DNA of 64,000 nucleotides from contig JAKFVC010000122.1 in the NCBI GenBank assembly GCA_021732415.1, positions 1-64,000 on the forward strand, read 5' to 3'. A program made the translations under genes and the position numbers. This document shows positions 1 through 64,000 of this stretch, piece by piece. Source of the stretch: Planctomycetaceae bacterium (GTDB lineage: Bacteria; Planctomycetota; Planctomycetia; Planctomycetales; Planctomycetaceae). The notes beneath the pieces were generated by a model. The model was not told where the DNA came from. It saw only the letters and a list, made by a program, of their open reading frames with translations, and searched no databases. Positions within the stretch are counted from its first letter, which is position 1. Every line of letters begins with the position of its first letter.

Positions 1-2
1 AG

Positions 3-32
3 CCCCTCTCCCCGGAGTACCAGGGCGAGGGG
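3..32 (-). terminator. possible terminator hairpin after the DUF1549/DUF1553 gene
   Basis: A ten-base C-rich arm and its G-rich complement form a stem with one mismatch and a ten-base loop. It lies 28 bases beyond the stop codon of the minus-strand gene. The window edge hides any U-tract, so this is tentative. Confidence 0.35.
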
Positions 33-59
33 AGCAGTTTCCTTCAATTATTCAGCTGA

Positions 60-2723
60 TTAGTGATTGAAAGCGAACTCTGTCGAATTAAAAAGACCCC
101 ACAGAATGTCGCCGTAGACCATCAACGGAACGTTCCCCGCCTGTCGGTTTCGGGCTTCTTCGAGTCGCTTTTCGGTCGCGGCAATTTGCTTTTCGAGGTT
201 GCCCAGGGCTTCCGCTTCCTGGCCGTCCTCTTTCAGCTTTTCGTATTCGTCTTTGTAGTTTTTGAGTTGGTCCTGCAGCCGCTTGTAGGCCTGATCGATC
301 TGGGCACTCAGGCCGGCCAGCTTGTTTGCTCGGTCTGGGTTATTGAGGTCTTCGTTGACGATCACGACGAGCGCCGCGGTCTCATCAGCCGTTGGTTTTC
401 GGGACAGGGCGAGGACGTAGAGCTCTTCAATGATCTTTTCCGGGGGCAGCTTTGCGGCGAGCAGGCTGGGGATCAACTTGCTGCTGGCGACCTTCTGGGT
501 GATGGTGTCGCCGTTGACGAGGTGGAGTGCCTGTGAGAGGTTGGCTTCTTTGTTCACTTCGCACGAGCAAGCTGATTCCCGGGGGGCTCGGCCGAATGTC
601 GAGAGGAAGAAGTTCGTCACGTTGCCGGCATAGAGTTCGACGGCACGCGTCCCCTGGGGAGACGATTGGAAGCGGTCTTCGGTTCCCGTGATCCTCGTGA
701 TCGTGTCGAGGAGAACCTCGGCCTGCAGGCGGCGGATATAGCTGTGCGAGAAATAGGACTCGTCAAGTTCGTTGGTCGGATTGGTGGCGACGGAGAGTTG
801 ATACGTGCGTGAGTTACAGATATCGCGAATCAGCTTCTTCTTGTCGAAACCATATTCGGTCAGTTTCTGGCCGAGGGCTGCCAGCAATTCTTTATTGCTG
901 GCGGGATTGCTGATCCGGACGTCATCGACCGGATCAACGATGCCTCGCCCGAAGAAGTGGGCCCAGATGATATTGGCCATAGTCTGATTGAACGCGGTGT
1001 TTTCTGGGGCCGTCAGCCATTTGGCCAGGGCGACCCGGGGGTCCTGGCCTTCGACTTCGGGGGTATCGCCACCCAGGAACTTGGGCTTCATTTTGCGGCC
1101 ATCGACAGGATGTTCGACGGTGTTGTTGCGGTTGTTATTGAAGATGACGACCTCACGGCCTTCGACGCCGCGCTTCATGTTGACGCCGGCGAAGAAGCTG
1201 GCAAACCCGTAATAGTCGTTGAGTGTCCAGCGGTCGAAGGGATGGTTATGGCACTGAGCACATTGGATGCGCGTGCCGAGAAAGACCTGCGCGAAGTCTT
1301 CGGCGGTCTTTTGCGGTGTCAGGCGTTCGGACGCCGTATAAAGATTGGAAGTCGGTTGCTTGATGTTACTGCCGTTGCCGACAACCAGCTCGGCCACCAT
1401 CTCATTGAGCGGGCGGTTCGCGGCCATCTGATCATGGACCCATGCGGCATACGCCCACATGGCCTTGGCATCGCGGCCGTACTGCGGTTGATTGCCGACC
1501 GCGCGAATCCGCAGCAATTCACCCCACTTCATCGACCACAAGTCGACAAACTCTTCGCGGTCGAGGAGTTGATCGATCAACTTGGCCCGTTTGTTCGGAT
1601 CCGAATCGGCCACGAACTGGTCGTACTCGGCACGGGAGGGTGGCAGACCGATGAGGTCGAGTGTCACGCGTCGCAGGAAGGTTTCATCATCGCACAGTTC
1701 GGAAGGTGCCAGATGCAGTTTCTTCAGCTTGTCGAAGACGAGCGTGTCGATGAAATTGGATTGGGGTGTGTTGGGCCAGACGAAGTTGTCGTCGGTGGGC
1801 AATACGAGCACTTCGCTGCCGACGGTGAACTTATTAAACCGGGCGAAGACGAATGCACCACCGCGGTTGTTGCCCTTGACGATACCATCCTTATCGATGC
1901 TGACTACCGAATCATTGTTAGTCATAAACAACGCCAGCTTTGTGACATCACGCACCGATCCGTCCGAATACTTCGCGGTGACGACGGTCGCCTGAGTCTG
2001 GTCCTTGCCAGCGAACACCGTCTTAGAGGGCAAAAGTTCAATACCGACGGGTTCCGGCGTGTCGCCGTTGTCATCAGGAGCACCCGCCTCGATCCAGCGG
2101 AGCAGAGTCCGATAGTCATCATTCTCCGTCGTAAACAGCTTACCCCCGGTATGAGCGACTTCCCCGGTCGTCTTTTCGAGCATCAGGCTTTGGGCAGGCA
2201 CGGCCAGATCAATTCGCCGCCCGACGAACTGCCGAGTCAACCGGTAATAGTCGCCAGTCGGATCGTAACCAAACAGAGACAGCATGAATCCATCTTTGCC
2301 GCGGGCAGCTCCGTGACAACTGCCGCTGTTGCAGCCCGACTTCATGAAGATCGGCATGACATCCAACCGGAAACTGACATCGCGCGAAACCGCGGCGTCC
2401 TTGACGGTGATCGTCACCTCGGCGGAATGCTGCCCGAGTTCCACGAGGAGTTTGGTTTGACCGTCGCCCTTGGGGGTAACCATCCGCCCGGCGATATCAG
2501 CCACTTTGGTATCAACCGCCTTGACGACGACAGCAGCGGTAACGTCCCGGGTAATCCCCTGATCATTCACCAGTTGCACGGCGATCATCTGGCGATCATC
2601 TTGACCACGCAGGGAGATTTCCGAAGGGAAGACTTTCAGTTGAGTGCCGGCATCAGCGAATACGGATGTCGTCGAGGCGAGAAGGCTGAGCCAGCACAAG
2701 GCTAGGAGATGAGATCGCATCAT
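60..2723 (-). CDS. DUF1549/DUF1553 secreted protein with bacterial Ig-like domains and heme-binding motifs
   Basis: This is a planctomycete-type exported protein of 887 residues with unproven biochemical role. It starts at MMRSHLLALCWLSLLAS, a clear signal peptide; the upstream in-frame ATG at 2798 would overlap the toxin gene. Domains in order are an Ig-like/BIG2 segment (about 30-110), a PSCyt-like segment with a CNSGSCH heme motif (131-137), a second BIG2 segment, DUF1549, and DUF1553 with a CAQCH motif. A charged coiled-coil stretch of about 70 residues sits near the C-terminus and is absent from the paralogue at 52128. It probably belongs to the same transcription unit as the PPC and DUF1501 genes upstream. 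Family assignment is firm; function is not. Confidence 0.9.
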   Translation of the reverse strand: MMRSHLLALCWLSLLASTTSVFADAGTQLKVFPSEISLRGQDDRQMIAVQLVNDQGITRDVTAAVVVKAVDTKVADIAGRMVTPKGDGQTKLLVELGQHSAEVTITVKDAAVSRDVSFRLDVMPIFMKSGCNSGSCHGAARGKDGFMLSLFGYDPTGDYYRLTRQFVGRRIDLAVPAQSLMLEKTTGEVAHTGGKLFTTENDDYRTLLRWIEAGAPDDNGDTPEPVGIELLPSKTVFAGKDQTQATVVTAKYSDGSVRDVTKLALFMTNNDSVVSIDKDGIVKGNNRGGAFVFARFNKFTVGSEVLVLPTDDNFVWPNTPQSNFIDTLVFDKLKKLHLAPSELCDDETFLRRVTLDLIGLPPSRAEYDQFVADSDPNKRAKLIDQLLDREEFVDLWSMKWGELLRIRAVGNQPQYGRDAKAMWAYAAWVHDQMAANRPLNEMVAELVVGNGSNIKQPTSNLYTASERLTPQKTAEDFAQVFLGTRIQCAQCHNHPFDRWTLNDYYGFASFFAGVNMKRGVEGREVVIFNNNRNNTVEHPVDGRKMKPKFLGGDTPEVEGQDPRVALAKWLTAPENTAFNQTMANIIWAHFFGRGIVDPVDDVRISNPASNKELLAALGQKLTEYGFDKKKLIRDICNSRTYQLSVATNPTNELDESYFSHSYIRRLQAEVLLDTITRITGTEDRFQSSPQGTRAVELYAGNVTNFFLSTFGRAPRESACSCEVNKEANLSQALHLVNGDTITQKVASSKLIPSLLAAKLPPEKIIEELYVLALSRKPTADETAALVVIVNEDLNNPDRANKLAGLSAQIDQAYKRLQDQLKNYKDEYEKLKEDGQEAEALGNLEKQIAATEKRLEEARNRQAGNVPLMVYGDILWGLFNSTEFAFNH

Positions 2724-2766
2724 GTTGAATTCCGAAGTTCTGGCTCTAGTTTGCTCGCGACTCTGT

Positions 2767-3054
2767 TTAGAGGTCCAACGGCAGTTTTCTCGCACCATGT
2801 ATCACCGCCACAATATCAATTCGATCTTCATAAATCCGGTAGATGATACGGTAGGATTTTGCAAAGACCTCACGAGACATAGGCGAGTTATGTTCAGGCA
2901 CGATACTGCCCAACTCGGGCGAGTTTGCTACGGTTTCAGCTTTGTGAATGATTCGGTCGACAAACCTGTGAGCATTCTGGATGGAGTCCTGGGCGATATA
3001 ATTATGAATTGCGCGCAAATGGTCGCGTGCGGTTTCAGTCCAACGGACTTTCAT
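2767..3054 (-). CDS. RelE/ParE-family toxin
   Basis: This 95-residue protein has the small basic layout of RelE/ParE toxins: MKVRWTETARDHL at the start, a helical segment, then SYRIIYRIYEDRIDIVAVIH. It is probably a ribosome-dependent mRNA interferase or a gyrase poison; the sequence does not decide which. Its start overlaps the antitoxin stop by four bases (ATGA), so translation is probably coupled. Unusually, the pair lies inside the series of planctomycete exported-protein genes. Confidence 0.85.
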   Translation of the reverse strand: MKVRWTETARDHLRAIHNYIAQDSIQNAHRFVDRIIHKAETVANSPELGSIVPEHNSPMSREVFAKSYRIIYRIYEDRIDIVAVIHGARKLPLDL

Positions 3055-3239
3055 TTCGGAAGTCCCAAGTTCTCGCGGAGCTCTTCGGTGGAAAGAGTTC
3101 GTCCCGCCTCGCTATCCCGGATCCCATTTTCGATTGCAGCCCGAACATAAATTTCGTCCATGAGGTCGTCCCAATCAGCATCATCGGGCAGCTGATCAAT
3201 CATCCGCCGAGCCTCTTCTTTGATATTGGTTGTAGGCAT
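3051..3239 (-). CDS. antitoxin of the RelE/ParE pair
   Basis: This short acidic protein of 62 residues begins MPTTNIKEEARRMIDQL and ends with STEELRENLGL, a pattern common in antitoxins paired with ParE-like toxins. The start chosen here has GAAGG upstream; an in-frame start eight codons earlier is possible. It precedes the toxin and overlaps it by four bases. It should bind and neutralise the toxin and repress the pair. The assignment rests on size, order and composition. Confidence 0.75.
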   Translation of the reverse strand: MPTTNIKEEARRMIDQLPDDADWDDLMDEIYVRAAIENGIRDSEAGRTLSTEELRENLGLPK

Positions 3240-3279
3240 ATGGGGCCTTCGTTGTCTGGGCATTAATCGCAGTGTGTAA

Positions 3280-5883
3280 TCATTTCATCGCAGCTTTGAC
3301 GCCGCGTTCCGCATCAATCCGCAGTGTACCAGATCCACTCAGTTGGCGAACCGCTTGACCTTCTTCAGTGACTGTCAGATCAAGGGTGATGCCTTGATAG
3401 CCGCCGGTGAGGCAATCTTCCGTGGCCTTCAGCGCAAAGGTGATCTCTTTATCCTCGGGGCCGATTTCGCGGATGGGTTCGACCAGTTCGACACCGCGTG
3501 GCAGACGCGCCAGGGTGGCTTTGGCTTTGCCCTCGAACGGCTTCAGATGGTTCAGCTTGACGGTTACGATACTCGTCTTGCCCCGTTCGATTGAGGCGCG
3601 AGCGAACTTGGCTTCGATGTGCGGTTCAGCAACTAGCAGCTTGAAGGGCTTGGTCGATACGTAGGTCCGACTGGCTGAATCGCGATAGGCGGGACGTTGA
3701 GCGCCGCTCACGGCCGAAAGGGTCACTTCATAGGCCCCGGCCGTCGCATTACGGGCGGCACCGAGAGGGTATTCGCCTTCGGACTTGTCGGTTCGGATCG
3801 TGACCGGAGTTCCGGTTGAGACGCCGTTGGGCTTCCACTCCATCACAACGCTGACCGGTTCGTCGAAACCCGGTGCGCGAGTGATCCGGAACTTTAAGGA
3901 CATCTCGCCGTTCTGGACGAGTGCGGATTTGGGCTCGTCGATGTCGATGGAGAACGGTGCCGGTTCGGTGACTGCGATGGCCAGTTTCTCGAACATGTTG
4001 AAGAGGTAATAGTCGTTATTGTTAGAGGAGTTCATCGGGATCGATTGGCGGAAGCCACTCGCCAGAGTTCGTTCCGCGGGCTCGGTCGCCGTGGTCGATT
4101 CCTGCTTATCCTTCTTCTCGCCTTCGGCTGGTTTGGCGGAATCGCTGACCGGACGAGCGACGATCTCAATGAACTTGCCCTGGGGTTTGGTATCGGGGGC
4201 CGCTTCGAAGACGACTGAGACGCGAGGCATGGAGGGAGTGATTCGAGGAGCGTGCATAGTCATGCCTTCGGGCAGGCCGATTGCCACCAGTTCCAGTTCC
4301 CCGTTGAAGGGTTTGTTGGTATTGAAAATCGAGAGTTGAGTGCTGTAGCGTCCGCCGCTCGGCACGCTGATCGATTGCCGTGCCTGGGCTTGGAAGGCGG
4401 CCTCGCCATCCTGCGGGATATAGACGTAGACCGCGTCGGTTTCGGGTGAGATTTCGACTCGATAAACGAAGTCGGCACCGCCACTATTCCGATCGTCTTC
4501 GACACCCAGTACGTATTCCGCGTCAGCCGGGGCGGTGAAATCGAGGATGGGATCGAGGGTCTCACGGTTCATTCCGCCGTAGGGGGCATACCCGAGCTGG
4601 TTGGGGCGGGAATCGGTGGCCCGTTGCGGGTTGCCTTTGCCTCCGGCCTGTTGAATCCAGATGGTCGGATCCAGCGGCGAACCAACAGCGTTGGCCAGGC
4701 AGTGGATCCTGAAACGCTCACCCTTTTTGGCGGCGAACCGGAAGCAGTCCACATCGCCGGGCTTGTCGATGATGCCGTTGAAGGCGATGGGGAGAGTGGC
4801 GGCCGATTGGGCAGTAATAGCGTCGACCAAATCATTCGGCTCGTTTTCGAGGACGTTGCCGAAGGGGGAGACTCGTAGTGTGTTAGGGGTCGGTGCGGGG
4901 ATGCTCGTTTCCGGATCGATTGCCACGAACCGCAGGTCCGCCGTCGGAGTTGCCGGCAACTTTACCGTCTGCGACGAAGGGCCCTTGGGGTCGCCCAGGA
5001 TTTGAACCGACAACTCCTGCCCGACTTGGCCTCCCGCCGGATAGAGACCAGTGGGGCGAATGAACGTCCCCACATGCAAGCGGTAGATATCGCCGGCAGC
5101 CGAGTACGTCGAGTGTCGCACTTCGACGAAGTAGACTCCATCACGAGGAGCCACGAGCGACACGACCGGATCTTGCAGGAAGAGGGCCGAATCATCGGCT
5201 GCGATCAGGCGCTTGCCGTCAGCATCGAGCACAGAGACGTAGAGATCAGGGATACCTCGGTCGACACCCAGCCGAGTCGCTTCGATCTCGGCCGAGATCC
5301 GCTGCCCCTGCTTGGCTTCAATCCGGTAAGAGTCGACATCGGTCGGATCAAGCATGGCGCCGAGCACCGTGCTGTTCAACGCCACGGTCTGAGCCGTTTC
5401 ACGTGCGTCATTGCGGGGTTGTCTGGGCTGTTGTTCGGTCTCATCGATGAGCGGGAACGGTCCGACAAAGAAGCGTTGGTATTCGCTGATCCCGGTAGCC
5501 GTCCGGAGTCGCATCCCATGCAGGCCAAGTTCGCAATCGTCCGCGATCTTCAGCTTGACGCGGATCCCCGAGCCCTTTTCGATGCGGTTGCGTCGGCCGC
5601 GAATCTCGACTTCGCCTTCCATCGGCTCGAGCGACTCGACTGTGATGCCGGGCTCATAGACCATGACTTCTTCAGGCTTACTGAAGTGCTGACCTTGGAG
5701 GACGACTTCGACTGTCGTGCCACGCTGGGCGCCGGGCGGGACGATACGAGTCAGGCGGGGTAGGCCTGCTTCGGCTGTCTGTGATACTAGGCCGACCAAA
5801 GCGAACGCAACGACGGAGAGTGTGAGTGTATGAGAGTGTGAGAGTGCGAGAGTGTGAGGGGAAGAAGGATTATCGCGTGTCAT
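3280..5883 (-). CDS. secreted PPC-domain protein
   Basis: This exported protein of 867 residues has PPC (bacterial pre-peptidase C-terminal) beta-sandwich segments. A signal sequence ends near AEAGLPRL, followed by an IPT-like segment (residues 45-90), a PPC domain around 160-270 (TDVDSYRIEAKQGQRIS), a second around 350-470 (GDVDCFRFAAKKGERF), and further Ig-like modules. No catalytic motif was seen, so it is likely an adhesive or scaffold partner. The start overlaps the four-helix-bundle stop by four bases. The n-region SHSHTLTLS is encoded by a simple-sequence repeat. Such proteins usually sit between DUF1549/1553 and DUF1501 genes, as here. Confidence 0.85.
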   Translation of the reverse strand: MTRDNPSSPHTLALSHSHTLTLSVVAFALVGLVSQTAEAGLPRLTRIVPPGAQRGTTVEVVLQGQHFSKPEEVMVYEPGITVESLEPMEGEVEIRGRRNRIEKGSGIRVKLKIADDCELGLHGMRLRTATGISEYQRFFVGPFPLIDETEQQPRQPRNDARETAQTVALNSTVLGAMLDPTDVDSYRIEAKQGQRISAEIEATRLGVDRGIPDLYVSVLDADGKRLIAADDSALFLQDPVVSLVAPRDGVYFVEVRHSTYSAAGDIYRLHVGTFIRPTGLYPAGGQVGQELSVQILGDPKGPSSQTVKLPATPTADLRFVAIDPETSIPAPTPNTLRVSPFGNVLENEPNDLVDAITAQSAATLPIAFNGIIDKPGDVDCFRFAAKKGERFRIHCLANAVGSPLDPTIWIQQAGGKGNPQRATDSRPNQLGYAPYGGMNRETLDPILDFTAPADAEYVLGVEDDRNSGGADFVYRVEISPETDAVYVYIPQDGEAAFQAQARQSISVPSGGRYSTQLSIFNTNKPFNGELELVAIGLPEGMTMHAPRITPSMPRVSVVFEAAPDTKPQGKFIEIVARPVSDSAKPAEGEKKDKQESTTATEPAERTLASGFRQSIPMNSSNNNDYYLFNMFEKLAIAVTEPAPFSIDIDEPKSALVQNGEMSLKFRITRAPGFDEPVSVVMEWKPNGVSTGTPVTIRTDKSEGEYPLGAARNATAGAYEVTLSAVSGAQRPAYRDSASRTYVSTKPFKLLVAEPHIEAKFARASIERGKTSIVTVKLNHLKPFEGKAKATLARLPRGVELVEPIREIGPEDKEITFALKATEDCLTGGYQGITLDLTVTEEGQAVRQLSGSGTLRIDAERGVKAAMK
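5816..5858. repeat. GAGAGTGTGA-type simple-sequence tract
   Basis: Degenerate repeats of GAGAGTGTGA lie inside the 5' end of the PPC gene. The complementary tract occurs at 6358-6391, so the four-helix-bundle gene is flanked by inverted low-complexity DNA. Confidence 0.7.
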
Positions 5884-6269
5884 AGGATCCAGTCTTTCGC
5901 GTTTGTGACCATCAATTCAAGTTTGCCTAGGACCGCGTCGTATTCACGATACATGTCTCTAGCCACTTTGCGATCGAGGTACTTGCACTCGGCAGCAAAT
6001 TGAAGCCAAGTTTGAGTCTCAGCGGCCTCTGCTTCACAGTCTCCGAGTTTACTTATGAATGCTGCTTCGTATCGACGCTTTCGCCAGGCTTCTGCCAAAT
6101 TGGCACAAACAGATCGCGATGATCGTCGGACCTGATCGGTCAACGAATAGCGCTCCTCTGGCGGAAACGATTTGGAAGCATGAAAGATCCGCATCGCGAG
6201 ATCAAATGAGAGTTTGTAGACCTCCAACTCTGTATGACGCCGAACAAGTTGACGCCGCACAGGGTTCAT
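5880..6269 (-). CDS. four-helix-bundle protein (S23/IVP family)
   Basis: This 129-residue helical protein matches the four-helix-bundle family first seen in 23S rRNA intervening sequences: ELEVYKLSFDLAMRIF, SLTDQVRRSSRSVCANLAEA, and a hydrophilic C-terminal helix ending DAVLGKLELMV. Members form pentameric bundles; a cellular role is not established. It lies between the DUF1501 and PPC genes, overlapping the latter by ATGA, and looks like a later arrival because inverted simple repeats flank it. Confidence 0.85.
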   Translation of the reverse strand: MNPVRRQLVRRHTELEVYKLSFDLAMRIFHASKSFPPEERYSLTDQVRRSSRSVCANLAEAWRKRRYEAAFISKLGDCEAEAAETQTWLQFAAECKYLDRKVARDMYREYDAVLGKLELMVTNAKDWIL

Positions 6270-6357
6270 AGTGACCTACGAGGATGCAGTCTCTAAGTTA
6301 GCGGATTGTTCCATCGCCGCGAAGCAACGATTGACTATCACTTGCCGCGAAGCTGAC

Positions 6358-6391
6358 CTCTCTCATACTCCCACACCCTCATACTCTCATA
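6358..6391. repeat. CTCTCATACT-type simple-sequence tract
   Basis: This tract of CTCATACTC units is the approximate reverse complement of the one at 5816-5858. It lies just beyond the stop of the minus-strand DUF1501 gene. Confidence 0.65.
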
Positions 6392-6399
6392 CATCAAAA

Positions 6400-7746
6400 C
6401 TAACCCACCAACTCTTTGACAACCTCGCCGCCATCGATCACTTCGATCGGCCGGCCACCGGGAGCCATCAGTTCCTTGTCGGCGTTGATTCCGATTTGCT
6501 GATAGACAGTGGTGAGGACGTCTTCGATGCGAACCGGGTTCTCTTCCGGTTCGCTGGCGGTGCTGTTCGAGGAGCCATAAACCAGACCCCGTTTGAAGCC
6601 ACCACCTGCAAGGGCTACAGAGTAGACTCGCGGGAAGTGGTCGCGGCCGGCAGTTGCGTTGATCTTCGGGGTTCGGCCGAACTCGCTGGTCACGAGGACC
6701 AGCGTGCTGTCGAGCATCCCGCGATCATCGAGATCGCTGATCAGAGCGGCCAGGGCCTGGTCGAGAATCGGGGCTTGGCGGCGCATGGCGTTTTCGATGC
6801 CGGCATGATGATCCCATCCGCCATAGCTGACAGTGGTGAATCGGACGCCCGCTTCTATGAGACGGCGAGCGAGCAACAGCCGCATGCCGGCTTCGTTCTG
6901 ACCGTACTTCGACTTGGTGGCTTCCGATTCCTTGCCGATGTCGAAGGCTTCGCGTGCGGCCGGAGACGAGATCATCCCGTAAGCTCGTTCGTAGAACTTA
7001 TCCATCGCTCCAAGGGCTTCGGCCTTGCTGGCGATCTTGCGGAAATGTTCGTCGACGGTCTCACGGATACGCTGACGCTTGTAGAAGCGGTCGTCATCAA
7101 CGCCGGGGGGCAACAACAGGTCTTTCACTTGGAAGCCTGCTCGGCCTGGATCGCCACCCAGTCCGAAGGGGCCGAATTGCGATCCAAGATACCCGGTTCC
7201 CGTATATTCCCCGGCGCTCGGCACGGCGACATACGGCGGCAGGTTTTGTCGCGAACCCAATTCGTGCGAAACCACCGAACCAATGGCGGGATGCTCGATG
7301 GCGGGGCTCTTGCGATAGCCGGTAAACATCGCGTAGCTGGCGCGGCCGTGGTCGGCGTCCTTGCCAGCGATCGAGCGGATGAACGTCATCTTGTCGGCGA
7401 TCTTCGCGACGTTCGCGAAATTCTCGTTCAACACGACACCGCGGACATTCGTCTTGGCGACACCGAACGGGCCACGATACTCGAGAGGAGCTTCCGGTTT
7501 CGGATCCCAAGACTCCTGATGGGCCATACCACCCGGCAGAACGATGTGGATGACGCCCTTCGCCTGACCCTCTTTGCTCTCATAGAATTTCTGGTCGGCC
7601 CGAGCTTCCAGGCGGAAGAAATCACCCAATGTCAGACCCAAAGCACCGCACACGCCGACCTGCAGAAAGTCGCGGCGGCTGGGCTTGGCAAAATGGGCGG
7701 GGTCTTCATTCCAAGTGACGACGTCTTTGTCTGTGGTCGGTTTCAT
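6400..7746 (-). CDS. DUF1501 protein, Tat-exported
   Basis: This 448-residue protein has a twin-arginine-like motif SRRDFLQVG at residues 23-31 and the family hallmarks: IHIVLPGGMAHQESWDPKP near residue 65, a central GGWDHH, and LVTSEFGRTPKIN with GRDHFPRVYS toward the end. DUF1501 has an alkaline-phosphatase/sulfatase-like fold, but its substrate is unknown. AGGATGA lies ahead of the start. It is the first gene of the minus-strand series that also holds the PPC and DUF1549/1553 genes, the usual partners. Confidence 0.9.
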   Translation of the reverse strand: MKPTTDKDVVTWNEDPAHFAKPSRRDFLQVGVCGALGLTLGDFFRLEARADQKFYESKEGQAKGVIHIVLPGGMAHQESWDPKPEAPLEYRGPFGVAKTNVRGVVLNENFANVAKIADKMTFIRSIAGKDADHGRASYAMFTGYRKSPAIEHPAIGSVVSHELGSRQNLPPYVAVPSAGEYTGTGYLGSQFGPFGLGGDPGRAGFQVKDLLLPPGVDDDRFYKRQRIRETVDEHFRKIASKAEALGAMDKFYERAYGMISSPAAREAFDIGKESEATKSKYGQNEAGMRLLLARRLIEAGVRFTTVSYGGWDHHAGIENAMRRQAPILDQALAALISDLDDRGMLDSTLVLVTSEFGRTPKINATAGRDHFPRVYSVALAGGGFKRGLVYGSSNSTASEPEENPVRIEDVLTTVYQQIGINADKELMAPGGRPIEVIDGGEVVKELVG

Positions 7747-8188
7747 CGAGTCATCCTATGAATTTGAGGCGATCTTCCCACACGAGAGATTGGGTACCGA
7801 ACGTTTTAAGGCTGCTGTGACGTCAGCGTAAAGTCTGTCAGAGTAGGGACATCGGAATCAGGATATCGCAAAGCATCGGGGTTTGTCTATAGGTTGTCGT
7901 CGAACTTCTGGATTTTCGTCGGAGCGGATTTTCCGCTTCAACTGCTTAATTGATGCGCTCGGGCGACGAATCTTTTGGCCCGTAATAGAAAAACCTGCCT
8001 TTTATCGGCAGCGAATTAGAAGAGGCAGCGAATGAATGCGGATGCGGCGGGATGGCGTGGAGTTGCCCTCTTCGCTGTCTCCTTTAATTCGCTGCCAATT
8101 ATACTTAGCGACTCAGAAGGCGCGTGGTGTTTCAAAACAATCCCTCTGCAATGGATCCAAGTGTGATATCGCGTGCGACAGGGAGTCG
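7747..8188. other. intergenic region with an imperfect palindrome
   Basis: No gene was seen. It holds the presumed promoter of the DUF1501-led series and a 26-base inverted repeat (arms 8007-8032 and 8071-8096, 23 of 26 positions complementary) beyond the stop of the SGNH hydrolase gene. The palindrome could be a transcription barrier or a REP-like element. Confidence 0.6.
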
Positions 8189-8944
8189 TTACTTCTTCAA
8201 CGCCGAAGCCGTCTCTTGATGTTGGGCCCAGGCGGTCTCTTGAAGAGTCTTGACTGTGTCGGGGGGAATACCCTCTGGTGCTGCGAGGCCGATTGGACTG
8301 CGTTCGGTCAGGGTGCTGTAGATCATGCAGGAATAGATGTACGAGCCCCACTGTCCCGGGTGAGCCTTGTCTTTGGCGAACAGACTTTCCAAACGCTCGG
8401 TTGAGGGCTTGTCGCCGAAGTACTTGATATAGGCATAGCTCGCATCGACGATCGGTACGCCGAGTTCCTTGCCCATCGCGAAATGCAGATTATGCTGCCG
8501 TTCAAAGCCCTTGGGATAGTCGCTGAGGATGGACGCTGTGCCGAATAGCAACGTCTTCGAGCCGCTCTCTTTGATCAACGCGTGGAACTGCCGGGTATAG
8601 GGTTGAAATGCGGGTTCCTGGACGTAGTAGATATCCTGCAGGACGACATAGTCCCAAGCCTTGCTGGAAATCATCGCCCGAGCCGTCCCTTCGCCGGTGC
8701 CGGCTTCCCAGTGCGATTTCAATGACGCGCCTCCTTTGATGCAACCGCCCACTTTGATGGGACGACCACCTTTGTCTGAAGCGGCCAGCTTCTCCAGCAT
8801 CTGCTGGCTGACGATCATCGGGCATTGGCTGTTACCGATGAGCAAGACTTTGATAGGCGGCAGCGCTTCTTCGGCCCTGCCAGAGGTCACAATGATGCCT
8901 GCGAGAAATAACGCTACCAGCCACGTCTTGAGTTGGCTTTTCAT
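8189..8944 (-). CDS. secreted SGNH-like hydrolase
   Basis: This 251-residue protein has a signal peptide (cleavage near GRAEEA) followed by IKVLLIGNSQ, the block I segment of SGNH hydrolases with S39 as candidate nucleophile. A C-terminal DxxH pair, D192 and H195 in DKAHPGQWG, completes the site. It most resembles the DUF4886 group and may be an esterase acting outside the cytoplasm. AGGAGA precedes the ATG. The substrate is unknown, and it is monocistronic by spacing. Confidence 0.65.
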   Translation of the reverse strand: MKSQLKTWLVALFLAGIIVTSGRAEEALPPIKVLLIGNSQCPMIVSQQMLEKLAASDKGGRPIKVGGCIKGGASLKSHWEAGTGEGTARAMISSKAWDYVVLQDIYYVQEPAFQPYTRQFHALIKESGSKTLLFGTASILSDYPKGFERQHNLHFAMGKELGVPIVDASYAYIKYFGDKPSTERLESLFAKDKAHPGQWGSYIYSCMIYSTLTERSPIGLAAPEGIPPDTVKTLQETAWAQHQETASALKK

Positions 8945-9353
8945 GGGGTTTCTCCTCGGGATGTGATGTGGAGTTTGCCTCGAATTCGTCGGAATGACCT
9001 CAGCCCGTGATTCTGTCGAATCAATGGTCGAAAGTCGATCCTGCGGCGTGGGCCGCGAAATTAGTTCTCAACTCGGATTTTTAATGCACGCGAACTTCTC
9101 AATCAGAAACGAGTTGGATATACCTGCTGGGAGAAATCCTATTCCACGTAGCAATCAGGCAATTCGATCTGTTCGGCATCTCAACTGCCGAAAGCCTGGA
9201 TTGAAGACGAGATCAATTCAAACTGTTCTAGAAATCCCAGGTCGGACGCCAAGGTCCGCAACTTTTTGTGGGACAACGTCCGCCGAGGGGGTGTGCGTTT
9301 TCGCGCCCACTGGATGATCGTAAATAGAGACTTATCTCTGAATCTGGAGGACT
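8945..9353. other. divergent promoter region between the SGNH hydrolase and sulfatase genes
   Basis: No gene was seen. Both flanking genes read outward, so both promoters must lie here. A small AGAGA-CTTA-TCTCT hairpin sits just before the GGAGG ribosome-binding site of the sulfatase. Confidence 0.5.
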
Positions 9354-11144
9354 ATGATGATTCGTAATTCGAAAGTACACCTGCTGGCCGTCTTGGTCGT
9401 CGGTGCGTCATTGGGCTATCTGGCTGCATCGAGCAGCGAGAGTCCTCTACAGGCCGCGGCTGCACCGAAAACGGTCGACGTGATTGACCAAACCAATGTG
9501 GCGACGAATGGCAAAGTTGTGTCCATGGCAGCGGTCAAGCCGGCCTGCTGTGAGGTTTCCAAAGGTGAACAACTAGCACTGGCGGCTCATAATCAGGCCG
9601 TTGCGGCCAAGTCGCAACAGTCGGGCAAGAAGCCCAATATCTGCATCATCTGGGGCGACGATGTCGGCCAGTCGAACATCAGTGCATATACTCATGGATT
9701 GATGGGTTATCGGACACCCAACATTGATCGCGTGGCGAAGGAAGGGATGCTCTTCACAGACTACTATGCCGAGCAAAGCTGCACGGCTGGTAGAGCTTCG
9801 TTCATTACTGGGCAACACGGACTGCGTACCGGCTTGACTAAGGTCGGCCTGCCGGGGGCGACGCTGGGACTTCGTAAAGAGGATCCGACTATCGCGGAAT
9901 TGCTGAAGCCGCTGGGTTATGCCACGGCTCAGATCGGCAAGAATCACCTCGGCGATCGCAACGAGTTCCTGCCGACTGTTCACGGATTCGACGAGTTTTA
10001 CGGGAACTTATACCACTTGAACGCCGAGGAAGAGCCGGAACTTCCGGACTATCCCAAGGATCCAGCGTTCCGGGCCCAGTACGGTCCGCGTGGAGTCCTG
10101 GACTGCAAGGCGACTGACAAGGACGATGAAACCGTTGAGCCGCGGTCGGGTAAGATCGGCAAGCAGACCATCAAGGATACTGGGCCGCTAAGCAGGAAAC
10201 GGATGGAGACAATCGATGATGACATCGCCGCTCGTTCCGTGGATTTCATCCAGCGGCAGGTGAAGGCCAGCAAGCCGTTCTTCCTGTGGGTGAACTTCAC
10301 GCATATGCACTTACGCACGCACGTAAAGCCCGAGAGCAAGGGGCAGTCAGGCCGCTGGCAGAGCGAATACCACGATGTAATGATCGACCACGACAAGAAC
10401 GTGGGCACGGTGTTAAAGGCCCTCGATGACGCAGGAATCGCCGACAACACGTTTGTGATGTATTCGACAGACAATGGACCGCACATGAACAGTTGGCCGG
10501 ACGGCGCGATGACGCCGTTCCGTAATGAAAAGAACTCAAACTGGGAAGGTGCTTACCGAGTCCCCTGCATGGTCCGCTGGCCGGGAAAGATCAAGCCGGG
10601 TAGCGTCTCCAATCAGTTGGTCGCCCATCACGACTGGCTGCCCACGATTCTGGCTATGGCTGGCGACACAGAAGTCACCGACAAGCTGCTCAAGGGGTAC
10701 AAGATTGGCGACAAGACTTTTAAGGTACACCTGGATGGGTATAACCTCGTGCCATACCTGAGCGGTCAAGCGGAAAAGACCCCGCGAGAATCGTTCCTCT
10801 ACTGCAACGACGACCAGCAACTGACCGGCCTGCGGTACGACAACTGGAAAGTCGTCTTCATGGAGCAGCGGATCCAGGGCACACTCCGCATCTGGGCCGA
10901 GCCGTTTGTCACCTTACGTGTTCCGAAGATCTTCAATCTGCGTCTCGATCCGTATGAACGAGCGGACGTGACGTCGAACACGTACTACGACTGGCTGATC
11001 GACCACGTCTTCCTGCTGGTTCCGGCTCAGGACTATGTCGGCAAGTTCCTGATGACGTTCAAAGAGTTCCCCCAGCGACAGAAAGCGGCCAGCTTCAACC
11101 TGGACGAGGTCCTGGAGAAGTTGAAGGAGCCCACCTCGAAGTAA
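9354..11144 (+). CDS. arylsulfatase-type sulfatase
   Basis: This exported type I sulfatase has 596 residues. It has an N-terminal hydrophobic signal segment, then PNICIIWGDDVGQ with metal-binding D102 and D103. The CTAGR motif has C143 as the residue expected to become formylglycine. Conserved segments follow: GKNHLGDR, FVMYSTDNGPHMNSWPDG and a C-terminal LRLDPYERAD. It should hydrolyse a sulfate ester outside the cytoplasm; the substrate cannot be read from sequence. The maturation enzyme is not encoded nearby. GGAGG lies ahead of the start, and a strong intrinsic terminator follows the stop. Confidence 0.92.
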   Translation: MMIRNSKVHLLAVLVVGASLGYLAASSSESPLQAAAAPKTVDVIDQTNVATNGKVVSMAAVKPACCEVSKGEQLALAAHNQAVAAKSQQSGKKPNICIIWGDDVGQSNISAYTHGLMGYRTPNIDRVAKEGMLFTDYYAEQSCTAGRASFITGQHGLRTGLTKVGLPGATLGLRKEDPTIAELLKPLGYATAQIGKNHLGDRNEFLPTVHGFDEFYGNLYHLNAEEEPELPDYPKDPAFRAQYGPRGVLDCKATDKDDETVEPRSGKIGKQTIKDTGPLSRKRMETIDDDIAARSVDFIQRQVKASKPFFLWVNFTHMHLRTHVKPESKGQSGRWQSEYHDVMIDHDKNVGTVLKALDDAGIADNTFVMYSTDNGPHMNSWPDGAMTPFRNEKNSNWEGAYRVPCMVRWPGKIKPGSVSNQLVAHHDWLPTILAMAGDTEVTDKLLKGYKIGDKTFKVHLDGYNLVPYLSGQAEKTPRESFLYCNDDQQLTGLRYDNWKVVFMEQRIQGTLRIWAEPFVTLRVPKIFNLRLDPYERADVTSNTYYDWLIDHVFLLVPAQDYVGKFLMTFKEFPQRQKAASFNLDEVLEKLKEPTSK

Positions 11145-11156
11145 GTGTCTTATTAA

Positions 11157-11191
11157 CGAGTGGCCGGGAAATTCGCCCGGCCACTCGTTTT
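11157..11191 (+). terminator. intrinsic terminator of the sulfatase gene
   Basis: A perfect 12-bp stem (arms 11157-11168 and 11176-11187) with a seven-base loop is followed by TTTT, 13 bases after the stop codon. Confidence 0.85.
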
Positions 11192-11233
11192 CACATCCTG
11201 TTCAAATTCTGCCCCGTCGACAAAGCGTATTTC

Positions 11234-12901
11234 ATGAGTACCCGTGACTGCAAATTTTTCGCCGCCGCATTATGTGGCATCGCGCTCCTGATCCCGACAC
11301 GAGTGCTGGCTCAAAACGACACTCGTACTGCAGAGGTTACGGCGATTGATATTCTGCTGGAGCCGGATCAGGGAATGCTCGATCGCGCAAATTCGGCCAA
11401 TGCCCGGTTGCGTGCCGACTATCCACAGGGTTTTGCCCTGGACGACCTTCACGCTCCGCACGTCACTGTCCTGCAGCGGTTCGTTCGGACCAGCGATTTG
11501 GATCGCGTGTGCGCGGCGGTCGCCGAGTTATTGAAGGATGAAAATCCGGCGTCATGGGAATTGAAGGCGACTGGATACTATGACGTCCCTATTGAAAAAC
11601 TCGGCCTGGCGGGGATCGTGATCGAACCGACATCGGATCTGCTCCGCCTGCAGCAGAAGTTAGTCGATTCTGTGAGTCCCTTCACTTCGGACACTGGAAC
11701 CGCGACGGCGTTCGCGTTGAGACCCGACGGAAAGACGATCTCACAGGCGAAACCGACGATCGACTACGTGACGTCTTTTGTCCCGAACTGCATTGGCAAA
11801 AAGTACAATCCACATGTGACGATCGGACTCGGCAATCGTGGGTTCGTCGACAAACTCAAAGCGGAATCGTTCGCGTCGTTCAATTTCAAGGCACGTGCCG
11901 TCAGTGTGTATCAACTCGGCGAATTTGGTACGGCCCAAAAGCTATTGTGGACTTCGGTCACTGCCGATCCGCTGCCGTCCTGGAGCGAAGGGGCGGCCAA
12001 GAAGTCGATCATCGGATTCGTGGCCAGGGTGACGAAGGCCGGAGACAAGGATTTCGTTCCGGTCGCTGAACGTATCGCTACGTTTGATAACGATGGCACT
12101 CTCTGGTGTGAGCAGCCAATTCCCGTCCAATTGTACTTCGCTCTCGACCGAGTGAAGGCACTCGCGCCACAGCATCCTGAATGGAAGGAGAAAGAGCCGT
12201 TCGCTTCACTGCTCAAAGGCGATTTGAAGACCGCGGCTGCGGGTGGTGACCGAGCGATATTGGAACTCTTCATGGCGACTCATTCGGGTATGACCACGCT
12301 CGAATTCGAGCAAATCGCTAAGGACTGGCTCGCGACGGCGAAACATCCGAAGTTTCAGAGGCGATACACGGAGTGCGTCTATCAGCCCATGTTGGAAGTG
12401 CTCACCTACCTGCGGGCGAATGGCTTTAAGACGTACATCGTCTCCGGAGGCGGGATTGAGTTCATGCGTCCCTGGGCCGAGCAAGTCTATGGCATCCCAC
12501 CAGAACAGGTCATTGGCAGCAGCATCAAAACTAAGTTTGAAATACGACAGGGCAAGCCTGTCCTAGTTCGCCTGCCGGAGCTCAATTTTATCGACGACAA
12601 AGGTGGCAAACCGGTTGGCATTAATCAGCACATCGGCCGCCCACCCATCATGGCGTTTGGAAATTCGGATGGTGACAAACAGATGTTAGAATACACGCAG
12701 GGCGGCAACGCCCAGCACTTTATGCTGCTGGTGCTCCATGATGATGCGGTTCGCGAATACGCCTATGGTCCGGCGCTCGGATTGCCAGATGTCAAACTCG
12801 GGGCTTTTACTCCGGGACTCCATGAGCAAGCAGTAAAGTCGGGTTGGACAGTCGTCAGTATGAAGGATGATTGGAAGCGAATTTTCTCCGCACAGAAGTA
12901 G
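11234..12901 (+). CDS. secreted fusion of a 2H phosphoesterase and a HAD phosphatase
   Basis: This 555-residue protein has a signal peptide (cleavage near VLAQND) and two catalytic domains. Residues 30-240 carry two HxT motifs, HVT at 76-78 and HVT at 194-196, as in 2H phosphoesterases (RNA ligase/cyclic phosphodiesterase superfamily). Residues 275-555 are a HAD hydrolase: DNDGT at 285-289 (motif I), S404 in IVSGGG (motif II), a lysine near 459 and GNSDGD at 476-481 (motif III). Both sites look intact. The two domains could act in sequence on a cyclic phosphodiester and the resulting monoester, but that is inference. It follows the sulfatase terminator, so it is probably transcribed separately. 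Confidence 0.8.
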   Translation: MSTRDCKFFAAALCGIALLIPTRVLAQNDTRTAEVTAIDILLEPDQGMLDRANSANARLRADYPQGFALDDLHAPHVTVLQRFVRTSDLDRVCAAVAELLKDENPASWELKATGYYDVPIEKLGLAGIVIEPTSDLLRLQQKLVDSVSPFTSDTGTATAFALRPDGKTISQAKPTIDYVTSFVPNCIGKKYNPHVTIGLGNRGFVDKLKAESFASFNFKARAVSVYQLGEFGTAQKLLWTSVTADPLPSWSEGAAKKSIIGFVARVTKAGDKDFVPVAERIATFDNDGTLWCEQPIPVQLYFALDRVKALAPQHPEWKEKEPFASLLKGDLKTAAAGGDRAILELFMATHSGMTTLEFEQIAKDWLATAKHPKFQRRYTECVYQPMLEVLTYLRANGFKTYIVSGGGIEFMRPWAEQVYGIPPEQVIGSSIKTKFEIRQGKPVLVRLPELNFIDDKGGKPVGINQHIGRPPIMAFGNSDGDKQMLEYTQGGNAQHFMLLVLHDDAVREYAYGPALGLPDVKLGAFTPGLHEQAVKSGWTVVSMKDDWKRIFSAQK

Positions 12902-12970
12902 CAACGAAACATTTCGAGGCAGTCGTCGAGTTGCGGACCGCTGATCTACTTTGTCGTCATTGAGGTCACT

Positions 12971-14947
12971 ATGTTTACGGACTTCTCCGCAAAAGCGGCC
13001 CTGTTATTCGTGGCTCTATGTGGTATGCAGACGAGATGCATGGCGCAGACCATCTTCGAAGCGGATTTCTCCAAAGGAGACTTCGCGGCCCTGGGTTGGA
13101 AAGCCAAAGGCGACTGGGACGCATACGCCTATCCTAAAGAAATTACTAATAACCCAGGCACATTGGCCCGTTTCGCCGCCAATAAGCCGGAGGGAACGCT
13201 GACGAAGTCATTTGCCGAAGTCAAAGATCCCAAGCAGTTGAAGTTGTCTCTGGATTATGGCTGGGGCTGGGGTGATGCGACCCAGGGCTCGGATTCGGTT
13301 TCATTCATGCTGCTGAATGCCAAGGGTGACGGCTATGTATTTCTTGTCCACCGGACCAAGGCGACGTGGGCCGTGCAGTGGGCCAACGTCAGCAATGGGA
13401 CTCCCCCCAACGACAAGACGTGGGCCTCCGAGGAAATCGACGCCTCTCATCCTGCGGTGCGTGATGGTGGCGGCCTGAGCCACTTGACGATCATCCGCGA
13501 GGCGGGTGGCGCCTGGAGTATCAGCAGCAAAGATTGGAACAAGGGCGCCGGATCGGCGGTAATGTTTACGGACTCGACGACGAGTTCCTTCAGCCAACTG
13601 GTGTTGTTGGGGACCAAGAATTTCGACGATCAGGTCTTCAATAAGATAGTCCTCGAACTGCCGCCTGCCGCGGCGACAACAGCCCTCAGCGCGGTAGATT
13701 TTCTGAACAGCATCGGAGTTGTCTCCACCTTTCCTGATCGCGGACAACCCGTTCCAAAGACGGTCGAGATGCTCAAATATGGTGGCTTCCGCTGGGTACG
13801 AGGGGGTATTGAGGGCCTGACTGAGAATGGTCCCACAACGCTTCAGACCTTTCTCGATCTGCACCAGCAGACCGGCGTCCGGTTCAGTTGGGGACTGGTG
13901 AGTGGCGGTACCGATATCAAAAAACTTGTCGACTCGGCCAGGCATCTTGCGGCGGCCGATGCGCTGCTGGCCATTGAAGGAAACAACGAACCGAACAACT
14001 GGGGTGTCACGTATCAAGGCGAACCTGGCGGTGGCCGAGCACCGTCTTGGTTGGCGGTGGCGAAGCTGCAACGCGATTTGAACAGCGCGATCAAAGCGGA
14101 TCCTCTATTAAAGAAATATCCGGTCTGGTCGATCAGTGAGAACGGTGCCCAGGTTGATAACACCGGCTTGCAGTTTCTCACCATCCCCAAAGGGGCTGGT
14201 GCGTTGCTGCCTGATGGCACACAGTACGCCGATTTTGCGAATGTCCATAATTACATTTATCATCCGAACTCGGCGGGCCTGGAAGACAACAAAACCTGGA
14301 ACGCCGCCGATCCAACTTCCCACTGCAAGGTCGATGGCTTGTTCGGCAATTATGGAGTCACCTGGGCGAAGCACTTCCGAGGCAATTCGGCGAGTGAACT
14401 CCTGACATTGCCACGGGTGACCACGGAAACGGGATGCACGATCGACGGTCCCATCACAGAAGAGATCCAGGCACTGAACCTGCTCAGTATGTATCTGGAC
14501 CAATACAAACGTGGCTGGAAACACACTGCGGTGTATCTCCTGCGCGACCGAGCCGACGAAGCGGGAAATCAAAGCTTCGGTCTCTTTAAGCCCGATTACA
14601 CGCCGCGTAAGGCTGCGGTCTATCTGCACAACCTCACGACGATTCTGGAAGACAAAGGACCGAGCACCAAACCACTAGGCCAATTGAAGTATTCCATTTC
14701 GAAGCAGCCAGCCACGATGCATGAGATGCTGCTACAAAAGAGCGACGGAACTTTGCAGTTAGTGATCTGGAATGAACGGCTCAAAGGCTCCGACGATGTT
14801 ACCGTAGACTTGGGAGCCACGTTCCCCACGGTGACCGTTTACGATCCGACGGTTGGGACGAAGGCGGTCCAGTCTCTCAGCGAGATCGCTTCCCTGAAGT
14901 TGACCTTAAGCGATCATCCTCTGGTGATTGCGATCGGTGCAAAGTAG
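12971..14947 (+). CDS. secreted glycoside hydrolase-like protein
   Basis: This 658-residue exported protein has a signal peptide (near CMAQTIF), an N-terminal beta-sandwich of about 210 residues that may bind carbohydrate, and a TIM-barrel-like domain from about 240. NNEPN with E340 and TTETG with E486 are placed like the acid/base and nucleophile of clan A glycosidases. A C-terminal beta domain follows. The exact GH family cannot be named. It may share a transcript with the upstream fusion gene, 69 bases away, and converges on the ankyrin gene. Confidence 0.7.
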   Translation: MFTDFSAKAALLFVALCGMQTRCMAQTIFEADFSKGDFAALGWKAKGDWDAYAYPKEITNNPGTLARFAANKPEGTLTKSFAEVKDPKQLKLSLDYGWGWGDATQGSDSVSFMLLNAKGDGYVFLVHRTKATWAVQWANVSNGTPPNDKTWASEEIDASHPAVRDGGGLSHLTIIREAGGAWSISSKDWNKGAGSAVMFTDSTTSSFSQLVLLGTKNFDDQVFNKIVLELPPAAATTALSAVDFLNSIGVVSTFPDRGQPVPKTVEMLKYGGFRWVRGGIEGLTENGPTTLQTFLDLHQQTGVRFSWGLVSGGTDIKKLVDSARHLAAADALLAIEGNNEPNNWGVTYQGEPGGGRAPSWLAVAKLQRDLNSAIKADPLLKKYPVWSISENGAQVDNTGLQFLTIPKGAGALLPDGTQYADFANVHNYIYHPNSAGLEDNKTWNAADPTSHCKVDGLFGNYGVTWAKHFRGNSASELLTLPRVTTETGCTIDGPITEEIQALNLLSMYLDQYKRGWKHTAVYLLRDRADEAGNQSFGLFKPDYTPRKAAVYLHNLTTILEDKGPSTKPLGQLKYSISKQPATMHEMLLQKSDGTLQLVIWNERLKGSDDVTVDLGATFPTVTVYDPTVGTKAVQSLSEIASLKLTLSDHPLVIAIGAK

Positions 14948-14966
14948 TGGAGAGCATTTCGACGTC

Positions 14967-15052
14967 ACGGGAGGGTGAGGCTCCTGCCGAACCGCAAGCG
15001 ACCTTCGGAACTCGCTAGACTATCCGGTTCGGCAGGAGCCTCACCCTCCCGT
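14967..15052. repeat. 28-bp inverted repeat between convergent genes
   Basis: Perfect arms at 14967-14994 and 15025-15052 contain GGGAGGGTGAGGCTCCTGCC and its complement. The outer arm resembles the long palindromes at 45118 and 51640. Its position between two converging genes suits a bidirectional terminator. Confidence 0.9.
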
Positions 15053-15073
15053 CGGCTCGAAACACAAATTTGC

Positions 15074-16489
15074 CTACTTGGATTTCGCGGCCTGCAGGAC
15101 TCGTTCCAGCGCGGCAATCGTCTCCGGAGCAGGTCGGAAGTTACCGGGTCGGTGGCCTTGCGCGATCATCAGCGGCGTCCATTCCCACTTATTCTTCCGG
15201 TTCCAAATGTTGATGTCTGTACCGTGCCCGGCCAGGAGTTGCACCACTTTGGGCAGGCTTTGATAGGCTGCACCATGCATGGCGGTCTCGCCGTTGTTGT
15301 CGACGGCGTTGACATCGGATCCCAAGTCCAGCAGCAATTTCAGGGCTGCGATTGCCTCGTCTTCGGTGGCAGCCGCTTCGTCTCCGTCGCCGAGTGCCCC
15401 AACACCGGCAGCCGCCAACAAGGGCGGGCAGTTGTCAGCATTCGACAGCTTGGGATCCGCATGCAGCTCTAATAACAATCGCATCAGCGGGACATCGGCC
15501 GTGCGAGACGCCAACAGGAACGGGGTCGAACCTGTCGTGGTGAATCGCCCCCGTCCGGAGTCTCCCTTCTCGAGCCGGATGTTGACGTCAGCCTTGTGCG
15601 TAATGAGCTGGCGCACGAGATCCAGGCTGCTCAGGTCGCCCGATCCGATCGGAGGCGGGTCGCCATCGCCGCGTATGGGTTTGCGAACCCAGGTGATCGC
15701 GTGCAACGCTGCGTAGCCCGCGGGCCGGTCATTGGGATCAGCACCGGCCTTCAACAATGCCGCGGCGAGCTCGAAATGCCCATTTTCGATGGCCATAATT
15801 AACGGGCAGATGCGCTTACCTGATTTGGGCTGCATGGGCTCGTTGATTTTGACCCCCGCCTCCAGCAGCCGGAAGACCACCTTGGAACGTCCTTCACGGA
15901 CTGCGAAAAAGAGGGGCGTAAATCCGGACGGCAGGGGAGTGCTGAATTCGGCTCCCGCCTTGAGGAGCGCATCGACAACCTCGACATGCCCTTCTGCTGC
16001 AGCCCACATCAGGGCCGTCTGGCCTTTGCGTTCGCGGGCGTCGACGTCGGCCTTCTTGGCGATAAGTGCCTTGACCGGGCCAAGGCGTCCCGTGCGCGAT
16101 GCGATCATGAGCACTGTTTCTCCACCGGGGAGCTTGGTATTCGCATCTGTTCCGGAATCCAGGAGCAACTCGACGATACCACCGTTGCCATTAGTGCAGG
16201 CCAGCGAGAGCGGCGTCACACCATAGCGGTTCGTAACCTTGGCGTCAGCTCCAGCAGCGATCAAGCGTTTTACCGTGCCCAAGTCATCGTGGTATGTTGC
16301 CCAGTGAAGGGCCGTCATCCCGTCGGCCTGTGGCAAGTTCACGTTGGCCTTTTGCTCGAGAAGTTTGCTAATCGCTGAGGAATTCTGGCTCTCCGCCGCA
16401 TCCGCGAGTGGGCTCTCACCAGCACTGATCGAGTTGGCGACCAGCAACAAGGCGACCCCTGTGCAGACAACGAGGCGTATTCCATGCAT
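15074..16489 (-). CDS. secreted ankyrin-repeat protein
   Basis: This 471-residue protein has a signal peptide (cleavage near ISAGES) and about nine or ten ankyrin repeats of roughly 33 residues. Typical units are DGMTALHWATYHDDLGTVKR and KGQTALMWAAAEGHVEVVDA. Ankyrin repeats bind protein partners; the partner here may be the co-transcribed DUF1552 or DUF1592 proteins. The gene starts 21 bases after the DUF1552 stop, as third gene of a minus-strand operon. Confidence 0.9.
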   Translation of the reverse strand: MHGIRLVVCTGVALLLVANSISAGESPLADAAESQNSSAISKLLEQKANVNLPQADGMTALHWATYHDDLGTVKRLIAAGADAKVTNRYGVTPLSLACTNGNGGIVELLLDSGTDANTKLPGGETVLMIASRTGRLGPVKALIAKKADVDARERKGQTALMWAAAEGHVEVVDALLKAGAEFSTPLPSGFTPLFFAVREGRSKVVFRLLEAGVKINEPMQPKSGKRICPLIMAIENGHFELAAALLKAGADPNDRPAGYAALHAITWVRKPIRGDGDPPPIGSGDLSSLDLVRQLITHKADVNIRLEKGDSGRGRFTTTGSTPFLLASRTADVPLMRLLLELHADPKLSNADNCPPLLAAAGVGALGDGDEAAATEDEAIAALKLLLDLGSDVNAVDNNGETAMHGAAYQSLPKVVQLLAGHGTDINIWNRKNKWEWTPLMIAQGHRPGNFRPAPETIAALERVLQAAKSK

Positions 16490-16510
16490 GGCAAATCGTC
16501 TCCGCAGTCT

Positions 16511-17857
16511 TTACATCGAAACGGGTTGGAACAGTTCGTCGACCTGACCCCGGCTGTCGGCAAACGAGTCCAGCCGTACGCCGACCTTATCGAGCAACGT
16601 CAGGTGCAGATTGGCCAGCGGGGTCGGTTCTTTAAATCGAATATGACGTCCACCGCGCATGTTCCCGGCCGCGCCACCCGCGACGATGATTGGCAGATTA
16701 ACGTGGTCGTGAACGTTCGGGTTGCCCATCCCGCTGCCGTATAAATAGAGCACGTGGTCCAGCAATGAACCGTTGCCTTCCCGGATCGACTCGAGCTTCT
16801 GCAGAAAACCGGCAAACAACGAAACGTGGAATTGATTGATCTTGGCCACTTTGGCGATTTTATCGGGATCGTTGCCGTGATGCGTCAGTGGATGATGCGG
16901 TTCGTCGACGCCGATTTCGGTATAGGTCCGGGTGCTAGTTTCTCTAGCCAGTTGAAAGGTGATCACGCGCGTAATGTCACCTTGCAGGGCCAGTGCCTGG
17001 AGATCGAACATCAGTCGCGCGTGGTCGGCATAGGCCGCGGGCACGCCAGTGGGACGATCGAGATCCGGCAACGGGTTCTCTCCCGATGTGGCTTCGGACT
17101 TCTGAATTCGCCGCTCAACGTCGCGGACTGATTCCAGATATTGGCTGACCTTCCGCCGATCACCCGGTCCGAGTGTCTTTTGCAGACGGACGAGTTCGTC
17201 GGTCACCGAATCGAGCAGGCTGGCTCGTTTCTTCAGCGCGGCGCGCCGGTCGGCCGTTCCGCCCTGCTCTCCAAACAGGGTCTCAAACACCAGTCGCGGA
17301 TGTGCTTCCGCTGGCAGCGGTGTGGTGGGAGACGACCAGGAAAGATTATTCTGATAAACGCACGCATAGCCGTTGTCACATTGACCAACGACCGACAGCA
17401 AGTCCATCGAGAGTTCCAGCGACGGAAGTTGCGTGTCACGCCCAATCTGCTGCGCGGCGATTTGATCGACCGTCGTTCCGAGATGGTAGTCTGTGCTTTC
17501 CGTTCGCTTGGCCTTCGCGGCACTCAGGAAGGCGGCGTTCGAAGTCGCATGGGTACCGGGATACGCATTTCGAAGTTCGAGATTCGAGATGATCGCGACC
17601 TTGTGTTTGACCTGCTCCAGCGGGCTGAGCGTCGGGGATAAATTGTCGAGTGTCTCCCCGCCGGGCGGCGTCCAGCGGGTCACGTCGCAGCCCATCGGCA
17701 TATAGACGAATCCCAAGCGACGCAATTTGGCCGGATTGGCCGGTGTGTCAGCCAGCGCAGTCAGCGACGGGACCATGGCGTCCAACAGCGGCAGCGCGAG
17801 CGCCGTGCCGACTCCGCGCAGAAACGTGCGTCGCGGCAGAGCCTTTTTCATGACCAT
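16511..17857 (-). CDS. DUF1552 protein, Tat-exported
   Basis: This 448-residue protein has a twin-arginine-like start (PRRTFLRGVGTALALPLLDA) and DUF1552 signatures: LGFVYMPMGCDVTRWTP, a central helical part, ITFQLARETSTRTY, and LYLYGSGMGNPNVHDHVNLP near the end. The fold resembles DUF1501, but the activity is unknown. The chosen ATG shares one base with the stop of the DUF1592 gene (TAATG), implying coupled translation; ATG six bases later is an alternative. The DUF1592-DUF1552 pairing is typical of planctomycetes. Confidence 0.9.
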   Translation of the reverse strand: MVMKKALPRRTFLRGVGTALALPLLDAMVPSLTALADTPANPAKLRRLGFVYMPMGCDVTRWTPPGGETLDNLSPTLSPLEQVKHKVAIISNLELRNAYPGTHATSNAAFLSAAKAKRTESTDYHLGTTVDQIAAQQIGRDTQLPSLELSMDLLSVVGQCDNGYACVYQNNLSWSSPTTPLPAEAHPRLVFETLFGEQGGTADRRAALKKRASLLDSVTDELVRLQKTLGPGDRRKVSQYLESVRDVERRIQKSEATSGENPLPDLDRPTGVPAAYADHARLMFDLQALALQGDITRVITFQLARETSTRTYTEIGVDEPHHPLTHHGNDPDKIAKVAKINQFHVSLFAGFLQKLESIREGNGSLLDHVLYLYGSGMGNPNVHDHVNLPIIVAGGAAGNMRGGRHIRFKEPTPLANLHLTLLDKVGVRLDSFADSRGQVDELFQPVSM

Positions 17858-20211
17858 TATAGAGTCTTCCTCATCTGAAACGGCGTGCTGTTGACGATAC
17901 CGAGGATCAGTCGCGAGAACCGATCATTGTCGCCGCGAGCCTCGCGAACGATCTTGCGGATGGCTGGAGCATCATAATACTCGACGCCTCGCCCCAGCGC
18001 AAATGTGAATAATTTCTCGGTCAGCGTTCGCACGAAGAGTTCTGGCCGGTTGAGCAACGCCTGCTCGAGTCCCCCAACGCCGGTAAATTCGCTGCCATCG
18101 ACCAGTCCGCCCGTGGCGTCGATGGGCTGGCCGGCATCGGTTCCTCGCCAGCGGCCGACCGCGTCAAAATTCTCGAGCGAAAACCCCACCGGATCCATCT
18201 GGTCATGGCAACTGGCGCAAGCGGCGTTCGCCCGATGCTGTTGGAGTCGCTCGCGCATCGAAAGCAGGCTGGAGACCGTATTGTCCTCGAGCGCAGGCAC
18301 GTTCGGCGGGGGAGGCGGCGGGGGCGTGCCGACGAAATTCTGGAGCACCCAGTGGCCACGAATCACGGGCGAAGTACGGGTCGCGTACGAAGTCACCGTC
18401 AGAATACTTGCTTGACGGAGCAGTCCACCGCGCTGGCTTTCTCCGTCAACGGCCACGCGCCGGAATCGGCTGCCGTAGACATGCGGGATCCCATAGTGCT
18501 TGGCCAGACGTTCGTTGAGATAGGTTGCGTCAGACTTGATCAGATCGAGCACGCTGCGGTCCTCGCGCAGGATGCCTCCGAAGAAGAGTTCGGTTTCCTG
18601 TCGCATCGCCTGTCGCAGGTTGTCGTCGAAATCCGGGAACAGCCGCATATCCGGCGTGACCGCGTCCAGATTGCGCAAGTAGAGCCATTGATCCGCGAAG
18701 TTGGTGACTAGCGATCGCGAACGGCGATCCGCCAACATGCGCCGCACTTGTCCTTCGAGCACCGCCGGCTGATTGAGCTCACCGCGAACCGCCAGATCGA
18801 GCAATTCGTCATCGGGCAGGCTGCTCCACAGAAAGAACGAGAGACGTGAGGCCAATTCGACGCCCTCAATGCGATAGGTGGTTCCGGACGGCCTATCGGG
18901 GGGATCACGTTCGATGCGAAACAAGAACTGCGGCTTCACGAGCAGCGAGCTGAGTGCCAATTCGATCCCCGCTTCGAATCCGCCGTCCGCACGGCCCTGT
19001 CGGTAGAACTCCAACGGCGCCCTCAAGTCCTCATCATCGACTGGTCGCCGATAGGCCTGGCGCGCCAACTTTGTAAGGATCCTCTTCGCACGCACCTCTT
19101 CGTCGCTGTGAGCTGGGGGCTGATCAACGAAGATGTGGCGTCGACTCGGCGTGTCACCGGGGCCAGCGGCGTCAAACGGTCCGATTATCGAGACCTCATA
19201 AACGGCCGGCCCGAGGCGGGGATGTCGATAGTAATTGAAATGGACATTGAGCGGCTGACGCCTCGTTTCCAGCAGCGATGACTGCTGTTTGAGAAACGTG
19301 GCGCCCACCGTGTGCGGACCGGCGGTCACTTTGACTCGCGACTTCAAATTGGCATCGACCGATTGATCGCTGAGGCCTCTTTCCGGAGGCTTGATGGCAA
19401 ATAGATCCACTCGCTGGCGGTCTAACAGCACTTCCAAGTCGTGCGGTTCACTGAGCCCCTCGATCCCTTCATTGCGGTCGCGCATCAGGTGCACTTGAAT
19501 CTCGTACTCACCGTCCTGTGGGAAGTTGTACGGAATCAAAACACCGCCGCGCGTGCCGAGCGGCAGGCCTTCGATATGGACGTCCTGGGTGATATCGGGA
19601 CGCACGCGCACGGTGTGCCCGCCAGGCCCCAGCGCAGCCGTGCCGACCGCGAGGCGACTGATTTTCTGCGCCGCCGAGATGTAGCGATTCAGCAAGGTCG
19701 GTGAGAGATCGGCGACCGTGATATTGTCAAAGCCATGACTCGATTCATCCGCGGGCAGGAGCGCGGCAACGTCCACCTCCAACCCCAGCAGGTCGCGGAT
19801 CGCATTCTGATACTCGGTGCGATTGAGACGCCGAAACGTTTCGGTGCGCCCTGGATTTGGAGATTTGGCAGCGGCCGTGTCGAGCGCTGATTCCAGTGAT
19901 GCGACAGCCGCGTCGAAGTCGCGTTCCGGCGGCCGGGGCGCTTTCTTGGGCGGCATCTGTCGCGCACCGAGCTTGCGGATCACCTTCTCCCAGGCTTCTG
20001 CATTCCGACCGATGTCCTGCGTAAGAAGATCGTCGAGGGCAAGCCCGGCTTGCCTGGTGGCGTTATCGTGACAGTTGAGGCAGTGTGACTCGATAAACTG
20101 CTTGAGACCTGACTTGTCGGATGGAGCTGTCTTGGGCGATGGTTCGTCGGCGACACAGATTGTTGTCAGGCTGGCAGCCACGAGCGAGATGGAAATCCAA
20201 GTGCGAATCAT
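17857..20211 (-). CDS. DUF1592-group protein with two c-type heme motifs
   Basis: This 784-residue exported protein has a signal peptide (cleavage near CVADEP) and the domain string DUF1587, DUF1595, DUF1592, DUF1588, DUF1585. CLNCH near residue 45 and CASCH near 665 are heme c attachment motifs. A proline run (TPPPPPPPNVP) marks the DUF1588-DUF1585 linker. Both hemes suggest electron transfer in the periplasm; donor and acceptor are unknown. It heads the operon with the DUF1552 and ankyrin genes. Confidence 0.9.
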   Translation of the reverse strand: MIRTWISISLVAASLTTICVADEPSPKTAPSDKSGLKQFIESHCLNCHDNATRQAGLALDDLLTQDIGRNAEAWEKVIRKLGARQMPPKKAPRPPERDFDAAVASLESALDTAAAKSPNPGRTETFRRLNRTEYQNAIRDLLGLEVDVAALLPADESSHGFDNITVADLSPTLLNRYISAAQKISRLAVGTAALGPGGHTVRVRPDITQDVHIEGLPLGTRGGVLIPYNFPQDGEYEIQVHLMRDRNEGIEGLSEPHDLEVLLDRQRVDLFAIKPPERGLSDQSVDANLKSRVKVTAGPHTVGATFLKQQSSLLETRRQPLNVHFNYYRHPRLGPAVYEVSIIGPFDAAGPGDTPSRRHIFVDQPPAHSDEEVRAKRILTKLARQAYRRPVDDEDLRAPLEFYRQGRADGGFEAGIELALSSLLVKPQFLFRIERDPPDRPSGTTYRIEGVELASRLSFFLWSSLPDDELLDLAVRGELNQPAVLEGQVRRMLADRRSRSLVTNFADQWLYLRNLDAVTPDMRLFPDFDDNLRQAMRQETELFFGGILREDRSVLDLIKSDATYLNERLAKHYGIPHVYGSRFRRVAVDGESQRGGLLRQASILTVTSYATRTSPVIRGHWVLQNFVGTPPPPPPPNVPALEDNTVSSLLSMRERLQQHRANAACASCHDQMDPVGFSLENFDAVGRWRGTDAGQPIDATGGLVDGSEFTGVGGLEQALLNRPELFVRTLTEKLFTFALGRGVEYYDAPAIRKIVREARGDNDRFSRLILGIVNSTPFQMRKTL

Positions 20212-20608
20212 GGGGAGCGCGTGCCTGAGGAGGATGACATGCCAGGGTCACATCAAGAATACTTGTTCGGGTCAGTGGCGGCAATCACACTCAGGTGCAA
20301 CCAATCTCGATGGAGGCCGCCGCTAAGTCAGGGCCATCGACGGCAATGGCCATACTCAGACGTTTGCTGCCGGAACCGTTGCCGCCGCGTATGGTCGTGT
20401 GAGGATCACGTTGATTATGGGAAGTCGCGAGAAAAATCGGCTCTGAATCGCAATCTGGCAACCAGACCGACCATCGCTCAACTGCTAGCCGAAGTCCCGA
20501 CCGATCACCCACAAGGCAGCGAAGCCGGCAACGAACAATCCCGGTTATTTCTGGATTTTCAAAGAAAAACGAAACGCATTTGATCTGATCTCAACATTTT
20601 CAGCTTGA
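20212..20608. other. intergenic region upstream of the sigma54-type promoter
   Basis: No convincing gene was seen. It should contain the promoter of the minus-strand DUF1592 operon and any upstream activator sites for the sigma54-type promoter at 20609. No clear tandem activator-site repeats were recognised. Confidence 0.4.
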
Positions 20609-20623
20609 TGGCATCAATCTTGC
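20609..20623 (+). promoter_or_regulatory. sigma54 (RpoN)-type promoter
   Basis: TGGCATCAATCTTGC matches the -24/-12 consensus TGGCAYR-N4-TTGC with the required ten bases between GG and GC. Transcription should begin near 20635, leaving a leader of about 95 bases. The leader contains the inverted repeat CATGAA-GCGA-TTCATG (20657-20672). One such match in 64 kb can arise by chance, but its place ahead of a small gene with a ribosome-binding site and terminator supports it. Confidence 0.6.
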
Positions 20624-20730
20624 GATCTCTATCGCCAGCGACTTTGATTCCGCTGACATGAAGCGATTCATGCGGCACTCAAAGTACGCACGCTTTAAGG
20701 CATTACTCTAGTAAGGAAGAGGGACACAAA

Positions 20731-20856
20731 ATGGAAATCCTCGTTATGGCACCCGCGTTTGCCGCTGCAGGTTATTCAGCGATGTATCTACTAGGTGGTG
20801 GCGGGTTGCTCGGGGCGATCATTATTTTCGTCGTCGCGAAAATGACCGGCCACTAA
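20731..20856 (+). CDS. 41-residue single-span membrane protein
   Basis: The gene starts with ATG after AAGGAAGAGGG and encodes MEILVMAPAFAAAG, then a glycine-rich hydrophobic span (LLGGGGLLGAIIIFVV) and a short polar tail AKMTGH. It is too short for usual gene finders. No family was recognised. Its own sigma54-type promoter and a terminator 29 bases past the stop make a compact unit of about 300 bases, suggesting activator-dependent expression. A membrane regulator, transporter accessory or type I toxin-like peptide are possibilities; none is shown. Confidence 0.7.
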   Translation: MEILVMAPAFAAAGYSAMYLLGGGGLLGAIIIFVVAKMTGH

Positions 20857-20884
20857 TTCGTTTAATTGGGGCAGCGAAACATAT

Positions 20885-20931
20885 AGACTCGCAGCTCTCC
20901 ATTATATAGATGGCGAGCGGCGAGCCTTTTT
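20885..20931 (+). terminator. intrinsic terminator of the small membrane-protein gene
   Basis: Arms 20885-20900 and 20912-20927 pair over 16 positions with three non-Watson-Crick positions, followed by a T-run (20927-20931). Confidence 0.65.
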
Positions 20932-21067
20932 CTATCTCGTTGTCACCTCTCGCGTTCTCTGATGGCTTGAGTCAGACGCAGTACCTCAGTCTTCATCACG
21001 TCGGCTGGTAGCTGGACGCGCTGGCCGTGGCCCGGCAAGATCCACTCGAACCGACCCCCGCGCCGAG

Positions 21068-21217
21068 CGATCCTCAAACGGCAAGATCTCCTTCCAGAAC
21101 ATCGTGGCGACAATCTATCGAGTCCTGGGCATCGAAATGGAAACCAAGATCCCCGACTTCAACGGCCGCCCGCAGTACGTGCTCGAAGACCGCGAACCGA
21201 TCCGCGAGTTATTCTGA
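21068..21217 (+). pseudogene. C-terminal remnant of a DUF1501 gene
   Basis: The plus-strand frame ending at TGA 21215-21217 reads SSNGKISFQNIVATIYRVLG then GRPQYVLEDREPIRELF. This matches the last 45 or so residues of DUF1501 proteins; compare LYHVLGIDPTLTFPDHAGRP at the end of the copy at 31457. No upstream DUF1501 sequence remains, so it is a decayed fragment. Confidence 0.75.
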
Positions 21218-21271
21218 CTTCTTCGACATCCAAGTGAGCCGTGAGGCAAATGGCCCTGGCTTTGGCCTTTC

Positions 21272-21364
21272 GACAAATCAGCCGCTGGGCGTTAGCCCCC
21301 GGTTCGGGCCACAATCGACTCGAATTTCCAAGGGAACCGGACGCTAACGCGTGCCGGCTGATTG
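21272..21364. repeat. dispersed palindromic repeat, copy 1
   Basis: This element of about 90 bases begins GACAAATCAGCCGCTGGGCG and ends CGTGCCGGCTGATTGG, so its ends are roughly complementary. An inverted copy lies at 46344-46436. AGTACCATTTGGC follows closely in both places. Confidence 0.75.
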
Positions 21365-21438
21365 GCTAAGTCACAAAGTGAGTACCATTTGGCGGTGAGG
21401 CCCCGGACCGGCAGCCAATTAAACCCGTACCAGACCAC

Positions 21439-21490
21439 CGACTTCTTTGATCCCTTCGACTTCTTTGATCCCTTCGACTTCTTTGAACTC
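21439..21490. repeat. tandem 18-bp repeat
   Basis: The unit TTCGACTTCTTTGATCCC is repeated, with decaying copies on the right and related tracts at 22190-22230 and 22340-22380. No reading frame across it looks like a real protein. Confidence 0.7.
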
Positions 21491-21775
21491 TTTGATTTCT
21501 TCGATCTGTCTGGAGTCTCACTTCGTAGGCTCGGCGCGTGAGCGGCACGGCGCTAGCCGCCGGTTTTTTCACCGTCGTTGAGACGAAGAACCGGTGGCTA
21601 GCGCCATTCCGCTCACAACTTCTTTGAATTCTTTGACCCCTTCGATTTCTTCGAACTGTCTTGAGTCTACTCTCCACTGACTCTGCTCAACTTTCTCGCC
21701 GCAGGCGTACCCCCGTGGCCGACGCTGCTAGCGTCCGCGTCCACAGACGCTGGCAGCGTCTGCCACGGGAGTCGG
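21489..21775. repeat. composite palindromic module, copy A
   Basis: This block of about 287 bases holds two hairpins: one around GCGGCACGGCGCTAGCCGCC with its complement 45 bases on, and one around GACGCTGCTAGCGTCCGCGT with its complement. It is duplicated in the same orientation at 22212-22499 with high identity. Confidence 0.85.
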
Positions 21776-21954
21776 ACATGCGCTGTTACGGCGCGACTTC
21801 TTTGAACTCTTTGAACACGCAGACACCTGAGTCGTTTACCTCACAACGCCGATCCCATTTCTTACCAATCACTTACGCACCATCTCAGTCAATCCGATCG
21901 ATTCCAGCACACGCGCATCACTTCGCCGCCATCTTTGAAATCTTCGAAGATTTG

Positions 21955-22070
21955 GAACACTGATCTCCGCTAATCTTCACTGATGAAGACGAAGAAGAGC
22001 TCATTACGCCACCAGCGGGCTTCGACTGAGGTTGAATTGATTAGCGTTGATTAGCGAAGATTAGTGTTCC
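21955..22070. repeat. imperfect inverted repeat
   Basis: A GGAACACTGATCTCCGCTAA segment is mirrored by a TTAGCGAAGATTAGTGTTCC segment about 60 bases downstream. The rest of 21776-22211 shows no gene. Confidence 0.55.
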
Positions 22071-22211
22071 CAATCCTTCTCCTAGCCGTTGCCGCAGGTC
22101 GGTCGACCTCAGCGATGGGAAATCATCCTGCGGTCTCGATTTCTCCCACGCAATAATCTCGCGCCATCTTTGAAATCTTTGACCGGTTCGAATTCTCTGC
22201 TCCCTTCGACT

Positions 22212-22499
22212 TCTTTGATTTCTTCAATCTGTCTTGAGTATCCCTTCGCGGGCTCGGCTCGTGAGCGGCACGGCGCTAGCCGCCGGTTTTTTCATCGTCG
22301 TTGAGACGAAGAACCGGTGGCTAGCGCCATTCCGCTCACAACTTCTTTGAATTCTTTGACCCCTTCGATTTATTCAATCTGTCTTGAGTCTACTCTCCAC
22401 TCACTCCCATCCACTCTCTTGCCGCAGGCGCACCCCCGTGGCGGACGCTGCCAGCGTCCGCGTCCACAGACGCTGGCAGCGTCTGCCACGGGAGCCGGA
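22212..22499. repeat. composite palindromic module, copy B
   Basis: This is a direct copy of the module at 21489-21775, offset by about 723 bases, with the same two hairpins and the same TTGAATTCTTTGACCCC spacer. The second hairpin core (GGCGGACGCTGCCAGCGTCC) also occurs alone near 40458. From 22500 to 22885 nothing else was recognised. Confidence 0.85.
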
Positions 22500-22885
22500 T
22501 CGGCGGCGTAAAACCCCGTCCCCTTCGACTTCTTTGAACTCTTTGCCTTCTTCACCCTTCGCCCCTCAAGCCTACTCTCGCCGCAGGCGCACCATGTGCG
22601 CCCTCGAACTGTCGCGCAGATCAAGTCCACCGCCCCCCGTTTCGCCAACCCGAGTCGTACTCTACGGGTGCCGGCACGAACCGCCAGTTAGCCCCTTCGA
22701 TGTCAGCTCACAGCTCAAATTCCCATTGTTCCGGCCGATCCCTCCCCAGACAATACTCTGCAGCACAGGACACCTTTCGATCATACAACGAGGCGTCAAT
22801 CTCACCAAAATGGCAGATCCCTCGTGCAGCCTGACCTACCGGGTACGGTCACGAAGCCATGCCGCCTCGTGGAAGGATGAAAACG

Positions 22886-24070
22886 ATGAAGCATGCACGG
22901 GCTCTCCTGGCCGCTTTCCTGCTCACTTCGCTGGTCGCGCTGCCTGCGGCCGAACCGGATCCGATCGAACCGAAACCTGATGCTCCCGCTCGTCCCGCCA
23001 GTCGCGCGCGACGAGTCCTCTACAACTTCGACGGCGATTCGTGCTTCTTTTCGAAGGCGGGAAGCAAGGGACCGGTACCGGTCAACGTCGATGACCTTAA
23101 GACGTTGATGGCCGAGGTCGCCTACGACGGCAGCCGGGTCGATACGATCCTGGTCTGCATCAACGCGCAAGTCATGTACTACCCGACCAAGGTCGGCACT
23201 ATGCGCGGCGCGCTGTCGACTCCTGAAGAGCGAGCCAAATGGCCGGCATCGGAGAAGCAGCGGTTCGCAAATCTGAAGGCGTTCTTCGACAGCAATGTCG
23301 ATCCCTACGCCGTCATGCTGTCCGAAGCCCGGCGCCGCGGGCGGGAAGCGTTGCTCACGTTTCGGATGAATGACGATCACGGGAATGATTTTCTGCAGAC
23401 CCAGTTCAAACGGGATCATCCCGACTGGCGGCTGGGCACGGTCCAGTATCAAGGTCGAGACGCGCTGGACTTTGGCCGCGCCGAGGTCCGCGATTACACG
23501 TTCCGGCTGCTGGAAGAAGCCGTACGTCGGTATGACTGCGATGGCCTCGAACTCGACTTCAACCGCTTTCCCAATTTCTTTAAGGATGGCACCACGGACG
23601 AACGTGTGGCGAAGATGAACTCGCTGGTCGAGCGTGTTCGGAAGATGCTCGATGCGGTGGGGACCGCACGTGGTCGGCGACTGCTACTTTCCGTGCGACC
23701 TCCCTCGAACTACGGCCGGACGCCCCCGACCCCCGAGACGGCCCGGCTGCTCGGCTGCGACGTGCCCGCGTGGGTGCAGCACGGTTGGGTCGATTTCGTC
23801 GCCGTGTCCGAGTTCCTGTTTGAACGTGGCGACCTGCCAATCGAGGCCTGGAAAACAGCCATCACAGCGGTCCCGGTGTACGGTGGCATCGAATGCACTC
23901 GCGGCGGCGGCCAGAAGAATCTCACGGCGGCTGAGTACCGCAGGGCAGCCACGAACCTGCTGAAGTCCAAGGCCGACGGCATCTATCTCTTCAACTTTTT
24001 CACCTCCCGCGAAGAGGGACCCAACGCCTACGAGCCACCCTTCGAGGTCCTGCAGGAACTCGGCCGCTGA
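22886..24070 (+). CDS. secreted glycosidase-like TIM-barrel protein
   Basis: This 394-residue exported protein starts MKHARALLAAFLL after GGAAGGA. Its barrel has VDTILVCINAQVMYY, EALLTFRMNDDH, YDCDGLELDFNRFPNFF, LLLSVRPPSN and ADGIYLFNFF, a pattern of uncharacterised glycosyl-hydrolase-like families (GHL/GH10-like). The acidic ELDF and the histidine of MNDDH are candidate active-site residues. No neighbour points to a substrate. It sits on the right edge of the repeat-rich zone. Confidence 0.65.
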   Translation: MKHARALLAAFLLTSLVALPAAEPDPIEPKPDAPARPASRARRVLYNFDGDSCFFSKAGSKGPVPVNVDDLKTLMAEVAYDGSRVDTILVCINAQVMYYPTKVGTMRGALSTPEERAKWPASEKQRFANLKAFFDSNVDPYAVMLSEARRRGREALLTFRMNDDHGNDFLQTQFKRDHPDWRLGTVQYQGRDALDFGRAEVRDYTFRLLEEAVRRYDCDGLELDFNRFPNFFKDGTTDERVAKMNSLVERVRKMLDAVGTARGRRLLLSVRPPSNYGRTPPTPETARLLGCDVPAWVQHGWVDFVAVSEFLFERGDLPIEAWKTAITAVPVYGGIECTRGGGQKNLTAAEYRRAATNLLKSKADGIYLFNFFTSREEGPNAYEPPFEVLQELGR

Positions 24071-24136
24071 ATCCCGTGGCCCAGCGTGCTGGATGGAATG
24101 GGGAATCATTCCCAGATCGAGGCCTGTTGCAGTCGT

Positions 24137-24183
24137 GCCTCCTGTAGACCCAGCTAGCGAAGCAAGCTGGGCCACCCCGGGCC
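24137..24183. repeat. TGTAGACCCA...GGCCACCCCG repeat
   Basis: The segment contains TGTAGACCCAGCTAGCGAAG and ends CTGGGCCACCCCGGGC. It belongs to the family seen at 25464 and twice at 26579-26687. Confidence 0.65.
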
Positions 24184-24214
24184 GCCCAGCGAAGTCATTG
24201 AGACTTCATGGAAC

Positions 24215-24784
24215 TCAAATCAATTCGCCAAATTGACGCAGCCGGGAAACGGTTTGAGCCAGAGACTGAGCTTCCAGAGTTTGCAGATATTCATCCACGT
24301 CCTTGGGAGGCTTTTTGAGAGAGGCCCGATGTCGCTTCGCGGCAGCACACACCAGATTGGGTGCGAGATCAAGTTGATAGGTCAGGAAGCTATCGGGGTG
24401 TTGGGCTTCAATACCAAATGGTTTCAATGCCGCTTCAGGGAAGTCCTGCAGATTGAACGTGACAATCAGATCGGCTCCCGAACGTATCGCGGCAGCCAAA
24501 ACATGTCGATCATCGGGATCAGGCAGAGTCAGAGCCGGAATCAGGTTCTCGTAGCCGGTGACCAGGCAATCGCGCACATTGGCATTCATGAGATCACGAG
24601 TTCGCTCAAGTTGCACCCGAGTCAGGTCGGTACGATTTTTCAGCAGACTGCCAATCCATTCCTCATGGATCTCATTGGTCCATTTAGCGCGATAGAGATC
24701 TGTTAACGCCACGTGCATTAACAGATCTCTGAGCGGTGCTGGGTACAACACGCAGGCATCATACAGAACTGTGAAATGACTCAC
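24215..24784 (-). CDS. PIN-domain toxin
   Basis: This 189-residue PIN-fold protein is probably a metal-dependent ribonuclease of a type II toxin-antitoxin pair. LYDACVLYP supplies the first acidic residue (D9); further acidic positions lie in NEIHEEW, DPDDRHVLAAAI and TFNLQDFP. The start is GTG, directly abutting the upstream stop (TAAGTG), so translation is probably coupled to the antitoxin. The C-terminal extension of about 40 residues after PDSFLTYQ is longer than in minimal VapC. Confidence 0.85.
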   Translation of the reverse strand: MSHFTVLYDACVLYPAPLRDLLMHVALTDLYRAKWTNEIHEEWIGSLLKNRTDLTRVQLERTRDLMNANVRDCLVTGYENLIPALTLPDPDDRHVLAAAIRSGADLIVTFNLQDFPEAALKPFGIEAQHPDSFLTYQLDLAPNLVCAAAKRHRASLKKPPKDVDEYLQTLEAQSLAQTVSRLRQFGELI

Positions 24785-25258
24785 TTAATAGCCCATATCC
24801 AATTCCTGCGCCTGAGCCGCCAGCTCTTCCAGGGAACGCAGCCGATTCTGATCCATCGTCTGCTTAAAGTCCATCAAATCCTTGAAGAGAATTCGGCGGT
24901 GAGTTCCGACCTTGCGGAACGGAATGGCCTGCTTTTCAAGCTGTTCGACCAGAAACGGGCGCGACACATTCAGGATGTCCGCGGCTTCCTGAGTGGTCAG
25001 CTCGGCGTGAATCGGAATGAGCGTGACGGCATTGCCATTGGCCATGTGCGTCAAAATCTCCGTCAATACGCGAAACGCGGACAGCGGGATCGAAATGGCC
25101 TCATCGGGCGCCCCTTCCGGCTGGATGGTGACTCGCAACGGTTTTTTCCGCTTAACAGCCATCAACTTCGTAAGCTGCCGGCTGCTTTCACGAGCCAGAA
25201 TGGACTCATCTTCGGTCGGAGTAAACGTTTCCGGAAAATTGCTAAGTACGGTAGGCAT
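24785..25258 (-). CDS. helix-turn-helix antitoxin partner of the PIN toxin
   Basis: This 157-residue protein starts at MPTVLSNFPETF after AGGAAGGG. Its C-terminal half has an excisionase/MerR-like DNA-binding domain: LTTQEAADILNVSRPFLVEQ followed by IPFRKVGTHRRILFKDLMDF. The N-terminal half has a charged segment and a beta region (PLRVTIQPEG). It should bind the PIN toxin and autorepress the pair. Its stop abuts the toxin GTG start. Confidence 0.85.
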   Translation of the reverse strand: MPTVLSNFPETFTPTEDESILARESSRQLTKLMAVKRKKPLRVTIQPEGAPDEAISIPLSAFRVLTEILTHMANGNAVTLIPIHAELTTQEAADILNVSRPFLVEQLEKQAIPFRKVGTHRRILFKDLMDFKQTMDQNRLRSLEELAAQAQELDMGY

Positions 25259-25463
25259 GATAGGTTCCCTTCCTCTAATAACCATATCGTCCATACGCAA
25301 TAAAAGCAATAATCGAAACAAACGAAACTGGGCGCATCCAGAAATATTCTTCCTTCTGCAAGTGAAGTGTACTCGCTGGGTGAGCGAGCCATTGGTCAAA
25401 CTCCACGCAGAATCGATTGACTGAGAATCAATCTGAATCTGTCAGGAACGATCGCTGGTTCTA

Positions 25464-25516
25464 GAACATGCTTCCTGTTGATCCAGGTTGCACAGCAACC
25501 TTGGCCACCCCGCGGT
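25464..25516. repeat. palindromic repeat at the left edge of the peptidase/STAND island
   Basis: GGTTGCACAGCAACC forms a perfect hairpin inside a block starting GAACATGCTTCCTG and ending GGCCACCCCGCGGT. The same block occurs twice at 26579-26687. Confidence 0.8.
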
Positions 25517-25633
25517 CGCAAAGGTGGGTTCGGCGACGAAGAAAATAACAAAGAAGCCCAGGCCACCAGATGATCAAAAGAGTGCTGCGTGAGTTCGATC
25601 TATAGGGAGTTCTCGGTCCAGATACTAGGAATC

Positions 25634-26500
25634 CTATTGTGGAATAGGTCGACACTTACAGAGGATCTCCCGGCAGTATTTCTCGATGTCAAGGTTTTCG
25701 ATCATATCTACAATCAGATGCGCCTTCCAAACATTATTCAATTCAAGGGAAACCTCTTGGTTCACACCAATGCCTGAATCTGGAGATCCAGTCGCAAGAT
25801 GCAAGAACTGCCTTCGCGTGTGAAACGAACTGAAAATGCCTAAAAACTGAGTTGCGAAGCCCGGTGAAGCTGTGTAGCCGCCTTGAGTTGTCTCGTAACC
25901 TCCATGAGCATAGGCAATCACAGGGCAACCAGACATGCCCCGGAAAACAGCCGCATCAACTAAAAACAGGGGTTTGCCATTGAAATCTGCTTCTGGCTCC
26001 GAAGCAACTGCCCCCGATTTCCAAATCGGCAGTGAATTCGTTTGGTCGTAGAATCCATGTGGGTAGCCTACCAGTGCGACCTGCGTAGTTGGACGAACTT
26101 TCATAAACGGCTCCGCAGAACCTACATCAAGGGCGGTCACGTGGCAATCTTTCCAAACTTCACCAGGAATCAGAATGACCGCGACATCGGAATCTGGGAA
26201 AGTATCACTTGTAATCCAACGAGACATTCCACACTGCGTGTAGAGTGGCATTCGCCACCGTTTTACATCTCTAGGATTGGTGGGGGATCTGTGAAAGTAG
26301 AACTCGATTTTATTGCCTACAGGAGCAACCTTGTCTTCAGGATCTGAACCGGTAACGACGTGCAAATTCGTCACCAAAAAAAGGACATTTCCCGCCTTTG
26401 TCTTGCGAATATAGAAAAACCCTGTGCCCTGCATCAGTTCTTGGTCATCATTGAGTAAATACATAGGAGTAGTGCAGAACGAAATCGGTTCTATATTCAT
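25634..26500 (-). CDS. trypsin-like serine peptidase
   Basis: This 288-residue cytoplasmic peptidase starts MNIEPISFCTTP after GGAAAT, which decides against the longer frame through a repeat. A trypsin-fold triad is readable: H47 in FLVTNLHVVT, D105 in FPDSDVAVIL and S190 in FRGMSGCPVI. No signal peptide was seen. It is divergent from the nuclease-STAND gene and shares a 270-base promoter region with it. Trypsin-like peptidases recur as effectors beside STAND or VMAP-type NTPases in conflict systems, so it may be cleaved or activated with its neighbour. A+T content is visibly higher than in nearby genes, suggesting transfer. Confidence 0.85.
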   Translation of the reverse strand: MNIEPISFCTTPMYLLNDDQELMQGTGFFYIRKTKAGNVLFLVTNLHVVTGSDPEDKVAPVGNKIEFYFHRSPTNPRDVKRWRMPLYTQCGMSRWITSDTFPDSDVAVILIPGEVWKDCHVTALDVGSAEPFMKVRPTTQVALVGYPHGFYDQTNSLPIWKSGAVASEPEADFNGKPLFLVDAAVFRGMSGCPVIAYAHGGYETTQGGYTASPGFATQFLGIFSSFHTRRQFLHLATGSPDSGIGVNQEVSLELNNVWKAHLIVDMIENLDIEKYCREILCKCRPIPQ

Positions 26501-26578
26501 TTTATTTCCAATAATCGAGAGTAATATAACCAGGTCAGTTCGCTTTGATCGCGACCAAAGAGACCTGACCCCTATCTG

Positions 26579-26687
26579 CCTTCCTGTAGACTCGAGTTGC
26601 ACAGCAACTTTGGCCACCCCGCGGTCCGCCTGACGAACATGCTTCTTGTAGACCCACGTTGCACTGCAATCTTGGCCATCCCGCTGT
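26579..26687. repeat. two tandem palindromic repeats in the shared promoter region
   Basis: Two copies (26579-26626 and 26635-26687) of the TGTAGAC...GTTGCACAGCAAC...GGCCACCCCG element lie head-to-tail between the peptidase and STAND genes. They could act on transcription of both genes or be REP-type insertions. Confidence 0.8.
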
Positions 26688-26770
26688 TGCTAACCATAGC
26701 GTCGTTTGACTTTCCTCGCGATAATCATCCAGCAGCCCACCATGCAATGCCCCCCGCCCGAGACTTAACA

Positions 26771-29700
26771 ATGAGTGTGCCGAGAATTCCGAAGGATGAC
26801 CCAACTGCAACTTATCGCGGTTATCGAAAGCAGGCGACTTATGTATTGCATAGAATATTCTCGGAGGACAACAAACCCCATCGAATCTTTCGTCCGGAAG
26901 GAATAGAGGACCTATCCGTTTATTCTCTGCAGTCAACAGTCTGTGAGGAAGTCGTTCAGGTAAAGGATCTGGCGGTTGATCTTGCGATATCACACTTGTA
27001 CAAATCGTTTGCTCGATTCTGGGACGAGTTTTTGCACAATTCCTCGGTTGTATTTACGATTGCGACATTTGGACCGATCGGCCCAGAGCTTCAAAAAGCA
27101 GTTGCTGCTGATGGACCGGAAAGAATACGAGCATGTGCAAAGCTCGCAACACAACTTAATGATCGGTTCGGGCTAGAAGCAACAAGCGGCGAACTGATAA
27201 AAATCTTTGAAGCAACAACAATTGAGATTGTTGACGATCGAATACTGAAGAGCGAAGTGCTGCAGAAGCTTACCCGCAGCGCTTGCGGTGCAGATCCAGA
27301 ACGCAGCTTCGAGAATCTGTGGGCATTAGTCTTTCTCGCTTCAGAGCAATCAGAGTCACTAACCTTTAGTACCCTACAAACCTGGGTGACCTCAGTCGGT
27401 CGCTTCGTTTCGTCGCGATCTGCTTTTCACGATTATTGGCACTCTGTTGTTGTTCCACTCGATCACAATCGCTCCGACAACGTAGATGTCGACGATCTCA
27501 AACGCATGTTCTCGGAAGGACAAGCGGCAACTTTTCAGCACATAGTTGCAGGTCTCGACATTCCACGCCCGACACATTATCACCGCGCCATTGCGGGATT
27601 GAAGTCGGACTCGATAGTCATAATTCGGGGAGCATCAGGTCAAGGAAAGAGTACTCTCGCCTACCGGCTCGCGCATGATTTAGCCCCAAGCGATTGGACA
27701 TTTGAGATTGATTCAAGGCGAGTTACGAACCCAGGCATGGCAGCGCGGATCGCGTTTGCCCTCATTGAGTTTAAAAATGCAATTTCCCCAGAACTCATCG
27801 TGATAATTGGCGTCGCGCCTTCGGATAGCAATTGGACCGTGCTGGTCGAAGAGTTGGCTAGGTCGCATATTGGCAAGTTGATAGTAACCGTTCGAGAAGA
27901 TGATTGGCAGAGAAGCAGGCCGCAAGTCAACTTTGCCGAACTTGAACTGACACTTGATGAAACTGAATCTCGGCAGATCTTCGACCTACTCAGTGAATCT
28001 AACTCCGTTGATTTCCCGACCTTCGAAGTGGCGTGGCAACACTTCGGCGGGTCAGGACCTCTACTCGAATTCGTATACTTGCTGAAGGAGTCGCGCACTC
28101 TTGAGTCGAAGATCCGTGAGCAAGTTGCAAACCTTCGCAATCCAGACACGAAAAATCACCTTGATCATTCGGAACTTCAATTTCTTCGCTGTGTCCTTGT
28201 CGCATCTATGGCCGGCGCTAATTGTGACGCTCGCGCACTGGCCGAGTACTGCAAGTTGGCTGACCCAGCCAAGACCCTATCGAATTTGGAGCGCGAATTC
28301 TTAGTCGTGAAACGTGCGGACGGAACGATTTCTGGGTTGCATCCGCTACGATCGGAGGTCGCCTGCAGGTTCCTTTTGGATAGGATCTTCGCGACCTTAC
28401 AGGCGACAATATCGGATTGCTTCTCGTGTCTTGATGAAGCCGATCTTAATGCCTTCGGCCTCTTCTATTTTGATCGTAATCCTGAACTGGCAGAATCATT
28501 GTTCGAGTCACTTTGCTCCCTGAAGTTGCAATCTTGGACGGCATACGCTGGCGCCGCGCGAGCAGTTATGTGGTTTGGCATAGATTGCTGGATCAAAGAC
28601 AATGATGATGCAATCAGAAGCAGCTATGCGGACTACGTAGGTGGCTGGTTCTTCTGTTTCGAATGGAACGTAGCGAGAGTCGGCGAGATCTCAACTGAAA
28701 CGCTATTTCGCAATCTACCTTCATTGGGGCACAGTGGCGTAATACCGTCTAGTGGCACATCAACTATGCACGTCTTTGACGCATATCGTAAATGGAGCAA
28801 CACACAACTACAGATTCCATCAGAACCGAAGTCTGAAAATGATTGGATTGGGATGACTGAGACATTGTTCTGGATGGCTCATCTCGGCATCACTATAGAC
28901 CTGTCAGTCGTTCTTTCCGAGGACCTGTTCGTTCGTGGGATGAAGGAACTCTCATTGCCAGTGTTCGCCGATTTGTGCAGAGCGGCGGATATCGCAATAA
29001 AAGGGGATTTGCGAAGTTGGTGCGCCAAGTACAAGATGGAACTTGTCGAAAAGTTTCGGAATGAGGCAAGAATTGTATCGTTTATAGATGATGGAAGCGT
29101 CATCACCGCGCATGGATTGATTTCAACGGAGATCGATGACAATTGCCTTGGGGGAAAGGAGAATCTAAGCCACGGATCATTTCTCAATGATCTTGCGTGG
29201 CAACGAGTGTGTGTGATGTCCGGCTTGTTTCCCGAGCGAACTCAGTATTGCTTCGATGGATATGGGCATATGATTAAATGGCTGGGTGTTGATCACAATG
29301 CGGCGGCGAAGTCACCAATGCGGGAGAACATAACTGCACCATGGGGGCCTGAGTTAAACCATTCTTTTATTGAAAGAGGCACATGGAAGTTTCGTCCGCA
29401 GACGTGGAGAGACCATTTCGAACTTCTTAGAAAGCTTCGATCTGCGGTGGTAAAAGATCTAGCGTGTTTGAGACATCTCATAATAATCCAGCCGGAATAT
29501 TCTCCGAAGACCTTGGCTCGGTTTGCCGATTCCATCGCAAAGATAACAGTTCAACTTTTCCACTCCGGTTGCCCCATGCCTCAAGTCGCTGTCGACAGAT
29601 GGGGCCGTGGCGGCGAAATGAAATTCAGTTTACGCGGAGGCTGGTTGGAGCGTTACAACAAAGCCTTGAATGATTACTTGTCCCCAATCGGAAACTTTGT

Positions 29701-30937
29701 CAAGCAAGTCCAAGAGGTCGTTAAGTTCAGCGCGTCGATGGCAGAGACGGCCAGCCCCATACGACTTTCAGAGTTGCATATGCAATTCGATGATTTGAGT
29801 CGAGTGTCATTTGTAAACCTCGCGTTCGCTACGGCAGCCCTTCAACAACTTTACCTCATGCTCGAAGAGACGTCGTCGATTCGGTCCATGTTCTGTGCGG
29901 ACTTTCAAGACGAAATAAAGGTGTACCAAGAGACGATTCGACTATGGGATAGCGCGCGAAAGTTTTTGAAGTCTAGACAGTGGGAACGTCTAAATGTCGA
30001 GTTAGGCAAGAGCAATCACAAAAGAAGGCAGACTAACCGATTGAAGCAAGTTTCTTACGTTGAACGGCTCAAACTGCGATGGCTTGAGCAATTGCGGGAT
30101 GAACTCACGTTGGCTTCGAATGACGAAGTTAAGTTTGGTGTTCTCTCGGATGCTGGGACGTTCGAAAAACTCCCATCGCTTTGGATCGGAATAGATACAG
30201 TCACGGTAGAAGCCGCATTCTCCCAGGAGCTAGTTCGAGATGCCGCCATTACAACTAGGCGTGGAATTGGGACTGAGTTAGGTTGTCTTGAGAATCTTCT
30301 TCAAGAACAGATTTGGCACAAGATCTTGTTCGTGCCGCTATATAAGGGAAAGAGCCTCTTCGGACGGGTGTATACAAGTCTTGACATAGTACGTCACAAC
30401 AGTTGGGAAGTGGATTGGGATCGCGAGCTATGGCGATTCGTCCCCAAAGAGATGGCGGCCATAATTACACAGGAGTTACAACTGTCAATCTGGACGAGCC
30501 CGTGGCTGGAAAGGCAGACACGGGTAGCGAACGCGATTGGAGCCGTAGTCAGTCAACTCAACCATTATCAGGACTTCTTGAGGGTCCCGACCGAGTTAGA
30601 TGATATCGGCACCGAAATCATTCGCAGCTACGTCGGTCGCAGTGAAGCTAAACTAGGACAATCCCTCGGAGAGTGTGTTATAAGCTTCTCAGAGTTGTTT
30701 GAACTTCTGCCGAGTGCAGATTCGCTCGATCACACTACAAGCCCAGCATTGCTTAGAGCTTATCAACAGATATGCGACGCTTGGCGACTTTTAGCACCCG
30801 AGAAATTCGTACCCGGGCAAGGCATGTCGATTCCACTAGACGAATTGGAGCAATATACAAGTCAGCTTGTCGATTGTCTGAATCATCTCAGCAGAGCAAC
30901 GATTTCGTTGTTGTCTGACATCTCGCCCCGGCAATGA
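26771..30937 (+). CDS. predicted PD-(D/E)xK nuclease-STAND ATPase, candidate defence protein
   Basis: This 1388-residue protein starts at MSVPRIPKDD; upstream in-frame sequence is only translated repeat. Residues 15-70 read YRGYRKQATYVL, then GIEDLSV and EEVVQVK (E46, D47, K65), like Cap4/DUF4297 nuclease domains. A P-loop GASGQGKS lies at 287-294. Where a Walker B would be expected the text is LIVIIGVAPSD, without the usual acidic pair. LIVTVREDDW and a winged-helix-like LSNLEREFLVVK with LHPLR follow. The remaining 800 residues are helical and unrecognised. The order fits Avs-like STAND sensors, where ligand binding releases a nuclease. Divergent from the peptidase and A+T-rich. Confidence 0.7.
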   Translation: MSVPRIPKDDPTATYRGYRKQATYVLHRIFSEDNKPHRIFRPEGIEDLSVYSLQSTVCEEVVQVKDLAVDLAISHLYKSFARFWDEFLHNSSVVFTIATFGPIGPELQKAVAADGPERIRACAKLATQLNDRFGLEATSGELIKIFEATTIEIVDDRILKSEVLQKLTRSACGADPERSFENLWALVFLASEQSESLTFSTLQTWVTSVGRFVSSRSAFHDYWHSVVVPLDHNRSDNVDVDDLKRMFSEGQAATFQHIVAGLDIPRPTHYHRAIAGLKSDSIVIIRGASGQGKSTLAYRLAHDLAPSDWTFEIDSRRVTNPGMAARIAFALIEFKNAISPELIVIIGVAPSDSNWTVLVEELARSHIGKLIVTVREDDWQRSRPQVNFAELELTLDETESRQIFDLLSESNSVDFPTFEVAWQHFGGSGPLLEFVYLLKESRTLESKIREQVANLRNPDTKNHLDHSELQFLRCVLVASMAGANCDARALAEYCKLADPAKTLSNLEREFLVVKRADGTISGLHPLRSEVACRFLLDRIFATLQATISDCFSCLDEADLNAFGLFYFDRNPELAESLFESLCSLKLQSWTAYAGAARAVMWFGIDCWIKDNDDAIRSSYADYVGGWFFCFEWNVARVGEISTETLFRNLPSLGHSGVIPSSGTSTMHVFDAYRKWSNTQLQIPSEPKSENDWIGMTETLFWMAHLGITIDLSVVLSEDLFVRGMKELSLPVFADLCRAADIAIKGDLRSWCAKYKMELVEKFRNEARIVSFIDDGSVITAHGLISTEIDDNCLGGKENLSHGSFLNDLAWQRVCVMSGLFPERTQYCFDGYGHMIKWLGVDHNAAAKSPMRENITAPWGPELNHSFIERGTWKFRPQTWRDHFELLRKLRSAVVKDLACLRHLIIIQPEYSPKTLARFADSIAKITVQLFHSGCPMPQVAVDRWGRGGEMKFSLRGGWLERYNKALNDYLSPIGNFVKQVQEVVKFSASMAETASPIRLSELHMQFDDLSRVSFVNLAFATAALQQLYLMLEETSSIRSMFCADFQDEIKVYQETIRLWDSARKFLKSRQWERLNVELGKSNHKRRQTNRLKQVSYVERLKLRWLEQLRDELTLASNDEVKFGVLSDAGTFEKLPSLWIGIDTVTVEAAFSQELVRDAAITTRRGIGTELGCLENLLQEQIWHKILFVPLYKGKSLFGRVYTSLDIVRHNSWEVDWDRELWRFVPKEMAAIITQELQLSIWTSPWLERQTRVANAIGAVVSQLNHYQDFLRVPTELDDIGTEIIRSYVGRSEAKLGQSLGECVISFSELFELLPSADSLDHTTSPALLRAYQQICDAWRLLAPEKFVPGQGMSIPLDELEQYTSQLVDCLNHLSRATISLLSDISPRQ

Positions 30938-31004
30938 GCTTCGCAGGGTGGCAGGCACTGGATATCAATTGAAAGACGCCTCTTCACGCTCGAACTTTGG
31001 CTCT

Positions 31005-31029
31005 GGAAAATGTTGTGAACACATTTTCC
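31005..31029 (+). terminator. hairpin after the STAND gene
   Basis: GGAAAATGT and ACATTTTCC form a nine-base stem with a seven-base loop, 68 bases past the stop. There is no clean T-run, so termination is uncertain. Confidence 0.35.
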
Positions 31030-31149
31030 ATGAAAGTCCGCCATGCGTCCGCCGCGGGGTGGCCCAGTTTTGTTTTCAGCCCTGATCAAAGCACGTCAAG
31101 AGTCGAATCCTGTTGACCCAGCCCCTATTTTTTCACACAATTGATCATT

Positions 31150-31362
31150 ATGAGCATCGCAAAACCACCATCACAGGAAGAGGCCGACCACCAGCATGTT
31201 CACGAACATGCCTTCAAGGGTGGGCCTCTTGATCCCGATGTCGCCCGTCGCGTCCACGAGCGTGCGGAGAAGGTACGGGAAGGGATGAGAGCCAGGGGCG
31301 TCACCGTCAATGCGGTCGAGCTGATCCGCCAATCCCGTGACGATTGCCGATTTGTGAGTTGA
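31150..31362 (+). CDS. orphan antitoxin-like protein
   Basis: This 70-residue hydrophilic protein begins MSIAKPPSQEEADHQ. Its segment LDPDVARRVHERAEKVREGM and end VELIRQSRDD recall short antitoxin-like proteins that usually precede a PIN toxin in planctomycetes and cyanobacteria. No toxin follows before the opposing DUF1501 gene, so it is probably a leftover half of a pair at the right edge of the accessory island. Confidence 0.5.
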   Translation: MSIAKPPSQEEADHQHVHEHAFKGGPLDPDVARRVHERAEKVREGMRARGVTVNAVELIRQSRDDCRFVS

Positions 31363-31456
31363 CCTGGAATGTTGCCTGACGTTGATTGCGCGCTTGGCTA
31401 TCTTCACGCGGAGCGATGAAGGCTACTATCTTTGGCCCTCCGGGCTTCAGATAGGC

Positions 31457-32845
31457 TCAGGCCAATTCCCCGATCATCTGCTGGTCATCGAGGAGATATC
31501 TGGGGCGGCCGGCGTGGTCGGGGAAGGTCAATGTGGGGTCGATGCCCAGGACGTGGTACAGCGTGGCCAGGATGTTTTGCGGACCGTACGGGCGGGATTG
31601 AGGTCGTTCGCCGCGGGCGTCGGTGGCTCCGATGACTTGGCCCATGCGGAGGCCGCCTCCTGCGAACAGGGCAAAGCCGGCGGAGGGCCAATGGTCGCGG
31701 CCGGCGGTTTTGTTGACTCGGGGAGTCCGGCCCATCTCGCCGCAGACCACGACGGCTACGTCCTTATCGAGGCCCCGCTCGTGGAGGTCCGTGACCAGTG
31801 CGTGCAAGGACCGGTCTAGCAGCGGAACGTTGTCGCGCTGATAGGGGAAATGTTCGCTATGGGTATCCCACACGCCGACGGCCAGGGTGACTACTGGGAC
31901 GCCCGCCTCGACCAGGCGTCGGGCGAGCAGGAATTTGCTCCCTTCCCAGCAGCGGCGACGATCAGGGTCGCGTTTGTATTCGATATCGCCGCCGTACTTG
32001 GCCTGCACTTCGGGGGACTCGCGGCTGATGTCGAAGGCTTCACGCACCCGGCTGGAACTGATCATGTCTAAGGCGCGGAGCGTAAACGCATCCATTCCGG
32101 CCATCTCGCCGCGCGCGTCAATGTTGCTGCGGAAGTTATCTAAAGCATTCAGCAGCGGAGCCCGTTTTGAGAAGCGGTCGCGTGAGATGCCAGCCGTGAG
32201 CTCGAGATTCTTGATCTCACCCGCTCCCGGCCCCGTATAGCTGATTTGCGTGTTGATTAGGTCGCCCGCTTCGTAGGGGACGAATGGCCGATGGGCCGTC
32301 CCGACATACGACGGTTGTTCGTGTCCGGCCAGGATGGGGTGCGGTGGAAACTGGGCCATGCTGACGTACGGCGGCAACGGGTTCTTCAAACCACGATCGC
32401 TCTGCACGCGACTGACAACAGAACCGAATGACGGCCGCGCCGCGGTATGCGGAAAGCCGGTGAAAACCAGGTGCAGGCGATGCCCGTCGTCGAGCGGCCA
32501 CTGAGCGCTGCGGACCAGGGCCAGCTTGTCGGCGATCTGCGCCTGCAGGGGCATCAGTTCGCAGATATCAAAGCCGGGGACGTTGGTGCGAATCGGATGG
32601 AACTCGCCACGAATCTCAACCGGCGCCTGCGGCTTGAGATCGTACATGTCAAGATGGCTGGGCCCGCCGTTCAGGCAAACCATGATGACCGCTTTGCGCG
32701 ACGCTCGTTCCGTTGTTGCTCCGTGGGCGCGCAGCCGCAGCAGGTCGGGAAGAGAGAGTGCTCCGCCCAATAGTCCGATCTGCAGAAAATCACGACGACT
32801 CAGGCCATCGCAGAATCGCCGCTGTGAGCCCCAGATGGTCAACAT
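31457..32845 (-). CDS. DUF1501 protein, Tat-exported
   Basis: This 462-residue protein starts MLTIWGSQRRFCDGLSRRDF, the standard DUF1501 opening with a twin-arginine motif. Other signatures are VIMVCLNGGPSHLDMYDLKP, VVVCGEMGRTPRVN and AGRDHWPSAGF. Activity is unproven. No DUF1549/1553 gene is adjacent. It may share a transcript with the esterase and DUF1552 genes upstream (gap 134 bases). Confidence 0.9.
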   Translation of the reverse strand: MLTIWGSQRRFCDGLSRRDFLQIGLLGGALSLPDLLRLRAHGATTERASRKAVIMVCLNGGPSHLDMYDLKPQAPVEIRGEFHPIRTNVPGFDICELMPLQAQIADKLALVRSAQWPLDDGHRLHLVFTGFPHTAARPSFGSVVSRVQSDRGLKNPLPPYVSMAQFPPHPILAGHEQPSYVGTAHRPFVPYEAGDLINTQISYTGPGAGEIKNLELTAGISRDRFSKRAPLLNALDNFRSNIDARGEMAGMDAFTLRALDMISSSRVREAFDISRESPEVQAKYGGDIEYKRDPDRRRCWEGSKFLLARRLVEAGVPVVTLAVGVWDTHSEHFPYQRDNVPLLDRSLHALVTDLHERGLDKDVAVVVCGEMGRTPRVNKTAGRDHWPSAGFALFAGGGLRMGQVIGATDARGERPQSRPYGPQNILATLYHVLGIDPTLTFPDHAGRPRYLLDDQQMIGELA

Positions 32846-32979
32846 TGATCAGCTTTCTGACGGGCAAGGATCATTACGCCGGGTGGGTAATTCTAAACTT
32901 AAACGTCCCATCAGTGTAGACTGATGTGTGATTCTCGGCAATTGGAATATCTGACAAAATGGTCGGCTGGGGCCCAGCT

Positions 32980-33918
32980 CTAGCGCTGGGATGTTGCTTC
33001 GAGAATTCCACGGCTGCGCAACCAATCGGTGCAGCGATCTGTCCAAGTCTCGCAAGGATGGCCGACTTTGCGCACTCCGAATCCGTGCCCGCCAGTCGCA
33101 TAGACATGCAGCTCCGCGGGAACTCCGGCCTTCTTCATGGCCAGATACATGGTGACGCTATGGTCGACCGCACTGATCGGGTCGTCCGTGGCATGCACGA
33201 TGAACAGCGGCGGTGCAGCGGGCGTTACGCGAATTGTCGGCGAGAGGCCGGCCGGCTCGTCGACCTTAAAATATCCCGAGTACAGCATGACGGCAAAGTC
33301 CGGCCGGCAACTGATCTTGTCGATCTCATCGAGAGACTCGTAGGTCCGCTTCTCAAAGTTGGTCGCGGCCGCGCCCACCAGGTGCCCGCCCGCCGAAAAG
33401 CCGACCATGCCGATCTTCTGCGGATCGATCGACCACTCCTTGGCCTTGCTTCGAACCAGGCTGAGTGCCCGCTGAGCATCCTTTACTGGACCGAGGGGAG
33501 GGAGTCCCTTGATGTCTCCCTCGCGGCGTGGGCAGCGATATTTCAGGATGATGCCCGTCATGCCAATGGAATTTAGCCACGCGGCGACTTCCTCGCCTTC
33601 GACATCCCAGCCCAGGTTGTGATAGCCACCACCCGGGCAGACAATCATCGCGATTCCCGTGTTCTTATCCTGCGGCGCTGGATAGACCGTAAGCGTCGGC
33701 TTCGTGACGTTTGTCACCCAGTGAGTCGGCTTGCCGCCCACTTCATACAGCTTGCCCTTCACTTGCAATTCGAAGATCTTCTCTTCTCCGGCGATACCAA
33801 CATCGCCAGGTGGTTTCCCCGGCCAGATGTCAATGACGACCGACTCGGCCGCCTGCAACGATGCCATTGTTGCAAGGAGTACCACTGTGCCCCAGAGCCA
33901 GCTTTTGACAGTCGTCAT
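32980..33918 (-). CDS. secreted alpha/beta hydrolase, esterase type
   Basis: This 312-residue protein starts MTTVKSWLWGTVVLLATMAS with a signal peptide. CPGGGYHNL is the oxyanion-hole segment; GFSAGG (S175), HATDDP (D245/D246) and GGHGFG (H278) give the triad. It resembles BD-FAE/acetyl-xylan esterase-like enzymes that deacylate plant polysaccharides; the precise substrate is unknown. An earlier in-frame start would add 17 residues. It lies 64 bases after the DUF1552 gene. Confidence 0.8.
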   Translation of the reverse strand: MTTVKSWLWGTVVLLATMASLQAAESVVIDIWPGKPPGDVGIAGEEKIFELQVKGKLYEVGGKPTHWVTNVTKPTLTVYPAPQDKNTGIAMIVCPGGGYHNLGWDVEGEEVAAWLNSIGMTGIILKYRCPRREGDIKGLPPLGPVKDAQRALSLVRSKAKEWSIDPQKIGMVGFSAGGHLVGAAATNFEKRTYESLDEIDKISCRPDFAVMLYSGYFKVDEPAGLSPTIRVTPAAPPLFIVHATDDPISAVDHSVTMYLAMKKAGVPAELHVYATGGHGFGVRKVGHPCETWTDRCTDWLRSRGILEATSQR

Positions 33919-33982
33919 GAATTGCTTTCGTCTCGTTTCTGGGCCGTGAACGGGATTCCTCGATTTCATAGTACAGCGAGTA

Positions 33983-35248
33983 TCAACTCGCCGCTTCCAG
34001 TCCGGTTAGCGTCCCGGTGCTCGAACCGAACTTGTCGGCTTCGATGTTCATCCGCTGGAGCATGCTGACGAACAGATTGCACAGCGGCGGATGATTGTCT
34101 TCATCGAAGGCGAGATGCTGGCCATGCTTGAAGCCGCCACCAGCGAGTAGGACCGGCATGTTCTTGACGCTGTGCTTGCCCGCGTCGCCGAGATTGCTGC
34201 TGAAGAAGACCATCGTCCGGTCAAGCAGGTTTTGGCCTTCTTCCTGCGTCTGTTTTAACTGCGTCAGGAAGTCGCGGAGGGTCTTCATCTTCTCCAGCTC
34301 CAGCAGTTTGAGCTGGGCGATCTTGAGCGGATCCTGGCCGTGGTGCGACAGATCGTGATGTCCCTGGTTCACACCCGCGATTGGCGGCACGCTGCTGGTC
34401 CCCAACAGTTGCAGAGTGACCAGTCGCGACGAATCGGTCTGCAAAGCGAGATGAATCAAATCGAACCACAGCCGCGTCTTACCAACGAGGTCCGCGCTGT
34501 TGCGAATTTCGACGGGCGGCTTGGCCTCCACTTTGGGCTTGGGACGCTTCGACCACGCGTCAGCCTGAGACAGTCGCTGCTCCAGGTCGCGGACACTGGT
34601 GAAATACTCGTCGAGCTTTTCCCGGTCGCCTGTACCGAGGACGTTTTTCATCCTCTTGGCCTGATCACGGACGGTATCCAGCACGCTCTGGCCATCTGCC
34701 AGGCGCCGCGATTGAGCTTCGATTTCCTCAGGCCGACCTTCCAGAAACAGTCTGGCAAACACGCTCGATGGCCAGCTTTCTGTGGGCACGGGGGCACCGC
34801 TCTTGGTCCAGGACAGGCCGTATCCCTCGCACGACAAGGGGAGCGTGGAAAAACGCGTCTGGCCATAGATCTTCTCGGCCGCGAACTGGTCGATCGAGAT
34901 GCTGTTCTTAAATCCGGACCGCCGTTCGGGATGCGGGGCGGCAGTGAGAAAACTCTGGTTGGAATCGTGACTCGGCCCCACGTCCGGATGCGACAACCCG
35001 GAGATCACCGTAAAGTCCTCACGAAAGTCCTTCAGGACTTCGAGGTAGGGAGACAACTCATAGTCCCGCCCTGCCTTCTGAGGGAAGAAATAGGGTGGAT
35101 GGACCCCGAGCGGTGTGTTGATGAAGACCATGCGCCGCTTGACCGCGGACTCAGCGGCCGTAGCGGTGCGTCGCGTCATGACATCCAGCAGGGGGAGCGC
35201 CATCACGACGCCTGCGCCGCGGAGGAAGGTTCGACGATCAAGTTTCAT
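33983..35248 (-). CDS. DUF1552 protein, Tat-exported
   Basis: This 421-residue protein starts MKLDRRTFLRGAGVVMALPL, a twin-arginine signal. DUF1552 signatures include MVFINTPLGVHPPYFFPQKA, a helical middle (TGDREKLDEYFTSVRDLEQR) and MVFFSSNLGDAGKHSVKNMP. Its expected DUF1592 partner lies upstream at 36145, but a transposable element now separates them. Function is unknown. Confidence 0.9.
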   Translation of the reverse strand: MKLDRRTFLRGAGVVMALPLLDVMTRRTATAAESAVKRRMVFINTPLGVHPPYFFPQKAGRDYELSPYLEVLKDFREDFTVISGLSHPDVGPSHDSNQSFLTAAPHPERRSGFKNSISIDQFAAEKIYGQTRFSTLPLSCEGYGLSWTKSGAPVPTESWPSSVFARLFLEGRPEEIEAQSRRLADGQSVLDTVRDQAKRMKNVLGTGDREKLDEYFTSVRDLEQRLSQADAWSKRPKPKVEAKPPVEIRNSADLVGKTRLWFDLIHLALQTDSSRLVTLQLLGTSSVPPIAGVNQGHHDLSHHGQDPLKIAQLKLLELEKMKTLRDFLTQLKQTQEEGQNLLDRTMVFFSSNLGDAGKHSVKNMPVLLAGGGFKHGQHLAFDEDNHPPLCNLFVSMLQRMNIEADKFGSSTGTLTGLEAAS

Positions 35249-35262
35249 GGCATTGGCCCTTA

Positions 35263-35325
35263 ATGAAAGTACGAATCAATTTGCGAAAGTGCGAATCTAT
35301 GTGAGAGTACGAATTTATCTGTGAT
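35263..35325. repeat. tandem repeat of about 20 bases
   Basis: Three diverged units carry GAAAGTACGAATCAA, GAAAGTGCGAATCTA and GAGAGTACGAATTTA. They lie just before the DUF1552 start, next to the left end of the RAYT element. Confidence 0.6.
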
Positions 35326-35335
35326 TCGAATGACC

Positions 35336-36031
35336 TGTCTTTACTCCGAAGGAGTTGTGCATCATAGCCCAGGGTTGCCCGCCCCAGCGGGCTACCCTGG
35401 GTACACTATCATGAAGAGAATTTACCCTGAAAGGGTTACCCGTTCTCTCAATCAATCCCAAACATACCTCTCGTCATATTCCATTTCGTGGAGCTCGAGC
35501 AATTGCCGAAACTCGGTCTTAAAGTCCTTTTCGAGGTGACGAACTTCTTGATCCTCAATGTATTTGATTACTCGATCCAATTGCGATTGGCATACAGAAA
35601 ACGCTCCATAGCCTGCTTGCCAGGTGAACGCTTCTAGTTGCGGTGATTGACCTTTGATCCAAATCGAGGTAACACGTTTCAATTCCTTCACCCAGTCGGA
35701 CAGGCAAATCGTTCTGGATTGTCGAGCGAGCAGGTGAATGTGATCTGCGACTCCTCCGACGGCGATCGATGGACAGTTTAATGACTTCGATGTTGCGCCC
35801 AATTCGGCGTGCATCAGTTTTCTAATTTCCTTGTCTTGGAGAAATGGGCTGCGATCTTTCGTCGAGAATACGATGTGGACCAAAACGTTCGAGAGAGATT
35901 GTGGCATTGTAAATCTCAAGAATGTAAAGAAACCCTTTCAGGGTAGGACGACCTGTTGGACGCGTACCCAGGGTAGCGAGCGATGCTCGCAACCCTGGGC
36001 TATGATGCACAACTCCTTCGGAGTAAAGACA
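35336..36031 (-). mobile_element. RAYT-type element with 43-bp terminal inverted repeats
   Basis: Perfect inverted arms lie at 35336-35378 and 35989-36031; each starts from its outer end TGTCTTTACTCCGAAGGAGT and itself contains short palindromes. Inside each arm is an extra hairpin (GTTGCCCGCCCCAGCGGGC on the left). They enclose one Y1 transposase gene. This is the layout of REP-associated tyrosine transposases and their REP/BIME sequences. Confidence 0.85.
35452..35907 (-). CDS. REP-associated tyrosine transposase (IS200-like Y1/HUH)
   Basis: This 151-residue protein starts MPQSLSNVLVHIVFSTKDRS. The HUH pair is H56 and H58 in ADHIHLLARQ, and Y116 in VIKYIEDQEVRH is the likely catalytic tyrosine. 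It should nick and rejoin single strands at REP hairpins. All key residues are present, so it may be active on the flanking repeats. Confidence 0.88.
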   Translation of the reverse strand: MPQSLSNVLVHIVFSTKDRSPFLQDKEIRKLMHAELGATSKSLNCPSIAVGGVADHIHLLARQSRTICLSDWVKELKRVTSIWIKGQSPQLEAFTWQAGYGAFSVCQSQLDRVIKYIEDQEVRHLEKDFKTEFRQLLELHEMEYDERYVWD

Positions 36032-36144
36032 AGACACGTGTGGCTTCGGTCAACTCTAAGTGCGGTCAACTCTAAATCGAACCCCGGCGGCATTTAGTGT
36101 TCGAGATGAGCTACTGTGTTCGCGAGCACTTATTGTGTTCGTGA

Positions 36145-38589
36145 TCATTTATTCCGAAATATTCCGCTCTGCACGATCTCATGCACCAGAGTTCGCAGCC
36201 CGTAACCCTTATCCCTAATGCGTGCCACAATGGCTTCAATCTCCGGCCGATCGGCTTTGGTCGGGGCTCCGCCGGTCGAATAGGTCAATAGCTTCGTCGT
36301 CAATGCCCGGGCGAGTTGGTCCTTGTCTCTCAGCAACAATTGTCGAAACTCGTCAATGTTCTGGAACGGTTGCCCGTCTTCGGTCACGTCTGAGGGATCC
36401 ACCTTTTTGCCCTTGTGGTATGGCATGTGTCGTCCATCGACATAAACCGCTTCGCCATTCCCGGTGACCCGGTAATTGTCTCGCCAGCCGCCGATGCAGT
36501 CGAAACTCTCGAGGGCAAATCCGGGGGGATCGATCTTGCGATGGCAGATACCGCAGGACTCGACCGAGCGGTGCTTGGCCAATTGCTCGCGAATCGTTGT
36601 CGCTCCACGAATGTCGGGATCGATGGCCGAGACATTGTCGGGGGGCGGTGGAGGGGGCGTTCCCAGAATGCGATTGAGCACCCACGCGCCGCGCATGACA
36701 GGCGAGGTCGTAGTACCGTTGGATGTCACCTTTAAGACGCTCGCCATCGTAATCATGCCGCCTCGGTGGCTGTTTGGCGGCAATACGGTTTTGTGGAACT
36801 CCCAGCCATCGACTCCGGGGATGCCATAATGTTTCGCCAGACGGCCGTTGAGCATCGTGAATTCGGAGGCCACGAAGTTGGTCAGGCTGAGGTCGTTTTT
36901 GAGAACTTCCTCGAAGAACAATTCGGTCTCGCGAATCATCGACACTTTCAGCAGATGATCGAATTCAGGATAGACGATATGGCTGGGTTCCGTGGCGTCG
37001 ATATCGCGGAGTCCCATCCACTGGCCGACGAAATTCTCCGTCAGGGCGACCGCCTTGGGGTCTGTGAGCAATCGTTCGACCTGCTGGCGGAGTACGTCCG
37101 GCTGACCGAGCTTCTTCTCTTCGGCGAGCGTGAATAACTCGTCGTCGGGCATCGTACTCCAGAAGAAATAGGACAACCGGCTGGCCAGCGCAAAATCGTC
37201 GAGTTTGCCCGGCAGTTCGCGCAGGAATAAGAACTCGGGCGAGATCAGGACGCCCTTCAAGGCGGCTCGGATGGCCAGCTCGAAGGTATATCCTCCATCC
37301 AGCTTGGCTTGGACGATAGCCACGAATGGTGCAACGTCCTCGGCCGTCACGGTCCGGCGAAAGGCTCGCCGCGTAAAAGTCTTCAGGATTCGCTCGGCAT
37401 CGACCAGGGGCTGGTCTGAAGCGACTTCGACACGCTCGCCGTAGTTGTCAGGTTTCGCAGTCTTTTGCGGCATTTCGCCGAAGATGCTGCGATGACTGGC
37501 GGGAGGCCAGATCTCGTTGAGAGGGCCTTCGATCTCGGCATACTGGATTGCCAGGCCAGGCCCATTCCAGTCTTCCCCGCCTGTTTGCTTGACGGTGTTG
37601 GCCCCCTGCAGTCCGTAAGGGAGCATGGAAATCGTCGTCCGCGGTTCCATGTGCCGGACGAATTCGAAAATGGTTGGCTTGTCCGGCGGCGCATCGAAGT
37701 AGCCAACGAGTCCGTTCTTCCCCATCAGGGCCGAACCCGTCTGCGTGACCCGGAATGTCAGCGGTTTGTCGAGACTTTGAAACCCAGACGCGGAGATGCG
37801 AAAGCGATAACTGCCGGCATTCGAGGGATAAAATTCGGAGACCCACACATTGTGCCACTCCGATGAGCAGAAGCAGACGACCTCACCGTCTTGGAGAAAT
37901 CGATACACATCCTCGGTGCTCGATTTGACCGGGTGCATGTCTTTCATGCTGTATCGTTTGGCGACCGACGGCGGCGGCTTGGGGCGGTTGGTGATGGCCA
38001 TATTCAAAGCCGTCTCGGCCGCTTCGAGATATTTTTCCATTAAGAAGGACGAGGTGTGATGTGCCGCACCGGCATTGTCAAAACCATCAGCCGAGCCATC
38101 CTCGGGCAACTGATCCTTCAGGTTGACTTTGATCCCCAGCAAGTCGCAAACAGTGTTTTCGTACTCGACCCGATTGAGCCGGCGGAGGACGACTCGCCCC
38201 TGAGCGGTCCGCGCGGCGGTTTCGGCAGCCGACACGCGTGGGGTCAGCCAGCCGGTCAAGGCCTCGACCTCCTTCGCCGGTGGTCGAGGTTTATCTTTGG
38301 GAGGCATCTCCCCAGATTCGAGTCGCTCGACCACAGCCGCCCAATGATCGCGCGCTGCCGCATCGGCCAGATCGAGCGTCAAGTTGTCCAACCGGAGTTT
38401 GCCCTTGGGTTTGTCTCCGCTATGACATTCCACGCAATGGCGGGTGAGCAATGGACGAAACTGTTTGTCGAACTGCTGCGAGTCGGCAGACTGAGGGTTC
38501 GCATCGGGGGGCGCGGCGACTATTCCGACTCCGATCAGAGTCAGCCCCATGCCCACGCACAAACTCAACCACGTACGTACCCCGCCCAT
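36145..38589 (-). CDS. DUF1592-group protein with two c-type heme motifs
   Basis: This 814-residue exported protein starts at MGGVRTWLSLCVGMGLT after CGGAGAG; the longer frame begins with TTG. CVECH near residue 52 and CGICH near 670 bind heme c. DUF1587, DUF1595, DUF1592, DUF1588 and DUF1585 segments follow in order, with the proline-rich linker TPPPPPPDNV. It is paralogous to the gene at 17857, which directly abuts its DUF1552 partner; here the RAYT element intervenes. Confidence 0.9.
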   Translation of the reverse strand: MGGVRTWLSLCVGMGLTLIGVGIVAAPPDANPQSADSQQFDKQFRPLLTRHCVECHSGDKPKGKLRLDNLTLDLADAAARDHWAAVVERLESGEMPPKDKPRPPAKEVEALTGWLTPRVSAAETAARTAQGRVVLRRLNRVEYENTVCDLLGIKVNLKDQLPEDGSADGFDNAGAAHHTSSFLMEKYLEAAETALNMAITNRPKPPPSVAKRYSMKDMHPVKSSTEDVYRFLQDGEVVCFCSSEWHNVWVSEFYPSNAGSYRFRISASGFQSLDKPLTFRVTQTGSALMGKNGLVGYFDAPPDKPTIFEFVRHMEPRTTISMLPYGLQGANTVKQTGGEDWNGPGLAIQYAEIEGPLNEIWPPASHRSIFGEMPQKTAKPDNYGERVEVASDQPLVDAERILKTFTRRAFRRTVTAEDVAPFVAIVQAKLDGGYTFELAIRAALKGVLISPEFLFLRELPGKLDDFALASRLSYFFWSTMPDDELFTLAEEKKLGQPDVLRQQVERLLTDPKAVALTENFVGQWMGLRDIDATEPSHIVYPEFDHLLKVSMIRETELFFEEVLKNDLSLTNFVASEFTMLNGRLAKHYGIPGVDGWEFHKTVLPPNSHRGGMITMASVLKVTSNGTTTSPVMRGAWVLNRILGTPPPPPPDNVSAIDPDIRGATTIREQLAKHRSVESCGICHRKIDPPGFALESFDCIGGWRDNYRVTGNGEAVYVDGRHMPYHKGKKVDPSDVTEDGQPFQNIDEFRQLLLRDKDQLARALTTKLLTYSTGGAPTKADRPEIEAIVARIRDKGYGLRTLVHEIVQSGIFRNK

Positions 38590-38966
38590 CACATCTCTCC
38601 GTTTCACCAACCGGCGATGGATTCATTAACAGATCAACTGCTACTTGTGGGTTGATTGTCGACTATCGGCTTGAACTGGGCAAGCGTAATGCTTCACTTA
38701 GGGCTTGGATTGCCAGATAGGAAATCGCGATCAATCTCGACGTCGGTCAGCCGTTGTGTCTTGAACTGACGCGTCAAGCAAATCAAATTGGACAGGGAGT
38801 GTCGGTCCTACCACCGGAAGAATTCCATTGACATATCTGCATGAGTTGAAGTAGAAGGGAGATATGGAATGGACGTATTCCGTCTCAACTGCCGACATTG
38901 AAATTGAGGTTTCGACGGTCACATTTCCCAAGTGCAGACTGCCGCTGGTTGAAAGTCGGTTCCACT
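38590..38966. other. divergent intergenic region
   Basis: It holds the promoters of the DUF1592 gene (minus) and the DUF1501 gene (plus). A TTGACA hexamer at 38828 has no convincing -10 partner. A 39-codon frame at 38864-38983 overlaps the DUF1501 start and is not supported. Confidence 0.4.
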
Positions 38967-40376
38967 ATGCTCACGCTTTCTGATCACGGTTCGACTCACG
39001 ATTGCCAGGGATTCTCGCGTCGTAACTTCTTGCGCGTCGGTACGCTGGGCATGGGGGGACTGTCTCTCGCGGGTCTGATGGAAGCTCAAGCCCGGGCCAC
39101 GGATGCTTCTTCGTTGTTGACCGGAAAGTCGGTCGTCCTGCTGTTTCTGCAAGGCGGGCCGCCCCATATCGAATTCTTCGATCCCAAGCCGCATGCTCCG
39201 ATTGAAATCCGCAGCATCACTGGTGATGTGCAGACCAGGCACCCAGGAATCACTTTCGGGGCGACCTTTCCCCGCCTCGCAGCCCTCGCCGACAAGATCA
39301 CGATCGTCCGCTCCTATGGATCCGGCAATAGTGGTCATGAGTACGGATATGTCGTCAGTGGTGGCGAGCACAAAGGCGCCGCGATGAGCTCGATGTATGC
39401 CCGAGTTCGTGGCAACAATCATCCTGAGACGGGCCTGCCCACGAATGTCCTGGTGTTGCCGGAAGCCGTCAAAGACGGTTTGAAAGTGGAATCAAATTTC
39501 GAAACGGGAGCCCTGCCTACGCTCACCCAAACAGGTTCGTTAGGCGACACCTATCGCGCGTTCAATCCCAGCAGCGGAGGCGACCTGAAGCAGGATATGG
39601 AGCTGCGTTTGTCTGCACCGCGGATGCTGGATCGCCGCGCGTTGCTGCAGGGGCTCGATTCACTACGGGCCGTTCGTGAAGTGACGAAGGTGGCGGACAG
39701 CCTGTCGTTTTATCAGCAGCAGGCCTTCGATGTCATTACGAATGGTGTCGCTTCGGCGTTTGATCTTTCTCGCGAGTCACCAGCAACGATCGCTCGTTAC
39801 GATACGAGCCGGCTGTTTCGGAGCGAAGACCTGACGAAATACTACGACATGCGGCGGGTCTCCAACCAGTTGGGGCATCAGATGCTGCTGGCTCGGCGGT
39901 TGTGTGAAGCGGGCTGTGGCTTCGTGACGGTCTCGGATTGTGGCTGGGACTACCATGCGAATGGCAACAGCCCCAAGGGAATGACTGGCATCTATCCGAT
40001 GGGCGGGCAAGTCGATCATGCCGTCAGCGCGTTCATTGAAGACCTGGCAGAACGCGGCTTAAGTGACAAGATTCTGTTGGCAGTCACCGGCGAAATGGGA
40101 CGCACCCCCCGCATCAACAACGGCGGCGGACGCGACCACTACGGCGAACTGACGCCGTTGCTGCTGGCTGGTGGCGGCCTGAAAATGGGACAGGTGATCG
40201 GTCAATCCGACAACCAGGCGGGTAAGAGTCTGACCACGCCTTACCGCCCCAGCCATTTGCTATCGACAGTCATGCACACTCTGTTCGATGTCGGCAAATT
40301 GCGACTGGAATCCACCGTTCCCCGCGATATCTTACGCCTCGCCGACAGCACCGCGCCGATCGACAATCTCCTGTAG
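38967..40376 (+). CDS. DUF1501 protein, Tat-exported
   Basis: This 469-residue protein starts MLTLSDHGSTHDCQGFSRRN, with twin arginines in SRRNFLRVG. Conserved parts are VVLLFLQGGPPHIEFFDPKP, VTVSDCGWDYHANGN, AVTGEMGRTPRINN and GRDHYGELTPLLLAGGG. A longer start at 38898 lacks a signal-type N-terminus. No DUF1549 partner is adjacent. It converges on the kelch-like gene. Confidence 0.9.
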   Translation: MLTLSDHGSTHDCQGFSRRNFLRVGTLGMGGLSLAGLMEAQARATDASSLLTGKSVVLLFLQGGPPHIEFFDPKPHAPIEIRSITGDVQTRHPGITFGATFPRLAALADKITIVRSYGSGNSGHEYGYVVSGGEHKGAAMSSMYARVRGNNHPETGLPTNVLVLPEAVKDGLKVESNFETGALPTLTQTGSLGDTYRAFNPSSGGDLKQDMELRLSAPRMLDRRALLQGLDSLRAVREVTKVADSLSFYQQQAFDVITNGVASAFDLSRESPATIARYDTSRLFRSEDLTKYYDMRRVSNQLGHQMLLARRLCEAGCGFVTVSDCGWDYHANGNSPKGMTGIYPMGGQVDHAVSAFIEDLAERGLSDKILLAVTGEMGRTPRINNGGGRDHYGELTPLLLAGGGLKMGQVIGQSDNQAGKSLTTPYRPSHLLSTVMHTLFDVGKLRLESTVPRDILRLADSTAPIDNLL

Positions 40377-40385
40377 AAATCGACC

Positions 40386-40558
40386 GTAGGATGGCCGCCC
40401 CGGCCGTCGCATATTGTCATTGAGCGCTCGCGCCCAGACTAGATGTGATGACGCCCCCGTGGCGGACGCTGCCAGCGTCCGTGAAATTAACGCCAGGAAC
40501 ACCGCTCAGCTATGTCGCCCACCTTGGATCCAGAAGACGGCCGGGGCGGCCATCCTAC
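40386..40558. repeat. 23-bp inverted repeat between convergent genes
   Basis: Perfect arms at 40386-40408 and 40536-40558 begin GTAGGATGGCCGCCCCGGCC and mirror it. The loop contains a stray copy of the GGCGGACGCTGCCAGCGTCC core found in the 21-22 kb modules. It fills the whole gap between two converging stop codons. Confidence 0.9.
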
Positions 40559-40560
40559 AG

Positions 40561-42837
40561 TCATTTCACTTCCTGCAAGTTCGCACTCTTGGCATCAAAC
40601 TTTAATACGAATATCAGGCTCCGCGTATTAACGCCCCAGATCAGGCTGCGCACAGGATCATACATCACACCGATGTTATAGCTCCCCTCTTTGGTGAGCG
40701 GCGGTTTGTCGCTCTCGAGCTTGGTCTGAAACCACGCGTTCTTCCCGCAGTCGTACACTAACCCCGTTGCTCCGATCATGATCATGTCATCGTTGGGTAG
40801 GTAGATTGCCTCGCGAAAGTTGGACTCTCGGTCGTTGGGTTCCCGGACCTGGCTGGAACCTGCCGCCGCCAATTCGGTTGCCGCGCCGGCGGCAATGTCG
40901 TACGCAGCCATCTGGCAGCCACTCTTCTCGCCACGGATAAAGAACACGAGTCGCTTGCGTTGCGCGTCGTAGGCCACACCCGAGTTATCAACACGGGGAC
41001 TGAACAGCTTACCTTTCAACGGCAAGGCCTCCCAGGTGCGGTTTTCGGCATTGAGTCGCCACAGCCCCGTCTCCTGGTTCTTGGTATAAGCCCAGGCGAT
41101 CAGGCCCTCGGGAGTTGTGACCAGATTGACCGTGTAGAAGCTGGGGATATAGGGATTGACCTGTGAGTTCCTCGTCCATTTGCCGGTCGGGGCGTCGAAG
41201 AAATAGGTGTATTTGTGCGGGGCAAACACCATGCACTTCAGTCGCGGATCATAGCCAGTGGATTTGTACGTGTGACCGGTCATCCACGGATTGCCGCGAA
41301 AACTCCATTCGCCGGGGACCTGATCGTTACTGAAGCACCAGTCGATGGGGAACTCGGGGGCAAAGGGGATCGAGTAGCGATCGGTTTTGACATCATAGAC
41401 CTGCGGGGCCGTACCGCTATACGCCGAGTGACCTCCCGAGAAGCGCAGAATCTGATCGAGATCGGGCGCGAACACCGCCGAACCCCAGTCCATGTTGGGT
41501 TCCGGTCGCTTGGGCGTGGGACGCAGGACCCACTTGTTGGTCGGTAGGCTGTCGAGATCGGTTTTGACCTGCGCGGGGTCTGCAGCAGGGATATCCTTGT
41601 GGTACCAACTCGGATCGTACGGGCCAGCGCGACGTTCGACAGCACCCGGCTGCACGCCATATTTGGCGGTTCCTGCGATGTCCGGCGAGCTCGTGTCGAA
41701 GTCACACAACCAGAGCTTGCGGTCGCTGTCGACTAGTGCGATCTGATCATCAGCATTAACGGCAGCTTGCAGGCCGCGAATCCGGGGGCTGACTGGAGTG
41801 TCCTTGCCCGGCGCAAAGCGTTTCAGCAATTGCCAAGTGTCGGCAGATTCATCGTAGGTCCAGGCTTCCAGCGGCAGGCTTTGATAGGGATGGCTGGTGT
41901 AGTCGGTGGTCGAGTTCACCGTATAGCCGCCCAACAGGAGCAGCTTTTTGGCCTTGGGCAGCCACAGCATGGCATGTCCCGCACGCGGAGCGGGAGAAAC
42001 GGCGGGGGACTTCTGCGTCCATTGCTCGCCGTCAAAAACCCACGTGTCGGAAACGGTCTGATCGAGCTGATCACCGCCGAAGAGAATGATCTTTTTGCGA
42101 GCGGGATCATAGACCAGTTGCGAATTGCCCCGCTGCGGAGGTTGGCGATCCGACTCACATTGTTTCCAAGCGTTGGTCGCGGGTGTGTAGATCCACGTGC
42201 CTGGATCTCCGCGAGGCGTATCGGAATTCCCACCGCCAAACAGCACGACTTGCTCGCGCGAGGCGTCATAGCAAATCGAACCCCAGAAAAGTTGGGTTTT
42301 AAGCGGCGTGGAGTTCTGCGGATCCCCCTTCGCTTGCAGATCCTTCCAAACACGCCGCTGCGGATCATAACTGAACGTGTGACCGTTAATGTAGAAGAGA
42401 CAGATGCCGTTCTTGGAAATATGGGTCCAGTTTTTCGCCGCTCCCACCAGCCAATAGAAGTCGGGCCAATTCGGTCGGACGTTGCCTTCGACGTCTTTGA
42501 AAAAGTCTCGGCCCTTCCATCCGGGGGTTTTGCAGAGGCCAAATCGCGGTCCCCAGTTCTTTCCCTCGGGCAGCCAGTTCTCCCACTGTCCGCTTTCGGG
42601 GTCGAAGGCCAATTCGTCGTAGGTATACGGTGCGCGACGGTCGTACTGCCCACTGATCCATCCCAGCGACATGAACCGCTTCACCTCTGGTGACCAGACA
42701 ATGGCGATCGGCGCGTCGGGGCCGATCATCGCGTTGTCCTGCCGCAACCATTGATTGACTGGCCGATCGGCAGCACTCGCGGGCAGTGAGGCGACTGCAA
42801 AGCAACTAACGATGAGCACGATCGCGAGCTTCTTCAT
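40561..42837 (-). CDS. secreted kelch/galactose-oxidase-like beta-propeller protein
   Basis: This 758-residue exported protein starts MKKLAIVLIVSCFAVASLPA after AAAGGTG. Kelch-type repeats are clear: VVLFGGGNSDTPRGDPGTWI, IILFGGDQLDQTVSDTWVF and LLLLGGYTVN, with a second set in the C-terminal half (RFSGGHSAYSG, LVFFIRGEKSG). It probably forms two propellers. No copper-site residues of galactose oxidase could be assigned, so an enzymatic role is not claimed. Confidence 0.75.
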   Translation of the reverse strand: MKKLAIVLIVSCFAVASLPASAADRPVNQWLRQDNAMIGPDAPIAIVWSPEVKRFMSLGWISGQYDRRAPYTYDELAFDPESGQWENWLPEGKNWGPRFGLCKTPGWKGRDFFKDVEGNVRPNWPDFYWLVGAAKNWTHISKNGICLFYINGHTFSYDPQRRVWKDLQAKGDPQNSTPLKTQLFWGSICYDASREQVVLFGGGNSDTPRGDPGTWIYTPATNAWKQCESDRQPPQRGNSQLVYDPARKKIILFGGDQLDQTVSDTWVFDGEQWTQKSPAVSPAPRAGHAMLWLPKAKKLLLLGGYTVNSTTDYTSHPYQSLPLEAWTYDESADTWQLLKRFAPGKDTPVSPRIRGLQAAVNADDQIALVDSDRKLWLCDFDTSSPDIAGTAKYGVQPGAVERRAGPYDPSWYHKDIPAADPAQVKTDLDSLPTNKWVLRPTPKRPEPNMDWGSAVFAPDLDQILRFSGGHSAYSGTAPQVYDVKTDRYSIPFAPEFPIDWCFSNDQVPGEWSFRGNPWMTGHTYKSTGYDPRLKCMVFAPHKYTYFFDAPTGKWTRNSQVNPYIPSFYTVNLVTTPEGLIAWAYTKNQETGLWRLNAENRTWEALPLKGKLFSPRVDNSGVAYDAQRKRLVFFIRGEKSGCQMAAYDIAAGAATELAAAGSSQVREPNDRESNFREAIYLPNDDMIMIGATGLVYDCGKNAWFQTKLESDKPPLTKEGSYNIGVMYDPVRSLIWGVNTRSLIFVLKFDAKSANLQEVK

Positions 42838-43001
42838 GGGCGCACCTTTGAGGAATTGGAGGTATCTCTGGTAATCGAAGCTAAATTTGGCCTTCAATGA
42901 CGCGTAGGATTGGCCTTCTGCGATTTCCTTGTATCTATCGATGTCACTTTTTGGCGGCAAACTGTGCGTTCACATATTCGCATTTATCCCGGAGGGATTA
43001 A

Positions 43002-43170
43002 AGAGAGTAGCCGGTGGTTGAGCGCAGCGACACCACCGGTCCGCGGTTTGACATTTGAATTTCGACCCTGGAGGGGTCGTAGAGCGCTGCGGTGCGACCC
43101 CTCCAGGGTCGAAATTCGTTTGCGTACGTCAACCGGTGGTGTCGCTACGCTCAACCACCGGCTACTCTCT
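43002..43170. repeat. nested long palindrome
   Basis: Outer arms 43002-43040 and 43132-43170 match at 38 of 39 positions. Inner arms 43057-43079 and 43095-43117 are perfect 23-mers containing TTCGACCCTGGAGGGGTCG. It lies beyond the stop of the MFS gene and upstream of the kelch-like gene. Confidence 0.9.
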
Positions 43171-43196
43171 GCGACCCCTCCGGGGGCGAAGAAACG

Positions 43197-44408
43197 CTAT
43201 TGCACAACTGCCGAGGCCGCTGGTTGACGTCGAGGATTGCCTCGCACCCAACTCCACCAAGCGACAGTTTGCGCGATGATCATCACGAACAGGACGGCCG
43301 CCGCCATTTGATACGGGACGCGTTGATTGACCACGGACCCGAGCACTCCGCCGACGATTGTCCCCACCGCCATTCCCATGGCCAACGTGGCCTCATGAAT
43401 TCCTGCCGAGAGGGCGCGTCGTTCGTGCGAGCTGCCGGCTGTACTATAGAACAATCCGGAAAAATAGTTGTACCCGACCAGTTGGCCCAGCAGTGCCAGT
43501 CCAACCAACAATGTCAGAGACGAATTGGCCTGTGAAATGACGACCAATCCGATGGCCGCCAACACTTGTGAAGTCAGCGAGATACTGAGGCTGTAATGCC
43601 AGAACGTTGCGCGGTACATCACGAAATACGTGCCCACGATGACGGCTCGCCAGACTGCAAGCAGTTTCCCATGTTCTTCCGGCGCGACGCCGATCGTGAC
43701 CGCGAGTTCCGGAAGGAGGTGAAGTACCATGCTGCCGCCGAACATCCCTCCCAGGTTGGCGATCCAGCTCAGACGTTTGAAGGCGGTCGCCAGCTCTACG
43801 GCTTGATGTTCTTCGGGCGTCCTGTCGACGGTCGTGGCGATCAAGGGAACGACTCGGCGAGCGGCCGTAATTGCCAAAACGATGTTGCACAGGGAGACCA
43901 CAAATGCCGTGAGATACGTCCAATTCCTGCCCACCGAAAAGAGCGACCCGGCCGTCAACTGGCCGCACATCATCCCCAGATTCCACGACACACAATACAG
44001 GATCAAAGTGCGGCTGACTCCGCTGTGATTGGCATGGGCGTCGACTCCTTGGTTCAGCCAGCCCATCAGCGGTGGATAGAGTAATCCCAATCCGCTGCCC
44101 AGCGACCAATACAGCAGGAGATACCACGGATTGGCCGGATCGCCCAACCCGCAGGCGGCGATGCACGTACTGATGACGATGGCTCCGGAGACGAACACAA
44201 TCCGGCCGTCAAAGCGATGGGACAGCCAGCCACCGAGGATGCTGGCAATTGCCGCACTCAACGAGACTCCAGCCCCTGCCACTCCCAGGTACCAGGTTTC
44301 CGCATGCCTCTCGGCCAAACCGCGAGATACGGCAAAGATTACGATAAATGCGGAGAAATCGGTCAGCAGGCAGACGCCATAGAGCAGCAATCGGAAGCGG
44401 GAATTCAT
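43197..44408 (-). CDS. major facilitator superfamily transporter
   Basis: This 403-residue integral membrane protein has about twelve hydrophobic spans. A GGWLSHRFDGRIVFVSGAIV segment fits the MFS loop between helices 2 and 3. The substrate is unknown. Nearby VOC and Gfo/Idh/MocA genes on the same strand hint at sugar or polyol metabolism, but repeats separate them. Confidence 0.8.
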   Translation of the reverse strand: MNSRFRLLLYGVCLLTDFSAFIVIFAVSRGLAERHAETWYLGVAGAGVSLSAAIASILGGWLSHRFDGRIVFVSGAIVISTCIAACGLGDPANPWYLLLYWSLGSGLGLLYPPLMGWLNQGVDAHANHSGVSRTLILYCVSWNLGMMCGQLTAGSLFSVGRNWTYLTAFVVSLCNIVLAITAARRVVPLIATTVDRTPEEHQAVELATAFKRLSWIANLGGMFGGSMVLHLLPELAVTIGVAPEEHGKLLAVWRAVIVGTYFVMYRATFWHYSLSISLTSQVLAAIGLVVISQANSSLTLLVGLALLGQLVGYNYFSGLFYSTAGSSHERRALSAGIHEATLAMGMAVGTIVGGVLGSVVNQRVPYQMAAAVLFVMIIAQTVAWWSWVRGNPRRQPAASAVVQ

Positions 44409-44449
44409 CGGGTGGGGTTTTTCTCACGTGGAATGCGAAGTCTTGACAA

Positions 44450-44687
44450 GGCGAGCGTCCGGCGTAAGCCGGATGGTTGTTACACGGTACACAACCCACC
44501 ATTTCCTTTCATTTGAACGTTCAACCGAGATCGTTCACGGTCTCTTCAGTCGGGAGCGACTGGTTGTACCAGTGCCTCCGCCTCCACACCGAATGGCGCA
44601 GCACAGACACACAACGGCAAGATTCGAATCGACGGCAATGTGACTGACACTCGCTAACAACCATCCGGCTTACGCCGGACGCTCGCC
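44450..44687. repeat. 33-bp inverted repeat with a 172-base interior
   Basis: Perfect arms at 44450-44482 and 44655-44687 begin GGCGAGCGTCCGGCGTAAGC, and each arm folds on itself (TCCGGCGTAAGCCGGA). The interior has no good reading frame. This looks like a MITE-like or REP-pair element between the MFS and VOC genes. Confidence 0.85.
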
Positions 44688-44736
44688 TGAGACACGCGTC
44701 ACCTTTGGTGACGAAAATACTCTGCGGCAAGTCGTC

Positions 44737-45075
44737 CTAACTAATCGTACTCCGTCCGCCGGAAAACTGCATGTACTCGATGACCGCTCCCTCTTCTTCG
44801 ACAAACACCACGCGTAGCCCTTCCAACGGATCGAACGGACCCAGCAGGATCTTCGCTTCGAGAATGGCCCGGTCCAGATCTTCCACGACATAGGCTGTGT
44901 GGCACCGTTCGCGAACGGGACCCTGTACCGGAGAATCGGGCTCGAAACGCAGGAACTCGACGCGATACCGGTGATTTTCGGGACTGGTCACCCAGACCCT
45001 GCTGGCCGCGACATAGATTTCGTCCGGTTGAGGCTCGTCCGTGATTACCCCGGTGTGATGAAAGGTTCTCGGCAT
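44737..45075 (-). CDS. VOC (glyoxalase-like) family protein
   Basis: This 112-residue single-module protein has FHHTGVITDEPQ at the start, CHTAYVVEDLDRAI in the middle and GAVIEYMQF at the end, the spacing of metal ligands H, H and E in VOC enzymes. It could be an isomerase, epimerase or lyase. A GTG start four codons upstream is possible. The C-terminus stops directly after SGGRSTIS. Confidence 0.7.
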   Translation of the reverse strand: MPRTFHHTGVITDEPQPDEIYVAASRVWVTSPENHRYRVEFLRFEPDSPVQGPVRERCHTAYVVEDLDRAILEAKILLGPFDPLEGLRVVFVEEEGAVIEYMQFSGGRSTIS

Positions 45076-45117
45076 GTGGGTTCTCACGGCAATTGGAGTG
45101 GTTTAGAGGTCCAGACC

Positions 45118-45274
45118 GATGGGAGGGCGAGGGACCCAGAGGGTGCCCCGCCGAGCCTAGCACGACCGCAGGTCGGCGACCGCCGGAGGCCCCGTGCGAA
45201 GCCTCCGGCGGTCGCCGAGCTAAAGCTCGTGCTAGGCTCGGCGGGGTACCCTCTGGGTCCCTCGCCCTCCCATC
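45118..45274. repeat. long palindrome, GGGAGGGCGAGG family
   Basis: The whole 157-base segment folds on itself: outer arms begin GATGGGAGGGCGAGGGACCC, and the interior contains AGCTAAAGCTCGTGCTAGGC and its counterpart. It shares outer and inner sequences with 51640-51770 and its outer arm with 14967-15052. Confidence 0.9.
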
Positions 45275-45286
45275 AGCGCGGTCACG

Positions 45287-46285
45287 TCACAGAAAGACCA
45301 CCTGGTTGGTCGCGGCAGATTGTTCGGCGGCCAGGCAGGCGGCGACGGCAGCCCGGGATTCTTCGGGACGGATGACGTCGGGCTGGCGTCCCTCGGCCAC
45401 ACAGCGCAGAAAGTAGGCCCATTCTTCCCGCAAGGCACCACTGCGCACTCCGTGGATCAGCGGCCAGTAGGTCGTGTCGGTGTAGTGACCTTGCTTGTTA
45501 TCCACGACCAGAAAGTTCGGTGTCGTATCGTGGATGGAGATCGATCCCTCGGTCCCGACGATTTCCATCCGTTCGTCAATCTGCATGGGCGAGCGTTCGG
45601 GAAGCGCCCAGTTGTTTTCATTGATGGCAATCGCGCCGCTGTCGAAGCGGTACATCGTCATGCCGATGTCCGGGTACTTCAGATCACGGACACGCGTCGT
45701 TTGAGCATACGCCGAGACGATCTTCGCACCGGTGTACCACAGCATCAAATCGGTGTCGTGGACACCGTCACCAATGATGGGACCGATCTTGTCGAGCACC
45801 CCGGCGGTGATCCACGTCGGCAGATTGCGGCGCGCATAAATGGCGACGATCTTGCCGATTCGCCCGGCGTCAATTTCCTGTTTTGCCGCAGCGTAGCGCG
45901 GATTAAAACGACAGACGTGTCCGACCATCAGGCTGCCCTTCGACCGACGAGCCGCGGCGATAATGCGATCGCAGTCAGCTACCGTCGACGCCATTGGCTT
46001 CTCGAGGAAGACGTGTTTGCCGGCCTCGAGTGCCGCGATAGTGGGATCAACGTGTTGGTCCCACATCGTGACGACACTGACGACGTCGATGTCGGGATCG
46101 GCCAGCATTTCGCGGTAGTCGGTACACGCTTTCGGGACGTTGAACGTCGCGCGGACCTCAGCGAGCCGCTCGGGTGTCCGCGTACACACGGCCGCCAGTT
46201 TGGCTTCAGGCAGACCGGCCAGCACTTCGCAATGTTTCTCGCCAAACCATCCGAGGCCGATGACTCCCACGTTTAACTGCCGCAT
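45287..46285 (-). CDS. Gfo/Idh/MocA-family oxidoreductase
   Basis: This 332-residue NAD(P)-dependent oxidoreductase starts MRQLNVGVIGLGWFGEKHCE, a Rossmann nucleotide site. VFLEKPMAST carries the conserved EKP lysine, and GPIIGDGVHDTDLMLWY supplies the active-site H and D. No signal peptide, so it acts in the cytoplasm, probably on a sugar or inositol-like substrate. Confidence 0.9.
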   Translation of the reverse strand: MRQLNVGVIGLGWFGEKHCEVLAGLPEAKLAAVCTRTPERLAEVRATFNVPKACTDYREMLADPDIDVVSVVTMWDQHVDPTIAALEAGKHVFLEKPMASTVADCDRIIAAARRSKGSLMVGHVCRFNPRYAAAKQEIDAGRIGKIVAIYARRNLPTWITAGVLDKIGPIIGDGVHDTDLMLWYTGAKIVSAYAQTTRVRDLKYPDIGMTMYRFDSGAIAINENNWALPERSPMQIDERMEIVGTEGSISIHDTTPNFLVVDNKQGHYTDTTYWPLIHGVRSGALREEWAYFLRCVAEGRQPDVIRPEESRAAVAACLAAEQSAATNQVVFL

Positions 46286-46343
46286 TGCAGGGGCTCCAAA
46301 TCCGTGGTGATGTAGTGACGTAGCATCAATCGGGCAAAGACGT

Positions 46344-46436
46344 AATCAGCCGGAACGCGTTAGCGTCCGGTTCAACAGGCCAACCAAGTCGATTGTGGCT
46401 CCGCACCGTGGGCTAACGCCCAACGGCTGATTTGTC
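46344..46436. repeat. dispersed palindromic repeat, copy 2
   Basis: This is an inverted copy of 21272-21364, sharing GCTAACGCCCA, GATTGTGGC and AACGCGTTAGCGTCCGGTTC type segments. It lies in the gap between pntB and the oxidoreductase gene. Confidence 0.75.
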
Positions 46437-46561
46437 CAAAGGCTAAATCAAGTACCATTTGGCTTACGCCGCTCGGCTCGCCTGAGCAATTTATATTGCG
46501 GTTTCACCTAATTGCAACGCACTATGAGTAGTGCGGGGCGGAAGTTTGCGAATGCCGCGGA

Positions 46562-48049
46562 TCACACCTGTTCGAGCGCGTTGATCAAATCGATGATCGC
46601 CTTGCGTCCGTCGGCGAACAGCATCAGTGTGTTATCGGCTGCGAACAGCGGGTTGTGAATGCCCGCGAAACCGGGGCTGAGACTGCGTTTGATCACGATT
46701 ACCGTACGGGCCTTATCGGCATCGATGATCGGCATGCCGGCAATCGGGCAGCGGGGATCGGTGCGGGCGAGAGTGTTGACGACGTCGTTCGCGCCGATGA
46801 TGAGCGCCACGTCCACCTGCCCCATCGTCGGGTTAATCTGGTCCATCTCCTTCAACATCTCGTACGGGATGTCGGCCTCGGCGAGCAGGACGTTCATGTG
46901 GCCTGGCATGCGCCCTGCGACGGGGTGGATCGCGAATTCGACTTGAATGTTTCGCTCGGTGAGTAACGTGGTAAGATCGCGTACCGCATGCTGCGCCTGG
47001 GCCACCGCCAGCCCGTAACCGGGGACGATGACGACTCGCCGAGCCACGTCCAACAGCATCGCCACTTCGTCGTACGAGGTCGATTTCACTCGAGCATAGG
47101 CTTCGTCTTGGCTAATCGCGGGGCCGCCACTCGCGGCCATCGTTCCAAACAAGACGTTAGTCCAAGAGCGGTTCATGGCCTTGCACATGATTTGGGTGAG
47201 GATGATTCCCGACGCACCCACGAGCGAACCCGAAATGATCAGCACGCTGTTTCCCAGTACGAAACCCGTCGCTGCCGCCGCCAGACCTGAATACGAATTG
47301 AACAACGCGATGACCACCGGCATATCTGCCCCGCCAATGGAAATCACCAGCATGATTCCCAGGGCGGACGCCAGAATGACCATCAGCCAGTAAGTGAGAA
47401 TCATGATGACCAGGCTACCGGAAGCGGATGGCCCGGCTGCGACGGGGTACCACAGGGCAAGAGATCCGAGCGCCAATGCGGTGTTCAACGCTTGCTGGCC
47501 GGGAAATCGGAAGTCCTTGACGAACTTGTATTCCTCCAGCTTGGCGTACGCGACCAGGCTGCCGGTGAAGGTGATGGCCCCGATCCAGCCTGAGGCCGCC
47601 GTGCCGATCAGTACGTCTAACCGCGGGAGCTTGTCTGCTCCCATAAAGAATGCGGTATCGAACAACACGGCCCCCGCCACCAGCACCGAGGCCGCGCCCC
47701 CGAGTCCGTTCAATAGCGCGACGAGCTGCGGCATACCGGTCATTTTGCACTTGGCCGATATGATCGCGCCAATGACCGAGCCTACCACCAGTCCTGCGAT
47801 AATGTATCCATAGCCGACAATGTTTTGATCGAGCAACGTCACGAGGACGGCGATCAACATTCCGGCTGAACCGAGGAAATTGCCGCGGACGGCCGTCCGC
47901 GGATGGGTCATCCCCTTGAGTCCGACAATGAATAGGACGGACGCCGCCAGATATGACAAATCAATGAACGCGACCCGCCACACGCTCGGCGCTAATACTG
48001 GCGGGGCGTCGGCAAACAGGGCTGAAGAGAAGATCCAGGGAGCAGTCAC
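46562..48049 (-). CDS. pntB: NAD(P) transhydrogenase beta subunit
   Basis: This 495-residue membrane subunit of proton-translocating transhydrogenase has about nine hydrophobic spans, then the NADP-binding domain III: VVIVPGYGLAVAQAQHAVRD, VEFAIHPVAGRMPGHMNVLL and VALIIGANDVVNTLARTDP. It moves hydride to NADP using the proton gradient. It is last in the pntAA-pntAB-pntB order; the 97-base gap to pntAB holds two small hairpins. Confidence 0.96.
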   Translation of the reverse strand: MTAPWIFSSALFADAPPVLAPSVWRVAFIDLSYLAASVLFIVGLKGMTHPRTAVRGNFLGSAGMLIAVLVTLLDQNIVGYGYIIAGLVVGSVIGAIISAKCKMTGMPQLVALLNGLGGAASVLVAGAVLFDTAFFMGADKLPRLDVLIGTAASGWIGAITFTGSLVAYAKLEEYKFVKDFRFPGQQALNTALALGSLALWYPVAAGPSASGSLVIMILTYWLMVILASALGIMLVISIGGADMPVVIALFNSYSGLAAAATGFVLGNSVLIISGSLVGASGIILTQIMCKAMNRSWTNVLFGTMAASGGPAISQDEAYARVKSTSYDEVAMLLDVARRVVIVPGYGLAVAQAQHAVRDLTTLLTERNIQVEFAIHPVAGRMPGHMNVLLAEADIPYEMLKEMDQINPTMGQVDVALIIGANDVVNTLARTDPRCPIAGMPIIDADKARTVIVIKRSLSPGFAGIHNPLFAADNTLMLFADGRKAIIDLINALEQV

Positions 48050-48146
48050 GGACGATGCCTCTAAATCTAGGTAGAAGAAGTCGTCAGACTTCTGGGGCCA
48101 GCCGGCAAATGCAGGATTTCTTATGAAATCTGCTACATCAAGTGCG

Positions 48147-48425
48147 TTAATCTTTCCTGCGGAACATCTTCAACATGCGATGCGTTACAAGAAAACCACC
48201 CACCGCATTCACTGTTGCTAACACGACTGCAATGAACCCCAATATCGAAGCGAGCGCACTGTGCTCGGATCCTGCCGCGACAAGTGCTCCCACCACCGTA
48301 ATCCCCGAGATCGCATTCGATCCCGACATTAGCGGTGTATGCAGCGTGGGGGGAATCTTGTTGATGATCTCCACGCCGATAAATATCGCCAGTACGAATA
48401 CGGTTAACCCGGCAATCAGTCCCAT
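48147..48425 (-). CDS. pntAB: NAD(P) transhydrogenase alpha subunit, membrane part
   Basis: This 92-residue protein has three membrane spans (AGLTVFVLAIFIGVEIINKI, ISGITVVGALVAAG and a third near the end) and the typical PPTLHTPLMSGSNAISG loop. It is the split C-terminal part of the alpha subunit, as in Rhodospirillum. Its ATG overlaps the pntAA stop by one base (TGATG). Confidence 0.95.
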   Translation of the reverse strand: MGLIAGLTVFVLAIFIGVEIINKIPPTLHTPLMSGSNAISGITVVGALVAAGSEHSALASILGFIAVVLATVNAVGGFLVTHRMLKMFRRKD

Positions 48426-49630
48426 CAGCCTGCCCTCGCTTCCATTGGAGTGACCGGGGCCAGGCCCAGTAGATCGCGCACCCGCGGATTCACGACCGCT
48501 CCGTCGCGGGTCACCAGCGTGTCGCGGATGATTTCGTCTTCGAGTTCAATCGTGATGGCCCCCTGTTTCACCAGGAGCAGCAGGAATGTCGTCACGTTTT
48601 TGGCCAGCATCTGGCTGGAGTGATAGGGGACTGTCGCCGGCAAGTTGACGACCCCCATGATGGTCACGCCGTTTTCCACGATCGTTTCGTTCGGCTTGGT
48701 CAACTCACAGTTGCCGCCCCGTTCGGCCGCCAGATCGACGATCACCGAACCCGGAGTCATATTGCGGACCATCTCGGCCGTGATCAGCACGGGGGCCTTT
48801 TTCCCCGGGATGACGGCAGTGGAAATGACGATATCGCTATCGCCAACACATTTCGCCATGACTTCCCGCTGCTTGCGATAGAAGTCTTCGCTCATCTGTT
48901 TCGCATAGCCACCTTTTTGTTCGGTGTCGGCGGCTTCGAGGGGCAGTTCGACGAACTTGGCTCCCAGGCTTTCCACCTCTTGTTTCACCGCAGGCCGCAG
49001 ATCGTAGCCCGAAACAGACGCCCCTAATCGACGGGCGGTGGCGATGGCCTGCAAACCGGCGACACCCGCTCCGATGACCAGGACCTTCGCGGGGGTAACC
49101 GTCCCGGCGGCCGTCATCATCATGGGAAAAATGCGAGGCAACGCCACCGCAGCCAGCAAGACCGCCTTGTATCCAGAGATCGTCGACATCGACGACAAGA
49201 TGTCCATACTTTGAGCCCGCGTGATGCGCGGCAGCAATTCCAGCGCGAACGAGATCACTTTTTTCTCAGACAGATCGACCATCCATTGGGGATCGACCAG
49301 TGGTTCGAGACTCCCCACTAGGACTTGCTCGTGGCGAAATAGCGCGAGATCGGCTCGTCCGGCGTCGGGATTAGCTCCGGCCGCCCGCACTTGGACGATG
49401 ATGTTCGCCGCATCAAACACAGCCGCCCGACTATCGAGAACCTTGGCTCCTTGGGCTGTGTAGGCAGCGTCTGGGAAACCGGCGGCGGCACCGGCGGCAG
49501 TCTCTACGACGACCTGCAGGCCGGCCTTCAGCAGCGGCGGAATCGAAGCGGGAATTAATGAGACACGGTGTTCACCCGGGAAGGTTTCCCGGGGCACCCC
49601 GACGACGAGTGAATTGCTCTCCTCTGCCAT
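48425..49630 (-). CDS. pntAA: NAD(P) transhydrogenase alpha subunit, NAD-binding part
   Basis: This 401-residue soluble NAD-binding subunit (domain I) resembles alanine dehydrogenase: VGVPRETFPGEHRVSLIPAS at the start, AKVLVIGAGVAGLQAIATAR as the nucleotide fold, and KKAPVLITAEMVRNMTPGSV. It delivers hydride from NADH to domain III in PntB. First gene of the operon, coupled to pntAB by TGATG. Confidence 0.96.
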   Translation of the reverse strand: MAEESNSLVVGVPRETFPGEHRVSLIPASIPPLLKAGLQVVVETAAGAAAGFPDAAYTAQGAKVLDSRAAVFDAANIIVQVRAAGANPDAGRADLALFRHEQVLVGSLEPLVDPQWMVDLSEKKVISFALELLPRITRAQSMDILSSMSTISGYKAVLLAAVALPRIFPMMMTAAGTVTPAKVLVIGAGVAGLQAIATARRLGASVSGYDLRPAVKQEVESLGAKFVELPLEAADTEQKGGYAKQMSEDFYRKQREVMAKCVGDSDIVISTAVIPGKKAPVLITAEMVRNMTPGSVIVDLAAERGGNCELTKPNETIVENGVTIMGVVNLPATVPYHSSQMLAKNVTTFLLLLVKQGAITIELEDEIIRDTLVTRDGAVVNPRVRDLLGLAPVTPMEARAG

Positions 49631-49972
49631 GCTTGTCTGCGCCCTTGCCAGCCTGGAGTGTGTTGAGCTTGTGATCTCATAGAAAGATCACGAGCAGTGT
49701 TATAGGGACCTCGTGGGCAATTCTCAAGGTTCGAGCACTAAAGCGGTCAATCTGAACGTATTTGTAACATAGGGGTCAGGCAATCGTTGCCCAACTTGCC
49801 GCGATGGAGCCTGTGGACCAGATGGTGAGCGGTTCCATTTGGCGGATGGGTACGTTATTTTGACCAGTCATCTCGCACGGAACTGATTGAATTGTCTTCC
49901 GTAGCCTTAGTGCATCCGCGCTCGGTGCCCGACACAAGGCTGCGAAGTTCCGTAGAAAGTGTTGTCATCAAC
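49631..49972. other. divergent promoter region between pntAA and the symporter gene
   Basis: No gene was seen. Both flanking operons must start transcription here. A TTG-initiated extension of the symporter frame to 49892 is considered unlikely. Confidence 0.4.
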
Positions 49973-51604
49973 ATGCTGCTGCTCGCTCAATCTGCTGGTC
50001 TTCCGCTGCACACCCTGGACCTTGTCATCCTCGTGTGCAGCATTATCGCCGTGACCCTGTTCGGGATGTACGTCGGTCGTAAAGAGGAAGGGACCAGCGA
50101 CTACTTCCTGGCAGGCAAAAGTGTCGCCTGGTGGGCGATCGCTGGATCGATTTTTGGGACGAACGTCAGCTCGCACCATATGGTCGGCATGATGGGAGCG
50201 GGCTTGAAAGAGGGGTTTGCTCAGGCGAATTTCGAATTCGGCGCGATCTGCGGACTGCTGATGCTGTGTTACTTCTTTCTGCCCCTCTATCGTCGCATGG
50301 GAGTCTACACCCTCTCGGAATTTCTGGGCCGACGCTACGACGACCGCAGCCGCATGTTGTATTCGGTGTCGAACATCGCGTTCCTGTTGATTCAGATGTG
50401 CGGCACGTTGATCCTGGGGGCGGTCACGGTCGAAACTCTGATGGCTGGCACCGATTTTCCCATCAGCTATCAGGCGGCAGTCTGGGGGCTGTCGCTGGTG
50501 GCGGCAGCGTACACGGTCTTCGGCGGACTGAAGGCTGTGATCTACACCGATGTCATCCAGAGCGTGCTGCTGCTGATTGGGTCGGCGATTATTGCCGTGC
50601 TGGCGATCTGGCATCCGAATGTCGGCGGGATTTCCGGACTGTTGACGAAAGAGCCGACCAAGTTCCATGTCTTCTTCCCCGCCGATCACCCGCAGCTGCC
50701 GTGGACCGGAGTCCTGACCGGTTTAATGGTGCTGCACTTCTATTATTGGGGCACCAATCAGTTCATGGTACAGCGTGCCCTGGGAGCCAAGACGGGCTGG
50801 GACGGACGCATGGGGATCATCGCGGCCGGCTTCTTCAAACTGCTGATTCCGTTCTTGTGCATCGTTCCGGGGATGGCCGCAGGGTACATCTTGACGATCG
50901 ACAAGGAGACTCAAAGCGATACCACGTTTGCTGCGCTGACACGGACGCTGATTCCCGCTGGTTACGGTTTGGTGGGACTCGTGATGGCCGGACTGGTGGG
51001 AGGCATTCTCTCGACGATTGATTCGATGATGAATTCGACGGCAACGTTGTTCACGTTTGACATCTATCAGAAATATGTCAGTCCCAAGGCGTCCGAGCAG
51101 CGTCTCATCTGGGTGGGGCGAGTGGCCATGATCGTGCTGGTCGGTATCGCCATCGGACTGTCACTGCAATTCGGTGAGACCAAGGGAGGCATCTTCAATC
51201 TGATGGCGGACTACAACGCTTACCTAGTCCCCGGTGTGCTGATTGCGTTCCTCGCGGGCATCTTCCAGCGGTTCCTCACCCCGACCGGCGCCGTGGCCTG
51301 CATCATCGCCGGCCCGATCTCGTCGGTGTTGCTGGAGCAAGGTGCATCAAGATTCTTCAATCATTCGCTGCAGGCCTTCCATCGAGCCGGCCTGGCCACG
51401 GTGGCCAGCTACGTGGTGTTGGTTCTCGTGAGCCTGGTCACCCAGTCAGAACGCAGTGCGGAGCGAGAACAGTATCTCTGGTGGACCTACCGTCACAATC
51501 CGTCGGACGAAAGTCTCATTGCGAGGGCCTGGTGGCAGAACGATCGCACGTGGGCTGTTGTGCTGGTCGCTTGCACGCTGGCGTTGTGCTGGTATTTCGC
51601 CTAA
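49973..51604 (+). CDS. sodium:solute symporter (SSS family)
   Basis: This transporter of 543 residues starts MLLLAQSAGLPLHTLDLVIL, which puts the first membrane span directly at the N-terminus. VGRKEEGTSDYFLAGKSVAW and the later YTVFGGLKAVIYTDVIQSVL are classic SSS signatures, with about thirteen spans. It imports a sugar-like or other organic solute with sodium. The long palindrome at 51640 follows the stop. Confidence 0.9.
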   Translation: MLLLAQSAGLPLHTLDLVILVCSIIAVTLFGMYVGRKEEGTSDYFLAGKSVAWWAIAGSIFGTNVSSHHMVGMMGAGLKEGFAQANFEFGAICGLLMLCYFFLPLYRRMGVYTLSEFLGRRYDDRSRMLYSVSNIAFLLIQMCGTLILGAVTVETLMAGTDFPISYQAAVWGLSLVAAAYTVFGGLKAVIYTDVIQSVLLLIGSAIIAVLAIWHPNVGGISGLLTKEPTKFHVFFPADHPQLPWTGVLTGLMVLHFYYWGTNQFMVQRALGAKTGWDGRMGIIAAGFFKLLIPFLCIVPGMAAGYILTIDKETQSDTTFAALTRTLIPAGYGLVGLVMAGLVGGILSTIDSMMNSTATLFTFDIYQKYVSPKASEQRLIWVGRVAMIVLVGIAIGLSLQFGETKGGIFNLMADYNAYLVPGVLIAFLAGIFQRFLTPTGAVACIIAGPISSVLLEQGASRFFNHSLQAFHRAGLATVASYVVLVLVSLVTQSERSAEREQYLWWTYRHNPSDESLIARAWWQNDRTWAVVLVACTLALCWYFA

Positions 51605-51639
51605 GGCGAGGGCAGTGGGACGGTGAGCGTGATTGCGAA

Positions 51640-51770
51640 GGGAGGGCGAGGCTCCCGCCGAGCCTAACACGAGCTTTAGCTCGGCGAGCGCCGGAGGCAT
51701 TTCAATAATCCAGCCTCCGGCGGACGCCGACCTGCGGTCGTGTTAGGCTCGGCGGGAGCCTCGCCCTCCC
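51640..51770. repeat. long palindrome, GGGAGGGCGAGG family
   Basis: The segment folds fully: outer arms GGGAGGGCGAGGCTCCCGCC and complement, inner parts GAGCTTTAGCTCGGCGAGCG and GCCTCCGGCGG. It begins 36 bases after the symporter stop. Confidence 0.9.
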
Positions 51771-52127
51771 GAATCCTGCAAAGGTACGCACCACTTGTGT
51801 GTGGTGCGTACCAATTTGTGGATTTCGCAAGTTTAAGTACAGTCAATTCCTCAAAGCCAAGCCCAAGTTCAAGTTGCTGCTGAGGGTTATGCTGGCTTTC
51901 GGCGGTTGTTCGATGAAAATCAACGGTTATTGCCGATTCTTATTCTGTATTAATGAGTCGGACCACTGGCCTCCTCACCTTGACAGTGAAACTGTCGGCT
52001 TTACACTAAGATCTTCCCGCCAAGACCGCAGTACCGCTTGCCGCATACTCCCGGAAGTCGACTTGGGGGATCAGAGCGTCTTCTTATCCACCCGGCGAGA
52101 TTCGATTGGGCAATGTAGGATACGGCC
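51771..52127. other. intergenic region upstream of the second DUF1549 operon
   Basis: No gene was supported; a 110-codon frame here has no plausible protein character. It should contain the operon promoter. Confidence 0.4.
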
Positions 52128-54710
52128 ATGAAGCATCTGACGAGTAAGCTCCTCATCGTTGTCGCCTCGATCTGGATGGGGAATCTACTCGCCGGTGCCC
52201 AGGCCGCTGAAAAGCCCGAAGACAAGGCCCTCTACATTGGTCAGCCGGTCTCCCTAGCCGTGCAGCCGGATGCGATTCGCCTGTCTGGTCCACGCGCCGT
52301 GCAGCAGATTCTCGTGACGGGCCGCTATGCCGATGGCACTGAGCGAGATCTCACCCGAGTCTGCACTCTGAAGTTAGAAACTCCCGACGTCGCCACGATC
52401 AGTCCGACTGGTTATGTGGAGCCTCAAAAGGCTGGCCAGACGGCCCTGATTGTCCAAGCCGGCGAGCAGACGGCACGAGTGGCGGTGGTCGTGGATGGTT
52501 ACGACAAGCCGCGGCCCGTCAGCTTCCGCCATGATTTCATCGCTGCGCTGAACGTCGCCGGCTGCAACGCCGGGGCCTGTCACGGTATCCCGAGCGGCCG
52601 CGGCGGGTTCAAGTTGAGTTTACGCGGCTATGACCCCGCGGCAGACTTTGTCGAGTTGACCCATTCCGCATTGGGGCGACGTATTGACCGATTCAATCCG
52701 GACGCCAGCTTGATCCTCAAAAAGGGCCTGGGGCAGGTTCCTCATGAAGGGGGGCTGCGATTGGTTTCGATCAACCCGATTCCGACGCAGACGATTCGCG
52801 GTTGGCTCGCCGAAGGGTTGCGAGACGACCCCGCGGACTTACCCGCCTTAAAGAAGGTGGAAGTTCTGCCCGTCAATCGGGTCCAGATTGCTCCGGCTCG
52901 CTGGCAACAGTTGGTGGTTCTCGCCCACTTCGCTGACGGGACCGTGCGGGATGTCACGCGGCTGACCGCCTTCAGCAGCAGTGATGAAAGTGTCGCTTCG
53001 ATTAATGCCAATGGACTGGTAGAGATGCAGCAGAAGGGAGAAGCGGCCATTCTGTGCCGCTATCTGGACGTCATCCAGTGCGTCCGCCTGACCTATCTCG
53101 AGCCCCGATCCGACTTCGCCTGGTCGAATCCTCCGGCGAACAATGATGTCGATCAGCATGTGTTTGCGAAGCTCAAGATGCTGAACATGATCCCCTCCGA
53201 TCTGTGTACGGATCAGGAGTTCGTTCGCCGAGTTTATCTTGATCTTTGCGGCATCCTGCCGACTCCCGACGAGGCCAAGGTCTTTCTCGCCGATAGCGAT
53301 CCCGCCAAGCGAGCCAAGTTGATTGATCAATTGTTAGAGCGGTCCGAGTTCGCTGATTTCTGGGCGTACAAATGGCTGGATGTCCTGCGCTCCAACCGCT
53401 TGACGATCCAGATCAAGGGGAGCCATGTGTACCGCCATTGGCTGCGGAGTCACATCGAACGGAACACGCCCTGGAACGAAGTGGTGCGAGAACTCCTGAC
53501 CGCTGGCGGCAGCACGTTCGACAATCCTCCCGCCAACTATTACCGCGGCCCCTATCACCACGGAGCCCCGGTCGTCCGCGATGCCCAGGGCCTGGCCGAG
53601 ATGACCTCGCAACTGTTCTTCGGCATCCGAATGCAGTGTGCCCAGTGTCACAACCATCCGTTCGAACGCTGGACTCAGGACGACTATTATCACATGACGG
53701 CGTGGTTCGCGCAGATCCAGGCCAAGCCGGATGCAGTTCAACCGGGTACCCCACAGCAGAACTATCCCTGGCAGCTTCGCGAGAACGCACTCGTCATCTA
53801 TTCGTCGGGGACTGGTGACACGTTGCATCCGCAGTCGCGGAAAGTGATGGCACCGAAAGTCGTCGGCATGCCCGCCCCCGTGATTCCGCCCGGTGCAGAT
53901 CGCCGCACAGTCCTGGCCGAACAGGTGACTTCGCCCGAGAATCCGTTCTTCGCTCGAGCCACTGTGAATCGAATCTGGTATCACATGCTCGGCCGGGGCA
54001 TCGTGGATCCGCCGGACGATTTCCGAGACTCGAACCCGTCGGTTAACGACGCGTTATTGGATGGACTGGCCAAGGATTTTCTAGCCCGTAAGTTTGACGT
54101 GAAGCACATCATCCGCACAATCGCCAACTCGCGGACGTATCAGCTCAGCATGCACGCCAATCCCAGCAATGAGTTGGACGACAAGTATTTTTCGCACGCG
54201 CTCGTCAAGCGCAAGCGATTGTCGGCGGAAGTTCTCCTGGATGCGATTTGCAAGGCGACCGACCAGCCGGAAGAGTTCACCGGAATGCCGCCGGAAACAC
54301 GTGCGGTCCAGCTTCCCGACGGCCAGGTGATTTTCACCGGCGGCCGCTATGCCTCGTGGGACCGCCACCCGTTCCTCAAGGCGTTTGGCCAACCAGCCCG
54401 TGAAGCGGCCTGTGAATGCGAACGCGAAGGTGACGTCAACCTGGCGCGGGCGCTGGAGATTAAGAACGGTGAATTCCTATTGGGCAAGATCCGGGCTCCC
54501 CATAATCGGATCGGCAAACTGCTGGAGCGGAAGTTGCCCGATGCGGATATCGTGACCGAACTGTTCCTCGCGACACTGTCCCGGCCACCACTGCCGGATG
54601 AGGCTCAAGCCGCGCTGGCACATGTCACGTCGGCGGGCGATAAACGTGCGGCCTGGGAAGATATTCAATGGGCGTTGCTCAATTCCAACGAGCTCCTATT
54701 TCGGCATTAA
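52128..54710 (+). CDS. DUF1549/DUF1553 secreted protein with heme-binding motifs
   Basis: This 860-residue exported protein starts MKHLTSKLLIVVASIWMGNL after TAGGA. It has an Ig-like segment (35-120), the CNAGACH heme motif (146-152), a second Ig-like segment, DUF1549 with DLCGILPTPDEAKVF, CAQCHNHPFERW as second heme motif, and DUF1553. It lacks the coiled-coil insert seen in the gene at 60. Followed 21 bases on by a DUF1501 gene, the usual pairing. Confidence 0.93.
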   Translation: MKHLTSKLLIVVASIWMGNLLAGAQAAEKPEDKALYIGQPVSLAVQPDAIRLSGPRAVQQILVTGRYADGTERDLTRVCTLKLETPDVATISPTGYVEPQKAGQTALIVQAGEQTARVAVVVDGYDKPRPVSFRHDFIAALNVAGCNAGACHGIPSGRGGFKLSLRGYDPAADFVELTHSALGRRIDRFNPDASLILKKGLGQVPHEGGLRLVSINPIPTQTIRGWLAEGLRDDPADLPALKKVEVLPVNRVQIAPARWQQLVVLAHFADGTVRDVTRLTAFSSSDESVASINANGLVEMQQKGEAAILCRYLDVIQCVRLTYLEPRSDFAWSNPPANNDVDQHVFAKLKMLNMIPSDLCTDQEFVRRVYLDLCGILPTPDEAKVFLADSDPAKRAKLIDQLLERSEFADFWAYKWLDVLRSNRLTIQIKGSHVYRHWLRSHIERNTPWNEVVRELLTAGGSTFDNPPANYYRGPYHHGAPVVRDAQGLAEMTSQLFFGIRMQCAQCHNHPFERWTQDDYYHMTAWFAQIQAKPDAVQPGTPQQNYPWQLRENALVIYSSGTGDTLHPQSRKVMAPKVVGMPAPVIPPGADRRTVLAEQVTSPENPFFARATVNRIWYHMLGRGIVDPPDDFRDSNPSVNDALLDGLAKDFLARKFDVKHIIRTIANSRTYQLSMHANPSNELDDKYFSHALVKRKRLSAEVLLDAICKATDQPEEFTGMPPETRAVQLPDGQVIFTGGRYASWDRHPFLKAFGQPAREAACECEREGDVNLARALEIKNGEFLLGKIRAPHNRIGKLLERKLPDADIVTELFLATLSRPPLPDEAQAALAHVTSAGDKRAAWEDIQWALLNSNELLFRH

Positions 54711-54731
54711 GGTTTTTTTAAGGCCAGAACT

Positions 54732-56147
54732 ATGTCCTCGATCACGATGCTGGGTAGTCACCGACGATTGTGTGACGGTCTGACCCGCCGCGAAACTCTG
54801 CGGGCGGGGGCGCTGTCGCTGCTGGGCGGGGCCTTCAACCTGCCGAGTCTGCTGGCTCTGGAAGAGCACAAGCAAACGCTGCCGCGCAAGGCCAAGAGCG
54901 TCATCCTGCTGTATCTGATCGGTGGCGCGCCGACGCAGGATATGTACGACATGAAGCCGGAAGCCCCGGAGAAAATCCGCGGCGAGTTCAAGCCGATTGA
55001 TACGAACGTCCCCGGCATTCAAATCTGCGAACTGATGCCGCAGTCGGCGAAATGGATGCACAAGTCGGCGATTGTTCGCTCGGTGAATCACAAGGCGGGT
55101 TGCCATAATCCGCTACCCAGTTACACCGGGTATGAAATCTCGGTGACTGACAATACGAGCACTAAAGACACCTATCCCCCCAGCATGGGCTCGGTGTGCG
55201 AGTACCTGCGCCCCGCGACGCAGGATCTGCCCGACTATATTTACCTTCCCAACTACGCTGGAGCCGGCAACGACGGCGGCACCGTACGTTACCCCGGGCC
55301 GTACGCCGGTTTTCTCGGCAAGCGTTACGACCCCCTCTTCTCCGAATTCGACATCAAGAAGCATCGCGTCGTCGGCAAGATGAAGATGCTCGACGGCGAG
55401 CCGTTCCTATCCAGAAACTCCCGCCTCGCTGATGGCATCACTCTCGACGCGTTGGATAAGCGAGAAAGCTTGCTGCGCCAATTCAACCGGCAACAACGCC
55501 GCAGCGAATCCAACCGTGCACTGGATGACGTGACTCGGATTCAGCAGCGAGCGCTCAGTCTGTTGACCTCGAACAGTCTCAAGAGTTCGTTCGATCTCAG
55601 TAACGCGGACCCCAAGTTGCGCGACCGGTATGACCGCACGCTGTTTGGTTCGAGCGCACTCATCGCCCGCCGCCTGGTGCAAGCGGGGGTTCGTTTCGTC
55701 AACGTGAGCTGGGATTTCCCAGGCGACAATTCCTGGGACACGCACGCCGACAACTTCGGCTGGCTACGCGGAGCCCTGCCCAGCCTGGACCTCACCTACA
55801 GCGCGCTCTTGGGCGATCTCGAAGAGACCGGCCTCCTGGACGAGACGCTGGTAGTCCTGATGAGCGACATGGGCCGCACGCCCCAGGTCAACGCCAACTC
55901 CGGCCGCGATCACTGGACCTACGCCTATAGTGTCGTGTTCGCCGGAGCCGGCATTCGCGGCGGCACCATCCACGGAGCCTCCGACGCCCACTCCGCCTAT
56001 GTCAAAGACCGTCCAGTGAGCACCAGCGACATCTGTGCCACGATCTATCACCTGTTGGGGATCGACCCCGACATGAAGGTCTACGACAACGATCGTCCCA
56101 TTGCCGTCGCACACGGCGGGCAACCGATTCGGGAGATTCTGGCTTAG
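54732..56147 (+). CDS. DUF1501 protein
   Basis: This 471-residue protein starts MSSITMLGSHRRLCDGLTRR, the DUF1501 opening with a TRRETLRAGAL variant of the twin-arginine motif. LLYLIGGAPTQDMYDMKP, VNVSWDFPGDNSWDTHADNF and LMSDMGRTPQVNANSGRDHW are family signatures. It forms an operon with the DUF1549/1553 gene and probably works with it in the periplasm. Confidence 0.92.
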   Translation: MSSITMLGSHRRLCDGLTRRETLRAGALSLLGGAFNLPSLLALEEHKQTLPRKAKSVILLYLIGGAPTQDMYDMKPEAPEKIRGEFKPIDTNVPGIQICELMPQSAKWMHKSAIVRSVNHKAGCHNPLPSYTGYEISVTDNTSTKDTYPPSMGSVCEYLRPATQDLPDYIYLPNYAGAGNDGGTVRYPGPYAGFLGKRYDPLFSEFDIKKHRVVGKMKMLDGEPFLSRNSRLADGITLDALDKRESLLRQFNRQQRRSESNRALDDVTRIQQRALSLLTSNSLKSSFDLSNADPKLRDRYDRTLFGSSALIARRLVQAGVRFVNVSWDFPGDNSWDTHADNFGWLRGALPSLDLTYSALLGDLEETGLLDETLVVLMSDMGRTPQVNANSGRDHWTYAYSVVFAGAGIRGGTIHGASDAHSAYVKDRPVSTSDICATIYHLLGIDPDMKVYDNDRPIAVAHGGQPIREILA

Positions 56148-56817
56148 TTGTTAGAGATGACGCGTCTCGGCGTGTGCCTGACGTGTTCAATTCTATGCCG
56201 TAGCCTTACGGTCAAGGAAGTCGTGAAACTCTGGTGATTCTCAAAGAGTGTTTCTTCCGCAGACCCTAGGTTCGCGATATGTTCAAGCCGGCAATGCGGT
56301 TCGTCTACGCCTCGTGCTAGACATCGCTGGATGCACTTGCCAATTTCTCGTTAATTCAGGCGAGGCAAAGTCACGGCAGATCCGCGCTTGTTAGTGCTTG
56401 TCACACATTAGCGCGCGAACGGCTTGGTATGCGATAGGGTCGAGTATTCCCCGTGTATGCATACGGCTTTGGCGTTCAGTTTCGTCGCGAAGCAGTGACG
56501 CGGACAGCGAGGCCTGCTGCAGCAATTCCACCATTTGCACTCGCTTGCCTGCGATTGTTCTGGCTGCATAGACAGACTGAACAAAGAAAATCTGAACAAA
56601 AATGCGAACCTTGCTTGAATGTCCAGATCTATTCCTTACACTACTTCGACGCGGCGCGATGCTCCGCTGTACCGTTTCGGACAGATGCTCGCGTTGAGGA
56701 CGAGGCTAGGGCTTTTCTAAATCGTTGTATTCGATCAGCGATTTACCACACGTCAAACAACTTCCGACGGTTTTCAATCGCGCCGAGACGCTCGTCGTAC
56801 GCGCTAGGGGTACCTTC
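56148..56817. other. 670-base intergenic region
   Basis: No gene, RNA or repeat was recognised. An in-frame extension of the next gene to 56725 is not supported. Confidence 0.4.
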
Positions 56818-59559
56818 ATGGCTCTTCGTCATTGGCTTGAGACAATTGTGGCCCAATTCTGCCGCACGCCGTTGCGTCCGGATTCTGTTCGACGACGGCT
56901 GCCGGTCGCGGTGGCGACGCAGGTTGAGTCTCTGGAGACGTTGACGCTGCTGTCGATGGTGATGGCCTCCAACGATTCAGCATCAGGCGTTCACAATCAG
57001 CCGATTGTCATCGATGTGCTGCAAAATGACATGGCGATGATGGATCCGATGACGATGGAGATGCCGGGTCCCTTATCGGCCGTTCTCGAAAATGGGCCGT
57101 CGCATGGGACGCTCACGGCGAATGGCAGCGGGGGCTTTACGTACGTCGCTAACGCCAATTGGGCGGGTGTCGATTCATTTACTTACCACGCCAAAGACGG
57201 TGCCAGCGTCAGTTCGACCGCCACGGTCTCAGTGATGGCGATGAATTCTGCTCCGACGGCGAATGGCCACAGCTATTCGACGAAGCACGACCACTCAGTC
57301 AGCGGCAGCTTGCTGGATGGAGCTTATGACTCGGACGGTGACTCGATGACCGGCATTCTAGTGCAAGGTCCTTCACACGGCAGCGTGAGCGTAAACTCAA
57401 ATGGCACCTTCACCTACACGCCAACTCAAGGATTCGCGGGGGCCGACACATTTTCCTACAAGGTGAGCGACGGGATCAGTGATAGTCAGACCGTGTATAT
57501 TGGTCTGGATGTGACGAATCAGGTGCCACAGGCCTACGGAGGCAGTTACAACGCGACCAACACTCAACCGCTGGTCGTCAGTGCCCCGGGGGTTTTGGGT
57601 GGTGCGAGTGATGCTGACGGCGATGCGTTGACCGCAACCTTGTTCATGGGGCCCATGCACGGCACATTATCGCTGAACCAGAACGGATCCTTCACCTATA
57701 CCGCACAAAGCGGCTACGTCGGTATGGACATGTTCAGTTTCTCTGCATCCGACGGCATTGCTTCCAGCGGCACGGCTACGGTCATGTTAAACGTCGTGCA
57801 AGGAGTCCAACCACCGAGTGTAACCGCTCCTGGAAATCAAGCCAATCCGGAGCACTCGACCGTTTCTGTCGCGGTCAGCGCCACAGATCCTGGCGGCTAT
57901 TCATTAACTTACAGCGCCAGCGGTCTTCCAAGTGGTCTCGGTATCAGTTCGACGACTGGTGTCATTTCGGGCACGATTGCCTACGGCACGACGGCCTCCG
58001 GACCTTACACGGTGAGTGTGACGGCAACAAATTCGCAAGGACTGAGTGACTCGAAGAGTTTTACCTGGACTGTGACAGCGCTTCCGCCGAACATCACAGC
58101 TCCTGCCGGTCAGACCAACCACGAACATGATGGCGTCACCCTGGCCGTGGTGGCCACTGATCCCGCGGGATACGGGCTGACATTTAGCGCCGCTGGTTTG
58201 CCCGGTGGGTTACACATCGATTCCATGACCGGGGAGATCCACGGCACAGTCGATTACCGGACGATGACCCATGATCCCTATGTGGTGTCTGTAACAGTCA
58301 CAAACACTTTCAACAAAAGTGCGTCGGCCAGCTTTAACTGGACAATTCAAGCCTTGCCCCCCACGCTTGATTCCATTAACAGCCGCTACGGTGATGAAGG
58401 CACTGTCGTATCCACGTTCTCGATCGCAGATTATGCCCATGATCCGGCTCAGTATGCCCTAATCTATACTGCGGCCGGCCTGCCCCCGGGGCTGAGCATC
58501 AATACGACCAGTGGCGCGATATCCGGCACAATTGCCTATCGCACCACACTCGGCCAGCCTTACCACGTGACCGTCACCGTCGACAATCAGCATGGCGGAA
58601 CGGCTAGTAAGTCGTTCGATTGGACCACGACGGCCGCTACCCCCGTGTTTCCCGAACTGGCTGATCAAGACGATCCCGAGCAGTCCGATGTCAACGTCGC
58701 CGCGGCAGCAACAGATCCTGCCGGCTATGCGTTGACTTATGTTGTAAGTGGTTTGCCCGACGGCCTGGATATCGACCAGTCGACGGGGGAAATATCGGGT
58801 AAGATTGATTACGGGACCAGACCCGACAGCATTTACACGGTCACCGTCACGGCGACCAACGAGCACCAGGCCAGCGCTTCGAAATCGTTCCACTGGACTG
58901 TCGACGCTCTCAAGCCGGATATCACCGTAGGCGACAAGACGAATGTTGAACAAGACCAGGTCAGCTTCTTCCTGAATGGTACTGATCCTGCCGGTTACGA
59001 CTTGACGTACCGTGTGACCGGATTACCCGGCGGTCTGACGATCAATAGCGCGACAGGGAAAATCTCGGGGCAGATTCGCAAACAGGCTGCAGCTCACGGG
59101 CCTTACACGGTGACGGCGACCGTGGAGAACGAATGGGGACTGACCGATTCTGACACATTCACCTGGACGATCACCACCGCCGCGCCAGAGATCACGACTC
59201 CAGCGGATCAGTCCAGTTCCGAGCAACAAACCGTTAATCTCGCAGTTAGTGCCACCGATCCTGCCGGCTACCCGTTGACATTCAGTGCCGCCGGCCTGCC
59301 TGGCGGGCTGACCATCAATGCCACAACCGGGGCAATCTTCGGGACAATTGCAAGCGGAGCGGCCACTGCCGTCCCCGATGGAGAATATGATGTCGAAGTC
59401 ACGGTGAGTAAGGGATCTTGTGGATCCTTCGCAGTGGAGCACGATGGAAAAATTTACCAAAATGTTTTCCTTCGCCAGCCACCTGCTGGCGTCGCCTGCA
59501 ATGCTGGGCCGAATCGGGACTGTTTGCCGAGATGTGGATCCGGCTGTTGCAGCGTTTAG
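56818..59559 (+). CDS. giant secreted cadherin/Ig-like repeat protein, 3'-truncated by an IS
   Basis: The start MALRHWLETIVAQF leads to VESLETLTLLS, the N-terminal signal typical of planctomycete giant extracellular proteins. Three cadherin-like repeats follow (GPSHGSVSVNSNGTFTYTP type). Six Ig-like repeats come next (ATDPAGYPLTFSAAGLPGGL type), each about 95 residues. The sixth repeat breaks off at YDVEVTVS. From there the frame runs into transposase DNA out of phase, adding about 50 unrelated residues (GSCGSFAVEH...) before the stop. The intact ancestor was probably much longer, with an adhesive or matrix role. Confidence 0.8.
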   Translation: MALRHWLETIVAQFCRTPLRPDSVRRRLPVAVATQVESLETLTLLSMVMASNDSASGVHNQPIVIDVLQNDMAMMDPMTMEMPGPLSAVLENGPSHGTLTANGSGGFTYVANANWAGVDSFTYHAKDGASVSSTATVSVMAMNSAPTANGHSYSTKHDHSVSGSLLDGAYDSDGDSMTGILVQGPSHGSVSVNSNGTFTYTPTQGFAGADTFSYKVSDGISDSQTVYIGLDVTNQVPQAYGGSYNATNTQPLVVSAPGVLGGASDADGDALTATLFMGPMHGTLSLNQNGSFTYTAQSGYVGMDMFSFSASDGIASSGTATVMLNVVQGVQPPSVTAPGNQANPEHSTVSVAVSATDPGGYSLTYSASGLPSGLGISSTTGVISGTIAYGTTASGPYTVSVTATNSQGLSDSKSFTWTVTALPPNITAPAGQTNHEHDGVTLAVVATDPAGYGLTFSAAGLPGGLHIDSMTGEIHGTVDYRTMTHDPYVVSVTVTNTFNKSASASFNWTIQALPPTLDSINSRYGDEGTVVSTFSIADYAHDPAQYALIYTAAGLPPGLSINTTSGAISGTIAYRTTLGQPYHVTVTVDNQHGGTASKSFDWTTTAATPVFPELADQDDPEQSDVNVAAAATDPAGYALTYVVSGLPDGLDIDQSTGEISGKIDYGTRPDSIYTVTVTATNEHQASASKSFHWTVDALKPDITVGDKTNVEQDQVSFFLNGTDPAGYDLTYRVTGLPGGLTINSATGKISGQIRKQAAAHGPYTVTATVENEWGLTDSDTFTWTITTAAPEITTPADQSSSEQQTVNLAVSATDPAGYPLTFSAAGLPGGLTINATTGAIFGTIASGAATAVPDGEYDVEVTVSKGSCGSFAVEHDGKIYQNVFLRQPPAGVACNAGPNRDCLPRCGSGCCSV

Positions 59560-60070
59560 ACGACCTGCGGCAAATCGATTGGACCGCAGCGTTGGCGGAT
59601 GGAACATTCGCCCGCGCAAAAAGGGGGGCGCCTGCTTGGGAAAAACCAAGTGCGGAAAAGGAACCAAGATCATGGTCCTCTCCGAAGCTGAGGGAATCCC
59701 ACTTGCGGCAGAAATCCACAGCGGCAGTCCCGCTGAAGTCACTCTGATTGAATCGCTGCTGGATGAGCAACCGCTGCCGAAGACTCCGCAACGATTGATC
59801 TACGACATGGCTGCCGACAGTGATCCCTTGCGAGAGCGCTTGCGGGAACGCGGAATAGAGCTGATCTGCCCGCATCGCAAGAATCGAGTCAAGCCAGCCA
59901 CTCAGGATGGCCGTCGGCTGCGTCGCTACCGCAAGCGATATAAGATCGAGCGACTCAATAGCTGGATCCAGAACTTCCGCCGTCTGGTCGTACGCTATGA
60001 GCATATCGCCACAAACTTCCTCGGCTTCGTGCAGCTCGCCTGCGCGATGATCGTCATGCGAAAGCTGTAA
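59418..60070 (+). pseudogene. 5'-truncated IS5-type transposase with a -1 frameshift site
   Basis: Frame one, from 59418, begins WILRSGARWKNLPKCF, lacking the usual first 35-45 residues, and carries DGTFARAK with the first D. Near AAAAAGGGGGG (59617-59627) the reading moves to the -1 frame: KKGGACLGKTKCGKGTKIMV, then LIYDMAADSDPL (second D) and RYKIERLNSWIQNF (E), ending ACAMIVMRKL. The two overlapping frames suggest programmed frameshifting, common in this IS group. The missing N-terminus makes it inactive. Confidence 0.8.
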
Positions 60071-60401
60071 TAAACAACGATTCACAATGTTCACTCTACT
60101 TGGTAGGTTTTGAAACCCGTGCTAGCCATTATTTGTTGCAGTTGGCGACAACGAAGGCTTGGGCAAACCATTCGGTGCCACCGAAGACGTTTGCACTTGC
60201 CGTGCCAATGGAAACAGTGATTCCACAATCGTTAATGGGTTTCCTCAATAAAACAGGCGAAGAGTTTGCGATCATTCGCTTTTGATTATCTGGCTTTATG
60301 AGTTCTTATTGAGTACCGGTTCAAGTAGGGGCTTCATTGCATTATGCGAGGTCGTTGCTACGAGATCTGTAACATTCGTCCTTCACCTTTGAAAGCTGTT
60401 C
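60071..60401. other. IS right flank and intergenic region
   Basis: TAGGTTTTGAAACCC at 60103-60117 is a plausible right terminal repeat of the truncated IS. No matching left end was found near 59400. The rest shows no gene. Confidence 0.4.
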
Positions 60402-61619
60402 ATGTTTTCTTCAAGTGCCCCTGCCGAGAGCAATCTGGCGCGTCCCTACTTCAGCGAAGGAACTGCGCCTATTGTGAATTCGGGCTACATCGATTGCACC
60501 GGACATCTCTGTATCGAATGGGATTCGAACTTAGAATTACCTTTCAAAGAAGGACTCGCGTCAGTCCGTGGGGCGGTGGTTGGCGGCTTTGGTTATTTAG
60601 ATCGAAGCGGAGCGATGGCTATCGGACCATTTCAATGGCCCCAACCGGGGATGACGTTCGACCGTGGGTTTGCACTCGTTCAACCGAAGGAAGGAACTGT
60701 TGGGCTCATCGACCGCACCGGTGCTTGGATCCTCGGTCCTATCGCGAAAGAGGATGGTTGGCGATATCGCGATGGATGGATTGAGAAACGTACCAAGTCA
60801 CATGTCCTGCTAAACAACATCGCTACTGATGTTTCAATAGAACTCGATGTTGCATGTCAACCGGGAAGATTTACGGACGGTATGTCGATCGCTACTGTTG
60901 CGGAATCGACGAGTAGGCTTTCAACCTTCACTGGAGTTCGCGAGGACGGCACGATTGCATTTCATATCACCAGCAACGCTGAGATCTACAATATAGTCCA
61001 GGGCTTCCACGACGGTCTGGCGCTGTTCGACAGCGGATCCGGGGCGCATTTTGGTTTTGTGAACAAGACTGGAGCTGTGCAGTTACCCGCGATTTATCGA
61101 TACGCCTATTCGTTTCAAGAGAGGTTGGCACCAGTATCGCCTTACGAAAATCAGGGGACACCTGGCTGGGGCTACATCAATCAACTAGGAGAATATCAAA
61201 TCGAGCCGCGACCGGAATTCGTTGGGGCGGATTGCTTTTCAGAGGGCTTGGCCGCGGTGTGTGTATGGAATAACGGCACAGATTTTCCGCCCAAGGGTGA
61301 TGACCATGAAGGGCGTGAGAGATGGGGATACATCGATCGAACTGGCTCATGGATGATTCCCCCCGTGTTTAGTATGGCGGGGCCATTTCGAGAAGGGTAT
61401 GCGAACGTCCATTTCAAATTCGTCAGTCGAGGCGATCGTTTGTATGACGACGATGGAGAGTTGAACGAAAGGGATTGTTCGTTATCATTTATTTCTCAGG
61501 GTGGGAGCTTCATTTGGCCTCCCCGGTTGGCGGGGCGAAATATTAAAGAATTCGTCGTGGCCGATCCACGCGGCGCCCAAACAGAAGCGCCACCGTTTAT
61601 GGTTCTGTTGCCTGACTGA
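60402..61619 (+). CDS. WG-repeat protein
   Basis: This 405-residue protein has KWG/WG beta repeats: FGYLDRSGAMAIGPFQW, VGLIDRTGAWILGP, FGFVNKTGAVQLPAIYRY, WGYINQLGEYQIEPRPEF and WGYIDRTGSWMIPPVFSMA. About six units suggest a small propeller-like or solenoid structure used for binding. No signal peptide was seen. It precedes the HTTM gene by 51 bases and may be co-transcribed with it. Confidence 0.85.
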   Translation: MFSSSAPAESNLARPYFSEGTAPIVNSGYIDCTGHLCIEWDSNLELPFKEGLASVRGAVVGGFGYLDRSGAMAIGPFQWPQPGMTFDRGFALVQPKEGTVGLIDRTGAWILGPIAKEDGWRYRDGWIEKRTKSHVLLNNIATDVSIELDVACQPGRFTDGMSIATVAESTSRLSTFTGVREDGTIAFHITSNAEIYNIVQGFHDGLALFDSGSGAHFGFVNKTGAVQLPAIYRYAYSFQERLAPVSPYENQGTPGWGYINQLGEYQIEPRPEFVGADCFSEGLAAVCVWNNGTDFPPKGDDHEGRERWGYIDRTGSWMIPPVFSMAGPFREGYANVHFKFVSRGDRLYDDDGELNERDCSLSFISQGGSFIWPPRLAGRNIKEFVVADPRGAQTEAPPFMVLLPD

Positions 61620-61670
61620 AGATGGAACCGCAGATCCTGCGTTGGCCTTTGAGGAATTAGAAATTGTCGC

Positions 61671-63113
61671 ATGTTTTCATGGTCGCAGTACGTCCAAGTC
61701 TGGAATGCGTTCTTTTTCAGCCCCGAGCCCGTCGCGACGCTGTGCGTGGTTCGCATTCTGTTAGGCCTACTGATAATGATGGACGGATGGATACACTGGC
61801 AGTTCCGTAAGGTCTTCATCGCTCCGGATGGTGTGCTGTCTGTTGCAGCGTTCAACAAGATCTATGGCCGGTCGCGCTTTACCTTGTTCAATCTGCTGCC
61901 GGAAACACAGGGCAGTGTGGACGCCGTGATGGCGTTGTATTTCCTGTCCGGTTTTCTGATGGCACTGGGAGTAGGCGCACCTTACTGTTTCGCCGCGGCG
62001 TGGATTCTGGCTGTGTCGTTGCATCACCGGAGTATCTGCTTTATGAGCGGCGGTGATTCGCTACTGCGGATTGTGCTGTTTCTGATGTGCTTTTCTTATG
62101 CTGGGGCCGGATTGTCAGTGGATGCCTGGCTGGCTGGACGGGGCGTGTTCGAGTCACTCTGGATCTCGGCCCCGCCGTGGTGCACGCGATTAATGCAGAT
62201 CCAACTGGCCTTGTTGTACTTCCGGGCCGTGGCTTTCAAGATGCAGGGGCCGGCCTGGCGGAATGGGACGGCCGTACTCTATGCGATCAGTAATAAGAAT
62301 TACCAGATGTGGACGATCCCCCAGTGGCTGCAAAGTCGCGGAGGCATTGCCATCGCGACCTATTTCACGCTGATTGTCGAATGGTCTTTTGCGGTGCTCA
62401 TCTGGATTCGCGAACTGCGGCCGGCATTGATTGTGATCGGCCTGCTGCTGCACCTCGGCATGGAGATTACACTGAATCTGCAGCTCTTTAGCTGGTTGAT
62501 GATGATCTGCCTGTTGTTGTTTGTCGACCCTCAATTCACGTTGTGGATCGCGGAGCAGCTGGCAGGGAATCCGCAGCATCAGCAGGCCGTGGTCTTGGAG
62601 GGCAATGTCTCTTACATTGTCGTCAATACGTTCATCGCCCTATATGTGTTCTACGCCTACATCTGGAACGCCCCCGACAATACTGTATTGAAACCGCTGG
62701 TCGCACTGATCCGGCCGGCGGTGAAATATTGGGGACTGTGGCATTCTTGGTCGATGTTCGCACCCACCTTGTTTTCGGTGACACGCAGTGTGGAACTGGA
62801 AGTTCACTTCGAAGACGGCGAGGTCGTGGTGTGGAAGCCCGATTTTCATTCAGGAATGTCGCGTCTCCAGCGATTTCGCCACGAACGATTTCGCAAGATG
62901 GGCGAAAACTGCCGCGAAGGCGAGTTCGAGTATGTCCGCTGGTGTCTCTGCGAATACGTGATCCGGCAGATGCGTCGTGAGCACGGGAACGATCGCAAGA
63001 TCACCAAGGTGACACTCCATCACGTCGACGAGCCGATCGCTGATTTCAACACCACACTGGAATCAGACCTCTCGATAAGGCGAACTCTGCACTACACCTA
63101 CACCGTCACGTAG
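61671..63113 (+). CDS. HTTM-domain membrane protein
   Basis: This 480-residue membrane protein has the HTTM (horizontally transferred transmembrane) domain related to vitamin K-dependent gamma-carboxylase: VVRILLGLLIMMDGWIHWQF, ILAVSLHHRSICFMSGGDSL and YFRAVAFKMQGPAWRNGTAV. About ten spans are followed by a soluble tail (WSMFAPTLFSVTRSVELEV) typical of bacterial members. Enzymatic activity in bacteria is unproven. Confidence 0.88.
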   Translation: MFSWSQYVQVWNAFFFSPEPVATLCVVRILLGLLIMMDGWIHWQFRKVFIAPDGVLSVAAFNKIYGRSRFTLFNLLPETQGSVDAVMALYFLSGFLMALGVGAPYCFAAAWILAVSLHHRSICFMSGGDSLLRIVLFLMCFSYAGAGLSVDAWLAGRGVFESLWISAPPWCTRLMQIQLALLYFRAVAFKMQGPAWRNGTAVLYAISNKNYQMWTIPQWLQSRGGIAIATYFTLIVEWSFAVLIWIRELRPALIVIGLLLHLGMEITLNLQLFSWLMMICLLLFVDPQFTLWIAEQLAGNPQHQQAVVLEGNVSYIVVNTFIALYVFYAYIWNAPDNTVLKPLVALIRPAVKYWGLWHSWSMFAPTLFSVTRSVELEVHFEDGEVVVWKPDFHSGMSRLQRFRHERFRKMGENCREGEFEYVRWCLCEYVIRQMRREHGNDRKITKVTLHHVDEPIADFNTTLESDLSIRRTLHYTYTVT

Positions 63114-63167
63114 AGTCGTTTCCCGAAACACGTCACACCTTGATTCGCAGAATTGCGCTGGGAAGTG

Positions 63168-63407
63168 ATGCCGCTGGCCGACAAGTTGCAGGAGATCGTC
63201 CGCGACCATGTGCAGCGCTATTCGGCCGTTTCGACACAGGAATCCGAGTTTCAGTCCGAGTGGCGAGAACTGGGTGAATTCCTGAAAGCGCACGGCGGAT
63301 TGGAAACGGTCGTTCGCCGAGCCTATGACGGCTTCGATCCCGCGAGCCGGCAGGTATGGCGTGCCAAGCTGGCGGACGGCACCTTGCGACCGCCGGATTC
63401 TAAGTAG
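63168..63407 (+). CDS. small hypothetical helical protein
   Basis: This 79-residue protein starts MPLADKLQEIVRDHVQRYSA after GGGAAG. It is helical and charged, ending VWRAKLADGTLRPPDSK. No family was recognised. It lies 54 bases after the HTTM gene on the same strand. Confidence 0.5.
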   Translation: MPLADKLQEIVRDHVQRYSAVSTQESEFQSEWRELGEFLKAHGGLETVVRRAYDGFDPASRQVWRAKLADGTLRPPDSK

Positions 63408-63472
63408 GTCAACATCCAAAATGTTTCCGCAATCAATACCGCTGTCGCAACTTCACTCAAGGGACTTCGGCC

Positions 63473-63574
63473 CTAGAATTTAGATGCGGGTCGTAGTCTC
63501 CACAAGGAGTGTTGAGTGGAGCAACCGGCGAACGCCACGATCATCGTGATTGTTAATCCCACGAAGTTCTTCAT
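63473..63574 (-). CDS. 33-residue lipoprotein
   Basis: ATG follows AAGGAGTTG. The product MKNFVGLTITMIVAFAGCST has a lipobox-like AFAGC with C18, then a 15-residue tail. Entericidin-like small lipoproteins have this size and build. It sits 19 bases after the small membrane-protein gene and is probably co-transcribed. Confidence 0.6.
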   Translation of the reverse strand: MKNFVGLTITMIVAFAGCSTQHSLWRLRPASKF

Positions 63575-63593
63575 CGAGCAACTCCTTGTGCGA

Positions 63594-63764
63594 TCAATTG
63601 TCGGCAACGAAATGGCGCGCGATCGACCAGGCAGCAGGAGCCAGGGCCAGGGAACCGCTCAGTAAGCAATTGACCGATCCGCTCGTGTCGATCGAACCGG
63701 CAACCAGGACGAACCCCGAAATCACTTGAAGTCCACCAACCATAAAGTTCAGGCTGTTCAACAT
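63594..63764 (-). CDS. 56-residue membrane protein
   Basis: ATG follows AAAGGAG at good spacing. The product begins MLNSLNFMVGGLQVISGFVL and has two short hydrophobic segments separated by AGSIDTSGSVN, ending ARHFVADN. No family was recognised. It precedes the small lipoprotein gene. A sigma54-like TGGCAC upstream has the wrong spacing to its GC. Confidence 0.6.
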   Translation of the reverse strand: MLNSLNFMVGGLQVISGFVLVAGSIDTSGSVNCLLSGSLALAPAAWSIARHFVADN

Positions 63765-64000
63765 CGCAAACTCCTTTGAATTATCAGTATTGAACCTCAG
63801 CGAGAAAGTGCCACGAATTCGGCAAGTTCCATTAAATGGCGTGGGTCTTGTGAATCGCGACCGAGCAATTTGGTTGCCCCGAGATCAGGCGGCGTTCCCG
63901 GGGCCTCGCAAATGCTCTGTCTGAACCTACATCTGCACATTTCAGGCCAGTGAGTTCGCGGCAATCGAAACCGCTCGGGAGCCCGTGCCTCCGATGTCGC

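Follow-up and report, generated by a model that had tools for sequence, protein, structure and literature searches.

The general-stress regulons directed by sigmaS, sigmaB or ECF factors such as AlgU contain the same set of genes, namely those for CsbD, OsmY/BON, YciE/F (DUF892) and YflT-like proteins; the AlgU regulon of Azotobacter vinelandii, for one, includes CsbD-like and BON proteins (PMC10651043). In planctomycetes, a genome-wide survey from 2025 predicted sigma54 promoters for stress genes (UspA, chaperones and proteases), and the predicted Planctomycetia regulon, like the one described below, has sigma54 before stress genes, with no CsbD or DUF892 COG in the main text (CsbD, COG3237 and COG3685 go unmentioned there); because the survey works by COG, an unannotated family of 41-residue proteins could not appear in it (PMC12316311). 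Our literature search, in which subscription journals were mostly not covered, found no paper that links CsbD with planctomycetes or describes the small protein analyzed here. Among small stress membrane proteins, the enterobacterial MgtS, AcrZ and TisB combine a single hydrophobic region with regulated transcription.

The window, a 64,000-nucleotide stretch of DNA from a Planctomycetaceae bacterium, contains a compact unit (Table 1) that is probably a monocistronic gene; its product, a conserved protein of 41 residues (hereafter, the microprotein), would be placed in the inner membrane and belong to a sigma54-dependent general-stress regulon in Planctomycetia. Compared with the described general-stress regulons, the Planctomycetia genes carry sigma54 sites, and the microprotein family was detected only in PVC bacteria and in none of the searched libraries. 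The microprotein is similar to MgtS, AcrZ and TisB in size, hydrophobic region and predicted regulated transcription, whereas no sequence relation was detected in the searched libraries, and the gene neighbours and taxon differ. A sequence-only reading of this locus had claimed a −24/−12 match with exact spacing, an inverted repeat in the leader, a good ribosome-binding site, a 41-codon frame and a T-tailed hairpin; all five are present, and the transcription start that it placed near 20635 coincides with the position predicted here from the promoter.

Table 1. Coordinates of the features of the microprotein gene in the window
Feature	Position	Strand	Basis or remark
Candidate activator site CCGACCGATCACC (weak)	20495..20512	+	about 107 nt before the −24 element
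Sigma54 −24/−12 promoter TGGCATCAATCTTGCG	20609..20624	+	GG-N10-GC; site kept in homologues
Predicted 5' leader with hairpin	20635..20730	+	fold z = −2.8; start at about 20635 predicted
Ribosome-binding region AAGGAAGAGGGACACAAA (then ATG)	20713..20730	+	sequence; AAGAGGG in congeneric copies
41-codon gene, small membrane protein MEILVMAPAFAAAGYSAMYLLGGGGLLGAIIIFVVAKMTGH	20731..20856	+	profile family, dN/dS, AlphaFold2
Intrinsic terminator	20888..20931	+	stem 20888-20924, T run 20927-20931; fold z = −3.3

The 41 codons occupy positions 20731-20853, followed by the stop codon. When the frame was compared with the congeneric copy L003, 17 nucleotide differences were distributed over the three codon positions as 3, 0 and 14 (dN 0.022, dS 0.77, dN/dS ~0.03), a pattern indicating that the gene is real and evolves under strong purifying selection. 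The leader hairpin and the terminator would also delimit a compact transcript of about 300 nt, as expected of a small regulatory RNA with a fortuitous open frame, but the concentration of differences in third codon positions contradicts this explanation and the protein is conserved between phyla, so that we give it hardly any credence.

In the alignment of 38 family members, A12, S16, Y19, L21, G23-G25, G28, A29 and A36 are invariant and Y15 and K37 nearly so, yielding the signature AAxxYSxxYLLxGGGxxGAxxIFxxAKxxGK. Hydropathy (19-residue mean) peaks at 2.2 around residues 17-36, and the AlphaFold2 model, built from 24 sequences, consists of a helix at residues 2-21, a break at GGG 22-24 and a second helix at 25-39 (mean pLDDT 86). 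The single hydrophobic span of the sequence-only reading is thus an acceptable description, except that the model has two helices broken at the glycines; judging from the model, the protein could equally well form a kinked helix or a short hairpin of helices. Sequence and model together suggest that the protein inserts into the membrane with its basic C-terminus inside and that it may pack through G24xxxG28 and G25xxxA29.

When the whole genomes of relatives were searched with the protein, homologues were clearly recognisable within its genus and family, and a profile search detected members in 19 of 170 family genomes and 45 of 397 class genomes; the distribution within the sampled class is therefore patchy. 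All 54 loci that emerged from a scan of ~85,000 species genomes lie in records labelled Planctomycetota, Verrucomicrobiota or Lentisphaerae, most of them metagenome-assembled genomes; Planctomycetaceae, Schlesneria, Phycisphaerales, Opitutaceae, Limisphaerales and Akkermansia-type bacteria are among those represented, with the proviso that the search patterns were built from planctomycete members, so that remoter relatives could escape. No family in Pfam, NCBIfam or PHROGs scored above its cut-off, and searches of PDB sequences, Rfam and plasmids matched no known family; the score against NF041738 (14 bits vs. a cut-off of 22) reflects only a glycine/hydrophobic resemblance. DUF3309 (PF11752) is likewise a tiny (~50 residues), hydrophobic, glycine-rich membrane protein of stress loci and adjoins the microprotein gene in four loci, but the families do not match, and membership in DUF3309 was rejected given the score below the cut-off. 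The microprotein is, on this sequence evidence, a member of an unnamed family of tiny membrane proteins of planctomycetes and verrucomicrobia, one that gene callers may easily miss. Frame and promoter are both kept far beyond close relatives, and many of the homologues in other planctomycetes stand behind sigma54 sites, which supports the earlier suggestion of a deliberately controlled small-protein gene, with a predicted dependence on sigma54. The extent of the family across the PVC group, its stress-gene neighbours and the sigma54 wiring shared with CsbD and DUF892 are additional to that suggestion.

The promoter sequence TGGCATCAATCTTGC at 20609-20623 (T20609, GG20610-20611, GC20622-20623) reads TGGCAT-CAATC-TTGC, with the exact GG-N10-GC spacing, and matches the sigma54 consensus TGGCAYRNNNNTTGC (GG and GC 10 nt apart), in which the R position is occupied by C here. 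With 5 occurrences of the loose pattern TGGYA-N6-YTGC in the whole window vs. 1.7 expected, the match is weak by itself and becomes significant through conservation. All three congeneric copies (L003, L020 and L040) have the same site, 120-139 nt 5' of the start codon, and the AAGAGGG of the ribosome-binding region is kept across four congeneric copies. The core of the leader hairpin, at 20650-20675, has the form CCGC...CATGAA-GCGA-TTCATG-CGG nested in ACTTTGA/TCAAAGT; in the leaders of L003, L020 and L040, a hairpin is similarly placed, with z of only −1.0 to −1.8. Leader structure as a family trait was ruled out, given the mean z of only −0.8 over 29 leaders.

We scored sigma54 sites with GG-N10-GC obligatory, accepting those that reached at least 16.3 and lay 40-250 nt 5' of the start codon; score and threshold were set in this analysis and start codons were picked by rule. 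Strong sites were found before 28 of the 38 planctomycete homologues (observed at 83-207 nt); the reverse complement gave none, and 5.6% of the distant windows passed. As a closer control, 10.7% passed among 122 other genes with free upstream DNA in the same loci (Fisher p ~ 2 × 10−13, a value that ignores relatedness, related sequences not being independent). The columns of the passing sites reproduce the textbook consensus TGGCAYG-N4-TTGC. Operons account for only some of the 10 homologues that have no site in the 40-250 nt range. Three of these lack a site of their own because they are placed inside longer units: in L059, the site sits before the CsbD gene directly upstream of the microprotein gene, in L023, it precedes an upstream 45-codon frame, and in L022, the microprotein gene closely follows a BON gene. 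Separately, in G011 (L062:7255-7426), a sigma54 site stands before an acidic frame of 45-56 codons (MHIVASDTLVADIATELELTSTEASLYLDGLLDDGDDFESTDFDD), followed by the microprotein gene, a DUF3309 gene and a CsbD-like gene; this frame may encode another small stress protein.

In a census that used seed proteins, stress genes were present in 44 of 94 loci (the two locus sets partly overlap), with counts of 21 for YflT-like, 16 for BON, 15 for DUF892, 5 each for CsbD and YihY, and 4 each for TopoIB and DUF3309; the Pfam names among the neighbours are BON, DUF892, CsbD, DUF3309, YflT and TopoIB, and the recurrence of YihY and TopoIB is mostly confined to single genera. Across the 40 long loci, stress genes reached a density of 0.141 per kb up to 2.5 kb away and of 0.018 per kb at greater distances, an approximately eight-fold difference. 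The gene order is BON - microprotein - YflT-like - DUF892 in the planctomycete G004 and BON - YflT-like - DUF892 - microprotein in several Verrucomicrobia. Recurrent clusters of BON, YflT-like, DUF892, CsbD or DUF3309 genes that enclose the microprotein gene or end with it were also seen in PVC loci L061, L062, L075, L080, L092, L099, L124, L149 and L154. In the window itself, the microprotein gene stands alone, with no stress genes beside it.

These neighbourhoods bear on two other possible functions. Instead of protecting the envelope in general, the microprotein could, like MgtS, AcrZ or SafA, be a small regulator that binds and tunes one larger protein of the membrane, such as a sensor kinase, a transporter or a protease. 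Its short sequence with one hydrophobic region, the invariant patch suited to helix packing and the predicted separate transcript in its own genome would fit this; we consider it rather unlikely, given that BON, YflT, DUF892 and CsbD genes recur alongside and no larger membrane-protein gene does. A type I toxin of the TisB/Hok sort, under regulated transcription, appears very improbable: recurrence in stress gene clusters and operons and the strong constraint across phyla do not accord with it, there is no Rfam match and no plasmid or PHROG home, and no sigma70-like site from which an antisense RNA could start was found on the minus strand in 20200-21200 (consensus scans being weak for this phylum); size, the one hydrophobic span and the structured leader speak for it.

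The sigma54 sites extend to the stress genes themselves. In 13 genomes (the window's own genome and relatives), sites of the same strength precede CsbD genes in 19 of 24 cases and DUF892 genes in 13 of 17 (32 of 41 together), mostly at 66-200 nt from the start codon; the genome to which the window belongs has them before all three CsbD genes and the sole DUF892 gene (4/4). That genome encodes rpoN, ~26 convincing enhancer-binding proteins and dozens of ECF factors, and a strict sigma54 pattern occurs in it at nine sites vs. three for the reversed pattern. Genes 3' of the strict sites, which sample the genome-wide regulon, include those for CsbD and, as judged by eye, a PRC-barrel-like secreted protein and a PEP-synthase-like protein. 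From these promoters, the microprotein gene and the general-stress genes of planctomycetes appear to be switched on together by sigma54; general stress responses are not usually wired in this way. In published stress arrays of R. baltica, a thioredoxin gene is discussed for which a sigma54 promoter had been predicted, with Studholme and Dixon 2004 cited; induction by heat was seen for none of rpoH, rpoE and rpoN, and the response of rpoN, which salt lowered, counts against a sigma54 stress reading (PMC2754498).

Two of the strict sites (L202 and L203; G000:C84:12543-12741) diverge into an exopolysaccharide-type gene pair; by eye, the pair resembles a sugar transferase and a polysaccharide pyruvyl-transferase, and an enhancer-binding protein gene lies ~1.3 kb away. 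Formation of a capsule or matrix is a well known use of sigma54, and the divergent pair with its nearby activator gene would suit a sigma54 envelope/exopolysaccharide module in which the stress neighbours are incidental. We regard this as improbable, because no exopolysaccharide gene recurs beside the homologues, whereas stress genes do, and these persist in Verrucomicrobia without sigma54 sites.

Nearly all verrucomicrobial homologues lack the sigma54 site. Instead, an ECF-like element, GGAAC-N16-(C/T)TAC (also GGAACC-N15-(C/T)TAC), was found 46-87 nt upstream of 5 of the 39 verrucomicrobial homologues (L105, L110, L125, L142 and L145) vs. 0.25 expected. Judging from these few sequences, the stress module seems to keep its protein content and to swap promoter type between the phyla.

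Activator sites were sought with k-mers, with dyads and with a PWM for which the upstream regions of CsbD genes served as training set. In L002, L020 and L040, the sequence CGATCACC stands at −100 to −107, one CsbD gene has it at −125, and sites resembling CGATCACC or GACGATCA lie at −66 to −127 in some members; in an independent test, the PWM gave 5 matches vs. 3.1 in random windows, which is not significant. The matches of CGATCACC and GGACGATCA are suggestive but not clearly more frequent than in random windows from these loci, and no activator site common to the family could be established. Blocks of the GACGATCA type at −69 to −127, possibly an activator site though not significant in the independent test, are kept upstream of CsbD genes and, in L029, of the microprotein gene (the loci are L189, L190, L192, L029, L175 and L180).

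The terminator hairpin (−21.6 kcal/mol) precedes TTTTCTAT; a simple terminator scanner made no call at 20888-20931 because the stem contains mismatches. Hairpins of this kind follow the gene in the congeneric copies L020 and L040, and terminators were found for 13 of 38 homologues vs. 5 of 38 controls; a dedicated terminator is common, not universal, in the family. Beyond it, at 20943-21217, there are what appear to be remains of genes. One, on the minus strand, is a C-terminal stretch (FEWILPGHGQRVQLPADVMKTEVL...) corresponding to the end of the convergent gene that adjoins the orthologue in L003 and L066; the fragment joined to it, on the plus strand (YRVLGIEMETKIPDFNGRPQYVLEDREPIRELF), looks by eye like the last part of a DUF1501 protein. 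Farther on, 21434-22553 contains two copies of an intergenic unit of 300 nt (21439-21738 and 22162-22461, 86% alike); composed of 9-bp repeats of the TTCTTTGAN type and a 31-nt inverted repeat (GTGAGCGGCACGGCGCTAGCCGCCGG and complement), it looks like a repetitive intergenic element.

For a stress-regulon membrane protein under sigma54, the reading that we prefer, the following course of events can be envisaged. A stress signal would activate one of the ~26 enhancer-binding proteins, which would open the sigma54 polymerase at the conserved promoter, whose activity is predicted; a short structured leader would be made and the 41-residue protein translated, its coding status resting on selection and its expression being predicted. 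The protein would then enter the cytoplasmic membrane with the basic AK..GK end inside, where the invariant GGGxxGA patch could pack against itself or a partner helix, and transcription would stop at the terminator. Together with the BON lipoprotein and the YflT-like, DUF892/YciF and CsbD proteins, it may contribute to stress tolerance of the cell and envelope, as its neighbours and the shared promoters suggest; the role that best fits these neighbours is to help hold the envelope together in stressed cells, either singly or in oligomeric form.

More broadly, we see about even chances that, in Planctomycetia, CsbD, YciF/DUF892, BON, YflT-like and PRC-barrel proteins and the microprotein are governed by sigma54 and enhancer-binding proteins, and that Verrucomicrobia possess homologous modules under other promoters. 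This would be a case of one stress module using different promoter types in sister phyla, and it bears on how planctomycetes organise their general stress response; the promoters of the CsbD, DUF892, PRC-barrel and microprotein genes are offered for testing. If the proposal holds, the microprotein would mark an envelope stress system specific to PVC bacteria and be one of its core components.
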